In this document: positions 1 to 45,939 of the stretch, piece by piece | How the letters are laid out: the number at the start of each line of letters is the position of its first letter | Numbering within the stretch: position 1 is the stretch's first letter | From: Bacteroidota bacterium | Lineage (GTDB): Bacteria; Bacteroidota; Ignavibacteria; Kapaibacteriales; UBA961 | Length of the DNA stretch: 45,939 bases | Reading direction: 5' to 3' | Assembly (NCBI GenBank): GCA_020852855.1 | Contig: JADZAA010000059.1 | Coordinates: 1 to 45,939, forward strand | The notes under the pieces: model-generated | The model's input: only the letters and a program-made list of their open reading frames with translations | What the model was told of the DNA's origin: nothing | Database searches by the model: none | Made by a program: the position numbers and the translations under genes

Positions 1-244
1 CACGGTCGCCGCCGCCGAAGCGCGGTTTTCTGTCGTCAAATCCGCGTCCGCCTTCACGGTCGCCGCCGCCGAAGCGCGGTTTTCTGTCGTCAAATCTGCG
101 TCCGCCTTCACGGTCGCCGCCGCCGAAGCGCGGTTTTCTGTCGTCAAATCCGCGTCCGCCTTCACGGTCGCCGCCGCCGAAGCGCGGTTTTCTGTCGTCA
201 AATCTGCGTCCGCCTTCACGGTCGCCGCCGCCTAAACGCGGTTT
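1..244. repeat. 54-bp in-frame tandem repeat (four full units) coding the RG-rich tail
   Basis: Full units start at 4, 58, 112 and 166; a diverged partial unit follows at 220. The four units are identical except at one base. That site alternates tccgcg / tctgcg along the array, giving Gly or Arg in turn, so the true period of the array is 108 bp. The array runs to the left edge and may be longer. 54 is a multiple of 3, so copy-number change would keep the frame. Confidence 0.95.
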
Positions 245-1327
245 GTATCCCCCGGGGCGCGGCTTATTGTCGAATCGCGGCTTAGTAGGCCCGTGTTTTG
301 GCTTTCCGTCTTCATCATCGGTGTCATCTTCTTCGTCAAAATCTATTTCGATTTCATCAACATCATCGGTGTCATCTTCTTCGTCAAAATCTATTTCGAC
401 TTCATCAACATCATCGGCGTCATCTTCTTCGTCAAAATCTATTTCGATTTCGTTATCATCAATATTTGGCGAATGTTGCGGGCGCATTTCCGGAAATTCG
501 TCATTATCGGGACTGAACTCTTGCATTTCGTCGTTATCTTCGACTTCACTATCTTCAACTTCAGCTATGCGTATATGTTTTGCGGCTGCTTTTCGGCGGA
601 TACCGCCGCGAACTTCGGAAGGTGCGCCTTCGATACAAATAACCGCTTCGCCCTTGAATTTTTCCGCCATTAATTTTTCGACTATTTCGGCTACCTGGCC
701 GTAATGATGCGACTCGAAAGGCATTGTTAAATTACAGCCCACATAAGCGCGGCGCGTTGGTATTATCTCTGCAATGGCAACGAGTAAAGGCACTACCCGA
801 TAAGGTGTTTCCAAGAAAACAACAGTCCGTATTTCGGCGGCAAGTTGTCGTAATTGCTCTCGACGTTCTTCCGGCTTGCGGCTCATAAATCCGGCATATA
901 CGAATGAATCGGTAGAGAGTCCGCTTCGCGTAAGAGCGGTCATAATGCTGGTTACGCCCGGTACTACAACTACGGGTGCGTTAGCTGCAAATGCCCGTTT
1001 AAGCAATCCTTGTCCCGGGTCGGCAAAAATAGGGGTGCCGCAATCGCTGATGAGAGCAACATTTTCTCCGCCGAGAAGTTTCGCTATAACCTCATCATTT
1101 GCATAATCTTCCGTATGCTCGTTCAGTTCGATGATAGGTGCGCTTACATTGAGCCTTTTCAGTACTTTAGCCCCAACTTTAATTTCCTCGCAAGCAACTA
1201 CGTCGCAATGCTTTAGTATTCGCGTAGCTCGTAATGTGATATCGTCGTCGTTTCCGATGGGCGTTGATACGATATAGAGTGTTCCTATAGCTGCCGTCGA
1301 AGACGTTGCTTTTTGTTCGTCAGACAT
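1..1327 (-). CDS. rsmI: RsmI-like 16S rRNA 2'-O-methyltransferase with acidic and RG-rich repeat tail (3' end beyond window)
   Basis: Belongs to the tetrapyrrole-methylase superfamily. RsmI methylates the 2'-O of C1402 in 16S rRNA using S-adenosylmethionine. Residues 1-240 form the core: STPIGN near residue 21, SDCGTP near 95, PGVTS near 124, SGL near 134 and a GEAVICIEGA strand near 230. The usual EDTR motif reads EEIK here, so the core is divergent. It is followed by an acidic linker (about 240-341) with three 16-residue repeats (EEDDTDDVDEIEIDFD). A basic Gly/Arg-rich tail starts at about 343, with at least four 18-residue repeats of the type GDREGGRGFDDRKPRFGG. The frame is open to the left edge (442 codons seen), so the stop lies outside. 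Typical RsmI has about 280 residues and no such tail. The ATG follows an AAGG 8 bases upstream. The family call is firm; exact substrate identity is inferred. Confidence 0.85.
   Translation of the reverse strand, partial: MSDEQKATSSTAAIGTLYIVSTPIGNDDDITLRATRILKHCDVVACEEIKVGAKVLKRLNVSAPIIELNEHTEDYANDEVIAKLLGGENVALISDCGTPIFADPGQGLLKRAFAANAPVVVVPGVTSIMTALTRSGLSTDSFVYAGFMSRKPEERREQLRQLAAEIRTVVFLETPYRVVPLLVAIAEIIPTRRAYVGCNLTMPFESHHYGQVAEIVEKLMAEKFKGEAVICIEGAPSEVRGGIRRKAAAKHIRIAEVEDSEVEDNDEMQEFSPDNDEFPEMRPQHSPNIDDNEIEIDFDEEDDADDVDEVEIDFDEEDDTDDVDEIEIDFDEEDDTDDEDGKPKHGPTKPRFDNKPRPGGYKPRLGGGDREGGRRFDDRKPRFGGGDREGGRGFDDRKPRFGGGDREGGRRFDDRKPRFGGGDREGGRGFDDRKPRFGGGDR
313..456. repeat. 48-bp in-frame tandem repeat (three units) coding the acidic linker
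   Basis: Units begin at 313, 361 and 409, each starting catcatcgg. Each codes 16 residues rich in Asp and Glu on the minus strand. There are few differences between units (T/A and I/V changes in the protein). They lie inside the rsmI-like gene, directly upstream of the Gly/Arg-rich repeats in reading order. Confidence 0.9.
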
Positions 1328-1416
1328 GAAAACCTTAAAAAAAGAAAAAAAAACTTTTAATACCGAATTATTGCAAAGCGGCAAACGTGCCGAGCAAGTA
1401 TTTTTTAATTTGTGAA

Positions 1417-3120
1417 TTACTCAAGAATGATAATGCGGGCATCTGATGACGTGCTTGTCAATAGTCGTACGATAATGAAGCCGGTCGGCAGATCGTATCG
1501 ATGGAATTTTACGTAAGAATATCCGTTCTGCCGTATAATATTCGGGGTAACATCGGCAAGTAAACGGCCGTTCGGTGCATAAAAAATAATTCTGGCAGAG
1601 GCAGCAAGATATTCTGGCACGCTGAAAGCAACGGTTGCCTCGTCGAGTACCGGATGTGGGGTGCAATCTGTTATTTGCGTGATTTGTTCCTGTGCGAGAG
1701 ACGATTCTTCTATGGCCGAAGGTTGAGAGGCCGTAGCACTTACGGCAATCGGGATAGATGGGAGGCCGTCGGCAAAGCGTATTTTCAATGTTCCGTCAAT
1801 ATTACCCGTTTTTGGACGTTTTGCGCGTATTTTTATGCGTGTCCAATTTGCGACGGTTAATTCTTTTGGGGTAATATCGGTTACTGTAAAATTCGAGTCC
1901 GTATCGGGTGATACGCTTGCCGAAACAATCATTGCGTCTTCCGTTCCCGTATTTGCCACATATACGGATAATTCCCGCTCTTGGTCATCTGAGCCGTAGA
2001 ATGAAAAAATTACGCGCTCATCGCTTGCCGCGAGGCGCGGATAGGGCGGAAAGTCGCGTTGGGCGGATAATTTGTTTATACGTTCGATAAATTCAGGATG
2101 ATCAATATATGGATTACGTCGTTTTTGCAATGCATATATTGCTTCGTTCCGGGCGCGTTCGGCCGCATCTACCGTATCCAGATTGTTCCATTCGCGCAGA
2201 ACGTCCTCTTGTACCGTCAAAAATCCTTCTTTATCGTATGTTCCTTGGCGATTACCGTAGCGCGTGCAATAGTAGAACATACTTCGTGCCACATTACCTT
2301 TGTGAGTGTTGCGAGGTTCGAAAATAGAGTCGTTTTTTCCTATTGCAACAAATCCGGCCTTCGAGCCGCCGTCCTGCCAATAAATACTTTGCGCAACAAT
2401 TCCGAAAGGATTATTTGAACGCGCCGAATTAGCCGGTGCCCAAGTAGGATACAAATGAAATAAATCGGTATTTGCCGGACCGGTATCAGAGCCTTTGCTC
2501 TGGGGCCATGTATGCTCTGTGTTGAATTTTGATGCGTCGGGAATGCCTTTTGTAGATACGATTCTGCCGGTGTATACACACTCGACGGTACCGTTGCGAT
2601 TGTCTATTGACCCCCACATATATTCGCGTGCTTGCTTATATGTATAGGAAGTTTGCGGCTGTAGATATAAAGACAATGCCGTTGCCAAAGCTGAACCTAC
2701 AAGATTTTGAGTGAAATTATAGGTCGAGTCCGGGTAAATAAATTCGGCTGTAAGAGTAATAGGCAAAGAATATTCGCCTACGGAGCAACGCAGTTGTGCA
2801 AATGCTACGGCAGTATATATTAAATTATGCAGGCTGAATGCGGTGAAAATAAAATCACGATTTGATTTTGGCGGAATCGCTCCCGACGATGCATTTTCTA
2901 CTGTAAAAATCTCCGTATTCTGGGCGATTTTTACACCGCGTAAATAAATCGTATCACTCGAAGAATTGACTAACCTTGCCGTAAGTGTATGATGGGTTTT
3001 TACAAGGACTTTTCCCGCGTCGAGAATGCCGGCGGTAAACTGTGCGGTACATTCGCCTGAAAGCACGACGGCCGGCGACAAAAATATTGCGACAAGTGCC
3101 GCAATCAATCGAATTTTCAT
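1417..3120 (-). CDS. Secreted endonuclease I family nuclease with C-terminal sorting-like domain
   Basis: A 567-residue exported nuclease. Residues 1-21 are a signal peptide. Residues 22-130 look like a choice-of-anchor-type beta domain. The endonuclease I (EndA/NucM) domain covers about 150-345, with the family hallmarks EHTWPQS (202-208), LFHLYPT (220-226) and NNPFG (236-240). A second beta domain follows (about 355-470). Residues 488-567 resemble a T9SS type A sorting domain, ending in a short beta strand (ARIIILE). Family members are Mg-dependent, non-specific DNA/RNA nucleases. A role in nucleic-acid scavenging outside the cell or at its surface is inferred. There is no Shine-Dalgarno before the ATG (the upstream bases are CTCCTCC). 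A Bacteroidetes-type promoter candidate lies 35 bases upstream. Confidence 0.88.
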   Translation of the reverse strand: MKIRLIAALVAIFLSPAVVLSGECTAQFTAGILDAGKVLVKTHHTLTARLVNSSSDTIYLRGVKIAQNTEIFTVENASSGAIPPKSNRDFIFTAFSLHNLIYTAVAFAQLRCSVGEYSLPITLTAEFIYPDSTYNFTQNLVGSALATALSLYLQPQTSYTYKQAREYMWGSIDNRNGTVECVYTGRIVSTKGIPDASKFNTEHTWPQSKGSDTGPANTDLFHLYPTWAPANSARSNNPFGIVAQSIYWQDGGSKAGFVAIGKNDSIFEPRNTHKGNVARSMFYYCTRYGNRQGTYDKEGFLTVQEDVLREWNNLDTVDAAERARNEAIYALQKRRNPYIDHPEFIERINKLSAQRDFPPYPRLAASDERVIFSFYGSDDQERELSVYVANTGTEDAMIVSASVSPDTDSNFTVTDITPKELTVANWTRIKIRAKRPKTGNIDGTLKIRFADGLPSIPIAVSATASQPSAIEESSLAQEQITQITDCTPHPVLDEATVAFSVPEYLAASARIIFYAPNGRLLADVTPNIIRQNGYSYVKFHRYDLPTGFIIVRLLTSTSSDARIIILE

Positions 3121-3154
3121 GGAGGAGATCTGAGATTAAGCGTAGTATTCGGCG

Positions 3155-3181
3155 CAAAAATACGCAATTAACTGCAAACAA
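3155..3181 (-). promoter_or_regulatory. Candidate Bacteroidetes-type promoter for the endonuclease gene
   Basis: On the minus strand, TATTTTTG (3155-3162) fits the -7 consensus TAnnTTTG. A TTG (3179-3181) lies 16 bases further upstream as the -33 element. The same TTG-N16-TATTTTTG arrangement occurs before lptD. Inference from motif only. Confidence 0.4.
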
Positions 3182-3225
3182 GCGTATTTATATCGAAAAA
3201 CAGAAGTATTGTGCAATAAAAACGG

Positions 3226-4230
3226 CTACGATAACTCTATGATTCTTTCGCAGAGTTCTCCAAATTCCAAGCCATATTCCTTTGCCGCCATAGGCACTAA
3301 GCTTGTAGCCGTAAATCCAGGCAAAGTATTAACCTCAAGGCAATGTGCCACATTTTCTTCGTCCAATCTGAAATCAACTCTACTGTAGGCAGTGCAACCC
3401 AATGCGCGATGCGCGGTTATGGCTGATTGCCCGATAAAATCCTCACATTCTTGAAAAATATCGGCCGGACAATGATAATTGGTTTTACCTTTGGAATATT
3501 TATGCTCGTAATCGTAGAATCCGTCTTGCGGTTCTATTTCAATACTCGGCAGAGCCTCGTTTCCAAGTATGGCTACTGTCAAGTCGCGTCCGGCAATGTA
3601 TTGCTCCACTAAAACAGTTTCGGAGTATTCGGCTGCAAGCTTAACCGCATTCCGAAATCCTTCGAAATCTTCATGCACAATAGTCATTCCTACGGTAGAG
3701 CCTTGGTCATTCGGTTTTACTGCCACATTTTCACGCAGTTCATTGAAAATATTTTCAAGGTTTTCCGTATCGTCAATTTCGGTGCGTCTTATGACTGCCC
3801 AAGGAGGAGTTGTAATTCCTACTGCGGAGAATATAAGTTTGGATGCTGATTTGTCCATAGCCAAAGCACTTGCCATTACTTTGCTGCCTGTATATCGAAC
3901 ACCGCGAGTTTGAAGTAAAGCCTGCATCACGCCATCTTCGCCGTTTTTTCCGTGCGTCAGCAAAAATGCAATATCAATGTTGTCGAATATGGGAAGCCGT
4001 ACACATTCGATTAAATTTTTAAGCGGGAAGTGTACAAGTTCGTCGCCGGGCAATTTCGCAGCAGATACCATAAGCGCCGTTTCGTCTATTTCGGCATTGC
4101 TTCCAAGCGCGGGATCTATAAACGTTACCTTATGACCGCGGTCGCGCAGGGCTTTGGCTACCGCTTGACCGCTTGCCAACGATACGTTTCTTTCGGGTGA
4201 AATTCCGCCGGCCATTACTGCTACACGCAT
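3226..4230 (-). CDS. ddl: D-alanine--D-alanine ligase
   Basis: Joins two D-alanines with ATP for the peptidoglycan stem peptide, in the cytoplasm. The 334 residues match the normal family length. Visible motifs are the N-terminal AGGISPERNVSLASG (7-21), THGKNGEDG (92-100), YTGS (113-116), the ATP-grasp segment KPNDQGSTVG (172-181), an omega-loop-like YDYEHKY near 239, and EVNTLPGFT (299-307), which holds the Mg/substrate-binding Asn. The ATG follows AGGA 7 bases upstream. It lies 52 bp downstream of the cystathionine beta-synthase gene on the same strand and may be cotranscribed with it. I see no vancomycin-type change that would suggest D-Ala-D-Lac activity, but sequence reading alone does not settle that. 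Confidence 0.95.
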   Translation of the reverse strand: MRVAVMAGGISPERNVSLASGQAVAKALRDRGHKVTFIDPALGSNAEIDETALMVSAAKLPGDELVHFPLKNLIECVRLPIFDNIDIAFLLTHGKNGEDGVMQALLQTRGVRYTGSKVMASALAMDKSASKLIFSAVGITTPPWAVIRRTEIDDTENLENIFNELRENVAVKPNDQGSTVGMTIVHEDFEGFRNAVKLAAEYSETVLVEQYIAGRDLTVAILGNEALPSIEIEPQDGFYDYEHKYSKGKTNYHCPADIFQECEDFIGQSAITAHRALGCTAYSRVDFRLDEENVAHCLEVNTLPGFTATSLVPMAAKEYGLEFGELCERIIELS

Positions 4231-4282
4231 TGTTTTTTCCTGAATAAATAGCGTAAAATCATTTATATGCAGTTGATTTGAA

Positions 4283-5647
4283 CTATTGCAGATACCCCAA
4301 AACGTCGTGCCGCGAAAGCACGCCCATGACGCGCCCGAACTCCAAGATTACTATTGCCGGATGCTCTTTAAGAAGAGCAATGGCAGATTGAATGTCGTCA
4401 TTGGCATCAAGTTGGGGCATTGATTCGTCCATTATCAACGATACTTTTGCCGATAGAGCACTTCTGTCGGCTATAACACGAGCCATAAGGCGGTTTTCGC
4501 GTACTGTGCCAAGCAATTCACCTTCGTCTATTACGGGAATTTCGGAAATTTCATATTTGCTCATACGTTGCAACACGTCGTCAACCGTACACTCGGGCGA
4601 AACAGCTATTACTGCCGGCAGTCCCTGCGCAACGGATTTTTCTGTAATAACCGAGCGCAATGTAATACGGTCGGAGTCCAACAATGCCTTTTCTTTCATC
4701 CATTCCTCCGAATGATGTTTTGTAAGGTATCGTTCGCCCGTATCGCTGATAATAACTACAACAACCGATTCTTTGGGTAGAGTTTTGGCGGTCCGCAAAG
4801 CTGCGGCTACGTTCATACCGCTTGAGCCGCCGCAAAAAATACCTTCTTCGAGTGCCAAACGTTTGGCCGTATGAAATGATTCTTTGTCGGATATATTGAT
4901 GATATCATCAACAAGCGACAAATCAAGATTACCCGGGATACGCTCTTGCCCGACACCTTCCACTAAATACGGCAAGGGTTCTACAAGCCGCCCGGTATCT
5001 TTGAACATTTTAATAGCCGAGCCAATTGGGTCGGCTGCAATTACTTTGACGGCAGAGTTTTGGTGCTTCAGGTAACGCGCACAGCCCGTTATTGTGCCGC
5101 CGGTTCCAATGCCGCAGATAAAGTGTGTTATTTTACCGTCGGTATCTCGCCAAATTTCGGGGCCGGTTGTGCGCTCATGCACTCCCGGATTAGCCGGATT
5201 GTCGTATTGATTCAACATTACGGCGTTCGGTAATTCGGATGCAAGGCGAGTTGCCATGTTAAAATAATATTCCGGCGAGTTTGGCTTGGCTGCGCTGGAA
5301 ACAATCATAACGTCTGCACCCATTGCCTTAAGATAGCGAATGCGTTCTTGCGACGCTTTGTCGGTCATTACAAATAAGCAACGGTAGCCTTTCAAGCGTG
5401 CCGCGAGTGCAAGCCCTATGCCTGTATTTCCGCTTGTAGGTTCGATTATAAGTCCGCCCGGCTGAATCGCACCGCGCCGCTCCGCATCTTCAAGCATTGC
5501 AATTCCGATTCTATCCTTTATCGAGCCGCCCGGGTTTTTACTTTCGAGCTTAAGCAAAATAGTTGCTTCAATATTTTGAGCCATGGAATTGAGGCGCACA
5601 AGCGGAGTGTTGCCTACAAGTTCGAGGACGTTTTGAGCGTAATGCAT
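4283..5647 (-). CDS. Cystathionine beta-synthase (PLP enzyme with C-terminal CBS domain pair)
   Basis: A fold-type II PLP enzyme of 454 residues. K44 in GGSIKDR (40-46) is the Schiff-base lysine, TSGNTG (71-76) binds the substrate carboxylate and GTGGT (181-185) binds the PLP phosphate. EGVGQERIP (230-238) resembles the region that separates cystathionine beta-synthases from O-acetylserine sulfhydrylases. Two CBS domains fill 335-454; in the family they regulate activity by binding adenosyl ligands. The likely reaction is serine plus homocysteine to cystathionine; a cysteine synthase activity is the alternative. No Shine-Dalgarno is seen. Its 5' end lies just downstream of the tRNA-Leu terminator. 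Confidence 0.85.
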   Translation of the reverse strand: MHYAQNVLELVGNTPLVRLNSMAQNIEATILLKLESKNPGGSIKDRIGIAMLEDAERRGAIQPGGLIIEPTSGNTGIGLALAARLKGYRCLFVMTDKASQERIRYLKAMGADVMIVSSAAKPNSPEYYFNMATRLASELPNAVMLNQYDNPANPGVHERTTGPEIWRDTDGKITHFICGIGTGGTITGCARYLKHQNSAVKVIAADPIGSAIKMFKDTGRLVEPLPYLVEGVGQERIPGNLDLSLVDDIINISDKESFHTAKRLALEEGIFCGGSSGMNVAAALRTAKTLPKESVVVVIISDTGERYLTKHHSEEWMKEKALLDSDRITLRSVITEKSVAQGLPAVIAVSPECTVDDVLQRMSKYEISEIPVIDEGELLGTVRENRLMARVIADRSALSAKVSLIMDESMPQLDANDDIQSAIALLKEHPAIVILEFGRVMGVLSRHDVLGYLQ

Positions 5648-5673
5648 ACCGGTAAGAAAGGGTAGAAATGTAA

Positions 5674-5703
5674 CAAAAAAGGGTTATCCCAAAGATAACC
5701 CTT
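5674..5703 (-). terminator. Rho-independent terminator after tRNA-Leu
   Basis: A perfect 10-bp inverted repeat (AAGGGTTATC at 5679-5688 with GATAACCCTT at 5694-5703) has a 5-nt loop. On the minus strand it is followed by TTTTTTG. It sits 10 bp past the tRNA 3' end. Confidence 0.9.
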
Positions 5704-5713
5704 GCTCATTGTG

Positions 5714-5795
5714 TGCGGAAGACGGGACTTGAACCCGTACGCCTCTCGGCGCCACCCCCTCAAGATGGTGCGTCTGCCAATTTCGCCACTTCCGC
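5714..5795 (-). tRNA. tRNA-Leu (anticodon GAG)
   Basis: An 82-nt class II tRNA. The acceptor stem GCGGAAG/CTTCCGC has 7 pairs with discriminator A73 at 5714. The anticodon stem CCATC/GGTGG encloses loop TTGAGGG, giving anticodon GAG for CUC/CUU. A long variable arm (CGCCGAGAGGCG) and GGTTCAAGTCC in the T arm confirm leucine-type structure. CCA is not encoded. It has its own terminator and a candidate promoter, so it appears to be a separate transcription unit. Confidence 0.95.
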
Positions 5796-5820
5796 AGAAC
5801 GTAATTAACTCGAAGAAGCG

Positions 5821-5852
5821 CAAAATTACAAAGTAGCGACGATTTTGCCAAA
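5821..5852 (-). promoter_or_regulatory. Candidate promoter of tRNA-Leu
   Basis: On the minus strand, TAATTTTG (5821-5828) matches TAnnTTTG, with TTTG (5849-5852) 20 bases further upstream. The tRNA 5' end is about 26 bp downstream. Motif-based inference. Confidence 0.4.
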
Positions 5853-5963
5853 TCGTTTTTGCAGGGTAATGAACAAGACAAGGCTAATGTGCTGTAAACT
5901 TGCGGAAAAATAGAAAAAAGTTTGTAGTTTAGCAACAAACGTACCAATTAGCTTGACGTTACT

Positions 5964-6569
5964 ATGATTTTGGTTGGCGACATACTTGCAGACGAGAAGG
6001 CGATAACGGCAAAGTTCTCCTGCGATACGGCAAAATGCAAAGGTGCATGCTGTACGCTTGAAGGCGGCGGCGGCGCACCGCTGACCGACGATGAAGCCGA
6101 AATCATACGTGGAATTTACGAAGCAGTAAGTCCTTATCTATCGGAATGTTCCGGCGATATTGCGCGAAACAGCCCCGTGGAGGGAACGGCCGGCGACTAC
6201 TCGACAACTTGTATTGATAGTCGCGCTTGTTGCTTTGTGTATTTCGATACCGGAGGTGTCGCCCGATGCTCGATAGAGAGGGCGTATTTTGAAGGCAAAA
6301 CATCTTTCAGAAAGCCTTTATCTTGTCATTTATTTCCACTTCGTATTGGGAATTTCGGCGGCTCGTATGTCTTTTACGAACATTTCGACGAATGTGAACC
6401 CGGCCGTGAAAAAGGCCGGCTTAGCAATATTTATCTGCTTAATGAATTACAGGAACCTCTGCGCCGTGCTTTCGGCGAAAAGTGGACGGAAGAACTTAAT
6501 AATAAAGCCGCCGCAATGCGTGCGGAAAAAAATAATTGGCCGGATAAAGACGGAGACACGCGACGATGA
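5964..6569 (+). CDS. DUF3109 family cysteine-rich protein
   Basis: A 201-residue cytoplasmic-looking protein with ten cysteines: C20, C25, C29, C30, C83, C89, C90, C102, C121 and C144. Visible signatures are CKGACC (25-30), followed by GGAPLTDDE, then SRACCFVYF and LSCHLFPLRI. This is the DUF3109 pattern common in Bacteroidota and related to the zinc/iron-chelating YkgJ family. Metal binding is likely; the biochemical role is unknown. Its stop overlaps the rpoN start as ATGA, so the two are probably translationally coupled. The AT-rich upstream region holds TAGTTTAG, a near-match to the -7 promoter element. Confidence 0.85.
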   Translation: MILVGDILADEKAITAKFSCDTAKCKGACCTLEGGGGAPLTDDEAEIIRGIYEAVSPYLSECSGDIARNSPVEGTAGDYSTTCIDSRACCFVYFDTGGVARCSIERAYFEGKTSFRKPLSCHLFPLRIGNFGGSYVFYEHFDECEPGREKGRLSNIYLLNELQEPLRRAFGEKWTEELNNKAAAMRAEKNNWPDKDGDTRR

Positions 6570-8176
6570 AATTATCGCTAAGTCTGCAAGCCTCGCTGTT
6601 GCAAACGCTTACGCCGCAACAAATTCAATACTTGAAACTTTTGCAGCTGCCCGTATTGCAACTTGAGCAGCATGTTCGTCAGGAAATAGAAGAGAATCCT
6701 ATGCTCGAGGAATTGAGCGATATAGATGAATTTCCTGACGAAGACAATGAATTCGGCGAGCTTGTCATAAATGAATATGCGGAGTTGAGCGGCTATGACG
6801 ACCGCGAAAGCGGTGTGGCCGATGATAGAGTTGCACAAAACGATGAAAATGTATATTTACGCGAAAGTAATGACCCGTTTGATTTTTACGAATCGGCGTG
6901 GCAGGATAACGTGCCGTCTCAAAGCCGTAACGACGACGACGATAATGACGACGGTTGGCAAATCAAGGAAATCGAATCTTTTGCAGACGAGTTGAACGCG
7001 CAACTGCTTCTGTTGCCGCTTGACGAAGATATGCTTTACATAGGCAGATTTATTATTGGAATGCTGGACGACGACGGCTACCTGAGAATCGACACGCCGG
7101 AATTGGTAGCAGAAATAAATCGCATACGCGACGAAGAATTTGACGATATTTTAGAAGATTGGCGCATACAACGAGCAGCCGCTCTCGAGAAAAATGAAAC
7201 TTTTGACATACCTCATCCCAAAAAGCAACAAGTCATAACAACCGAAATGACCGAAACCATGCTGGGATATATTCGCCGCCTTGACCCGCCCGGTATCGGC
7301 GCACGCTCGGTACAGGAATGTTTGCTGGCACAGCTTGAGGTTATTGCAAGCCCGAGTGAAGAACAAAAGCTCGCAATTCAAATACTGGAGAAAGTATACG
7401 AGGCTTTCACGATGAAACACTATCAAACAATGCTTCGCCGGCTGAATATTAACGAAGAGCAACTCCGCGATGCTTTGGAAGTCATATTGCGATTAAACCC
7501 CAAGCCCGGATACGGTGGCGCAACCGTCGGTATTGGCACAATTATCCCTGATTTTGCAGCGCGTTACGACGATGACGAGCAAGATATTTTAATTTCCATA
7601 AACGACAATCGCATACCTTCACTAAAAGTCAATAATTTATACGAACGCTTAAAACGCGATGCCCGCGCCCGAAACTATTCCAAAGAAACCAAGCAATGGA
7701 TGCGAAAAAAATACGATGATGCAAAGTTTCTTCTGCAAGCAATTCGGCAGCGGAAAATTACGATGATGAAAGTCATGACCGGTATAGCAGGATTGCAACG
7801 AGATTTCTTCATAGAAGGCCCCGGAGCAATTAAGCCTCTTATTTACAAAGATGTGGCCGACGTTACAGGGCTTGATATTTCTACTGTTTGCCGCATTGTC
7901 AACGGAAAATTTGCTCAGACAGATTACGGCACTTTCGAAATGCGCTATTTTTTCAGCGAGGCGCTGCCTACCGATGACGGCGACGAAGTTTCTACGCGCA
8001 TCGTTAAGCAAAAAATCAAAGAACTTATAGATAAAGAGCCGAAAGGCAAGCCTTACAGCGACGATAAAGTTACCAAAGAGCTTAAAAAACAAGGCTTTAA
8101 CGTGGCGCGCCGCACTGTGGCAAAATATCGCGAGCAAATGCGTATCCCTGTGGCACGGTTACGCAAAGAATTGTAA
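6566..8176 (+). CDS. rpoN: RNA polymerase sigma-54 factor
   Basis: A 536-residue sigma-54. Region I (1-49) is the Gln/Leu-rich activator-interacting segment (for example LTPQQIQYLKLLQLP). An acidic region II (about 50-150) follows, then the core-binding domain, the HTH (around GLDISTVCRIVNGK) and the RpoN box ARRTVAKYRE (514-523), which reads the -24 element. Sigma-54 directs transcription only with an AAA+ enhancer-binding activator; none is encoded in this window. The start overlaps the DUF3109 stop by 4 bp (ATGA) and is preceded by GGAG about 9 bases upstream. Confidence 0.97.
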   Translation: MKLSLSLQASLLQTLTPQQIQYLKLLQLPVLQLEQHVRQEIEENPMLEELSDIDEFPDEDNEFGELVINEYAELSGYDDRESGVADDRVAQNDENVYLRESNDPFDFYESAWQDNVPSQSRNDDDDNDDGWQIKEIESFADELNAQLLLLPLDEDMLYIGRFIIGMLDDDGYLRIDTPELVAEINRIRDEEFDDILEDWRIQRAAALEKNETFDIPHPKKQQVITTEMTETMLGYIRRLDPPGIGARSVQECLLAQLEVIASPSEEQKLAIQILEKVYEAFTMKHYQTMLRRLNINEEQLRDALEVILRLNPKPGYGGATVGIGTIIPDFAARYDDDEQDILISINDNRIPSLKVNNLYERLKRDARARNYSKETKQWMRKKYDDAKFLLQAIRQRKITMMKVMTGIAGLQRDFFIEGPGAIKPLIYKDVADVTGLDISTVCRIVNGKFAQTDYGTFEMRYFFSEALPTDDGDEVSTRIVKQKIKELIDKEPKGKPYSDDKVTKELKKQGFNVARRTVAKYREQMRIPVARLRKEL

Positions 8177-8221
8177 TGCCGCCGCGAAAACAGTAAAAAA
8201 AGATTCTATAAAGGTGCTGTA

Positions 8222-9400
8222 ATGAGTTTAACTGCATTTTTTGCAAGACTTGACGGTGTAATGCGTTCGGCTGCCATGCGTTTGCCGCCGGAGTACAGCA
8301 TTAGATTTTACTCGCAGGCACGAAAGTATTTTCTAAGCAGGCACGAAAGGGATATTCCTAAAAAAGACGTAAAAATTCCGCCGGAATTTGCTCGTTCGCT
8401 TTGGGGAATACGATTTCGTTCACCTATATTTAATGCCGCCGGAATGTATAAAAACGGCGAAGGATACGCATGGTGCGCTCTAAGCGGAGCGGGGGCATAT
8501 CTTGCAGGAACTACTACATACAGCACACGCCAAGGCAATGAACGGAACAATACGCGACTGCCGTTCGCACCGTACCCGAGTTCGCATGCCGCATCTAATT
8601 GGCTGGGACTGCCGAATATAGGGCACGCCGCTGTTGCAAAAATACTTGCATCTATTCCGCGAATATACAAATGCCCGATTGGAGTAAGTGCGGCTTTTGA
8701 CCCAAGTGCGTCGTCCGAATCTGCTTTTGCAGGTTTGATTGAAGGGCTAGAGCTATACAGCAAGGCAGGCGTGGATTTTATCGAATTGAATGAAAGTTGT
8801 CCGAATACGGCCGGGCATTCGAGTGCATTGCAATTTTCACTAGAGCCGTTACTTCTCAGACTTGATGAAACAGCCCGACGTTTTTTGCGGAAACGCAGCC
8901 GTAATTTGCCCGTTATTGTCAAATTCTCGACAGATACCGATCCCGACATTGTTCCGTTTTTGCTTGATGCTTTAATAACAATGGGTTACGACGGTGTTAA
9001 TTTCGGCAATACTTCGACGAATTATTCTTATTGCAAATCTCTCGTGGTTAAGTCCGAGCACCCGACTTTCGACTATTTTACCAAGACGTTCGGCGGCGGT
9101 GTAAGCGGCAAACCTTTGGCTGATAGTTCGCTTTCATTAGTTCGTACAGCTGCTTCAGCACTTACAGCCAAGCCGCCACGTCGCGAGTTTCATGTTATTC
9201 GAGTAGGCGGAGTGGAAACTGCCTCCGATGTAGTAGAGTCGCTCGAAAATGGCGCATCGCTAACCGAATGGTACGCCGGCTATTTTGAAAATTACAGCAA
9301 ATACGGAGCAAATGTTTACGGCAAATTGTACGATGAATTATCGAAATTTCCATTGCCTAAAGCATTTAACTTCGCAAGTTCTTCTCCTCAAGAAGCGTGA
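8222..9400 (+). CDS. pyrD: Dihydroorotate dehydrogenase-like FMN enzyme
   Basis: A 392-residue TIM-barrel flavoenzyme; the canonical reaction oxidises dihydroorotate to orotate in pyrimidine synthesis. Seen are an N-terminal helical extension (1-60) like class 2 enzymes, SNWLGLPN (125-132), ELNESCPN (188-195), the FMN-phosphate loop GGGVSGKPL (291-299) and a VGGVETASDV motif near 328. C193 occupies the catalytic-base position that is Cys in class 1 and Ser in class 2 enzymes, so the protein mixes class features. An AAGGTG lies 7 bases before the ATG. It follows rpoN by 45 bp, and its 3' end overlaps convergent cmk by 35 bp. An amidohydrolase-pathway paralogue is possible but less likely. Confidence 0.82.
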   Translation: MSLTAFFARLDGVMRSAAMRLPPEYSIRFYSQARKYFLSRHERDIPKKDVKIPPEFARSLWGIRFRSPIFNAAGMYKNGEGYAWCALSGAGAYLAGTTTYSTRQGNERNNTRLPFAPYPSSHAASNWLGLPNIGHAAVAKILASIPRIYKCPIGVSAAFDPSASSESAFAGLIEGLELYSKAGVDFIELNESCPNTAGHSSALQFSLEPLLLRLDETARRFLRKRSRNLPVIVKFSTDTDPDIVPFLLDALITMGYDGVNFGNTSTNYSYCKSLVVKSEHPTFDYFTKTFGGGVSGKPLADSSLSLVRTAASALTAKPPRREFHVIRVGGVETASDVVESLENGASLTEWYAGYFENYSKYGANVYGKLYDELSKFPLPKAFNFASSSPQEA

Positions 9401-10046
9401 TGATTTTTTGCGCTTGCTCGGCAATGGAAAGTCCGGAAGTATTGATTTCTACTGCATCTTCGGCTTTTCGTAGCGGGCTTTCTCGGCGGGATTGGTCAAG
9501 ACGGTCGCGTTCTTCCAATGCACGAATAATATCGTCCACGTCTACTTTTTGACCGCTTGCTTCAATTTCTGCAGCGCGGCGCACAGCACGGTCGCCAATT
9601 GAGGCAGTCATATAAATTTTCAAGTCGGCACCGGGAAAAACGACTGTACCAATATCGCGCCCGTCCATGACAACGCTTTTTTGCCGCGCAAATTCCCGCT
9701 GCATGGCTACAAGCCTGCGGCGAACTTCGGGCAAAGAGCTTACGAAACTTACCGCAGCCGTAACCTCGGCCGAACGAATATCTTTTGACACGTCTTCTTC
9801 GTTCAAGAATGTACGTTGCCCATCTTCGGAAGGCTCGAGTCTAATCGTTATTTTATCGAGAACTGCGATAATTTCATCGGGATTGTTGCATATTCCTTTG
9901 CGCAATGCCGCCAGAGTTACCACTCTATACATTGCACCCGTATCAATATAAATTGCACTGATGCTATTTGCCACCAATCGTGCTGTTGTAGACTTGCCGG
10001 AGCCGGCCGGTCCGTCTATTGCAATGATAAACTTTTGATTTTCCAA
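9366..10046 (-). CDS. cmk: Cytidylate kinase
   Basis: Transfers phosphate from ATP to CMP/dCMP. A 226-residue P-loop kinase with Walker A GPAGSGKST (12-20), YIDTGAMYR (34-42) and DGRDIGTVVFP, all typical of bacterial Cmk. The start is read as TTG at 10046, which gives the usual short lead (MENQKFIIAIDG). An in-frame TAA lies about 13 codons upstream and no ATG occurs between, so a non-ATG start is required unless translation begins later. No Shine-Dalgarno is visible. It is divergent from the glycosyltransferase gene (65 bp between them). The last 35 bp overlap the 3' end of the pyrD-like gene on the other strand. Confidence 0.94.
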   Translation of the reverse strand: MENQKFIIAIDGPAGSGKSTTARLVANSISAIYIDTGAMYRVVTLAALRKGICNNPDEIIAVLDKITIRLEPSEDGQRTFLNEEDVSKDIRSAEVTAAVSFVSSLPEVRRRLVAMQREFARQKSVVMDGRDIGTVVFPGADLKIYMTASIGDRAVRRAAEIEASGQKVDVDDIIRALEERDRLDQSRRESPLRKAEDAVEINTSGLSIAEQAQKIITLLEEKNLRS

Positions 10047-10111
10047 AGAAAGGTTGATGAAATAATGATAACTTTGTGCCCAAAAATTACTACGAATAGA
10101 CGCTTGCGGGC

Positions 10112-12100
10112 ATGATTGTTTCCGGCAAAAATACGAAGCCGTCGGTTTCCGTTGTGATTGTTAATTACAATGTCAAAGATTTTCTTCTGCAAGCGTTACG
10201 CTCTGTCGAGGCCGCCACCGCACGGCTCGATACAGAAATAATCGTTGTTGACAATAATTCATCCGACAACTCTATAGCGTTCCTGCGCCCGTTGTTTCCG
10301 CTTGTCAATTTTATCGAATCGGCGGAAAATCTCGGATTTGGCCGGGCGAATAATATAGGCATAAATATAGCACGAGGAGAATTTATTCTTTTGCTGAATC
10401 CTGATGCCATTATATCGGAGGACACGCTTGAGGTAATGAAAAATTACCTTGAGAACAGACCTGAAACGGGAATTGCGGGCTGCAAAGTCATTAATCCCGA
10501 CGGTACTTTTCAGGTTGCTTGCCGACGCGGTTTCCCAACGCCTTGGGCAAGTTTCTGTAAGTTGTTCGGCTTACAAGCCTTATTCCCAAACTCACCGCTA
10601 TTTGCACGATATAATCAGACATTCCGCAACGAAGACGAAACATACGACGTAGACGCACTAATAGGTGCATTTATGTTCTGTAGAACGCAGGTTCTGCGCG
10701 ACATCGGAGGGTTCGACCCGGATTTCTTTATGTATGGCGAAGATATTGACCTTTGCTATCGCGTTCAGGCGGCAGGCTGGAAAGTGGCTTATTATCCGGC
10801 AACTACCGTAGTGCATTTCAAAGGAGAGAGTGCGCGACGCAGTTCTATGAATGAGGTGCGTGTTTTTTACGAGGCTATGGCGATATTTGCCCGCAAGCAT
10901 TACGGAAAATCACGCTTGCTTCTTGCTTTGTTGCGAGCAGGCATAGCATTCCGCGCCACCCTTGCTTACGTCGAAAAGCGATTCAGAGCAGCTGCTACTA
11001 TTGTAGCCGATGCTGTAATTATCGAGTCGTCGTTGCTTATTGCAACCAAAATTCGCTTCGACAAATTTTTCTATTATCCTTCGGAAGCCTCGCCAATCGT
11101 ATTTACCGTGCCATTAGCTGTAACGCTTTGCTCAATAGCCGCAGCCGGCGGATATTCGAAAAAGAAAATGCTGTTCCGTTCATTCCTAATGGGTGTAATG
11201 ATAGCATTTTTTATCTTATCATCGCTAACGAATTTCTTTAAGAATTACGCATATAGTCGCGGTATCTTGTTGATGTTGGCGGCTTTCAGCGTTGCTGGCG
11301 GGTATATTTTCCGGTTGCTTTGGTCGCTTTACGATAAAACTGCCGGGCGCGAATCCGACAAGCGAATTGTAATAGTAGGAACATCGCCGGCCGCCGAAGC
11401 TATAATAAATGCTTTTCGTGCCGCCGAAGCGAGAAATGCAAATATAGTAGGAATAGTAAACGCCAAACAAGATGAAAATTGCTCGACATTCGCCGGACTG
11501 CCGATAATCGGTCATATCGGATATTTATCTAAAATTCTCTCGGATTATGCTGTTCAAGAGGTAATTATAGCAGAATCGTCGCTCGCAAAGCATGAAATAA
11601 TGCGGCTTGCCGGAAGCTCGGCTACGGTAAGATTTCACGCAGCGCAGGAATACGAAGATGTAATAACAGCCAGAATCGTGAACGATATAGCCGGTATCGA
11701 GGCGAGTATTCCGCAAGTTAATTTGCAACAAATCCGTTATCGCATAGTAAAGCGTATAACCGACATATTTATGTCGGCTTTTGTGCTGACTATCGGCGCA
11801 CCTATGGTTATTATGTTTGCGAATAATCCTAAATTTGCATTTTTACAGTTGTTTTCCGTATTACGCGGGCGCAACTCTGTGGTTGGATATTTTAGCGTGG
11901 AGGGCTATACGCATATAGCAGGCAAACCGGGTATAACAGGGCTTGCACATATAGCACGCCCGGAAACTCTTACTACACAAACAATTGTTCGATTAAACAA
12001 CTATTACGCCGAACATTATACGCCAGCTCTCGACGCGGATATTATCATTAAATTCCTTTTCCGACGGAATAAAAGTGGCACAACACATACTCGACTTTGA
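10112..12100 (+). CDS. GT2 glycosyltransferase fused to a degenerate polyprenyl-phosphate sugar-1-P transferase module
   Basis: A 662-residue fusion. Residues 10-265 are a GT2 domain of the rhamnosyltransferase (WbbL) type: VVIVNYN (14-20), VDNNSSDNS (46-54), LNPDA (95-99) and [11 protein letters not shown] (207-217). Several hydrophobic segments follow (about 296-405), then a Rossmann-like domain (KRIVIVGTS, 418-426). The C-terminus resembles WcaJ/WbaP-type initiating transferases: [11 protein letters not shown] near 547, PGITGL (606-611) and NNYYAEHY near 629. The catalytic segment with the KFRSM motif and the GPRP motif is missing or changed, so the second enzyme is probably inactive or repurposed as a membrane anchor or partner-binding unit. 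It likely acts on cell-surface polysaccharide or O-antigen. The 3' end overlaps accA by 26 bp. Confidence 0.85.
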
Positions 12101-13031
12101 AAAACCGGTTATTGACCTTGAAAAGAAAATAGAAGAAATGCGTACGTTGGCCGGAACATTGGACATTTCCGACCAAATCTCTGACCTTGAAGGTAAGATT
12201 GAAGAATTAAGGTTGGATATATACAGTAACTTAACACGCTGGCAACGCATTCAAATCGCCCGTCATCCGGACAGACCGTACACTTTAGACTATTGTCTCA
12301 ATACATTTTCAAATTTCACCGAACTTCATGGCGACCGTATGTTTCGCGACGACGCAGCCATCGTGGGCGGGCTTGCATCTCTTGGGCGGTATAATGTAGT
12401 GGTAATCGGACATCAAAAGGGGAGAGACACCAAATCGAATGTTTATAGAAATTTCGGAATGCCGAATCCCGAGGGATATCGCAAGGCAAAACGCCTGATG
12501 CAATTAGCGGAAAAATTTCGTAAACCGATTATTTGTTTGCTTGATACGCAGGGAGCATATCCGGGTATAGAGGCCGAAGACCGCGGGCAAGCCAATGCTA
12601 TTGCCGAGAATTTGTTGTTGATGTCATCGCTGAAAACACCGATTGTTGTAGTTGTAATAGGCGAGGGGGCTTCCGGCGGCGCACTTGGTATAGGCGTAGG
12701 CAATCGTGTTCTAATGCTGGAAAATGCTTGGTATTCGGTTATTGCTCCCGAATCATGTTCAAGTATTCTGTGGCGCAGTTGGGATTTCAAGGAGCAGGCC
12801 GCAGAAGCACTGCGACTTACGGCATCTGATTTGGTGGAGCAAGGCGTGGCTGACCGTATTATTCCGGAGCCGATTGGCGGTGCGCATCGCTTACCAAACG
12901 AGATATTTGCAACGCTCGGCAAAGTTCTTATTGAAGAATTAGACGCTCTTGCGCCACTTTCCGACGATGCACTTGTAGCCCAACGTCGCAGTAAATTTGC
13001 CAAACTTGGCGTTTGGACGCAAGATGTGTAA
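12075..13031 (+). CDS. accA: Acetyl-CoA carboxylase carboxyltransferase subunit alpha
   Basis: With AccD it transfers the carboxyl group from carboxybiotin to acetyl-CoA, giving malonyl-CoA for fatty-acid synthesis. The 318 residues match family length. The N-terminus ([15 protein letters not shown]) and the motifs [41 protein letters not shown] and [12 protein letters not shown] are diagnostic. The start is GTG at 12075, inside the end of the glycosyltransferase gene (26-bp overlap). The family N-terminus begins here, so the overlap is real. The AccD partner is not in the window. Confidence 0.97.
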
Positions 13032-13054
13032 AGGAATCTCGGTGTAAAAATAAT

Positions 13055-13082
13055 TTGACTGTTGCGCGGAATATAATATACC
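13055..13082 (+). promoter_or_regulatory. Weak candidate promoter for the SPFH gene
   Basis: TTGACT (13055-13060) is followed after 16 bases by TATACC (13077-13082), with an overlapping TATAAT at 13072-13077. It lies 43 bp before the SPFH start. A sigma-70-like reading; low confidence. Confidence 0.25.
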
Positions 13083-13124
13083 GTCAGTCATTTAACTTAA
13101 CTAATCTATACGCGGAGGTGCATT

Positions 13125-14057
13125 ATGGAATTTTCTATGATAGTTTTGCTTGCAATTCTAACGATTCTCGTATTGGGCTCGTTTCGGACAGTGCCGCAAG
13201 GTATGGTGGCTATTATCACTATGTTTGGCAAGTATCGGCGTGTTATGTATCCGGGGCTGAACTTTAAGTTGCCTTTGATAGAGTCAATACACAAGCGCAT
13301 CTCTGTGCAAAATCGCTCTATTGAGCTCGATTTTCAATCAATTACGTTTGACCAAGCAAATGTATACTTCAAAGCACTTTTGCTTTATGCTGTCGTCGAC
13401 CAAGAAGAAGGCACGATAAAAAACGTTGCTTTCAAGTTTGTTGACGAAAAAAGTTTCATGCAAGCACTGATCAGAACGGTTGAGGGAACTGTACGCAGTT
13501 TTGTAGCTACGAAAAAACAATCCGAAATTCTGTCTCTGCGGCGCGAAATTGTGCAAGCCGTTAAATTGCAACTTGATGAACAATTGGAGGAATGGGGCTA
13601 TCATCTGATTGATTTGCAAATGAACGATATAACTTTCGACGAGGCTATAGTGCAATCTATGGCGCGCGTTGTTGCATCGAACAACTTGAAGGCCGCCGCC
13701 GAGAATGAAGGTCAGGCTTTGCTTATCACCAAGACAAAGCAAGCCGAAGCCGAGGGTAATTCCATAAAAATTGCCGCAATTGCCGAGCGCGAAGCCGCCC
13801 AATTACGCGGACAAGGCGTGGCTCTTTTTCGTGAAGAAGTAGCAAAAGGTATGACGCAAGCCATGCGCGAAATGGAGCAGGCAAATCTTAATGCCTCCGT
13901 GATTCTGTTTTCGATGTGGACGGAATCCGTCAAACATTTTGCCGAGAACGGCAAGGGCAATGTAATTTTCTTGGACGGCTCGTCGCAAGGTATGATGCGC
14001 ACCTTGCAGAACCTGATGGAACTCAACGCCGGACTGCCGGAAGAGAAAGAGAAGTAA
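13125..14057 (+). CDS. SPFH/Band 7 (stomatin/prohibitin-like) membrane protein
   Basis: A 310-residue protein with one N-terminal membrane segment (about 4-18) followed by an SPFH domain (VPQGMVAIITMFGKYRRVMYPG region, through about 190). A Glu/Ala-rich helical C-terminal part (about 190-250: AENEGQ, KTKQAEAEG, IAEREAAQ) is typical of stomatin-like oligomerising proteins. Relatives form ring-like assemblies on the inner membrane and often regulate FtsH or other proteases. The precise role here is unknown, and no NfeD-type protease partner is adjacent. A perfect GGAGGT precedes the ATG by 6 bases, the strongest ribosome-binding site in the window. A terminator follows 12 bp downstream. Confidence 0.88.
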   Translation: MEFSMIVLLAILTILVLGSFRTVPQGMVAIITMFGKYRRVMYPGLNFKLPLIESIHKRISVQNRSIELDFQSITFDQANVYFKALLLYAVVDQEEGTIKNVAFKFVDEKSFMQALIRTVEGTVRSFVATKKQSEILSLRREIVQAVKLQLDEQLEEWGYHLIDLQMNDITFDEAIVQSMARVVASNNLKAAAENEGQALLITKTKQAEAEGNSIKIAAIAEREAAQLRGQGVALFREEVAKGMTQAMREMEQANLNASVILFSMWTESVKHFAENGKGNVIFLDGSSQGMMRTLQNLMELNAGLPEEKEK

Positions 14058-14068
14058 TCATTGCAGTA

Positions 14069-14104
14069 CAGGCCGTATAGATTTGATGTATGCGGCCTTT
14101 TTTT
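14069..14104 (+). terminator. Rho-independent terminator after the SPFH gene
   Basis: The stem GGCCGTATA (14071-14079) pairs with TATGCGGCC (14089-14097) with one G-T wobble, and is followed by seven T. It ends the plus-strand run in the short gap before convergent mnmA. Confidence 0.88.
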
Positions 14105-14201
14105 AAATTACTTATTTTGGCAATATAATTAGTATTATGTAAAGTTGATTATTGATAACCTCCCCCTTATTGCATTGCTGTAATTTAGTTATTGACGTTA
14201 G

Positions 14202-15299
14202 TTATTGGATGGAACGCTTGATTATTCCGCCGGCCACCACGTCGCTATCTTCATATAATACAACGGATTGTCCGGGCGTTACGGCACGGCGCGGTTCGTC
14301 GAAAATAACTTCAAGTTCTCCGTTTTCTGTTATTCTGCATACGGCCGATGCGCCTTCGTCTTTATAGCGAATTTTAGCAACTAGCCGCTTTTCGCCATCC
14401 CAAGCACCGTATTTCATAAAATTCACTTCGCCGGCGAGTAATCCTCTGCGGTTAAGCCTCTCTTTTGCACCGACTTCCACAGTGTTGGCCTCTGCATTTA
14501 CATTTACGACGTAAAGCGGCTCGGGATTTGATAAACCAAGCCCGCGACGCTGACCAATTGTATAATTAGTGTAACCATCGTGTTTCCCGATTATTTTTCC
14601 GTCAAGAATTATATCGCCGGCCGGCGGCATCTCGGTTGCTGTGTCGCGTAGAAACCTTGTGTAATCGTTATCCGGAATAAAGCATATTTCGTAAGATTCA
14701 CCTTTGGAAGCAATTGAAAGTCCGAATCTTGCGGCTTCGGCACGGGCGCGCTCTTTTGTGAAACCGGCTAATGGAAACATTGCACGGCCAAGCGATTCTT
14801 GCTGTACATTCCATAAAGCGTAGGATTGGTCTTTCCGAACGTCTTCACCACGCGAAATATAATAACGGCCGTTATCGTCGTTGCGGCGCAAATGCGCGTA
14901 ATGTCCTGTGGCTATCCACATCGCCCCGAGTGCGTCGGCTTTTTGCTCCATTTCGCCCCATTTTATCGAGCGATTGCATTGTACGCATGGATTCGGAGTT
15001 TCTCCGGCAAGGTACGTCGCAACGAAATAATCTATAACTTTTTCTTTGAAACGTTCGGTAAAATCAACGACGTAATGAGGTATGCCCAGACTTAATGCTA
15101 CACGGCGTGCGTCGTTTATGCCGTCAAGCGAGCAACAGCTCGAATCGTTGCCTACATTCCCCCCTACGTCTTCATAGCGATACGTCTTTATGGTTATACC
15201 TATAACTTCATAGCCTTGCTCGACCAATAAGGCGGCAGCCACAGACGAATCTACGCCGCCGGACATTCCCACAACGACGCGACTCGGATTAAGTTTCAT
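14202..15299 (-). CDS. mnmA: tRNA-specific 2-thiouridylase
   Basis: Puts sulfur on C2 of wobble U34 in tRNA-Lys, -Glu and -Gln, via adenylation. A 365-residue PP-loop enzyme: SGGVDSS (13-19), NPCVQCNR (103-110, catalytic C105), GHYAH near 132, the persulfide-carrying C206 in ESYEICFIPDND, and the GYTNYTIGQRRGLG region. Both catalytic cysteines are present, so it should be active. It is the last gene of the minus-strand block and converges on the SPFH terminator. The upstream gap to the next minus-strand gene is 87 bp with no clear promoter. Confidence 0.96.
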   Translation of the reverse strand: MKLNPSRVVVGMSGGVDSSVAAALLVEQGYEVIGITIKTYRYEDVGGNVGNDSSCCSLDGINDARRVALSLGIPHYVVDFTERFKEKVIDYFVATYLAGETPNPCVQCNRSIKWGEMEQKADALGAMWIATGHYAHLRRNDDNGRYYISRGEDVRKDQSYALWNVQQESLGRAMFPLAGFTKERARAEAARFGLSIASKGESYEICFIPDNDYTRFLRDTATEMPPAGDIILDGKIIGKHDGYTNYTIGQRRGLGLSNPEPLYVVNVNAEANTVEVGAKERLNRRGLLAGEVNFMKYGAWDGEKRLVAKIRYKDEGASAVCRITENGELEVIFDEPRRAVTPGQSVVLYEDSDVVAGGIIKRSIQ

Positions 15300-15386
15300 T
15301 TAAGCAACAAGAAATGAATAAATCTGTACAGAAAAATGTTGCGAGCGCATCAACCTTTTTCATATAACGCAGAACCTAATAAAACA

Positions 15387-16127
15387 TTACAAGTCGGATT
15401 GTATTGACGGTTGAACAGAATTAACTTTAGCCGAGAAAGTGTTTGCTTCGGGTGTTCCTGCCGCTACAATTGTCAGACGTTTTGCTAATTGCTGATAATT
15501 TTTTGAAAAATAAGCAGATACCGCTTCTTCACGTAAAGTGAGGAGTGGGAAACCTGTAGTCGGCGCGGGTATTGCTTTCCCCTTCTTGCTTTTTTTTGTT
15601 GTCTTCGCTTTGGTCTTTTTTGTTTTCGGTTCCGGTGCATCGTTGCTTACGGTAATAATAGCCGACAGTCTGCCGTATTCTTTCAACGTCATTGCAAGCG
15701 TTCGCAATTCCGTTTCCGATATAAAATCGGCCGAACCGCGTGTGAATATATTTCCCGATACAAGCATATCGCCTGCCGCTATTGCTTGCGGCGTAAAAGT
15801 TGCGTTATGTTCTACGTATTTTCCTGTATTGGGAATTACTACCGTATCGCGCTTCAATACCATGCTTGGGTGCTGCCATTCGATTACATAAGTTGCGCCG
15901 GGCTTGACTACTTGCTGAAACGTACCTTCGGAGTCGGTTTTACCACGGATTTTTTTACCTTCGTTATTTAGAGAAAACCTTACGTTGCCAAGCGAATTAC
16001 CTGATTTATCGGTTAATTTTCCGATAAGTAATGCGGACGCACCCTGCACCTGCGCAGAAACAGGCGTAAAAATAAAAAAGCAACCTGCACAGAAACAGGC
16101 GGTTATTAACGCAAGCGAATGTTTCAT
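15387..16127 (-). CDS. Exported protein with carboxypeptidase-regulatory-like domain and possible degenerate OmpA-like C-terminus
   Basis: 246 residues. A signal peptide (1-25, ending VSAQ) is followed by a beta-sandwich of the carboxypeptidase-regulatory/CNA-B type (about 32-112; GKLTDKSGNSLGNVRFSLN and TDSEGTFQQVV are typical). Residues 125-235 read like an OmpA-type peptidoglycan-binding domain in pattern (SETELRTLAMTLKEYGRLSAIITV, then LREEAVSAYF and LAKRLTIVAAG). However, the key Asp/Arg positions are not convincing, and a Lys-rich stretch (KTKKTKAKTTKKSKKGK) interrupts it. Probably periplasmic or outer-membrane associated. Specific function unknown. It starts 20 bp after a terminator, so it is a separate unit from the TPR gene. 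Confidence 0.6.
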   Translation of the reverse strand: MKHSLALITACFCAGCFFIFTPVSAQVQGASALLIGKLTDKSGNSLGNVRFSLNNEGKKIRGKTDSEGTFQQVVKPGATYVIEWQHPSMVLKRDTVVIPNTGKYVEHNATFTPQAIAAGDMLVSGNIFTRGSADFISETELRTLAMTLKEYGRLSAIITVSNDAPEPKTKKTKAKTTKKSKKGKAIPAPTTGFPLLTLREEAVSAYFSKNYQQLAKRLTIVAAGTPEANTFSAKVNSVQPSIQSDL

Positions 16128-16146
16128 AAGCGTAGAAAGTGTAATA

Positions 16147-16183
16147 AAAGCCCGTCCGCAATTATATAAGATGAACGGGCTTT
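16147..16183 (-). terminator. Terminator after the TPR gene
   Basis: A perfect 9-bp inverted repeat (AAAGCCCGT at 16147-16155 with ACGGGCTTT at 16175-16183) has a 19-nt loop. On the minus strand it is followed by TATTAC after TTTT. It separates the TPR gene from the downstream exported-protein gene. Confidence 0.75.
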
Positions 16184-16207
16184 ATGAAAAATGTTTTCAA
16201 ACAGAGA

Positions 16208-17908
16208 TTAACAGCCGAGTTTTTTCAGATTATCTTTTGCGGTTTTATTATTCGGGTCGCGCTTCAATGTTTCTCGATAATACTTACAGGCATTATCTTT
16301 ATCGCCGTTGCCTTGATAACCTACAGCCGTGTATATATTGGCTGTTACCGATTCGGGGTTATATTCCAGCCATTGTTTGCCGTATTTAAGAACCGCACCG
16401 AAATCTTTCGTATCGAGATATAATCCGCAAAGAGTGGCGAATGCGTTTTCCATATCGTTTTTTCGCGCAGAAGCGTTCGTGCGGCCGCTTTCGATAATAT
16501 TGATAAGCGTTGCTTTGGCGGAATCGACTTGTTTCAGTGCATTAAAGCAATTTGCCAAAATTATTCGTCCGTAAAGATTATCAGGCTGCATTGCGATATA
16601 TTCGCGTGTTGCAAGCATGGCCGAGTCGTATTTAGCGTCGCTGTAATAACTTATTCCGATATAAAGCCGCGATTCGGTACTATTTGAATCGTTGCAAGAT
16701 TCAATGCGCCGTTTGAATACCGAAATTGCCTCGCCGTATTGCTTTCTGCTTCGTAAAAGGTGAGCAAAACGATACATTAATCCGCATTTTTTGGAGTCGC
16801 CGTCTATTGCCGCATAAAAATTCTTTATGGCAAGCGAAGTATCACCCGAAAGAATAGCCGCAGTGCCAAATCGCTCGTAGTCGTTTACATCAAGTTCCGT
16901 TTTCTTTTCGGCATCTTTATAGGCAACAGTCGCTTCGGAGAATTTTCTCGATTCAAATTTGGCTTGTGCCAACATTATCACGGCCTTGCCGCGGACGGAG
17001 TCTATATGTTCGGCCACAATCGGAAGTTGCACGGCCGCTGAATCATATTGTCCGATTTTGAACGATGCTTGCGCCAAATACCAACGCGCCATATAATTTT
17101 CGGGACGCAACTGAACATATTTGTAGAATGCTTTTGCCGATTCTCCCCATTTACTTGCCATATAGAAAATTTTGCCTTGTTCGTACCATGCGCGGGCATT
17201 GTTCGGGTCTTGCTGTGCTACGGCGTTCCATTCTTTCAACGACCGCGAAAATAATTCGTTCGACAATGCCTCATCCATTTCTGCATTTGCCAATTTCAGA
17301 TACGAACCGGCAAGTTTGATGCGTGCATCGACCAAGCTCGGATTGATGCGTAATGCTTCTTCAAAACTGTTTTTCGCCAACTCGAAAATATTCTGTGCAA
17401 AATACAGATTGCCGAGTGCATAATGAACTTCCGCAAGATTTTTGTCAATGTCGCGGGCCAGCATAATTTCTAATTCACCTTGCCTAAGTGAATCGGCCTC
17501 CAAATAAGCTTCCGCAAGTGCAAGGTGATTTAACGCCTCTTTATTATCTTTTTTCAACAACTTGCGGAGAATTTCAAAAGCTTCGCCATGTTTTCCCGAC
17601 TTAGACAAGGCTTTTGCATAGATTCTTGTAATTTCCTGCGTTTCATTCATATCACGTGCTTTTGCAAGAAAAACGGCGGCAGAATCGGGCTTATCGAACT
17701 CCAAATAAATTTCACCTGCAAGAATTAATGCATCTGCGCCTGTCAGACCGCTTTTAACTGCGGGTTGAATAGCGGCGTAAGCTGCCGAATAATCTCGACT
17801 TTCAACATATTTTCTCGCTTGTTCCACGCCGGATTGTGCATTCGCAACAATTGCCGAAAAAATAAGAACAGCCGAGAATACAATGAACTTATGCATACGG
17901 TTTTCCAT
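16208..17908 (-). CDS. Exported tetratricopeptide repeat protein
   Basis: 566 residues with a signal peptide (about 1-25, ending ANAQS). A solenoid of about twelve TPR-like units then runs to the C-terminus, with recurrent A..Y..G.....A...F patterns (for example ALGNLYFAQNIFELAKNSFEEALRINP reduced to its W/LG/Y/A/F/P positions). It ends with a clear TPR (AVGYQGNGDKDNACKYYRETLKRDPNN region). TPR arrays bind proteins. The position directly after the PstS-like lipoprotein and the TonB/ExbBD genes is an arrangement I know from Bacteroidota genomes, suggesting a periplasmic partner of that system. This link is inference. It ends 25 bp before a terminator. Confidence 0.85.
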   Translation of the reverse strand: MENRMHKFIVFSAVLIFSAIVANAQSGVEQARKYVESRDYSAAYAAIQPAVKSGLTGADALILAGEIYLEFDKPDSAAVFLAKARDMNETQEITRIYAKALSKSGKHGEAFEILRKLLKKDNKEALNHLALAEAYLEADSLRQGELEIMLARDIDKNLAEVHYALGNLYFAQNIFELAKNSFEEALRINPSLVDARIKLAGSYLKLANAEMDEALSNELFSRSLKEWNAVAQQDPNNARAWYEQGKIFYMASKWGESAKAFYKYVQLRPENYMARWYLAQASFKIGQYDSAAVQLPIVAEHIDSVRGKAVIMLAQAKFESRKFSEATVAYKDAEKKTELDVNDYERFGTAAILSGDTSLAIKNFYAAIDGDSKKCGLMYRFAHLLRSRKQYGEAISVFKRRIESCNDSNSTESRLYIGISYYSDAKYDSAMLATREYIAMQPDNLYGRIILANCFNALKQVDSAKATLINIIESGRTNASARKNDMENAFATLCGLYLDTKDFGAVLKYGKQWLEYNPESVTANIYTAVGYQGNGDKDNACKYYRETLKRDPNNKTAKDNLKKLGC

Positions 17909-17924
17909 TATGTAAGTGATTTAT

Positions 17925-18848
17925 TTACTGCTCGATTAGCTCTAATTTGGCAAAAGCCGGTGCTATGCCCGCATTGAGAAAAGATTGTTGCACTCGCTTG
18001 TCGGTTCGCATAAACGTAAAAAATCCCCAAGGAAGATTCATTCTGTCTTCAAGAAGATAGCCGTAATAATTTACTGAAAACGGATATTTACCACGAACAA
18101 TATTTCCGGGATGAACAGTCTGTGGATATACACGCTTTCCCGTTGAGTCGGAAAATCCAATTCTTATCAGCTTTACGGTCGTATCTCTGCCGAATTTCGA
18201 CATATAGCCAAACCCTATTGCACCGTTTGTACTTTTTACGTATTCTGCCACGGAGTCGGCTGTTGCAAAGAATTTCATCGGACGGGTAACGGGCTTTCCA
18301 CCGGAAAACTCGTTCATTAAATTGCCAAAAAGAGACGACGTTGAAATTTCGCCTGCAAATGACGGTTCGATTTCGGAGTGCGAAGGCGGTTGCGTAAATA
18401 TAGGCAAGCGTGTGTTCATTGCTGCCGTAATTTGCTCTTTCGACAACGTATCTATAGGAAAATCCTTCCTTGCAAATAATACCAGACCATCAACCGCAAA
18501 TAGAAACCGCTGATGTTTGGCGATATTATGTATTTGCATAGCCGAATCTTCGTCGTGCAGATAATCGCGAGCAATTATTATGGCTCGTGTTTTTCCGCTG
18601 AACAGTTGACGCATAGCTTCGCGGGCATTAGCCGGTTGCAATGTAATTTTGGCATTGGGAAACGCGCTGTCGTAATACGGTTTGGCCGCAGAAATTAACG
18701 GCATAATTGTTTCGTCGCATATTATTACAGCCGTTCCGCTGTTAACCGTTTCCTCATTCGTCGTTTGAATCCGATTCTCATTGCCTCCGCAAGAGCAAAG
18801 CAATGCCGCAAATGCGACAAAGAGGTCAATCTTCGATATTTTCATCAT
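17925..18848 (-). CDS. PstS-like periplasmic substrate-binding lipoprotein
   Basis: About 307 residues from the ATG at 18848 (a second ATG follows immediately). The frame is open further upstream, but this start gives a normal lipoprotein signal peptide with a Cys-containing lipobox (AALLCSCGG), and AGGAAGAA precedes it. The mature part follows the PstS/PBP-like-2 pattern: ICDETIMPLISAAKPYYDSAFPNAKI, then MRQLFSGKTRAIIIARD, and a C-terminal INRPL-like segment FSVNYYGYLLEDRMNLPWGFFTFM. Phosphate or a similar oxyanion is the family ligand, but no PstABC transporter is present. Its place in the TonB cluster suggests a different role. The start overlaps the end of the small membrane protein gene by 23 bp. 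Confidence 0.8.
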   Translation of the reverse strand: MMKISKIDLFVAFAALLCSCGGNENRIQTTNEETVNSGTAVIICDETIMPLISAAKPYYDSAFPNAKITLQPANAREAMRQLFSGKTRAIIIARDYLHDEDSAMQIHNIAKHQRFLFAVDGLVLFARKDFPIDTLSKEQITAAMNTRLPIFTQPPSHSEIEPSFAGEISTSSLFGNLMNEFSGGKPVTRPMKFFATADSVAEYVKSTNGAIGFGYMSKFGRDTTVKLIRIGFSDSTGKRVYPQTVHPGNIVRGKYPFSVNYYGYLLEDRMNLPWGFFTFMRTDKRVQQSFLNAGIAPAFAKLELIEQ

Positions 18849-19071
18849 TTTCTTCCTGTTGTTCCCGCAACATTTTTTTTCTGTTTTTATGATATGCCAT
18901 AGTGCGTAATATGCCGAATACAACGGTTATTCCTCCGAATATTCTTACAAAATCCGCGTTGTCTGCCAATGCCGGGAACGGATTTACTATAAGTATTAAG
19001 CCTACGGCGATGGTAATGCCACGAACAAAATAATTAAGGATTACCAATAATAAATCCATATTCTTTTGCAT
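18826..19071 (-). CDS. Small two-helix membrane protein, function unknown
   Basis: 81 residues. Two hydrophobic segments (about 6-28 and 40-58) are separated by a short loop (NPFPALADNADF). The charged tail (HKNRKKMLREQQEENDENIED) first carries basic and then acidic residues. Met5 at 19059 is an alternative start. It lies between the tonB terminator and the PstS-like gene and overlaps the latter by 23 bp, which suggests translational coupling. I do not recognise a named family. Confidence 0.65.
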   Translation of the reverse strand: MQKNMDLLLVILNYFVRGITIAVGLILIVNPFPALADNADFVRIFGGITVVFGILRTMAYHKNRKKMLREQQEENDENIED

Positions 19072-19074
19072 TGT

Positions 19075-19120
19075 TACAAAAAAGCCGCTCGGTGGCGTTG
19101 TTTTTCCCTTACCGAGCGGC
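19075..19120 (-). terminator. Strong terminator after tonB
   Basis: A perfect 10-bp GC-rich inverted repeat (GCCGCTCGGT at 19084-19093 with ACCGAGCGGC at 19111-19120) is followed on the minus strand by TTTTTTG. It closes the STAS-exbB-exbD-exbD-tonB run. Downstream genes need readthrough or their own promoter. Confidence 0.93.
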
Positions 19121-19210
19121 GATAATATGTTTTACGGAATAACGCTACTGCACTATGCGATGCCATACCGCAGTTCGGGCTTTTCATCTCAAGTCAGAAA
19201 CCCGTTACTT

Positions 19211-19978
19211 TTATTTCAACCGGAAAGTTATGGGAATACTTACCCAACATTCTACCGGCTGCCCGTTCTGTATGCCAGGTGGAAAAGTTGAACTCATAAC
19301 CGCATCGGAAGCTGCTTTATTGAGAATATCGTTATCGGAATCGTCGATACGATATTTTCTCGGTTTACCGTCTTTTCCTACAAGAACCCGAATTGTAACA
19401 CGCCCTTCAATTCCTGCTCGTTTTGCCATTTCGGGATACACTACTTTTCTTTGCAATGCCGCAAGATCTACATAAGGCTCTTTTTCCACAGCAACAAAGT
19501 CATCGGGGTCAGGCTCCGGTTCTTCTTTTTTTACGTTCAGGTTTTCGTCGGTTTTGATATTTGAAGCAAATCCGCCAAAATCATCGCCGCTTCCACCTAT
19601 CGAGCTTGCACGTGCAATTTCGTCCGTATTGGCGAAGTCTTTAACATCAGGTGCTATCTCAGCATCAGGAACAGGAACAGGAACACCGGCACGTGCTGCC
19701 GGACCGGAATATACTACATCAGGCGGCGGCGGCGGCGGTTGGTCTATGTTTTCGGTCGGCGGCGGGGCAAGATCTACGGCTATATCTTTTCTGTCCATAC
19801 GTAAAGGTGCCGTAAGTAATGTATGACTTGTAAAGATATTCAGAGCAAAATTAAGAAGAAGCAACAGCAAAATAAGAAGCATGGTAATCACGTAGGCTCG
19901 CCACGTGGATTTACGAATGTACTCTTTAAGCTCGAAAGCTCCGTATGTTTTGTTGGTTACAACAAATGTTGCACTCAT
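19211..19978 (-). CDS. tonB: TonB energy transducer
   Basis: 255 residues. A cytoplasmic N-terminus of about 26 residues (with AFELKEYIRKSTWRAY, the Bacteroidota-type lead) is followed by one membrane helix (about 27-49). A periplasmic Pro-rich spacer (around APPPTENIDQPPPPPPDV) and the TonB C-terminal domain (about 168-255: YPEMAKRAGIEGRVTIRV, then FPPG and PVECWVSIPITF) complete it. TonB passes energy from ExbB/ExbD to outer-membrane receptors. Its start overlaps the upstream exbD stop by 4 bp, and a strong terminator follows. Confidence 0.94.
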   Translation of the reverse strand: MSATFVVTNKTYGAFELKEYIRKSTWRAYVITMLLILLLLLLNFALNIFTSHTLLTAPLRMDRKDIAVDLAPPPTENIDQPPPPPPDVVYSGPAARAGVPVPVPDAEIAPDVKDFANTDEIARASSIGGSGDDFGGFASNIKTDENLNVKKEEPEPDPDDFVAVEKEPYVDLAALQRKVVYPEMAKRAGIEGRVTIRVLVGKDGKPRKYRIDDSDNDILNKAASDAVMSSTFPPGIQNGQPVECWVSIPITFRLK

Positions 19979-20523
19979 AACCCCTCTATCTCCTTTCTTT
20001 GTTCATCGGTAAGATTGGAAACGGTGAATTTTCGCTCTCGTTTTTCGCCTTTCATTTCTTTCGTTATATCAACTTCGGCCTGATTAAGTTTATCAAGAAC
20101 ACCGATTACATTGCCGTAAGCAACCGACTGGTCAATGGCAACCAATGTAATAAGGCGATTAGGCTGCTCGAGATTTTTTTCTTTAGCTAATTTTTGCAAT
20201 TCGCCTAACTGCAAAGGTTGCGCAGGGTCATTACCGGCTTTCCAAAACAATTTCTCGTCCTTGCGAATCAATATCGTAAATAATTCGGATTGCTTCACAT
20301 CCACGGGTGTATCAATTTCCGGCGGCACCTGCATTTTCATTGTTTGCGGTGTCGTCATTGTGGTTGTAAGCATAAAGAAAGTCAGCAATAAAAATGCTAT
20401 ATCCACCAGCGGAGTCATATCGAGCTTAAAGCCGATACGTTTTTTCTTTTTACGCTTCGAATTTTTTTGTCCGCGCTTCGGTTTCCCGCCGCCGCTGCCT
20501 AATGCTTCGCCGCCACCAGCCAT
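19975..20523 (-). CDS. exbD: ExbD/TolR biopolymer transport protein (copy 1)
   Basis: 182 residues. The long Gly/Lys-rich N-terminus (1-30) is followed by a single membrane helix starting DMTPLVDIAFLLLTFFM, in which D41 is the proton-pathway aspartate of the family. A periplasmic domain follows (about 60-182). With ExbB it forms the proton-driven motor that energises TonB. GAGG lies 8 bases before the ATG. A perfect 16-bp palindrome sits just upstream, in the 158-bp gap from the other exbD. Confidence 0.92.
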   Translation of the reverse strand: MAGGGEALGSGGGKPKRGQKNSKRKKKKRIGFKLDMTPLVDIAFLLLTFFMLTTTMTTPQTMKMQVPPEIDTPVDVKQSELFTILIRKDEKLFWKAGNDPAQPLQLGELQKLAKEKNLEQPNRLITLVAIDQSVAYGNVIGVLDKLNQAEVDITKEMKGEKRERKFTVSNLTDEQRKEIEGL

Positions 20524-20542
20524 TGTATCCTCGTAAAAAGTT

Positions 20543-20558
20543 ATTTTTCTAGAAAAAT
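20543..20558. promoter_or_regulatory. 16-bp perfect palindrome upstream of exbD copy 1
   Basis: ATTTTTCTAGAAAAAT is a perfect dyad 20 bp upstream of the exbD ATG, in the gap between the two exbD genes. It could be an operator or an mRNA hairpin; there is no T-run typical of a terminator. No regulator is identified. Confidence 0.35.
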
Positions 20559-20681
20559 CCGGATTTCAAACGCCTTGGCTTATGTGTTACACATCTAAGA
20601 CGCATTCAAACAAGAAAAAGTTACCGGACAGGCCGCCTCGGTATATTAAACCTTGGCTATAATGCCATTTTTAAAAAATTA

Positions 20682-21194
20682 TTACTGCGGTTTGTTTGTT
20701 ACAAAATTGAACTGTGTTGCCCGCTTTCGGCGCAATGCGTCCATAGCCGTAAACACATATTTATAGCGTATGCGTTTATCTGCATCTATTGCAAACCGAG
20801 TATTCGGATTTGTGCCGCGAGTGCGCCCGATAAGAGCTTCAAGCAATGTAGAGTCGCATTTCAACTGACGTTTCAATCGTTGTTCGGGCGATAGTTCTTT
20901 GACAGACTCCCAAATAGCCGACCGGTCGGCTTCATTAACAACCTCGTAATAATACGACGTGTCATTTTGATTAGCCGTATCAATAGCGATTTTTATTATA
21001 GCCAAATCTTTTTCGGGTAATTTGGTCGTATCGGCCGAAGAAGTCGGGCGAATAATTTTGAATTTTTGTTCGGATTCCGCTTCCGATTTAAACTTGGCCG
21101 TAAACATGAAAAACGTCAGAAGCAGAAATGTAATATCCACAAGTGGAGTCATGTCAATGACAAACCCCTGACGTTTCATTTTTACTTTGGACAT
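20682..21194 (-). CDS. exbD: ExbD/TolR biopolymer transport protein (copy 2)
   Basis: 170 residues. A short basic N-terminus is followed by one membrane helix with DMTPLVDITFLLLTFFMF, where D20 is the proton-pathway aspartate. The periplasmic part (about 35-170) is rich in charged residues and ends with a conserved-looking IDADKRIRYKYVFTAMDALR. It is clearly paralogous to the neighbouring exbD but differs outside the membrane helix. Two ExbD copies between ExbB and TonB are common in Bacteroidota-type clusters. AAGGAG precedes the ATG by 6 bases. Confidence 0.92.
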   Translation of the reverse strand: MSKVKMKRQGFVIDMTPLVDITFLLLTFFMFTAKFKSEAESEQKFKIIRPTSSADTTKLPEKDLAIIKIAIDTANQNDTSYYYEVVNEADRSAIWESVKELSPEQRLKRQLKCDSTLLEALIGRTRGTNPNTRFAIDADKRIRYKYVFTAMDALRRKRATQFNFVTNKPQ

Positions 21195-21269
21195 AATGGC
21201 TCCTTCGTAAAATAGTCAAAGTAAAGAGCGACAAAGCGTCGCGTTCAGCGCATTTATTCGCTTTTTTTA

Positions 21270-22115
21270 TTATTTCTTTACTTTGATGGTCAGGATTTCC
21301 ATCACGCTCATAATTGCTTCGTCAATCATATACACGAAGTTGTCAACTTTCGATGTAAAGAAGTTGTAGGCAACGATGGAGATAATTGCCGCGGCAAGTC
21401 CGAAAGCAGTATTGTACAATGCTTCGGAAATACCTATTGACAGGGCTTGTGCCGATACAGCTCCGCCCGACGCACCCAACGCTGCGAATGCCCGAATCAT
21501 ACCGACCGTAGTGCCGAGCAATCCTATCATAGTGGCAATAGATGAAACAGTAGAAAGTATAACCAAATTTTTCTCGAGCAAAGGTGTTTCGAGATTTACG
21601 GCTTCATCAATTGCGCGTTGCACTTCGGCTATTTTCTTTTCGGGGTCATAGTCTTTATCGTTTTCTACCCTTTGGTAACGCTCCAAACCGCTGCGCATGA
21701 TATTCGAGATAGCTCCGCGTCTTTTTTCACATTCGGCTACCGCCGCACGTACATCTCCTTGCTCAAGGCTCGTTTGTAACGCTTTCAGAAACATTACATT
21801 GCTGTCGCCTTGTGCGCGGCGAATGGACAATTGGCGTTCAACGATATAGGTTATAGCCACAAGCAAACACGCCATTAACGCACCTACAAGCGGTCCGCCT
21901 GTGTGAATAATACCGAGTAAATTCATCGGATCGTGCCTGACACTTCCGTCTTTGAAGTTGGACGGGTCGCCCATCCATAATCCCCAAATTAAGATAGAAA
22001 CGCTTAAGCTTAGAAATATCACAAGGATATTAAACGATTTGAACATAAAATAACCGCCTGCGCCGATAAGTGCAAATATGGCGGAAAAAAGGATAATTGC
22101 CATTTCAAACGACAT
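21270..22115 (-). CDS. exbB: ExbB/TolQ/MotA proton channel protein
   Basis: 281 residues. Two N-terminal hydrophobic helices (about 5-46) precede the usual three-helix MotA/TolQ/ExbB domain: helix at about 66-92, and helices at about 185-212 and 232-258. The hallmark segment LVILSTVSSIATMIGLLGTTVG lines the channel with the following helix (GISEALYNTAFGLAAAI). It forms the pentameric motor channel around ExbD in the inner membrane. GGAG lies 8 bases before the ATG. It is 46 bp downstream of the STAS gene, consistent with one operon through tonB. Confidence 0.94.
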   Translation of the reverse strand: MSFEMAIILFSAIFALIGAGGYFMFKSFNILVIFLSLSVSILIWGLWMGDPSNFKDGSVRHDPMNLLGIIHTGGPLVGALMACLLVAITYIVERQLSIRRAQGDSNVMFLKALQTSLEQGDVRAAVAECEKRRGAISNIMRSGLERYQRVENDKDYDPEKKIAEVQRAIDEAVNLETPLLEKNLVILSTVSSIATMIGLLGTTVGMIRAFAALGASGGAVSAQALSIGISEALYNTAFGLAAAIISIVAYNFFTSKVDNFVYMIDEAIMSVMEILTIKVKK

Positions 22116-22161
22116 AAACCGCTCCGAAAAGTAAATGAGTAAGAGATAGAATTTTCAAGTA

Positions 22162-22503
22162 TCAGGCGAGTTCCTTAATTGCATCTTCGATTGTAGAATA
22201 TATCGAAAACACGAGAACAAGTTTGGTTTGAACAAAAACGTTTTCAATAGTTTTACCGATATTGCAAAGGGCTATTTTACCGTTTTGTTTGGCTACGTTA
22301 CGATGCGCCGAAATCAATACGCTTAACGCGGTTGAGTTCAGATAGCTGACGCTGTCCATATCAAGCAGTATCTTGGGTTCCGGTTTTTCGCCAAGTTCAG
22401 ACAAAGTCGCCCGAAGCTGGTCGGTTTCGTCTCCGCCGATAAACTGCCCTTTCAGAGCAATAATGGTAAAGCCGTTTTTCTCGCTCATTTTCAGTTGCGG
22501 CAT
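22162..22503 (-). CDS. STAS-domain protein (anti-sigma factor antagonist-like)
   Basis: 113 residues, a single STAS domain. Members of the SpoIIAA type bind an anti-sigma kinase and are controlled by phosphorylation. The switch region reads MDSVSYLNSTALSVL; the family consensus has DSSG where this protein has NSTA, so a Thr may replace the phospho-Ser. No anti-sigma kinase or phosphatase is nearby. The position upstream of exbB is the only functional hint. The final segment (STIEDAIKELA) matches the usual C-terminal helix. A TAnnTTTG promoter candidate lies upstream. Confidence 0.83.
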   Translation of the reverse strand: MPQLKMSEKNGFTIIALKGQFIGGDETDQLRATLSELGEKPEPKILLDMDSVSYLNSTALSVLISAHRNVAKQNGKIALCNIGKTIENVFVQTKLVLVFSIYSTIEDAIKELA

Positions 22504-22549
22504 AAAACCCTCAATATGAATGGAATCGCTGTTTCGGAAAAAACGTTGC

Positions 22550-22583
22550 CAAAACTAACAAAAATTTCAAAATTGTATGACAA
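22550..22583 (-). promoter_or_regulatory. Candidate promoter of the STAS-exbBD-tonB operon
   Basis: On the minus strand, TAGTTTTG (22550-22557) fits the -7 consensus and TTG (22581-22583) lies 23 bases further upstream. It is 47 bp before the STAS start. Motif-based inference; spacing is at the long end. Confidence 0.35.
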
Positions 22584-22638
22584 CTTTTTCTCACTTATCG
22601 CGTATTATCGTGCCAAGATTGCGGCAAAAATCTCGAAT

Positions 22639-22663
22639 CAACACTGCGCTACAATGCGTGTTG
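22639..22663 (-). other. Stem-loop downstream of prmC
   Basis: The arms CAACAC (22639-22644) and GTGTTG (22658-22663) extend by two more pairs past a one-base bulge. On the minus strand ATTCGAGATTTTTG follows, so a T-run is not immediate. It may be a weak terminator of carB-prmC. Confidence 0.3.
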
Positions 22664-22690
22664 TTGCGTAAATCACCAATCTTCAAATGC

Positions 22691-23617
22691 TTACGTCTGC
22701 CTATTCTGACAATTCGTTTGTATTGACGCATGCCCCGATATTATGCGCGGAATACCCGCGTAATCGTTGCTTACCGCTGTTTCGAAATCTGTTACGGAAA
22801 ATATTTCGCAAACAGAGTCGGCCTGTTCGTAGCCGATTTCAATAAAAAAACATCCGTTTTCATTAAGCAAAAAACGGAAAATTTCGGCAAATCGACGATA
22901 AAAAGTAAGTCCGTCGCCCTTGTCAGTGAGTGCTATTAACGGCTCAAAATGCCCCACTTCGGGTTGTAATCCCGCTATATCGTTTTCTTGAATATAAGGC
23001 GGATTCGACACTATAACATCGTATTTTTCAGTCAAATTCAGACTTATATTATTATCGAATATATCGCCCTGCAAAAAACGTACATTGCTTGTGCCGTTCA
23101 GCCGCCCATTCTCGTTCGCAATCACCAAAGCAGACTCTGAAATGTCAATAGCAGTTACGCTTGATTGTGCAAAAGCATTGGCAAGTGCTATTGCAATACA
23201 GCCGCTTCCCGTTCCAATATCAAGAATAATAGGGCTTGATTTGCCGCTGTTTTTTATATATTTCTTTGCTTGTTCAACCAATAATTCCGTTTCCGGTCGC
23301 GGAATAAGCACGTCCGGCGAAACCTTAAAATAAAGTCCAAAGAACTCTGTTGAACCGAGAATATATTGCAAAGGTTCCCGACGTACACGCCGACGGAGCA
23401 TATCGCGTAGATATTCCAACTCATTATTTTCGAGTGGCTTATCGTAATGCATGTATAATCCTACACGATTACACTTCAATATTTCGCAAAGCATCAGCTC
23501 TGTCGTAAGTCGCGGACTGTCGACATTATGCCGCTTAAAATATTCGGTTGTTCGCCGGATAATATCCAGCGTGGTCAACGCATCGTCGGAATTGCGTACC
23601 GCCTCAGTCAAGCCCAT
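22691..23617 (-). CDS. prmC: Release factor glutamine methyltransferase
   Basis: Methylates the Gln of the GGQ motif in release factors RF1/RF2. 308 residues: an N-terminal helical domain (1-95), then a Rossmann SAM-binding domain with DIGTGSGCIAIALA near 148 and the substrate-Gln motif NPPY near 215. The PRPETE motif near 122 is also typical. Its ATG overlaps the carB stop by one base (TAATG), indicating coupled translation. A short helical lead ([18 protein letters not shown]) precedes the usual start of the family. Confidence 0.94.
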   Translation of the reverse strand: MGLTEAVRNSDDALTTLDIIRRTTEYFKRHNVDSPRLTTELMLCEILKCNRVGLYMHYDKPLENNELEYLRDMLRRRVRREPLQYILGSTEFFGLYFKVSPDVLIPRPETELLVEQAKKYIKNSGKSSPIILDIGTGSGCIAIALANAFAQSSVTAIDISESALVIANENGRLNGTSNVRFLQGDIFDNNISLNLTEKYDVIVSNPPYIQENDIAGLQPEVGHFEPLIALTDKGDGLTFYRRFAEIFRFLLNENGCFFIEIGYEQADSVCEIFSVTDFETAVSNDYAGIPRIISGHASIQTNCQNRQT

Positions 23618-26600
23618 TATCCGAAATACTCCTGCAACGATTTAACGCTTACCGTTTCATTCATCATGGAAATCGCACTCAACGATGCGGCCGCTGCGGC
23701 AAGTGTCGTAAAAAACGGCGTTTTGTAACGCATTGCTGTCTGCCCCATTATATATTCGTCGTGCCGTGCATTTTCGCCTATAGGAGTGTTGATGACGATA
23801 TTTATTTCGCCATTTTTAATAAAATCAATAACGCTCGGCCGTCCCTCATAATGTTTGAGTACGTGTTTTGCAGGTATGCCTTGCTCATTGAAGAAATTTG
23901 CCGTGCCGGACGTAGCCCAAATTTCAAAACCGTTTTCGCAGTATCCTCGGGCAATGTACGCGGCGCGCGACGTTTTATCTGTATCGGCGAGTGAAATGAA
24001 CACATTTCCCTTTTGCGGAAGAACTATTCCGGACGAAATATGCGCTTTCAGTAATGCCTTGCCAAAGGAATTATCAATGCCCATTACCTCGCCGGTAGAG
24101 CGCATTTCCGGTCCGAGGAAGACGTTTACGTGCGGAAATTTCACAAATGGAAACACGGATTCCTTTATTGCCACACGCTTTGCCGACAGTGAAAAATCAC
24201 GCATACCAATATCTGCCAAGCGTTCGCCAAGCATCAATCGAGTGGCTGTTTGCGCCAATGGAACTCCGGTGGCCTTAGATACAAAAGGAACGGTACGCGA
24301 GGCGCGCGGATTAACTTCAAGAACGTAAATAGTTCCGCCCTGCATCGCAAATTGAATATTCAGTAATCCCACAACCGACAAAGCCTTTGCAAGCCGCTTC
24401 GTATAATCGGTTATAACGTCAAATTGCTCGTTGGTAATATTATAGGGCGGTAATACGCAAGACGAATCGCCTGAATGTATGCCTGCTTCTTCGATTTGCT
24501 GCATTACTCCACCTATAATTACGCGCTCGCCGTCGGATACTGCATCAACATCAAATTCATAAGCGTTTTCGAGGAATCTGTCTATCAGAACAGGTCGCCC
24601 CGGGAATGCCGAAATTGCACTGCGAATATATTTTCGCAAAGATTGTTCGCGATAGCATATTTGCATAGCGCGCCCACCCAACACATAACTTGGACGCACC
24701 AGCACGGGGTAGCCAATTTGCGCGGCTGTTTCGACCGCTTCATCTTCTTCGGCAGCGGTTCCCCACGGCGGACATGGAATTGCAAGATCCCTAAGCAATG
24801 CGCCGAAGCGTTTTCTGTCTTCGGCAAGGTCAATTCCTTCCGGTGAAGTTCCAAGCAACGGAACGCCTGCTTGTTTTAACTGATTAGCCAATTTAAGCGG
24901 TGTCTGCCCGCCGAATGTTACTATTACGCCGTCCGGCCGTTCAACGTCTATTACGTTCATAACGTCCTCGAACGTAAGCGGTTCAAAATACAATTTATCG
25001 GTAGTATCGTAATCGGTTGATACAGTTTCCGGATTGCAATTTATCATAATTGCCTCCCAGCCTGCAGCTTTTGCGGCAAAAACGCTTTGTACGCAACAAT
25101 AATCGAACTCGATTCCCTGTCCTATACGGTTCGGGCCGCTGCCAAGTATTATTACTTTACGCCGCGACGAACGAACAGCTTCGGTTTCTGTTTCATAAGT
25201 AGAATAATGATAAGGCGTTTCAGAAGCAAATTCGGCTGCACAAGTATCAACCGTCTTAAATACCGGCAGTATGCCGTTGGTTTTTCTGTAGTTAAAAACT
25301 TCATTTTCAGTTATTCCGAGTATTATTGCTAACTGAACGTCGGAAAAGCCGAGCCTTTTAAAATTACGCATACTATCTGCACCGAGCCGCTCAAGCCTTT
25401 CGTCTGCATTTGGAATTTCTGCCGCTTTTTCGATTGCAGCTTTACCGGCAACGGTAATTTCGCGGCATTGCTCGATAAACCATGCGTCGTATTTCGTTAA
25501 TCGATATATTTCTTCGGTATCCATATCCGTCATCAAAGCGTCGAACAAATCGAAAATTGAGCCTGAATGACGTTTGCTAAGTCGCGAACGCAAATAATTC
25601 ATATCCAGAGAATCGGCATAGCCCGGTGCAACATATTCCGGGCGGTCGAAACCGAATCCATAACGATTTTTCTCTAAACTTCTTATCGCTTTTTGCAATG
25701 CTTCTTTGAATGTGCGCCCGAAAGCCATTGCCTCGCCTACCGATTTCATCTGTACGCCGAGACTATCCTCAACCCCGCTGAATTTTTCAAAATCCCAGCG
25801 AGGAATTTTCACAACAACGTAGTCAATGGAAGGTTCAAAACAAGCGGGCGTTTTTTGGGTAATATCGTTCAGTATTTCGTCTAATGTAAATCCGACGGCA
25901 AGCTTTGCGGCTATTTTTGCAATCGGGAATCCGGTTGCTTTCGAGGCGAGTGCAGAGCTGCGCGAAACTCGCGGATTCATCTCGATAACAATCATTCGTC
26001 CGTCATCGGGATTCATCGCAAATTGTACATTCGACCCGCCTGTTTCAACTCCTATTTCACGCATAATCCGCAACGCCGCATCGCGCATACGCTGATATTC
26101 ACGGTCGGTAAGGGTTTGAGCCGGTGCAACCGTTATAGAATCGCCCGTATGAACGCCCATCGGATCGAAATTTTCAATGGAGCAAACTATCACGCAATTA
26201 TCCATCGTATCGCGCATCACTTCCAGCTCAAATTCCTTCCAGCCTATAATTGACTCCTCAATCAACACGCGCCCGACAGGACTTGCCGTAAGTCCGGCGC
26301 GAAGCAATTCAGCGTATTCCTCCATATTATAGGCGATTCCTCCCCCCGAACCGCCCATAGTAAACGACGGTCGAATAATAGCCGGAAAACCTACACTGTC
26401 AATGACTTGCATTCCTTCGTCAAATTCGTGTGCAAATCCTCCTTTGGGCATATCCAAGCCGCAGCGACGCATTGCTTCAAGAAAAAGCCGTCTGTCCTCG
26501 GCCATACGAATCGATGCAGGCTTCGAGCCTATAAGTTCAACGTCGTACTTTTCTAAAATTCCGCGCTCGTATAGTTCCATAGCCGCATTTAAAGCCACTT

Positions 26601-26877
26601 GTCCGCCCATAGTAGGCAAAATCGCGTCGGGCTTTTCTTTGGCTATTATCGCTTCTATAAACTCCGGTGTAATCGGCTCTATGTATGTTGCGTCGGCTAT
26701 ATGAGGGTCAGTCATTATAGTAGCCGGGTTTGAGTTAATCAGTATAACGCGAAAACCCTCCTCGCGGAGAGCCTTGCAAGCTTGAACGCCACTATAATCG
26801 AACTCACATGCTTGACCAATAACTATCGGACCGCTGCCGATAACTAATATCGAAGAAATATCGTTGCGTTTAGGCAT
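23617..26877 (-). CDS. carB: Carbamoyl-phosphate synthase large subunit
   Basis: Makes carbamoyl phosphate from bicarbonate, ammonia (delivered from CarA) and two ATP, for pyrimidine and arginine synthesis. The 1086 residues are full length. It has two homologous ATP-grasp halves: [17 protein letters not shown] near 14 and its counterpart [15 protein letters not shown] near 577. ATP-grasp signatures include [27 protein letters not shown] and [20 protein letters not shown]-terminal MGS-like allosteric domain (about 940-1070) follows. CarA is not in the window, so the subunits are unlinked here. Confidence 0.98.
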
Positions 26878-27266
26878 GAATCAGGCGGGAAATTTTATGT
26901 GAAATCATTACACAAATCTTCACTACTCGCTGCAAAATTACGGAAAACAGTCGACGCGCAAATTCGGGAACTCTACTTCTTATGCTTTTACCGCATTATT
27001 GTTGATAACACCCTAAATTATTTTTTAACAATTCGCTTATCCCATTTGAAGTATCCGACAGCCCGTTCAGATTATTTTCATGTATTATATTGTTTGTTTT
27101 GAATTTGAGTTTTTTATTCATTTTTTGTTTTTGCAATAACGGCAAATAAAACAGTAAAAAAAACGAATTTTTATTGTAATAAAATAGTAAGGTTACCCGT
27201 AAACTGCACAGTTTCGTCATTTTTGCGTAATTTTCGCATTACGACCTATTCCATTCTTTGTGAAAA
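26878..27266. other. 389-bp AT-rich divergent intergenic region between carB and rodZ-like gene
   Basis: No ORF or RNA gene is convincing here. It holds the candidate carB promoter (26933-26962), a very A/T-rich middle part (about 27090-27180) and two small dyads close to the rodZ-like start. These are AAACTG/CAGTTT (27201-27214) and CGTAAT/ATTACG (27226-27243). CATTTTTG at 27219-27226 is a one-mismatch -7 element for the rodZ-like gene. Confidence 0.5.
26933..26962 (-). promoter_or_regulatory. Candidate promoter of carB-prmC
   Basis: On the minus strand, TAATTTTG (26933-26940) matches TAnnTTTG, with TTTG (26959-26962) 18 bases further upstream. This is the best-spaced of the candidates. It lies 55 bp before the carB ATG. 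Confidence 0.45.
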
Positions 27267-28454
27267 ATGACACCGCTAAGCCAAGAATTAATAAAAAGGC
27301 GCGAAGAGCGTTGCTGGACAATCGAAGACGTTTCAGCAAAAACAAGAATCCGTGTTCATATTCTCGAATCAATAGAACAAGGGAATTACAATACTTTGCC
27401 GGCAGCGTATGTACGCTCGTATCTGAAAATTTATTCGCAGCTTGTCGGAATATCCGATGACGAAATGATAGTTCTATGGAACGAATCCGTTCCCGCACCA
27501 CCTCTTGAGCAAACAAGTTATACATCGTCGCAAAATAACGGCGAACATGCAAACCCGACTCTGTTAAACGGAAAAAACGTAAAAGTTTCGCAACCATTGG
27601 TAGCCACGATAGTTTATTCGGCCGTTGCTCTATTTATAGGTGTTTTGGTGTATTATTTCTTATTTCGAGAGGAACCCTCACCCACTTTATCACTACGGCC
27701 GGGCGAACTGGCCGACACTTCTAACATCACCGACGATACCCAGTCAAAAGGCAATGGAATGTTATCATATTTCAACAACGCATTTCCTGCTGACAGCATA
27801 ATACTCGAGGCACATGCCTCGGATACAGCTTGGATAACAATCAATATGGACGGACAGCGAAGCCAGCAAATAACATTAACGCCGACTCAACAATTCCGCT
27901 GGGCCGCAAAAGAATACTTTATTTTATCGCTCGGTAATTCGGGATCAATAAACTTGAAGCGAAACGGCCAAGAGCTTCAAAAATTCGGCCAAAAAGGCAC
28001 CATTGTTCGCCAAGTTAAAATTACCGAAAAAGAAGTTGTCGCTTCTTCCGAACCTTACAGCCCCCCCGCGCCGGTTGCCTCACAGAAAACCGCAGCAACG
28101 CAAGGCTCGCCGCAGAAGCAGGCTCAAAATACCAACGTTGCCTCACAGAAAACCGCAGCAACGCAAGCAAGCACGACAAACAGCCGGGCAGCCGATTCTC
28201 ACATTATTAAAAGCAAGCCCAAACCTCCGACCAAGCCGCAAGTAAAAAAACAAACGGTTGCTGCACGTAAAAACGTGAAACAAAAGCAAAAAGTTCCGCA
28301 ACCGGCATTGCAAAGAATACTGCGGAATGCTTCACGAGAGAACAAAAAGCAACCTACCGTAATAACACCGGTTATTCCCGTTCCGGCGTCGCAAAGTCCG
28401 TCGCAATATCGCCCGCAACCGATTCGCCCTATTGATAAAAAGAGCGACGAATAA
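27267..28454 (+). CDS. RodZ-like membrane protein with N-terminal HTH
   Basis: 395 residues. A cytoplasmic HTH of the RodZ type (about 4-72; RREERCWTIEDVSAKTRI, then YVRSYLKIYSQLVG) is followed by one membrane helix (about 109-133). A periplasmic DUF4115-type beta domain (about 176-253; SDTAWITINMDGQ, FRWAAKEYFILSLGN) comes next. A Lys/Gln/Pro-rich disordered tail (about 260-395) completes it. RodZ links MreB to the cell-wall elongation machinery; no mre genes are nearby, so this role is inferred. The tail contains two identical copies of a 31-bp segment coding VASQKTAATQ. RodZ tails are usually shorter and less basic. Confidence 0.8.
   Translation: MTPLSQELIKRREERCWTIEDVSAKTRIRVHILESIEQGNYNTLPAAYVRSYLKIYSQLVGISDDEMIVLWNESVPAPPLEQTSYTSSQNNGEHANPTLLNGKNVKVSQPLVATIVYSAVALFIGVLVYYFLFREEPSPTLSLRPGELADTSNITDDTQSKGNGMLSYFNNAFPADSIILEAHASDTAWITINMDGQRSQQITLTPTQQFRWAAKEYFILSLGNSGSINLKRNGQELQKFGQKGTIVRQVKITEKEVVASSEPYSPPAPVASQKTAATQGSPQKQAQNTNVASQKTAATQASTTNSRAADSHIIKSKPKPPTKPQVKKQTVAARKNVKQKQKVPQPALQRILRNASRENKKQPTVITPVIPVPASQSPSQYRPQPIRPIDKKSDE
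28074..28167. repeat. 31-bp direct repeat in the rodZ-like tail
   Basis: Identical 31-bp copies lie at 28074-28104 and 28137-28167, 63 bp (21 codons) apart and in frame. Each codes VASQKTAATQ. Recombination between them would remove 21 residues without a frameshift. Confidence 0.9.
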
Positions 28455-28544
28455 TTACTTGTGCCAACGCTTGCAACAAATTGATTTTGAAAAGGATAAT
28501 CGGTTAATAAGAAATTTTGCCAATACAATAATCCTTTATGTTTT

Positions 28545-30404
28545 ATGAGTAATATAATTCCTGTTCGCGAATTGTTTCGTAATCCGGCAGTCCGCAGCTT
28601 TATTGTTTCGCCCGACGGCAATCGGCTTGCTTTCCTGAAAAACACAAATAACAGAATGACATTGCATATCCGCAATAGCGACGGTTCCGGCGAGCGAATG
28701 CTTACACCGCCCGGCGAGCGCGACATAGCATCGTTTTTCTGGGGTAACGAGGATGTAGTTCTTTTTATACAGGATTCCGGCGGCGATGAAAATTACCATA
28801 TCTACTCGGTTTCAATCAAAAGCGGCGAAATACAAGATTTAACACCTTTTGCAGATGCTCGTACACTGCCGGAGAAACGCTCGTACACAGATTTTAATAA
28901 ATTTATAGTAACAAGCAATAAACGCTCACCGGCTGTTATGGATTTATATTCTCTGGATTGTGTTTCGGGTGTAATGAATTTACTATACGAAAACAACAAT
29001 GGATTCATCGGCTTTGGAACCGATTATCTCGACGTTGTGCGCCTTGCTTTTTCCAACGATGGCGTAAGAACATCGGTTTTCCACCGTAATAATGCAAGCG
29101 AAGAATTTACACCGCTTTTTACTCCCGACGGCGCAAACGAAAAATTCGGCATCTTTGGATTTGCGGCGGATAATCGCCATATCTATGCAGGTGCAAACAA
29201 TGGACACGACAAATCCGGCATTTATCTGTTCGATACCGAAACAGCGCAATTTACTGAAGAAATTTACTATGACAATGAATTTGACGTGGCCTTGGATATG
29301 CCAAATTTGGGCGGGCTTCGCTTTTCTCGTAAAAATAAGAAACCTGTTATAATTCAATATCAGCGCGATTATCCTGTCGCAATTGCTCTCGATACGTATT
29401 GGGGCGATATGTATAGAGAAGTAGAGCGTCGAATTGCCGAACCTCGCATAGATATCGTGCATACGTCATGCAATACCGACGAAACGTTGTTTACTTTCGC
29501 CGTTTCTTCTGATTCGCATACGGACGATGAATATCTTTACGATGCAACTACCAAACAATTAGCTCTTTTGGTCAGGCAATCGGAACATTTGTCACGTATA
29601 AAAATGGCAAAGATGTTGCCCGTAAATTATAAATCACGCGACGGCAGAAAAATTTCTGCTTATCTGACATTGCCGAGCGACAAAGAGCCGAACAATCTTC
29701 CGGCAATAATTCATCCGCACGGCGGACCAAATCATGTGCGCGATGTATGGGGTTGGAACGCACTCGCTCAATTTCTTGCAAATCGCGGCTATGCGGTTTT
29801 GCAACCAAATTATCGCGGATCCGACGGATACGGCAAAGAGTTTTTCGAAATATGCTTTAAGCAGTGGGGACGCACAATGCAGGACGATTTAACCGACGGC
29901 GCAATATGGCTTGTAGAACAAGGAATCGCCGATGAAAATCGAATAGGTATTATGGGAGGAAGTTACGGCGGATACGCCACGCTCGCCGGCGTTACTTTCA
30001 CACCGGACATTTATTGTTGCGGTATCAGTATCGTAGGCCCAAGCAATTTATTTACATTTCTCAACTCTATTCCTCCGTATTGGGAGCCTTTGCGTCAAGC
30101 TATGTATGAGCGCATCGGACATCTCGAAAACGACAAAGAATTGCTTTACAATGCTTCTCCTTTGTTTTTTGCAGACAATATTCGCGTTCCTATGCTCATA
30201 GCGCAAGGGGCAAACGACCCGCGTGTAAAGCAAGCCGAATCCGAGCAAATCGTTGCAAAATTGCGCGAAAACGACAAATATGTCGAGTATATATTGAAAG
30301 AAAACGAAGGGCATGGCTTCCATAACGAGGAAAACAGATTTGAACTTTACGAAGCAGTCGAACGTTTTCTTGCCAAATTTCTCGGCGGATATTCCGCTAC
30401 TTAA
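28545..30404 (+). CDS. S9 family (prolyl oligopeptidase-like) serine peptidase
   Basis: 619 residues: an N-terminal beta-propeller (about 10-360) that gates access, then an alpha/beta-hydrolase domain (about 370-619). The catalytic triad is S473 in GGSYGGY, D558 in QGANDPR and H590 in NEGHGF. The oxyanion region HPHGGPN near 391 is also present. The pattern fits acylaminoacyl-peptidase or S9C enzymes. There is no signal peptide, so it is probably cytoplasmic and processes short peptides. No Shine-Dalgarno precedes the ATG. The last 8 bp overlap the 3' end of the broken glycosylase gene on the other strand. Confidence 0.92.
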   Translation: MSNIIPVRELFRNPAVRSFIVSPDGNRLAFLKNTNNRMTLHIRNSDGSGERMLTPPGERDIASFFWGNEDVVLFIQDSGGDENYHIYSVSIKSGEIQDLTPFADARTLPEKRSYTDFNKFIVTSNKRSPAVMDLYSLDCVSGVMNLLYENNNGFIGFGTDYLDVVRLAFSNDGVRTSVFHRNNASEEFTPLFTPDGANEKFGIFGFAADNRHIYAGANNGHDKSGIYLFDTETAQFTEEIYYDNEFDVALDMPNLGGLRFSRKNKKPVIIQYQRDYPVAIALDTYWGDMYREVERRIAEPRIDIVHTSCNTDETLFTFAVSSDSHTDDEYLYDATTKQLALLVRQSEHLSRIKMAKMLPVNYKSRDGRKISAYLTLPSDKEPNNLPAIIHPHGGPNHVRDVWGWNALAQFLANRGYAVLQPNYRGSDGYGKEFFEICFKQWGRTMQDDLTDGAIWLVEQGIADENRIGIMGGSYGGYATLAGVTFTPDIYCCGISIVGPSNLFTFLNSIPPYWEPLRQAMYERIGHLENDKELLYNASPLFFADNIRVPMLIAQGANDPRVKQAESEQIVAKLRENDKYVEYILKENEGHGFHNEENRFELYEAVERFLAKFLGGYSAT

Positions 30405-31134
30405 CGCGCATCATATTTTTATTTGCACTGCATTCCCCGGACACGTAAGCCGAAGACTCGTCAAAAAATCGCAGCGGTAATTCTGAATATCTGCTAATCC
30501 CAATTCGCGGCGGTACACCTATTTGGGGCGTATCAGCTGGAAGTTTTGCAATGAATAATTTCGACATACAAAGCGATATACCGTCGCTTTTGTCGACATA
30601 CAAAGCGATATACCGTCGCTTTTGTCGGTTATACCGAAAGCACGCGCCAATTTACCCGGCCCGCGGCACGATTCTGTTTCTTTACAATTTATGCCGCGCC
30701 GCGCACTCACTACTTCTATATCTGTAATAGGCTCGGCCGAACGCAATAAAACGGTGCTTTCTACACCTTGCGTTTCAGTAACTGCATTTATACAATAATG
30801 CACACCATAATAAATTCTGATACACATAAAGAGCTCCGCCGTCGGCAAACATAGACCGGTTTCGTTTATTTCTCCCTTTGGCAGAAGGTGAAGCTGCGTC
30901 GCCTACTGAAAGATAAGCCTCTGTTTCCATTATTTGTCCGGCGATTATGCAACCGTCCGACCGCAAATATATCAAAAGGGCACCAATCAATTCCCGCGCT
31001 ACGGTTTCAGGATTTCTTTGGTAGAATTTTTGCGGCAAAATATATTTTTTCAATCTGTATTGCAATAACGGCATATTATTTTGACCGTTAAAAATCTCTG
31101 TTATGCCTGAAAATTCCAATAAATCGTTTTTCAC
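30397..31134 (-). pseudogene. 3-methyladenine DNA glycosylase (AAG/MPG family), interrupted by two indels
   Basis: Three segments in two frames rebuild one AAG-type glycosylase. Segment 1 (31134 to about 30817) holds the catalytic IMETEAY and RNKRNRSMF ... ALYVY. Segment 2 (about 30817 to 30593) holds IYYGVHYCINAVT, VLLRSAEPI and GPGKLARAFGI, but in another frame. Segment 3 (about 30593 to 30397) holds the family C-terminus PPRIGI and AYVSGE, back in frame 1. The first shift looks like one extra base near 30817 (between VYQ and IYYG). The second is a perfect 32-bp tandem duplication. The two sum to 33 bp, so the frame is restored at the end. AAG enzymes excise alkylated purines. Either this is a pseudogene or the assembly is wrong here. 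Confidence 0.88.
30561..30624. repeat. Perfect 32-bp tandem duplication inside the glycosylase gene
   Basis: Copies lie at 30561-30592 and 30593-30624, identical and adjacent. The unit codes the DKSDGISLCMS segment twice. 32 is not a multiple of 3, so it shifts the frame. Removing one copy joins GITDKSDGISLCMS directly to KLFIAKLPAD, as expected for the family. Confidence 0.97.
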
Positions 31135-31146
31135 GTAGAGTTATCG

Positions 31147-31154
31147 TATTTTTG
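31147..31154 (+). promoter_or_regulatory. Candidate -7 element upstream of dusB
   Basis: TATTTTTG matches TAnnTTTG, 53 bp before the dusB ATG. At the -33 position (16 bases upstream) the sequence is TTT rather than TTG. It lies in the short gap between divergent dusB and the glycosylase gene. Confidence 0.35.
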
Positions 31155-31206
31155 CTTGATATTTTGAAAAAACAATCGAAAACAGCGCGATTTTACATCA
31201 ATTTCA

Positions 31207-32226
31207 ATGGCCGCAGAACTTAATATCGGCAATATAACCGTTCAAAACGGAGTTTTGCTTGCTCCGATGGAAGACGTTACCGACCTCCCCTTTCGCGTAA
31301 TTTGCAAACGCATGGGTGCCGATATTGTCTATACCGAGTTTATATCTTCCGACGGGCTGATTCGCGATGCACGACGTTCGATGGAAAAATTACGACTATC
31401 CGACGAAGAACATCCTGTGGCGATTCAGATTTTCGGCGGCGACATAGAAGTAATGCGCGAGGCCGCCCGACGTGCAGAAGAGTCGCGACCCGATTTTCTT
31501 GATATAAATTGCGGTTGCTGGGTGAAAAATGTAGTTGCACGAAACGCAGGTGCAGCTCTGCTCAAAGACCCGCCGGCAATGGCCGCAATGACGCGAGAAT
31601 TGGTTAAAACCGTTAACTTGCCCGTTACGGTAAAAACACGATTAGGCTGGGATACGCGCAATATCGTTATTGTAGAAGCAGCAAAGATGTTGCAAGATGC
31701 CGGTGCTACCGCTCTGACAATACATTGCCGTACACGCGATATGGGACATTCCGGTATTGCCGATTGGAGTTGGATATCGCGTATTAAAAACGCTGTTTCA
31801 ATACCCGTAATTCTGAACGGGGACGTAGAAACACCCGAAGACGCGGCACGGGCTTTTGCCGAAACAGGATGCGACGGCGTAATGATAGGACGCGCTACTA
31901 TTGGTAATCCATTCATTTTTCGTCGCGCAAAAACACTTCTGAACACCGGAATACTCGCACCCGAACCGACAGCCAACGAACGAATAAATGTATGCCTTGA
32001 ACATTTACGCGAACAACTCCGTTGGAAAACGGAACGTCGTGCCGTACTTGAATTTAGGAAATTTTACGCAGGTTATCTGCGAGGCTTGCCGTATGCTTCC
32101 GCCGTAAAACAAGACGTTCAACAGTACGAATCTTTTGCACAAGTAGAAGACCGTATGCTTCGCTACAAAGAATTCTTGACGGAATATACGTCCGAGCAAA
32201 TATGCGACACAACCGTGCGCCAATAA
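31207..32226 (+). CDS. dusB: tRNA-dihydrouridine synthase
   Basis: An FMN enzyme that reduces uridine to dihydrouridine in the tRNA D-loop. 339 residues: APMEDVTDLPFR (19-30), YTEFISSDGL (42-51), QIFGGD (74-79), K143 in VKTRLGWD, H173 in TIHCRTRDMGHSG, NGDVETPEDA and GVMIGRATIGNPFIF. The active-site segment reads NCGCWVKNV (101-109). Most Dus proteins have GCP with the catalytic Cys followed by Pro; here C104 is kept and Trp replaces Pro. Function should be retained. It is 7 bp upstream of tilS, so cotranscription of the two tRNA-modification genes is likely. Confidence 0.94.
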   Translation: MAAELNIGNITVQNGVLLAPMEDVTDLPFRVICKRMGADIVYTEFISSDGLIRDARRSMEKLRLSDEEHPVAIQIFGGDIEVMREAARRAEESRPDFLDINCGCWVKNVVARNAGAALLKDPPAMAAMTRELVKTVNLPVTVKTRLGWDTRNIVIVEAAKMLQDAGATALTIHCRTRDMGHSGIADWSWISRIKNAVSIPVILNGDVETPEDAARAFAETGCDGVMIGRATIGNPFIFRRAKTLLNTGILAPEPTANERINVCLEHLREQLRWKTERRAVLEFRKFYAGYLRGLPYASAVKQDVQQYESFAQVEDRMLRYKEFLTEYTSEQICDTTVRQ

Positions 32227-32233
32227 TAATTCT

Positions 32234-34858
32234 ATGAATAAAAAAACTTCCGCCCCAACTGTCGCAATAAAACGCGCTAAAAGTCAGAAAAATGCCTCAA
32301 ACGCTTCCGATACAATAGCGGTGATTGACGCGACCGTTACTTTGTCGAATACAATTGCCGAATCACAAATCAATATCGGCAACAAACCCAAAAAAAGTGT
32401 AAAAACAACAAGTAAAAACCAATCTGTGCAAACCGCAGATAAACCGGAAACAGCAACAATAAACGATAAGAAGAAAAAAGTCGGTAAAACCTTAAATAAA
32501 ACCGCAGAAACTACTCAAAAAACGGACAAGCCGATAATTGCGCAAGCTCTGCCGGATGCGGAAGTTGAAACCGTAAAAGATAAAAGTAAAAAATCAAAGA
32601 TAAAAAACAAGAAAAATAACAAGAAAACAACTGAAGAAGCCGTAACAGCCGCTACGGAAACGGTAGTAAATACGACAAGTGAAACGCCTGTATCGGCACC
32701 GCAAAAAAAGGTAATTGTGCCGCCGCCCGGATTTGAAAATAAAATGACCGACGAAAAAGCCGACAGCACAAATACTACGAATGTTATCGAGCAAAACAGT
32801 GTCAAACAAAAATACAAAACAGAAAATAATGCAACTGTGTCTGCCGCGCCCGATTTTTCAGAAAAATCAACGCCGCCAGTATATGAAACCGATGAATTAT
32901 ACCAATTATTAAATCGGTTAGACGCTCGACGCAAAAACGAAGAACAGTCCGAAAGCAATATAACGGCCGAAGCGGACGAATCTGTCGAACGAAAAGAAAG
33001 CCGGTGGGCGCGTCGTCGTAAAAAACGCCAGGAAAAAAAGCGGCTTCTGAACCAGCAACAAAATTTGGAACAAGTTGTCGAGCAATCGGTTGATAAACAG
33101 GAAGTTGTAAAAGACTTGAGCAATGCGTCGGTCGTTAAACAGCAAGTTCCGCTTAACGTTGCGACACAAGATAAAAAGCATAATAAAACAAATAAAGCAG
33201 ATGTAGAAAAACAGCAGAAAACTGACGGTAAAAAGACCGTATCACAAAATAAATACAAAGAGCGTCATCAGGATAAACCAACGAAGCCCGACATAACCGA
33301 AAGAACGGCTGTCCACGAAAAGAAAGAATTAGCTAAACAGCACGAGCAACCGCCAAGAAAGCAAAAGACGCAAAAAGTTTATTCGACGCATAAAAACAAG
33401 AAACTGCCGCCTCTTCCCGACGATATTGCACCGCTGATAGATTCGGTAGGGCGTTTTATTAAATCAACGCTTTTTATTCCCGACGAAGCAAGTTTATTGC
33501 TTGGCGTAAGCGGTGGCGTAGATTCCGTGGTTATGCTCGATGTTATGTCGAACTTAGCGCAACGTCACGGCTATCAACTGACGGTTGCCCATTGCAATCA
33601 CGGATTACGTGGCGAAGAATCCGATTTGGACGAGAAATTTACGCGGGCATTGGCAACAGATTATCGCGCTCATTTTCACAGCGTAAAGGTCAATGCGGCT
33701 ACACACGCACGAAAAATGCGAACAAGCATTGAAAATGCCGCACGTACACTTCGATATCAGTTTTTTGAACGAGTAGCAAAAAGCATAGGAGCGCGATTCG
33801 TACTTTCGGCACATACGGCAGACGACACCGCCGAAACACTTTTACTTAACCTGATACGCGGTGCTGGGTTAACAGGTCTTGCAGGCATTCCGCCAAGACG
33901 TGATTTAGCAAAAAAACTGCATCTTGTGCGACCGCTTTTGCAAGCCTCGAAATCCGAACTTATTGCTTATGCGAAAAAACGACCTCTCGAATGGCGTGAA
34001 GATAAAAGCAATGCGTCTACCCTATTTATGCGAAATAAAATTCGCCATGATTTGTTGCCCAAACTACGCGATGAATACTCTCCCGCCATATCCGAAATTT
34101 TAGTTCGGACGGCACGGATACTTCAAGGTGCAGAGGCCGTTGTCGGCGACCGAGTCGAGAAATTATTTGAAGTAATGACAACGCAAAATGCCGGAGAAAT
34201 TAGACTTGCAACATCTTTTTTCGAAACAATCGGCGAGTTCCTGCAAGGTGAAGTTATTCAGCATATTATACGCAAACTCGGCGGCCGTCCGGTTTCTATG
34301 AATGCGGTAAATCGCATTATCGCACTAAAAGAAAGCGCAATGCACGCAGAAAGCAGAATATCGGGACATATCACAGCTATACGCGACCGCACCGATATTG
34401 TATTTACAACCGTCGAACCTTCGGAAGTTTACACGACAATAACCGTAGGTGAAACGTTTGAAACCGACACAATGACCATCAAATTGTCGGAATGTTCCAA
34501 AAAAGAAGTGCAATTTGTTGAAGGCGGTTTTGTAGAATTTTTTGATGCGGCTACTTTGCCAAAAAACCTCGTAGTGCGTGATTGGCGGGCAGGCGATTCG
34601 TTTCGGCCACTTGGGCTCGGCGGCAGCATGAATATCAGCGATTTTCTGACAAATATCAAGGTTTCAGCCATAGAACGCAAACGTGCGCTTGTACTATGCG
34701 CGGGCAGTGAAATCGTATGGGTATGCGGCAAGCGTATTTCCGATAAATTCAAAATAACCTCTTCTACCAAGCGTGCAATTCGGGCAGAAATTATTTTGCC
34801 TGAAACGGCACGAAAAGAAGAAACACAAACAAATAAATCATCACAAAACACAAAATAA
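32234..34858 (+). CDS. tilS: tRNA(Ile)-lysidine synthase with a 390-residue Lys-rich N-terminal extension
   Basis: TilS puts lysine on C34 of tRNA-Ile(CAU) so that it reads AUA. The enzyme core occupies about 395-860 of 874: PP-loop SGGVDS (426-431), HCNHGLRGEES, RYQFFERVA, SAHTADDTAETLLLNLIRGAGLTGLAGI and NKIRHDLLP, then the TilS C-terminal domain with DWRAGDSFRPLGLGG. Residues 1-390 are low complexity, dominated by Lys, Thr, Glu, Gln and Asn, with a strongly basic cluster RWARRRKKRQEKKR (258-271). No in-frame Met lies between M171 and the PP-loop, so the extension appears to be translated. Typical TilS has 320-470 residues. It lies 7 bp after dusB, with no Shine-Dalgarno. Confidence 0.93.
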   Translation: MNKKTSAPTVAIKRAKSQKNASNASDTIAVIDATVTLSNTIAESQINIGNKPKKSVKTTSKNQSVQTADKPETATINDKKKKVGKTLNKTAETTQKTDKPIIAQALPDAEVETVKDKSKKSKIKNKKNNKKTTEEAVTAATETVVNTTSETPVSAPQKKVIVPPPGFENKMTDEKADSTNTTNVIEQNSVKQKYKTENNATVSAAPDFSEKSTPPVYETDELYQLLNRLDARRKNEEQSESNITAEADESVERKESRWARRRKKRQEKKRLLNQQQNLEQVVEQSVDKQEVVKDLSNASVVKQQVPLNVATQDKKHNKTNKADVEKQQKTDGKKTVSQNKYKERHQDKPTKPDITERTAVHEKKELAKQHEQPPRKQKTQKVYSTHKNKKLPPLPDDIAPLIDSVGRFIKSTLFIPDEASLLLGVSGGVDSVVMLDVMSNLAQRHGYQLTVAHCNHGLRGEESDLDEKFTRALATDYRAHFHSVKVNAATHARKMRTSIENAARTLRYQFFERVAKSIGARFVLSAHTADDTAETLLLNLIRGAGLTGLAGIPPRRDLAKKLHLVRPLLQASKSELIAYAKKRPLEWREDKSNASTLFMRNKIRHDLLPKLRDEYSPAISEILVRTARILQGAEAVVGDRVEKLFEVMTTQNAGEIRLATSFFETIGEFLQGEVIQHIIRKLGGRPVSMNAVNRIIALKESAMHAESRISGHITAIRDRTDIVFTTVEPSEVYTTITVGETFETDTMTIKLSECSKKEVQFVEGGFVEFFDAATLPKNLVVRDWRAGDSFRPLGLGGSMNISDFLTNIKVSAIERKRALVLCAGSEIVWVCGKRISDKFKITSSTKRAIRAEIILPETARKEETQTNKSSQNTK

Positions 34859-34915
34859 CACTGCGGAAGCACCTGAATTTCGATGTATTTATTTTGACTT
34901 AATTTTGCGTTTATC

Positions 34916-37624
34916 TTAACGATAAACAGGATTTGCGCGTTTTTCAAGTTTTAAATCTTGCAGTTGCGACGCTTTAATGCCGAAGCGCAAATAAAAGCCG
35001 CTGTTTATTCCCGACGGTGTCCAATCAAAGGTCAAATTCCAGCAGTGCAAATCTTTGGTAATATTTATGGATTGCATAAAGAAATTTCCCGCAACCGCAT
35101 CAAAATTAAACCGTCCGCCTATTTTCCATGTAGGCGTTGGCGCGAGTCCGAAATCGCCGCTTATATCGAGCCTGCGCGATATTGCATATCCTACCGGCGA
35201 GTAATAAGCAAGCGTGGCTGTTAAGTTAATATGCCATGGCATTGAAAGCGGCGACCAGCCGTAAGTTTCATCGCCGTAAAGGTCACATTCAGTTTCAGTA
35301 AAATTCACTCGCTCGGCAAAACGCTCGCCTACGCCCGGCTTAATTTTGGCAGATGTATCCGCAGTTGTTATTTCCGACGGCGTATTCGTGCCCGAACTTG
35401 AAAATTGCGTAGAAAAATTCATAGAAAAACTTGTTAAATGCGCCAATCCTTTGCCGGACGATGCAAGAAAACGATTGATTTGACGCTGGATCACATTACC
35501 GGAAATTGCGTCGAGAGCAGGCGCGTCGTCGTATAGCGTAAAGTTGGCACGTCCGCTGAAATTCAAAAAATCAAGTGCCGGTGCGCGAAAATCGGCAGTA
35601 ATATCGCTGAATTTGAGCGAGTCTTTTTCAAAGTCGTAATTACCGCTTATATTAAAGCGCAGTATATCCGTTTTTTTATCCGGCAATGTATCGTTGCTCT
35701 GCGCTGTTTTCACTTCAAAACTATTGGCAAAAGAATAAGTAATCTGTTGCGAAGCTTTTGCACTCGAAATGCCGCCGTCGCTTTCATAACGAGAATACTC
35801 TACATTGCGTTTATACACGGAATCGTAATACGAACCGATATACGACGTTGTTCGCGCACTGAATTCCGGTGTATAACGATAACCCAATGAAGGTTGGAAA
35901 GTATGGCGCAAGGCGTTAAGCCCCCAAATGCGCGGCTCTATCAGCCCGAAAAGCCGCGTACCGACGCTAAACCCCATATCATAACGATATTCGCGAAACG
36001 GAGCGGCACTATATTCCATTGTATTTGAATAAACAGAATCGGTTGCACGAAAGCGCGTCATGCGGCGGAAATACCAATTTTCACGATAACTGAAACTTGG
36101 CGTAACCGAAAAATAGCCGAATTTCGGCGAAATAGAGAGCGACGGAGAATGGCTTATCGTGAAATAACGCTCGTCGCTGCGGAACGATGTGTCCATTATA
36201 TTTGCGGCCGTATCAGTCGTTTTAATCTCGCGCACACGACTTAGCGCGTAGTTTCCCGTCGCGCTGTAGCTAAATCCTATTTCACGCAACCAGCTGTCCG
36301 ACGCTACTATTTTTTTCAGCGGAAATAATTGCGGAATACTGTAAGAAACAGACGGCGAAGTTTGGGATTCGTCGGTAATCAGGTTTTGCGAACGCGAAAA
36401 TCCGAACGACAAAGTAGAGCCGTTGTTAAAACTCGTTGAAAGCGAAGCGTTCGAGTAAATTTGCTGCTGCAAACGTTGCGTAATATCCGTAGAAAAATTT
36501 CGATTAAAATCCTGCGAAGAAAACGATAAATTCGCCATGGCCGAAGTTTGGGGCGTAAATTTATGCGAATGATACAGCGAAGCGTTCCAGCTGTTCAACA
36601 TCGGGTAGTCCGGACTGATACGGCGGCGACCGAAAGAAAATTGAAAATTACCGTTTAATACATCTCGTTGCACATAGCGAGTAGAATTTTTGAGCAAATA
36701 CCCGGACTTTGTAAAAATATCCACACCGAATTGCGTATCATAGTAATCGCTCGGCGCAAAATAATAGCCGAGATTTTGAAATACCACGCCGTTATTACTT
36801 GAAAAAAAGAATGACGGCACAACCAAACCCGATTGCCGTCCCGAGCGATTTTCAAAGTAAAGGCCTACGGGTAAAATAAATACGGGCAAATCCTCCACAT
36901 ACATAACTAACGGGTCAAAAAATATTCTGTCATTGGCTATAACCTTCATTTTGGGTGAACCGAAGTAAAAATGCGGATGCGGCTTATCGCAAGTAGTGTA
37001 AGAACCGTTTTCGATAAAATACGTTTGCTCGTCCATACGCTTGATTTTTGCACCGTAGTAGAAACCGTTTTCTACATTAGTTTCGCCTAATGAAATCACT
37101 CCTTGTTTAGTTTTCAGATTGAATTTAAGCCTCTCGCCCACAAACTCTTCTTTGCCGTCAATAAATTTGGGAAAGCCGAATAATTTGCCGGACGTGTCGC
37201 GCATACCTTCCGCCGACAACGTAGATTCGCCAAACGACATTTCTATGATTTCGGCATTAAGTTTTTGATTTTTCATCGTAATACTTGCATCGCCGCGAAG
37301 GCGCATTTTTTTGGCGCCGAGAATAAAAGAAGCCGAATCTCGCGCTTGATATACTACGATGGTGTCCAATGATTGACGAACAGGCTTTGCGATGCTGTCG
37401 GGTGCTGCCGCAATTATTGACTGCTTTGCACTGTCTTGTTTTTGTTCGATTTTTGCGGGTGCAGTTACTAATTTCATGCCGTCCTGCTGTATTGACGGCG
37501 CAACGATTTGGGCAGACTTCTTCGTTGTTTTTTTTCCCCGAGACTTTTTCGGCGCGGGTTGCTGCGCTGCGCCGGTTACGACGGCGAGCAATATTACGAC
37601 AAACAAGCGCGTGATGAAATTCAT
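34916..37624 (-). CDS. lptD: LptD-like LPS assembly outer-membrane protein
   Basis: About 902 residues from the ATG at 37624, chosen because it begins a clean signal peptide (MNFITRLFVVILLAVVTG); the frame is open nine codons further. A basic, disordered stretch (PKKSRGKKTTKKSAQ) comes after the signal, then an OstA/LptA-like beta-jellyroll (about 90-250; GDASITMKNQKLNAEIIEM, and GSYTTCDKPHPHF). The barrel part (about 260-902) is rich in alternating aromatic strands, with VEDLPVFILPVGLYF typical of the LptD domain. It inserts lipopolysaccharide into the outer leaflet together with LptE. There is no Shine-Dalgarno. A candidate promoter lies 33 bp upstream. Convergent with tilS. Confidence 0.88.
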   Translation of the reverse strand: MNFITRLFVVILLAVVTGAAQQPAPKKSRGKKTTKKSAQIVAPSIQQDGMKLVTAPAKIEQKQDSAKQSIIAAAPDSIAKPVRQSLDTIVVYQARDSASFILGAKKMRLRGDASITMKNQKLNAEIIEMSFGESTLSAEGMRDTSGKLFGFPKFIDGKEEFVGERLKFNLKTKQGVISLGETNVENGFYYGAKIKRMDEQTYFIENGSYTTCDKPHPHFYFGSPKMKVIANDRIFFDPLVMYVEDLPVFILPVGLYFENRSGRQSGLVVPSFFFSSNNGVVFQNLGYYFAPSDYYDTQFGVDIFTKSGYLLKNSTRYVQRDVLNGNFQFSFGRRRISPDYPMLNSWNASLYHSHKFTPQTSAMANLSFSSQDFNRNFSTDITQRLQQQIYSNASLSTSFNNGSTLSFGFSRSQNLITDESQTSPSVSYSIPQLFPLKKIVASDSWLREIGFSYSATGNYALSRVREIKTTDTAANIMDTSFRSDERYFTISHSPSLSISPKFGYFSVTPSFSYRENWYFRRMTRFRATDSVYSNTMEYSAAPFREYRYDMGFSVGTRLFGLIEPRIWGLNALRHTFQPSLGYRYTPEFSARTTSYIGSYYDSVYKRNVEYSRYESDGGISSAKASQQITYSFANSFEVKTAQSNDTLPDKKTDILRFNISGNYDFEKDSLKFSDITADFRAPALDFLNFSGRANFTLYDDAPALDAISGNVIQRQINRFLASSGKGLAHLTSFSMNFSTQFSSSGTNTPSEITTADTSAKIKPGVGERFAERVNFTETECDLYGDETYGWSPLSMPWHINLTATLAYYSPVGYAISRRLDISGDFGLAPTPTWKIGGRFNFDAVAGNFFMQSINITKDLHCWNLTFDWTPSGINSGFYLRFGIKASQLQDLKLEKRANPVYR

Positions 37625-37656
37625 CTGGGAAATAAAAGCATAACAAAACAATTTTA

Positions 37657-37683
37657 CAAAAATACGAAGCGTAACGCGGGCAA
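37657..37683 (-). promoter_or_regulatory. Candidate promoter of lptD
   Basis: On the minus strand, TATTTTTG (37657-37664) matches TAnnTTTG. TTG (37681-37683) lies 16 bases further upstream, the same arrangement as before the endonuclease gene. Confidence 0.4.
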
Positions 37684-37892
37684 TAATGAAAATGCAAACT
37701 TTCTTCTATTGCAACCTCTATTCGCAGATTTGGCCCGCAACAAACGATTATTTAAGGAAAAAATTACGCACTTTACCGAATTTGATTGATAAAAAACAGA
37801 TTAGCCCGACGCGATAAAATTGGATAATAGCCGATGTTGCGGTAATTTCGCGGTTGTTTCCTCCGAAATGCAGCACAAAACCCGCAAATTAT

Positions 37893-40800
37893 ATGAACTT
37901 GTTACGCGCTACGCGCCAATTGCCGCTATACGCCATCGTCCTTTTTTCTTTGGCTTTCGCCTATTCCGCAACTGCGCAATCGGTAGTCGTAAGCGAGTAC
38001 TATAATTCTAATTCGCCGGATACCGAATGGACAGAACTTCTTGTTATTCAAGATAATGTATCATTGGTCGGATATTCGATACGTGATAATGGTGCGAGTG
38101 GAACTTGGCAGGGCGGTGTGAGATTCAGAGATGTTCCTTTATGGCGTAATGTTCGCGCCGGCACGATAATAGTCATTCGTCATCGCGGCGCTACTACCGC
38201 CGACTATAGTCCGGCCGACGGGTTTCTTGATATAGGTGCAGAAAATGATACGTATTTTGATAAATTCATGGAAATCGGCGCAGGTTTTACGTGGGCAGAT
38301 GCTGCTTTGAACCTAAGCGGCGGCAATGATATGATACAAATTCGCGATGCGGCCGATAATCACATTCACGTATTAAGTCATGGAAATGCTGCAACACCGG
38401 CCTACATTTCACTGCCTGTCGTCAAGATAAATCACGGCAACGGTTTGGGAAGTGCGTCGAGTTTGCGTGTATATCCCGGGCTGGCACTGACCGATTATTC
38501 CGAGCCGAATCCGAGCAATATCAAAACTGCCGATAATTCTGCAAATATTACTCGTGGTTTACCGAATAAAAATACAATAGGTGAAGATGACAATCAACTT
38601 TTTTGGCGCGGATTGCGGCAACCGAATTGGCTTTCAGCCTCTTTATCGGTCGTATCGGTATCCTCTACTACGGTTTCGTTAAGCTGGATCGCCGCACCCG
38701 ACCTTAATCCCACAGACGGAACTCAAGGCTATTTGCTGTTGCGCACCGCGGAGTCGCAAGCCGATACGAATCAAATTCCGCAAGACGGAAAGACATACGA
38801 ACCGAACGACAAATTAGGCGCGTGGATTGTAATTGCGAATATATCCGGCTCTCAAACAGCTTTCGACGATGCCGTAACAATTCCCTGCGGCGAAGCCTTT
38901 AAATATAGAATTTACGCCTATCGCTTTAAACAAGACGATTTGGAGAACACAGCCGTTAGCGCAAATCCACGCTTAGGAAGAGGACGCTCCTACAATGAAG
39001 CATCTTTTGCTCAAGCTCGCGCTAATCGCCCGAACCCTTCGTCTGCCGTAATCACCGCTTTAAGTGCCGTAACTTTTTGCAAAGGCGGAAGCGTAACCCT
39101 ATCAGTTAATGCCGTGCCAACAGGATATCAAATTCAATGGCAAAAAGATAACAGCGATATTGCCGGACAAAAAGCCGCAACTTTAACAGTTTCCGTATCA
39201 GGTCGTTATCGTGTAAAATCAACTAATGAATCCGGCTGTACTTCGCAATCAAATGAAATAGAAGTAACTGTAAATGAGCCGCCCGTGGCAGTCGTTCTTC
39301 CTGCCCAACCTGCTAAACTATGCCCGGGCGATTCGCTAATACTTACCGCAAGCGCAGGACAACGTTATCAATGGATTAAAGATGGTTCATCGTTAACAGG
39401 TGCGACGCAACAAACTTACAAAGTAATCGCTCCGGGTACTTACAGATCTGTTGTTTTCGACGGCAATTCTTGCTTCGATACTTCGGCCGCCGTAACCATA
39501 ATGCAACGCACGGTAAATTATGTCGCAGTCAAAGATACGCTTGATTTCGGCCGGCTTGACGATTGTACATCAGGCAAAATAGATTCGATTTTTCTGAAAA
39601 ATACGGGTGCGGATACGATTAGAATCGAGCGTGCTGCACCGGGCACGGGATTCAGTTGGGTTACGCCTTCAAACTCTATAATTATACCGCCCGGCAAACA
39701 AGCGGCTCTGACGTTTCGTTTTACACCGCCGGGGTCGGGTAATTTTACTGCAGCCGTCGACATTACGGCACAGCCTTGTTCGGCTGCATTGCGTCTTTAC
39801 CTTGTCGGGTCAAAAGAAAAAGCGGCCATAACGGCAAGTTTGCAAGAGGTGAATTTCGGAACAAATCTATCATGCGTTTCCAACCTTAAAGACACGGTAA
39901 TTACCGTTCGCAATAAATCGGCATTTCCGCTTAAACTTCAAGGGCAAATAGTAAGTTCGCCTTATTCTATCGCTTCGCAATCATTCCCCGTGGATATTGC
40001 GCCGATGGATTCGTTGCGCCTGACGTTGCGTTACGACCCAACCATTGACGGAACTTTCGCCTCTACGCTACAGCTGCCGTTTATTTCGGGTGCATGCCTT
40101 GATACACTTCGCATTGATTTGCAAGGCGTTAGAACAACGCCCAAACTCGGCGCCGATATTTCTTCATTATCATTTTTACCTTTGTTGGGTTGCGAAAACG
40201 AGCGCGATACGGCGATTACCGTTCGAAATAACGGAATAATTCCCGTAACAATTTCTGCACAGCCGGCTAATGCAAATTTTCGTTTTATCAACATACCTCT
40301 TACGATTAAGCCGGGCGAAGAACAATCTCTCGTAATCAGATTTTCTCCTGCTTACGAAGGAAGTATTTCTATCAATCTGCCGATAATCATCAATCCCTGC
40401 AATCGTACAGGTTTTGAAATTCAAGTTTCCGGGTCCAAACAAGGAACTGCATTCGCGCTGTCGGCCGATACTTTGTATTTCGGCACGATAGTTTCATGCA
40501 CGGGTATTGATTCGTTAAAGCAAAAAATCGGCCTGCGTGTATTGGGTGCCGCAACCGGCGCACGATTACTTACGGCATTAACCGACGCTCCTTTCGCCGC
40601 AACGTTCAATCCCGGCATTACGGTACAAGATAACGATTCACTCGGATTTTCGTTCGTACCCACCGCCGACGGCGACTTTATCGGCAAAACCGAACTGACA
40701 TTCGACCCTTGCGGAATTAAAAAAACATTATTCCTGCGCGGCCGCCGAGCAAGCGTAGCCACAGTGCTTTCATCTTCGGAAATTGACTTTGGCAACGTAG

Positions 40801-41801
40801 AAACAGGCAAAACTTTAACGCGACAATTCACGCTGCGCAACTCCGGCACAGTCGATATTTCGGTTGAAGCTCGGAATATAGTGCTGCCATTCCGCCTTAT
40901 TTCTTCTTCACCGCCGTTGCCGGCCTTGCTTCCCAAAGACTCTATTTTAGTTCTTACACTGGAATACGCGCCAACATCGGAATATCGCGATTCGGCTGTT
41001 GCCGATATAGTTATTGTACAACCATGCCTTGAAACGCACGGGCTTACGTTGCTCGGCGTGGGAACTTCGTCTACTTTGCCGCCCGACACATCGGCGATTA
41101 CGGGGCTTCTTACGATTAAAGGAACAAGTGCCGAACTCGGCTCGATTGTTTCATTACCGATTATACTAACCTCCGACTCGCTTGGCTTTGCACAAATTTC
41201 TTCGCTTTCTTTCGAGGTTTATTTTAACGGTTCTATGCTGATGCCGCGCTCAATAACGGCCGGCAACGACCTTGCATCAGGTTTTGCGGCACAATTTACT
41301 GAAAACAAACCCGGACACTTGACCATAGAAATAGCTGACCCGACTTTTACTGCAACGCTGAAAGCCGGCGGGCTCGCCCTGCTGAATTGCGAGGTTCTGC
41401 TTGGCGATGCAATCGCTACACCATTGATTATTTCGTCGCCGCATGTAATGCGTTCCGGGCGCGATATTAGAATTGCAATCGCCGCGCCCGATACTTTTAC
41501 GCTGATAGGTGTATGTCCGCCGCAGGAGCGTATTATCTCGCTGGGGAAATCGCCGTCTCTCGCATTGAAGGTTTCCGGCGGCACCATTGAAATTGTTGCC
41601 GATATTCCGACAAACGATTTTACGGCACTAAAGCTTTACGATAACACGGGGCGGGCTGTTGCTACTCTGCTTGAAGGCGAATTAGCCGTAGGAACTCATA
41701 GTTTATTCATTGGCGAAAATATATTGGAAAGCGGAATGTATTTTCTAACGTTGCGCAACGGAAATACTGCATTAACAAGACAGTTTACAATAATTAAATA
41801 A
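37893..41801 (+). CDS. Large exported multidomain protein: lamin-tail, FN3/Ig-like, choice-of-anchor-D repeats, cohesin-like and C-terminal sorting-like domain
   Basis: 1302 residues from the ATG at 37893, chosen over a TTG 13 codons earlier because it starts the signal peptide directly (about 1-29, ending ATAQS). Next come a lamin-tail-like domain (about 30-165), an FN3-like domain (about 190-310) and two Ig-like units (around WQKDNSDIAGQKAATL and YQWIKDGSSLTGATQQTY). Five HYDIN/choice-of-anchor-D-type units follow, each with a xxFG or xxLxF start, a C in the first strand and a VRNxG-type second strand. A cohesin-like domain (about 1080-1190) and a final domain ending LTRQFTIIK, typical of T9SS type A sorting signals, close it. 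Probably a surface-attached structural or adhesive protein. Function unknown. Confidence 0.82.
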   Translation: MNLLRATRQLPLYAIVLFSLAFAYSATAQSVVVSEYYNSNSPDTEWTELLVIQDNVSLVGYSIRDNGASGTWQGGVRFRDVPLWRNVRAGTIIVIRHRGATTADYSPADGFLDIGAENDTYFDKFMEIGAGFTWADAALNLSGGNDMIQIRDAADNHIHVLSHGNAATPAYISLPVVKINHGNGLGSASSLRVYPGLALTDYSEPNPSNIKTADNSANITRGLPNKNTIGEDDNQLFWRGLRQPNWLSASLSVVSVSSTTVSLSWIAAPDLNPTDGTQGYLLLRTAESQADTNQIPQDGKTYEPNDKLGAWIVIANISGSQTAFDDAVTIPCGEAFKYRIYAYRFKQDDLENTAVSANPRLGRGRSYNEASFAQARANRPNPSSAVITALSAVTFCKGGSVTLSVNAVPTGYQIQWQKDNSDIAGQKAATLTVSVSGRYRVKSTNESGCTSQSNEIEVTVNEPPVAVVLPAQPAKLCPGDSLILTASAGQRYQWIKDGSSLTGATQQTYKVIAPGTYRSVVFDGNSCFDTSAAVTIMQRTVNYVAVKDTLDFGRLDDCTSGKIDSIFLKNTGADTIRIERAAPGTGFSWVTPSNSIIIPPGKQAALTFRFTPPGSGNFTAAVDITAQPCSAALRLYLVGSKEKAAITASLQEVNFGTNLSCVSNLKDTVITVRNKSAFPLKLQGQIVSSPYSIASQSFPVDIAPMDSLRLTLRYDPTIDGTFASTLQLPFISGACLDTLRIDLQGVRTTPKLGADISSLSFLPLLGCENERDTAITVRNNGIIPVTISAQPANANFRFINIPLTIKPGEEQSLVIRFSPAYEGSISINLPIIINPCNRTGFEIQVSGSKQGTAFALSADTLYFGTIVSCTGIDSLKQKIGLRVLGAATGARLLTALTDAPFAATFNPGITVQDNDSLGFSFVPTADGDFIGKTELTFDPCGIKKTLFLRGRRASVATVLSSSEIDFGNVETGKTLTRQFTLRNSGTVDISVEARNIVLPFRLISSSPPLPALLPKDSILVLTLEYAPTSEYRDSAVADIVIVQPCLETHGLTLLGVGTSSTLPPDTSAITGLLTIKGTSAELGSIVSLPIILTSDSLGFAQISSLSFEVYFNGSMLMPRSITAGNDLASGFAAQFTENKPGHLTIEIADPTFTATLKAGGLALLNCEVLLGDAIATPLIISSPHVMRSGRDIRIAIAAPDTFTLIGVCPPQERIISLGKSPSLALKVSGGTIEIVADIPTNDFTALKLYDNTGRAVATLLEGELAVGTHSLFIGENILESGMYFLTLRNGNTALTRQFTIIK

Positions 41802-41827
41802 AAAATATCCCCAAAAAAACGGGAGAA

Positions 41828-41841
41828 GGAGAATATTCTCC
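41828..41841. other. 14-bp perfect palindrome downstream of the large exported protein gene
   Basis: GGAGAATATTCTCC lies between the large exported protein gene and the GT4 gene. An overlapping alternative hairpin uses ACGGGAGAA (41819-41827) and TTCTCCGT (41836-41843) with one bulge. No T-run follows, so a terminator role is uncertain. Confidence 0.3.
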
Positions 41842-41962
41842 GTTCATATATTGCGCATATACGGCTGCAAGCCTTATACGAATTCGGGGGAACTTTTTCG
41901 CATAAGGAAACGAATTTCGCGCATTTTACAAGCATAAAACAGGGAAACGGAAAAACGATATA

Positions 41963-43210
41963 ATGAACGAAAGAAACGTTTTAGTCCTCGCCTATCGCTT
42001 TCCGCCGATGGGAATAAGCGGCGTATTGCGAACAGCGAAATTCGTAAAATATTTATGCGATTACGGTTGGCAACCTACCGTATTAACCGGAACACCGCGC
42101 ACATATTCGGCTTACGACGATTCCTTGTTGCGTGATTTCAGCGAAAGACCGATAGTAATAGAACGGACAGACTCTCGGAAAGAGCCGATTCTTGCAGCCG
42201 CAAGCCGGCGCTCAGAATACAGTTCCGGCTTAATTTCTCAGCCCGACGCAATAATACGTTGGAAAAAACGCGCCCTTCGCGCAGCTGAAAAAATTATGCG
42301 GGAAAAAGAAATTCACTGCATATTTGCAACGGCCCCGCCGTTTAGTGCTTTTATTATAGCCAAAGAAATTTCCGAAAAATATAAAATTCCGTATGTAATT
42401 GATTACCGCGAAAGTTGGAACGATAATAAACAGCGCGGCTATAGAACTGTTTTTCATCGTTCGTTGAACGAAATGATGGAAAGCGATACGCTGAAAACCG
42501 CTTCAAAAGTGATTGTTTGCCATAGGCTTGCAAAAGAACGCCTTCTGATGCGCTATAGATTTATGCGTCATGAGGATATTTGCATTATTCCGAGCGGATA
42601 CGATGCCGAAGATTTTCTGCCGTTCATCGCATTCCGTCCGAATCCGGATAAATTGACAATATCACATTGCGGAATGTTCGAGCGCGACGAATCGCCAAGA
42701 AATTTCCTGAAAGCAATTGTAAAATTAAAGAAACAAAAGCCCGAAATAGAAAATTTTGTCGAATTGCGCTTTATAGGTGCGATGCGCCCTTCCGACGTAA
42801 AGTACATTAAAAAAGCAGGGCTTGAAAGAATGACGTGGCTAACCGGCTACGTTCCGCACCGCGAAGCCGTCGGGCTTATGGCCGAGTCGGACGTATTATG
42901 GTTTACAAGCCGCGACGAGTTTGATGCACCGGGTAAAATTTTCGAGTACTTTGGCGCAAAACGCCCAATTTTATGCTTAACGCCAGAAAATGCCGCTTCT
43001 CGAAAAATAGCGGCCGAAACAAAAGCCGTTTTTCATGCTCGCCCAAATTCCGTAAAGGAAATATTGGCGGAATTAAAACATATAGTTGATTGTTGGATAC
43101 GCGGCTCAATGCCGAAAGTAAATGATTCGCTTATACGCAATCTGAATTATTACGACCTGACAGCCGATTTATCCCGAGAAATAGCGAAGGCCTCGTTATT
43201 CCGCCGTTAG
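41963..43210 (+). CDS. GT4-family glycosyltransferase
   Basis: A 415-residue GT-B fold enzyme. The N-terminal half has the FPPMGISGVLRTAKFVKYL lead (acceptor side) and DYRESWND near 147, typical of GT4 enzymes acting on surface glycans. The C-terminal half has SHCGMFERDESPRNFLKAI, TGYVPHREAVGLMAESDVLW and the nucleotide-sugar-binding segment EFDAPGKIFEYFGAKRPIL. The likely role is adding a sugar to lipopolysaccharide or capsule; donor and acceptor cannot be read from sequence. No membrane segment. GGAAACGGAAA precedes the ATG by about 10 bases. It is followed by a 74-bp gap with a weak AGCCG/CGGCT hairpin. Confidence 0.87.
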   Translation: MNERNVLVLAYRFPPMGISGVLRTAKFVKYLCDYGWQPTVLTGTPRTYSAYDDSLLRDFSERPIVIERTDSRKEPILAAASRRSEYSSGLISQPDAIIRWKKRALRAAEKIMREKEIHCIFATAPPFSAFIIAKEISEKYKIPYVIDYRESWNDNKQRGYRTVFHRSLNEMMESDTLKTASKVIVCHRLAKERLLMRYRFMRHEDICIIPSGYDAEDFLPFIAFRPNPDKLTISHCGMFERDESPRNFLKAIVKLKKQKPEIENFVELRFIGAMRPSDVKYIKKAGLERMTWLTGYVPHREAVGLMAESDVLWFTSRDEFDAPGKIFEYFGAKRPILCLTPENAASRKIAAETKAVFHARPNSVKEILAELKHIVDCWIRGSMPKVNDSLIRNLNYYDLTADLSREIAKASLFRR

Positions 43211-43284
43211 AAACAGCCGTAATTGCACGTTTTCTCGGCTTTTGTATTTTTTATTTTCAGTTTTTTCGCTTAATCCCAAAAAAA

Positions 43285-43797
43285 ATGTCAAGAAATCAAC
43301 GCATCCGCAAGGAGCGAAAACTCGCTCTCATCGAACAAGAAAGATCTGTCCGTAAAAAACGAATTTCCGCGCTGAAACGTGCCGCCGAGCCGGTTAAATC
43401 GCAAGAACGTTTCGGCACTATTTATCCTTTTTCCGAAACGTCCGGCACTGCTCAGGACGGTAAGCGCAATAAAGTTTTCAATAAATTTATACGCTATGCC
43501 GAACCGTTGCTGAAGCTGGCAACCGATGGCGCATCGGTAGAAAGTGCCGTTAAACTCGCAGTGGTATGCTGGAATTTCGCAGTTCTGCCGCCGGAGCAAC
43601 AAGAAGCCGAAAAGCAACAATTTCTTGCAAGATACGGCGGACTGAAAGAGCTTGATGCCACCATCGAAAATATGTTGTTGCGCAAGATGCTTCAATTTGG
43701 CGACGACTATTATTTGATCGAGAAATACCAGGTTACACCGCGCGGTACTCTTATGGATCTTACCATAACCTATAAAAGAATTGAAAAAATGGCGTGA
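43285..43797 (+). CDS. Unknown protein coupled to the exonuclease/GIY-YIG fusion
   Basis: 170 residues, no family recognised. The N-terminal 35 residues are strongly basic (RNQRIRKERK, SVRKKRISALKRA), suggesting nucleic-acid contact. The middle (about 68-135) is helical, with AVKLAVVCWNFAVLPPEQQEAEKQ. The last part reads as beta strands (DDYYLIEKYQVTPRGTLMDLTITYKR). The stop overlaps the GTG start of the next gene (GTGA), so the two proteins are translated together. A functional partnership with the nuclease is inferred. No Shine-Dalgarno is visible. Confidence 0.65.
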   Translation: MSRNQRIRKERKLALIEQERSVRKKRISALKRAAEPVKSQERFGTIYPFSETSGTAQDGKRNKVFNKFIRYAEPLLKLATDGASVESAVKLAVVCWNFAVLPPEQQEAEKQQFLARYGGLKELDATIENMLLRKMLQFGDDYYLIEKYQVTPRGTLMDLTITYKRIEKMA

Positions 43798-45536
43798 AAA
43801 AGGTGCAATTTGACGATACGCTCTCGATATGGGACGTTAATTTCGTAGTGGTAGATGTGGAAACCACGGGGCATAGTGCCGACTGTAACCGCATTACGGA
43901 AATAGCCTGCATTACTACGCGCGGCGGCGAAATTATCGGCGAATTTTCGTCGTTAGTCAATCCGCATCAATTTATTCCGCCGTTTATCGCACAAATGACC
44001 GGGATTACTAATGCTATGGTCTTTTCCGCGCCCGAGCCGCAAGATGTGCTCGCTCGTGTTTTCGATATATTTTCCGAGCCGAACACGGTATTTGTGGCGC
44101 ATAACTCCACATTCGATTACGGTTTTGTAAATCAATCATTGCTGCGCTGCGGTTTTCAGACTCTTGCCGCTCCGCAATTCTGTACGCTGAAATTGGCGCG
44201 GCGGCTTTTGCCGCCTTCGGTCAAAAAAAATGCGGGTTCGGTTGCCGAATTTTTTGACATTGAAATCGAGAATCGCCATCGCGCTCACGGCGATGCAATG
44301 GCGACAGCGCAATTTTTCATAGAAATGCTTGATATTGTGCAGAACGATTACGAGGTGAAAACACTTGGCGAACTTTTGCATTTTCAGAATAAGCGGCTCA
44401 AAAATTTTATTCCGACGCAAGCATTTATGCGGCGCATTGAGCCATATCTCGAGACCTTGCCCGATGAGCCAGGAGTTTATTCCATGCTTGATGCCGACGG
44501 GAATATTCTTTATGTAGGCAAGGCGAAATCCCTGCGTGAGCGCGTTCGCTCTTATTTTCAACCCGGTGCGCAACATTCGTCTAAAATCGAGAGAATGACA
44601 CGCCTTGCGCATGAAATTCGCTGGGAATGTGCCGATACTGAACTTGCCGCTTTACTGCTCGAATCGCGCGAAATAAAACGTTTACAACCACCTTACAATA
44701 CGGCAAGCAAGAGAATACGCCGCCACCCGTTTTTGCGCTTAACTGTGCAGGAGGATTTCCCGCGACTTGAATGGACAAGCACCGCCGAAAAAGACGGTGC
44801 AGAATACTACGGCCCGTTTCGCAATCGAAGTGCGGCGCAAGAAATTGCCGAAACTATGCAGAAGCGTTTCAATTTGCGCTTGTGCGACGAAGTTTTGCAA
44901 CCGAAAGCAGACGTTAAGCCTTGTCTTTATTATCATATAAAACGTTGCGGCGCACCATGCGCACAGATTCAGACGCAAGCCGAATATATGAGCATAGTCG
45001 AAGATGTTCGTCGTTTTCTTAGCGGTTACGAGGCCGGTATCATAGAGCGGCTGCGCGAAGAAATGGCCGCGGCGGCCGAGTTGCTTATGTTTGAGAGGGC
45101 AGCTTCCATTCGCAACCGCCTGCATGAGTTCGAGCGCGTTTTCGAACGTAAAGAGAAAGTTTCCACCGCTGCAAACAATAATAATGTAATAATTATACTT
45201 CCCGCTTCACACCGCGAAAAAACCGTTGAAATTTTCTTCATTGCAAGCGGACGGCTTTTCCACCAGCAAATACTTGGCCGCAAAGCACACCTCGCCAAGC
45301 CTTTCGCCTTGTTGCAGAATGCGTACTTCCCTACGCAACAGCATGCTACACAACGACTTACACCTCTTGAAACCGACGAAATGCGTATAATAGCGTCATG
45401 GATATATCGTAATCGCGATTCCGGTACATTCATCTACACGGAAAACAAAAGTTTCGATATCGTAATCGAAGAGTTTATTCAAGCAGTTCGGTCAGCTTTC
45501 GATAAATTTGACGAATCTTTTGCTGTATCCGCATAA
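43794..45536 (+). CDS. DEDD 3'-5' exonuclease fused to UvrC-type GIY-YIG/UVR module
   Basis: A 580-residue fusion. Residues 15-185 are a DnaQ/PolC-epsilon-type exonuclease: D21 and E23 (VVVDVETTG), D108 (AHNSTFDYGF), H165 and D167 (HRAHGDAM). Residues 222-305 are a GIY-YIG nuclease: GVY (227-229), YVG (240-242), R247/R250 and E290. Then come four cysteines (364, 377, 385, 389; CLYYHIKRCGAPC) and a UVR-like helix (about 420-450, FERAASIRNRL), as in UvrC. The UvrC RNase H-like second nuclease and HhH domains are absent. A role in DNA repair processing is inferred. Similar fusions are known in other phyla, where they are called Cho- or UvrC-like. Starts with GTG overlapping the upstream stop. 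Confidence 0.9.
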   Translation: MKKVQFDDTLSIWDVNFVVVDVETTGHSADCNRITEIACITTRGGEIIGEFSSLVNPHQFIPPFIAQMTGITNAMVFSAPEPQDVLARVFDIFSEPNTVFVAHNSTFDYGFVNQSLLRCGFQTLAAPQFCTLKLARRLLPPSVKKNAGSVAEFFDIEIENRHRAHGDAMATAQFFIEMLDIVQNDYEVKTLGELLHFQNKRLKNFIPTQAFMRRIEPYLETLPDEPGVYSMLDADGNILYVGKAKSLRERVRSYFQPGAQHSSKIERMTRLAHEIRWECADTELAALLLESREIKRLQPPYNTASKRIRRHPFLRLTVQEDFPRLEWTSTAEKDGAEYYGPFRNRSAAQEIAETMQKRFNLRLCDEVLQPKADVKPCLYYHIKRCGAPCAQIQTQAEYMSIVEDVRRFLSGYEAGIIERLREEMAAAAELLMFERAASIRNRLHEFERVFERKEKVSTAANNNNVIIILPASHREKTVEIFFIASGRLFHQQILGRKAHLAKPFALLQNAYFPTQQHATQRLTPLETDEMRIIASWIYRNRDSGTFIYTENKSFDIVIEEFIQAVRSAFDKFDESFAVSA

Positions 45537-45609
45537 GAAAATTCAAAATTTCTTATTATTTAACGCGGCATAATACAGCACTGAATTTGTTTCAATTTTC
45601 CAAAATAGA

Positions 45610-45819
45610 ATGGTAACAAAATTATCCGTAAAGCGCGTTTATGAAACTCCGACGGAAAATGACGGTTTCAGAATACTGATTGACCGTTTGTGGCCTCGCG
45701 GACTAAGCAAAGAAAAAGCAAAAGCGGATTTGTGGTTGAAAGAAATAGCACCGTCGACAGAATTAAGGAAATGGTTCAATCACGAGCCTGAAAAATGGCC
45801 TGATTTCATAATTAAATAG
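45610..45819 (+). pseudogene. Truncated DUF488 (YeaO-type) protein
   Basis: 69 residues matching only the N-terminal part of DUF488: [31 protein letters not shown] and the following [25 protein letters not shown] region. Full-length members have about 115 residues. The reading frame stops at TAG right after DFIIK. The 120 bp to the window end show no continuation in any frame. It may be a decayed remnant or an unusually short form. Function of the family is unknown. Confidence 0.7.
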
Positions 45820-45939
45820 GCATTACTAAAATTTTAATGGAGCAAAGTTAAGTTTTCCGAAGTAGAATAGGGCGTTAATTCTAAATCGCTCGAAATTTAA
45901 AAATCCTCTTGCTTTAGATATTACCGATTGTATTTTCCC
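45820..45939. other. AT-rich non-coding end of window
   Basis: No gene or structured element is visible. The sequence is more AT-rich than the coding regions. The C-terminal part of DUF488 is not present in any frame. Confidence 0.5.

Follow-up and report, generated by a model that had tools for sequence, protein, structure and literature searches.

The window analysed here, a stretch of 45,939 nucleotides, is the entire contig C59 of a draft Kapaibacteriales genome (2.8 Mb in 138 contigs, 99.2% complete). At its left end lies an open frame in which an RsmI-type methyltransferase runs on into long charged repeats. The locus raises the question of whether this protein is RsmI itself with an unusual extension or a different enzyme, and of what such a tail might do.

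Gene architecture and the missing 3' end

Read on the (-) strand from position 1327 to position 2, the frame contains zero stops over 442 codons and reaches the first bases of the contig (Table 1). A domain search of the tailed protein matched TP_methylase at residues 16-214 (8.5e-31), and the RsmI model TIGR00096 matched residues 17-242 with 182.9 bits, above the cut-off of 167.9. Tandem Repeats Finder identified both arrays that follow the core, the acidic one of 48-nt units (96% matches, score 264) and the R/G/D one of 54-nt units (97% matches, score 460). Both periods are divisible by three and both arrays are in frame with the core; because in-frame tails of similar composition are also found in dozens of genomes, this architecture is far beyond chance. 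Frame, family and repeat searches therefore agree with the original prediction that a methyltransferase core passes through acidic repeats into 18-residue repeats in one open frame, and within the window no stop or frameshift was found between core and repeats. Elsewhere in the window, at 30561-30627, the same program found a perfect 32-bp direct repeat in 2.1 copies, TCGACATACAAAGCGATATACCGTCGCTTTTG.

Table 1. Features of the tailed gene and its surroundings; positions are those of the window (contig C59) unless contig C78 is named.
Feature	Position	Strand	Basis
'RsmI2', RsmI-type methyltransferase paralogue; ATG at 1327, 442 codons, 3' end past contig end	2..1327	(-)	open frame and family matches
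Methyltransferase core, class III TP_methylase fold, residues 16-242	602..1282	(-)	family and fold matches, retained AdoMet-contact positions
Acidic linker, 102 residues, net charge -42	308..613	(-)	charge count; predicted disordered
Three 16-residue acidic repeats, EIEIDFDEEDDADDVD type, 48-nt unit x 2.9	313..451	(-)	Tandem Repeats Finder
Tail start, R/G/D/K/F, 102 residues, net +13	2..307	(-)	open frame; remainder on C78
54-nt / 18-residue repeat, RKPRFGGGDREGGRRFDD, 4.5 copies	1..244	(-)	Tandem Repeats Finder
Upstream neighbour, predicted secreted protein, endonuclease-I-like by eye	1417..3120	(-)	synteny anchor
Remaining tail, 103 residues, net +15, plus stop	C78 9598-9909	(-)	repeat match; contig order from synteny

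The repeats recur at one other site in the genome, the extreme right end of contig C78, where they stand in matching orientation and give way to GGGKFGGDKKFGDRKPFGK repeats and then a stop. Three genes come after rsmI2 on C78: one DUF1232-like, a small one resembling a membrane protein, and purC (all named by eye). Four relatives of the same family (L247, L248, L251 and L096) have the order purC - small gene - DUF1232-like - rsmI2 on contigs without a break, and L247 also carries an endonuclease-like gene, the counterpart of the upstream neighbour of rsmI2 in the window. This shared gene order indicates that C78 and C59 are adjacent and were split within the repeat array. Judged from these matches, the missing 3' end of the tailed gene almost certainly lies on C78, and the full protein would comprise at least about 550 residues. 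The frame can accordingly be followed to its stop, after 103 more residues on C78, but within the window the gene, lying on the (-) strand, is cut by the contig end. The gene order on the unbroken contigs of the four relatives also excludes an assembly artefact fusing two genes. That the repeats form a separate gene is likewise excluded, by the single frame and by orthologues with the same arrangement and same-frame tails, which bears out their earlier assignment to the gene of the core. Beyond synteny, the neighbourhoods of rsmI2 gave no functional hint, and the commonest neighbour cluster resembles antisense ORFs of the core.

The tail contains R (17%), G (14%), D (11%), K (9.5%) and F (5%), and is a mixed-charge R/K/G/D/F repeat, not a classical RGG box. 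Its earlier description as RG-rich captured the R/G/D-rich repeats, but only 3 RG and 1 RGG are present in the observed part. The observed basic part carries a net charge of +28, set against -42 for the acidic linker.

In an AlphaFold2 model built on a 59-row alignment, core residues 11-240 have pLDDT values mostly of 86-98. After residue 245 the values fall mostly to about 40-60, and there is no secondary structure past residue 257, consistent with a disordered tail. Judged from composition and the AlphaFold model together, a low-complexity, disordered R/G-rich region is thus present in the tailed protein. In the PDB the core is matched best by RsmI, both bound to the 30S subunit (9pzg) and free (5hw4). 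Over the whole core the rmsd against solved structures is 13 A, which counts against the explanation favoured below, whereas each half taken singly superposes well, to about 2 A (3fq6, 3ffy); the large value presumably arises from a different placement of the two halves in the model. The putative methyltransferase 1wyz of Bacteroides thetaiotaomicron has the same superfamily fold, but at about 20% identity its match is much weaker than that of RsmI, and its 242 residues leave no room for a long tail.

Relationship to canonical RsmI

The genome encodes a second RsmI-family protein on contig C56, which is tail-less, 235 residues long and 32% identical to the tailed protein. It outscores the tailed paralogue on the RsmI model (210 versus 182.9 bits) and keeps motifs of the EDTR and RE-L-[ST]-K type. 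Across 180 distinct cores, numbered according to E. coli RsmI, canonical copies almost always have EDTR and R-E-L-[ST]-K, and EE-x-K and C-N-L-T-[ML] characterize the tailed group; R196-E197...K200 becomes C-N...M in Kapaibacteriales paralogues, and both motifs are changed in nearly all of the paralogue clade. The window protein itself has EEIK and CNLTM in place of EDTR and RE[LI][ST]K.

Positions that contact AdoMet were drawn from the E. coli RsmI structure (PMC5053481). D100, I21 and L198, together with the neighbouring G94 and P96, are retained in 99-100% of Kapaibacteriales paralogues, and in the window protein the I21, G94, T95, P96, D100 and L198 positions are conserved. The window protein has Ser at A124, a site where the A124L substitution abolished AdoMet binding in RsmI; Ser is found there in 94% of Kapaibacteriales paralogues, which counts against the explanation favoured below, and also in 10% of canonical copies.

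In a maximum-likelihood tree from a quick search, the paralogue clade separates from canonical RsmI with an SH-aLRT of 100, and all sampled Kapaibacteriales paralogues fall in one subclade (SH-aLRT 99). Among the matches listed, the wider clade comprises Ignavibacteria and a few sequences of Anaerolineae, SAR324, Cloacimonadota and Myxococcota; 'Candidatus Kapaibacterium sp. Ch6' holds a 56%-identical match to the tailed protein. On these sequence comparisons the tailed enzyme is distinct from the genome's RsmI and belongs to a separate, strongly supported paralogue clade. The original identification of the enzyme as RsmI has therefore to be given up, in view of the canonical copy on C56, the separate clade and the altered near-invariant motifs. 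Since the protein is not RsmI itself, the proposal that the tail holds it on ribosomal RNA also loses its premise, a C1402 substrate.

Both the paralogue and a second match were found in 74 of 99 order-level genomes, and order-level genomes with a single type carry the canonical copy. The paralogue is absent from 20 of 23 genomes of the Kapaibacteriales family f2. In this family a TadA-like deaminase domain is fused in-frame ahead of canonical RsmI (L038, 1944-3140, (+), and also L039-L053), the domains of L038 being PF14437/PF00383 and PF00590 with HAE and PCAMC motifs; most f2 genomes are without the tailed paralogue. From its domains the fusion is possibly a bifunctional tRNA deaminase-rRNA methyltransferase, and a literature search found no paper on such a protein. 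The paralogues L101, L105, L107 and L012 likewise lie above the TIGR00096 cut-off, so that annotation would name both paralogues RsmI. Searches of the open-access literature turned up no account of a tailed RsmI or of the paralogue.

RsmI of other phyla often carries the HTH domain RsmI_C (PF23016) after the core. This domain is absent from the tailed paralogue, and the tail thus occupies its position; it is also absent from the Kapabacterial canonical copy, so its loss is not decisive. A role for the paralogue as a replacement of TlyA was dropped: TlyA (TIGR00478) had no match above cut-off in 29 of 29 Kapaibacteriales genomes (G000-G075 sample), whether the paralogue was present or not, and its absence is therefore uncorrelated with the paralogue. 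SpoU methylase counts were similar throughout.

The tail across the Kapaibacteriales

Tails of at least 40 residues are carried by 54 of 64 complete Kapaibacteriales paralogues, and tails of at least 100 residues by 42 of them; a net positive charge was found in 58 of the 62 tails with at least 15 residues. Outside the order, the tail-less paralogues of Ignavibacteria, Anaerolineae, SAR324 and Cloacimonadota share the clade and its motifs (EE.[KR]; SDxGTPxFxDPG) but stop 0-22 residues past the core without repeats, and none of 27 has a tail of 40 residues or more. Within the order, canonical copies stop at most 10 residues past the core (0/19 with a tail of at least 40); this sample is mostly from family f2, whose loci were fetched deliberately, and open-frame lengths elsewhere, mostly about 225-290, are in agreement. 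The tailed variant is thus real and lineage-wide in Kapaibacteriales, not a one-off. About one-sixth of the Kapaibacteriales orthologues are short-tailed (5-33 residues), which shows that a long tail is not essential and counts against the favoured explanation.

The repeat units vary by genus (DDRRGGERR, KKREDGGY, DRPPRKEYG, EKKFGDRKF, DRPDQRRN), with alike composition; at least 3 RG are present in 34 of 60 long tails. Read in the frame of the gene, the tails are 45% charged and 13% hydrophobic and contain no stops; the two other frames give 41% and 24% hydrophobic residues and 138 and 1476 stops. Lysine plus arginine averages 28% over genomes of 31-59% GC. As GC increases, arginine makes up more of R+K (rho 0.49), AT-rich genomes using K in its place, and K+R as a whole declines somewhat (rho -0.51). 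This frame-specific composition looks like what would be expected of selection on bulk charge and disorder, as an informal comparison of related sequences and not a formal test.

An acidic 40-residue stretch (net charge of -10 or lower) is present in 10 of the 60 long tails and precedes the most basic part in all ten, so the architecture first noticed in the window has counterparts among its orthologues. In L083 (G021), acidic repeats of the GEEDNSDADD type lie N-terminal to the core and the C-terminal tail is basic, placing the two blocks at opposite ends. R/G tails as a genome-wide habit were considered and rejected, as only one other clear R/G-rich terminal stretch was found in the 0.67 Mb (24%) sampled. 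That stretch is the small glycine/arginine-rich C-terminus of a short RRM-type protein, encoded on the (-) strand of L235 (G000:C29) about 3.7-4.1 kb from the locus start.

A candidate role for the tail

The explanation that we consider the probable one, with appreciable reservation, is that the tailed protein is an RsmI-family AdoMet-dependent methyltransferase paralogue, distinct from canonical RsmI, which bears a cationic disordered RNA tether at the position of the RsmI_C HTH. The core would bind AdoMet and methylate RNA, probably at the ribose 2'-O of rRNA; a site other than C1402 is probable, because the motifs typical of RsmI differ. Being flexible and cationic, the tail may touch RNA phosphates at many points, each contact weak, and so concentrate the enzyme locally on its RNA or on a pre-ribosome. 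Where present, the acidic block could compete intramolecularly with RNA for the basic tail, weakening non-specific binding. In this form the earlier idea of an RNA-holding tail balanced by an acidic block is plausible. R/G-rich tails on RNA enzymes are an already known kind of thing. Low-complexity regions of bacterial RNA-binding and RNA-processing proteins are enriched in arginine (PMC6821194). In Bacteroides Rho, RNA-dependent condensation is driven by basic motifs of the intrinsically disordered region and moderated by an acidic one (PMC13269538), a direct precedent for an acidic block tempering a basic tail. The small number of true RGG motifs and the mixed charge of the tail count against this explanation.

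Compared with E. coli RsmI, the 16S rRNA C1402 2'-O-methyltransferase (5hw4, 9pzg, TIGR00096), the tailed paralogue has a common fold, the AdoMet-contact residues and about 35% core identity. It differs in its separate clade, the changes EDTR to EExK and RELTK to CNLTM, the lack of the RsmI_C HTH, the long disordered tail and the canonical RsmI encoded alongside. Fibrillarin is an analogue in manner of working, being a methyltransferase to which one lineage has added a disordered low-complexity domain rich in R, G and F, but it is of an unrelated methyltransferase class and snoRNA-guided, and its GAR domain is N-terminal with true RGG repeats. The GAR domain is present in eukaryotes and absent in archaea (PMC9957100). 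Nucleolin and the Bacteroides Rho disordered region likewise pair acidic stretches with basic or RG stretches, and tempering of condensation has been shown for Rho; both are unrelated to the tailed paralogue, for which an acidic/basic balance is proposed.

Different accounts of the tail and of the target have to be weighed. The tail may be mainly a phase-separation element, its mixed-charge R/G/F repeats coacervating with RNA or with each other and placing the enzyme in a nucleolus-like assembly body. The R/G/D/K/F composition and multivalent repeats are in keeping with this, as are the condensation of Bacteroides Rho with RNA through charged motifs and the link between phase separation and the RG-rich, F-spaced GAR domain of fibrillarin (PMC9957100). 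However, many orthologue tails are short (20-70 residues) and lysine-rich, a better fit for simple tethering, and we judge condensation improbable as the main role, although it is compatible with tethering and does not exclude it. The identity of the units within the gene (97%) and their turnover between genera mean that slippage or unequal exchange certainly generates the repeat units. That the tail is nothing else, a near-neutral product tolerated at a free C-terminus, is nonetheless very improbable: one frame keeps its composition, its low hydrophobicity and its positive charge from genus to genus, R and K being exchanged according to GC, the canonical paralogue in the order and the sister paralogues lack the tail, and few other long R/G stretches occur in the sampled part of the genome.

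As regards the enzyme, passing the TIGR00096 equivalog cut-off would agree with the tailed protein being the functional RsmI, acting at C1402, and the canonical copy having another job or sharing this one. The score and intact motifs of the C56 copy argue against this, as does the canonical copy being the one that single-type genomes carry, and we give the idea scant credence. A target other than rRNA is a less remote prospect, though still an unlikely one: the substrate could be a tRNA, an mRNA or a small molecule, and the tail would attach to the RNA concerned or to some other polyanion. The altered RsmI-typical motifs and the membership of tetrapyrrole methylases in the fold family point that way, but among solved structures RsmI is nearest and the tetrapyrrole enzymes lie much farther off.

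Returning to the tethered-paralogue explanation, its most far-reaching form is speculative and, in our estimation, doubtful: a second methyltransferase, hidden by annotation as 'RsmI', would methylate a different RNA site, and Kapaibacteriales would have independently evolved a fibrillarin/nucleolin-like acidic-plus-GAR architecture that organizes the enzyme in an RNA condensate during ribosome assembly. The analysis brings to light a family of paralogues which present annotation models do not separate from RsmI, and predicts that Kapabacteria and several other phyla have an as yet unassigned RNA methylation. The tailed enzyme may offer a bacterial convergent counterpart to fibrillarin, and its short-tailed, long-tailed and acidic-plus-basic orthologues would form a natural series bearing on the role of disordered R/G tails.
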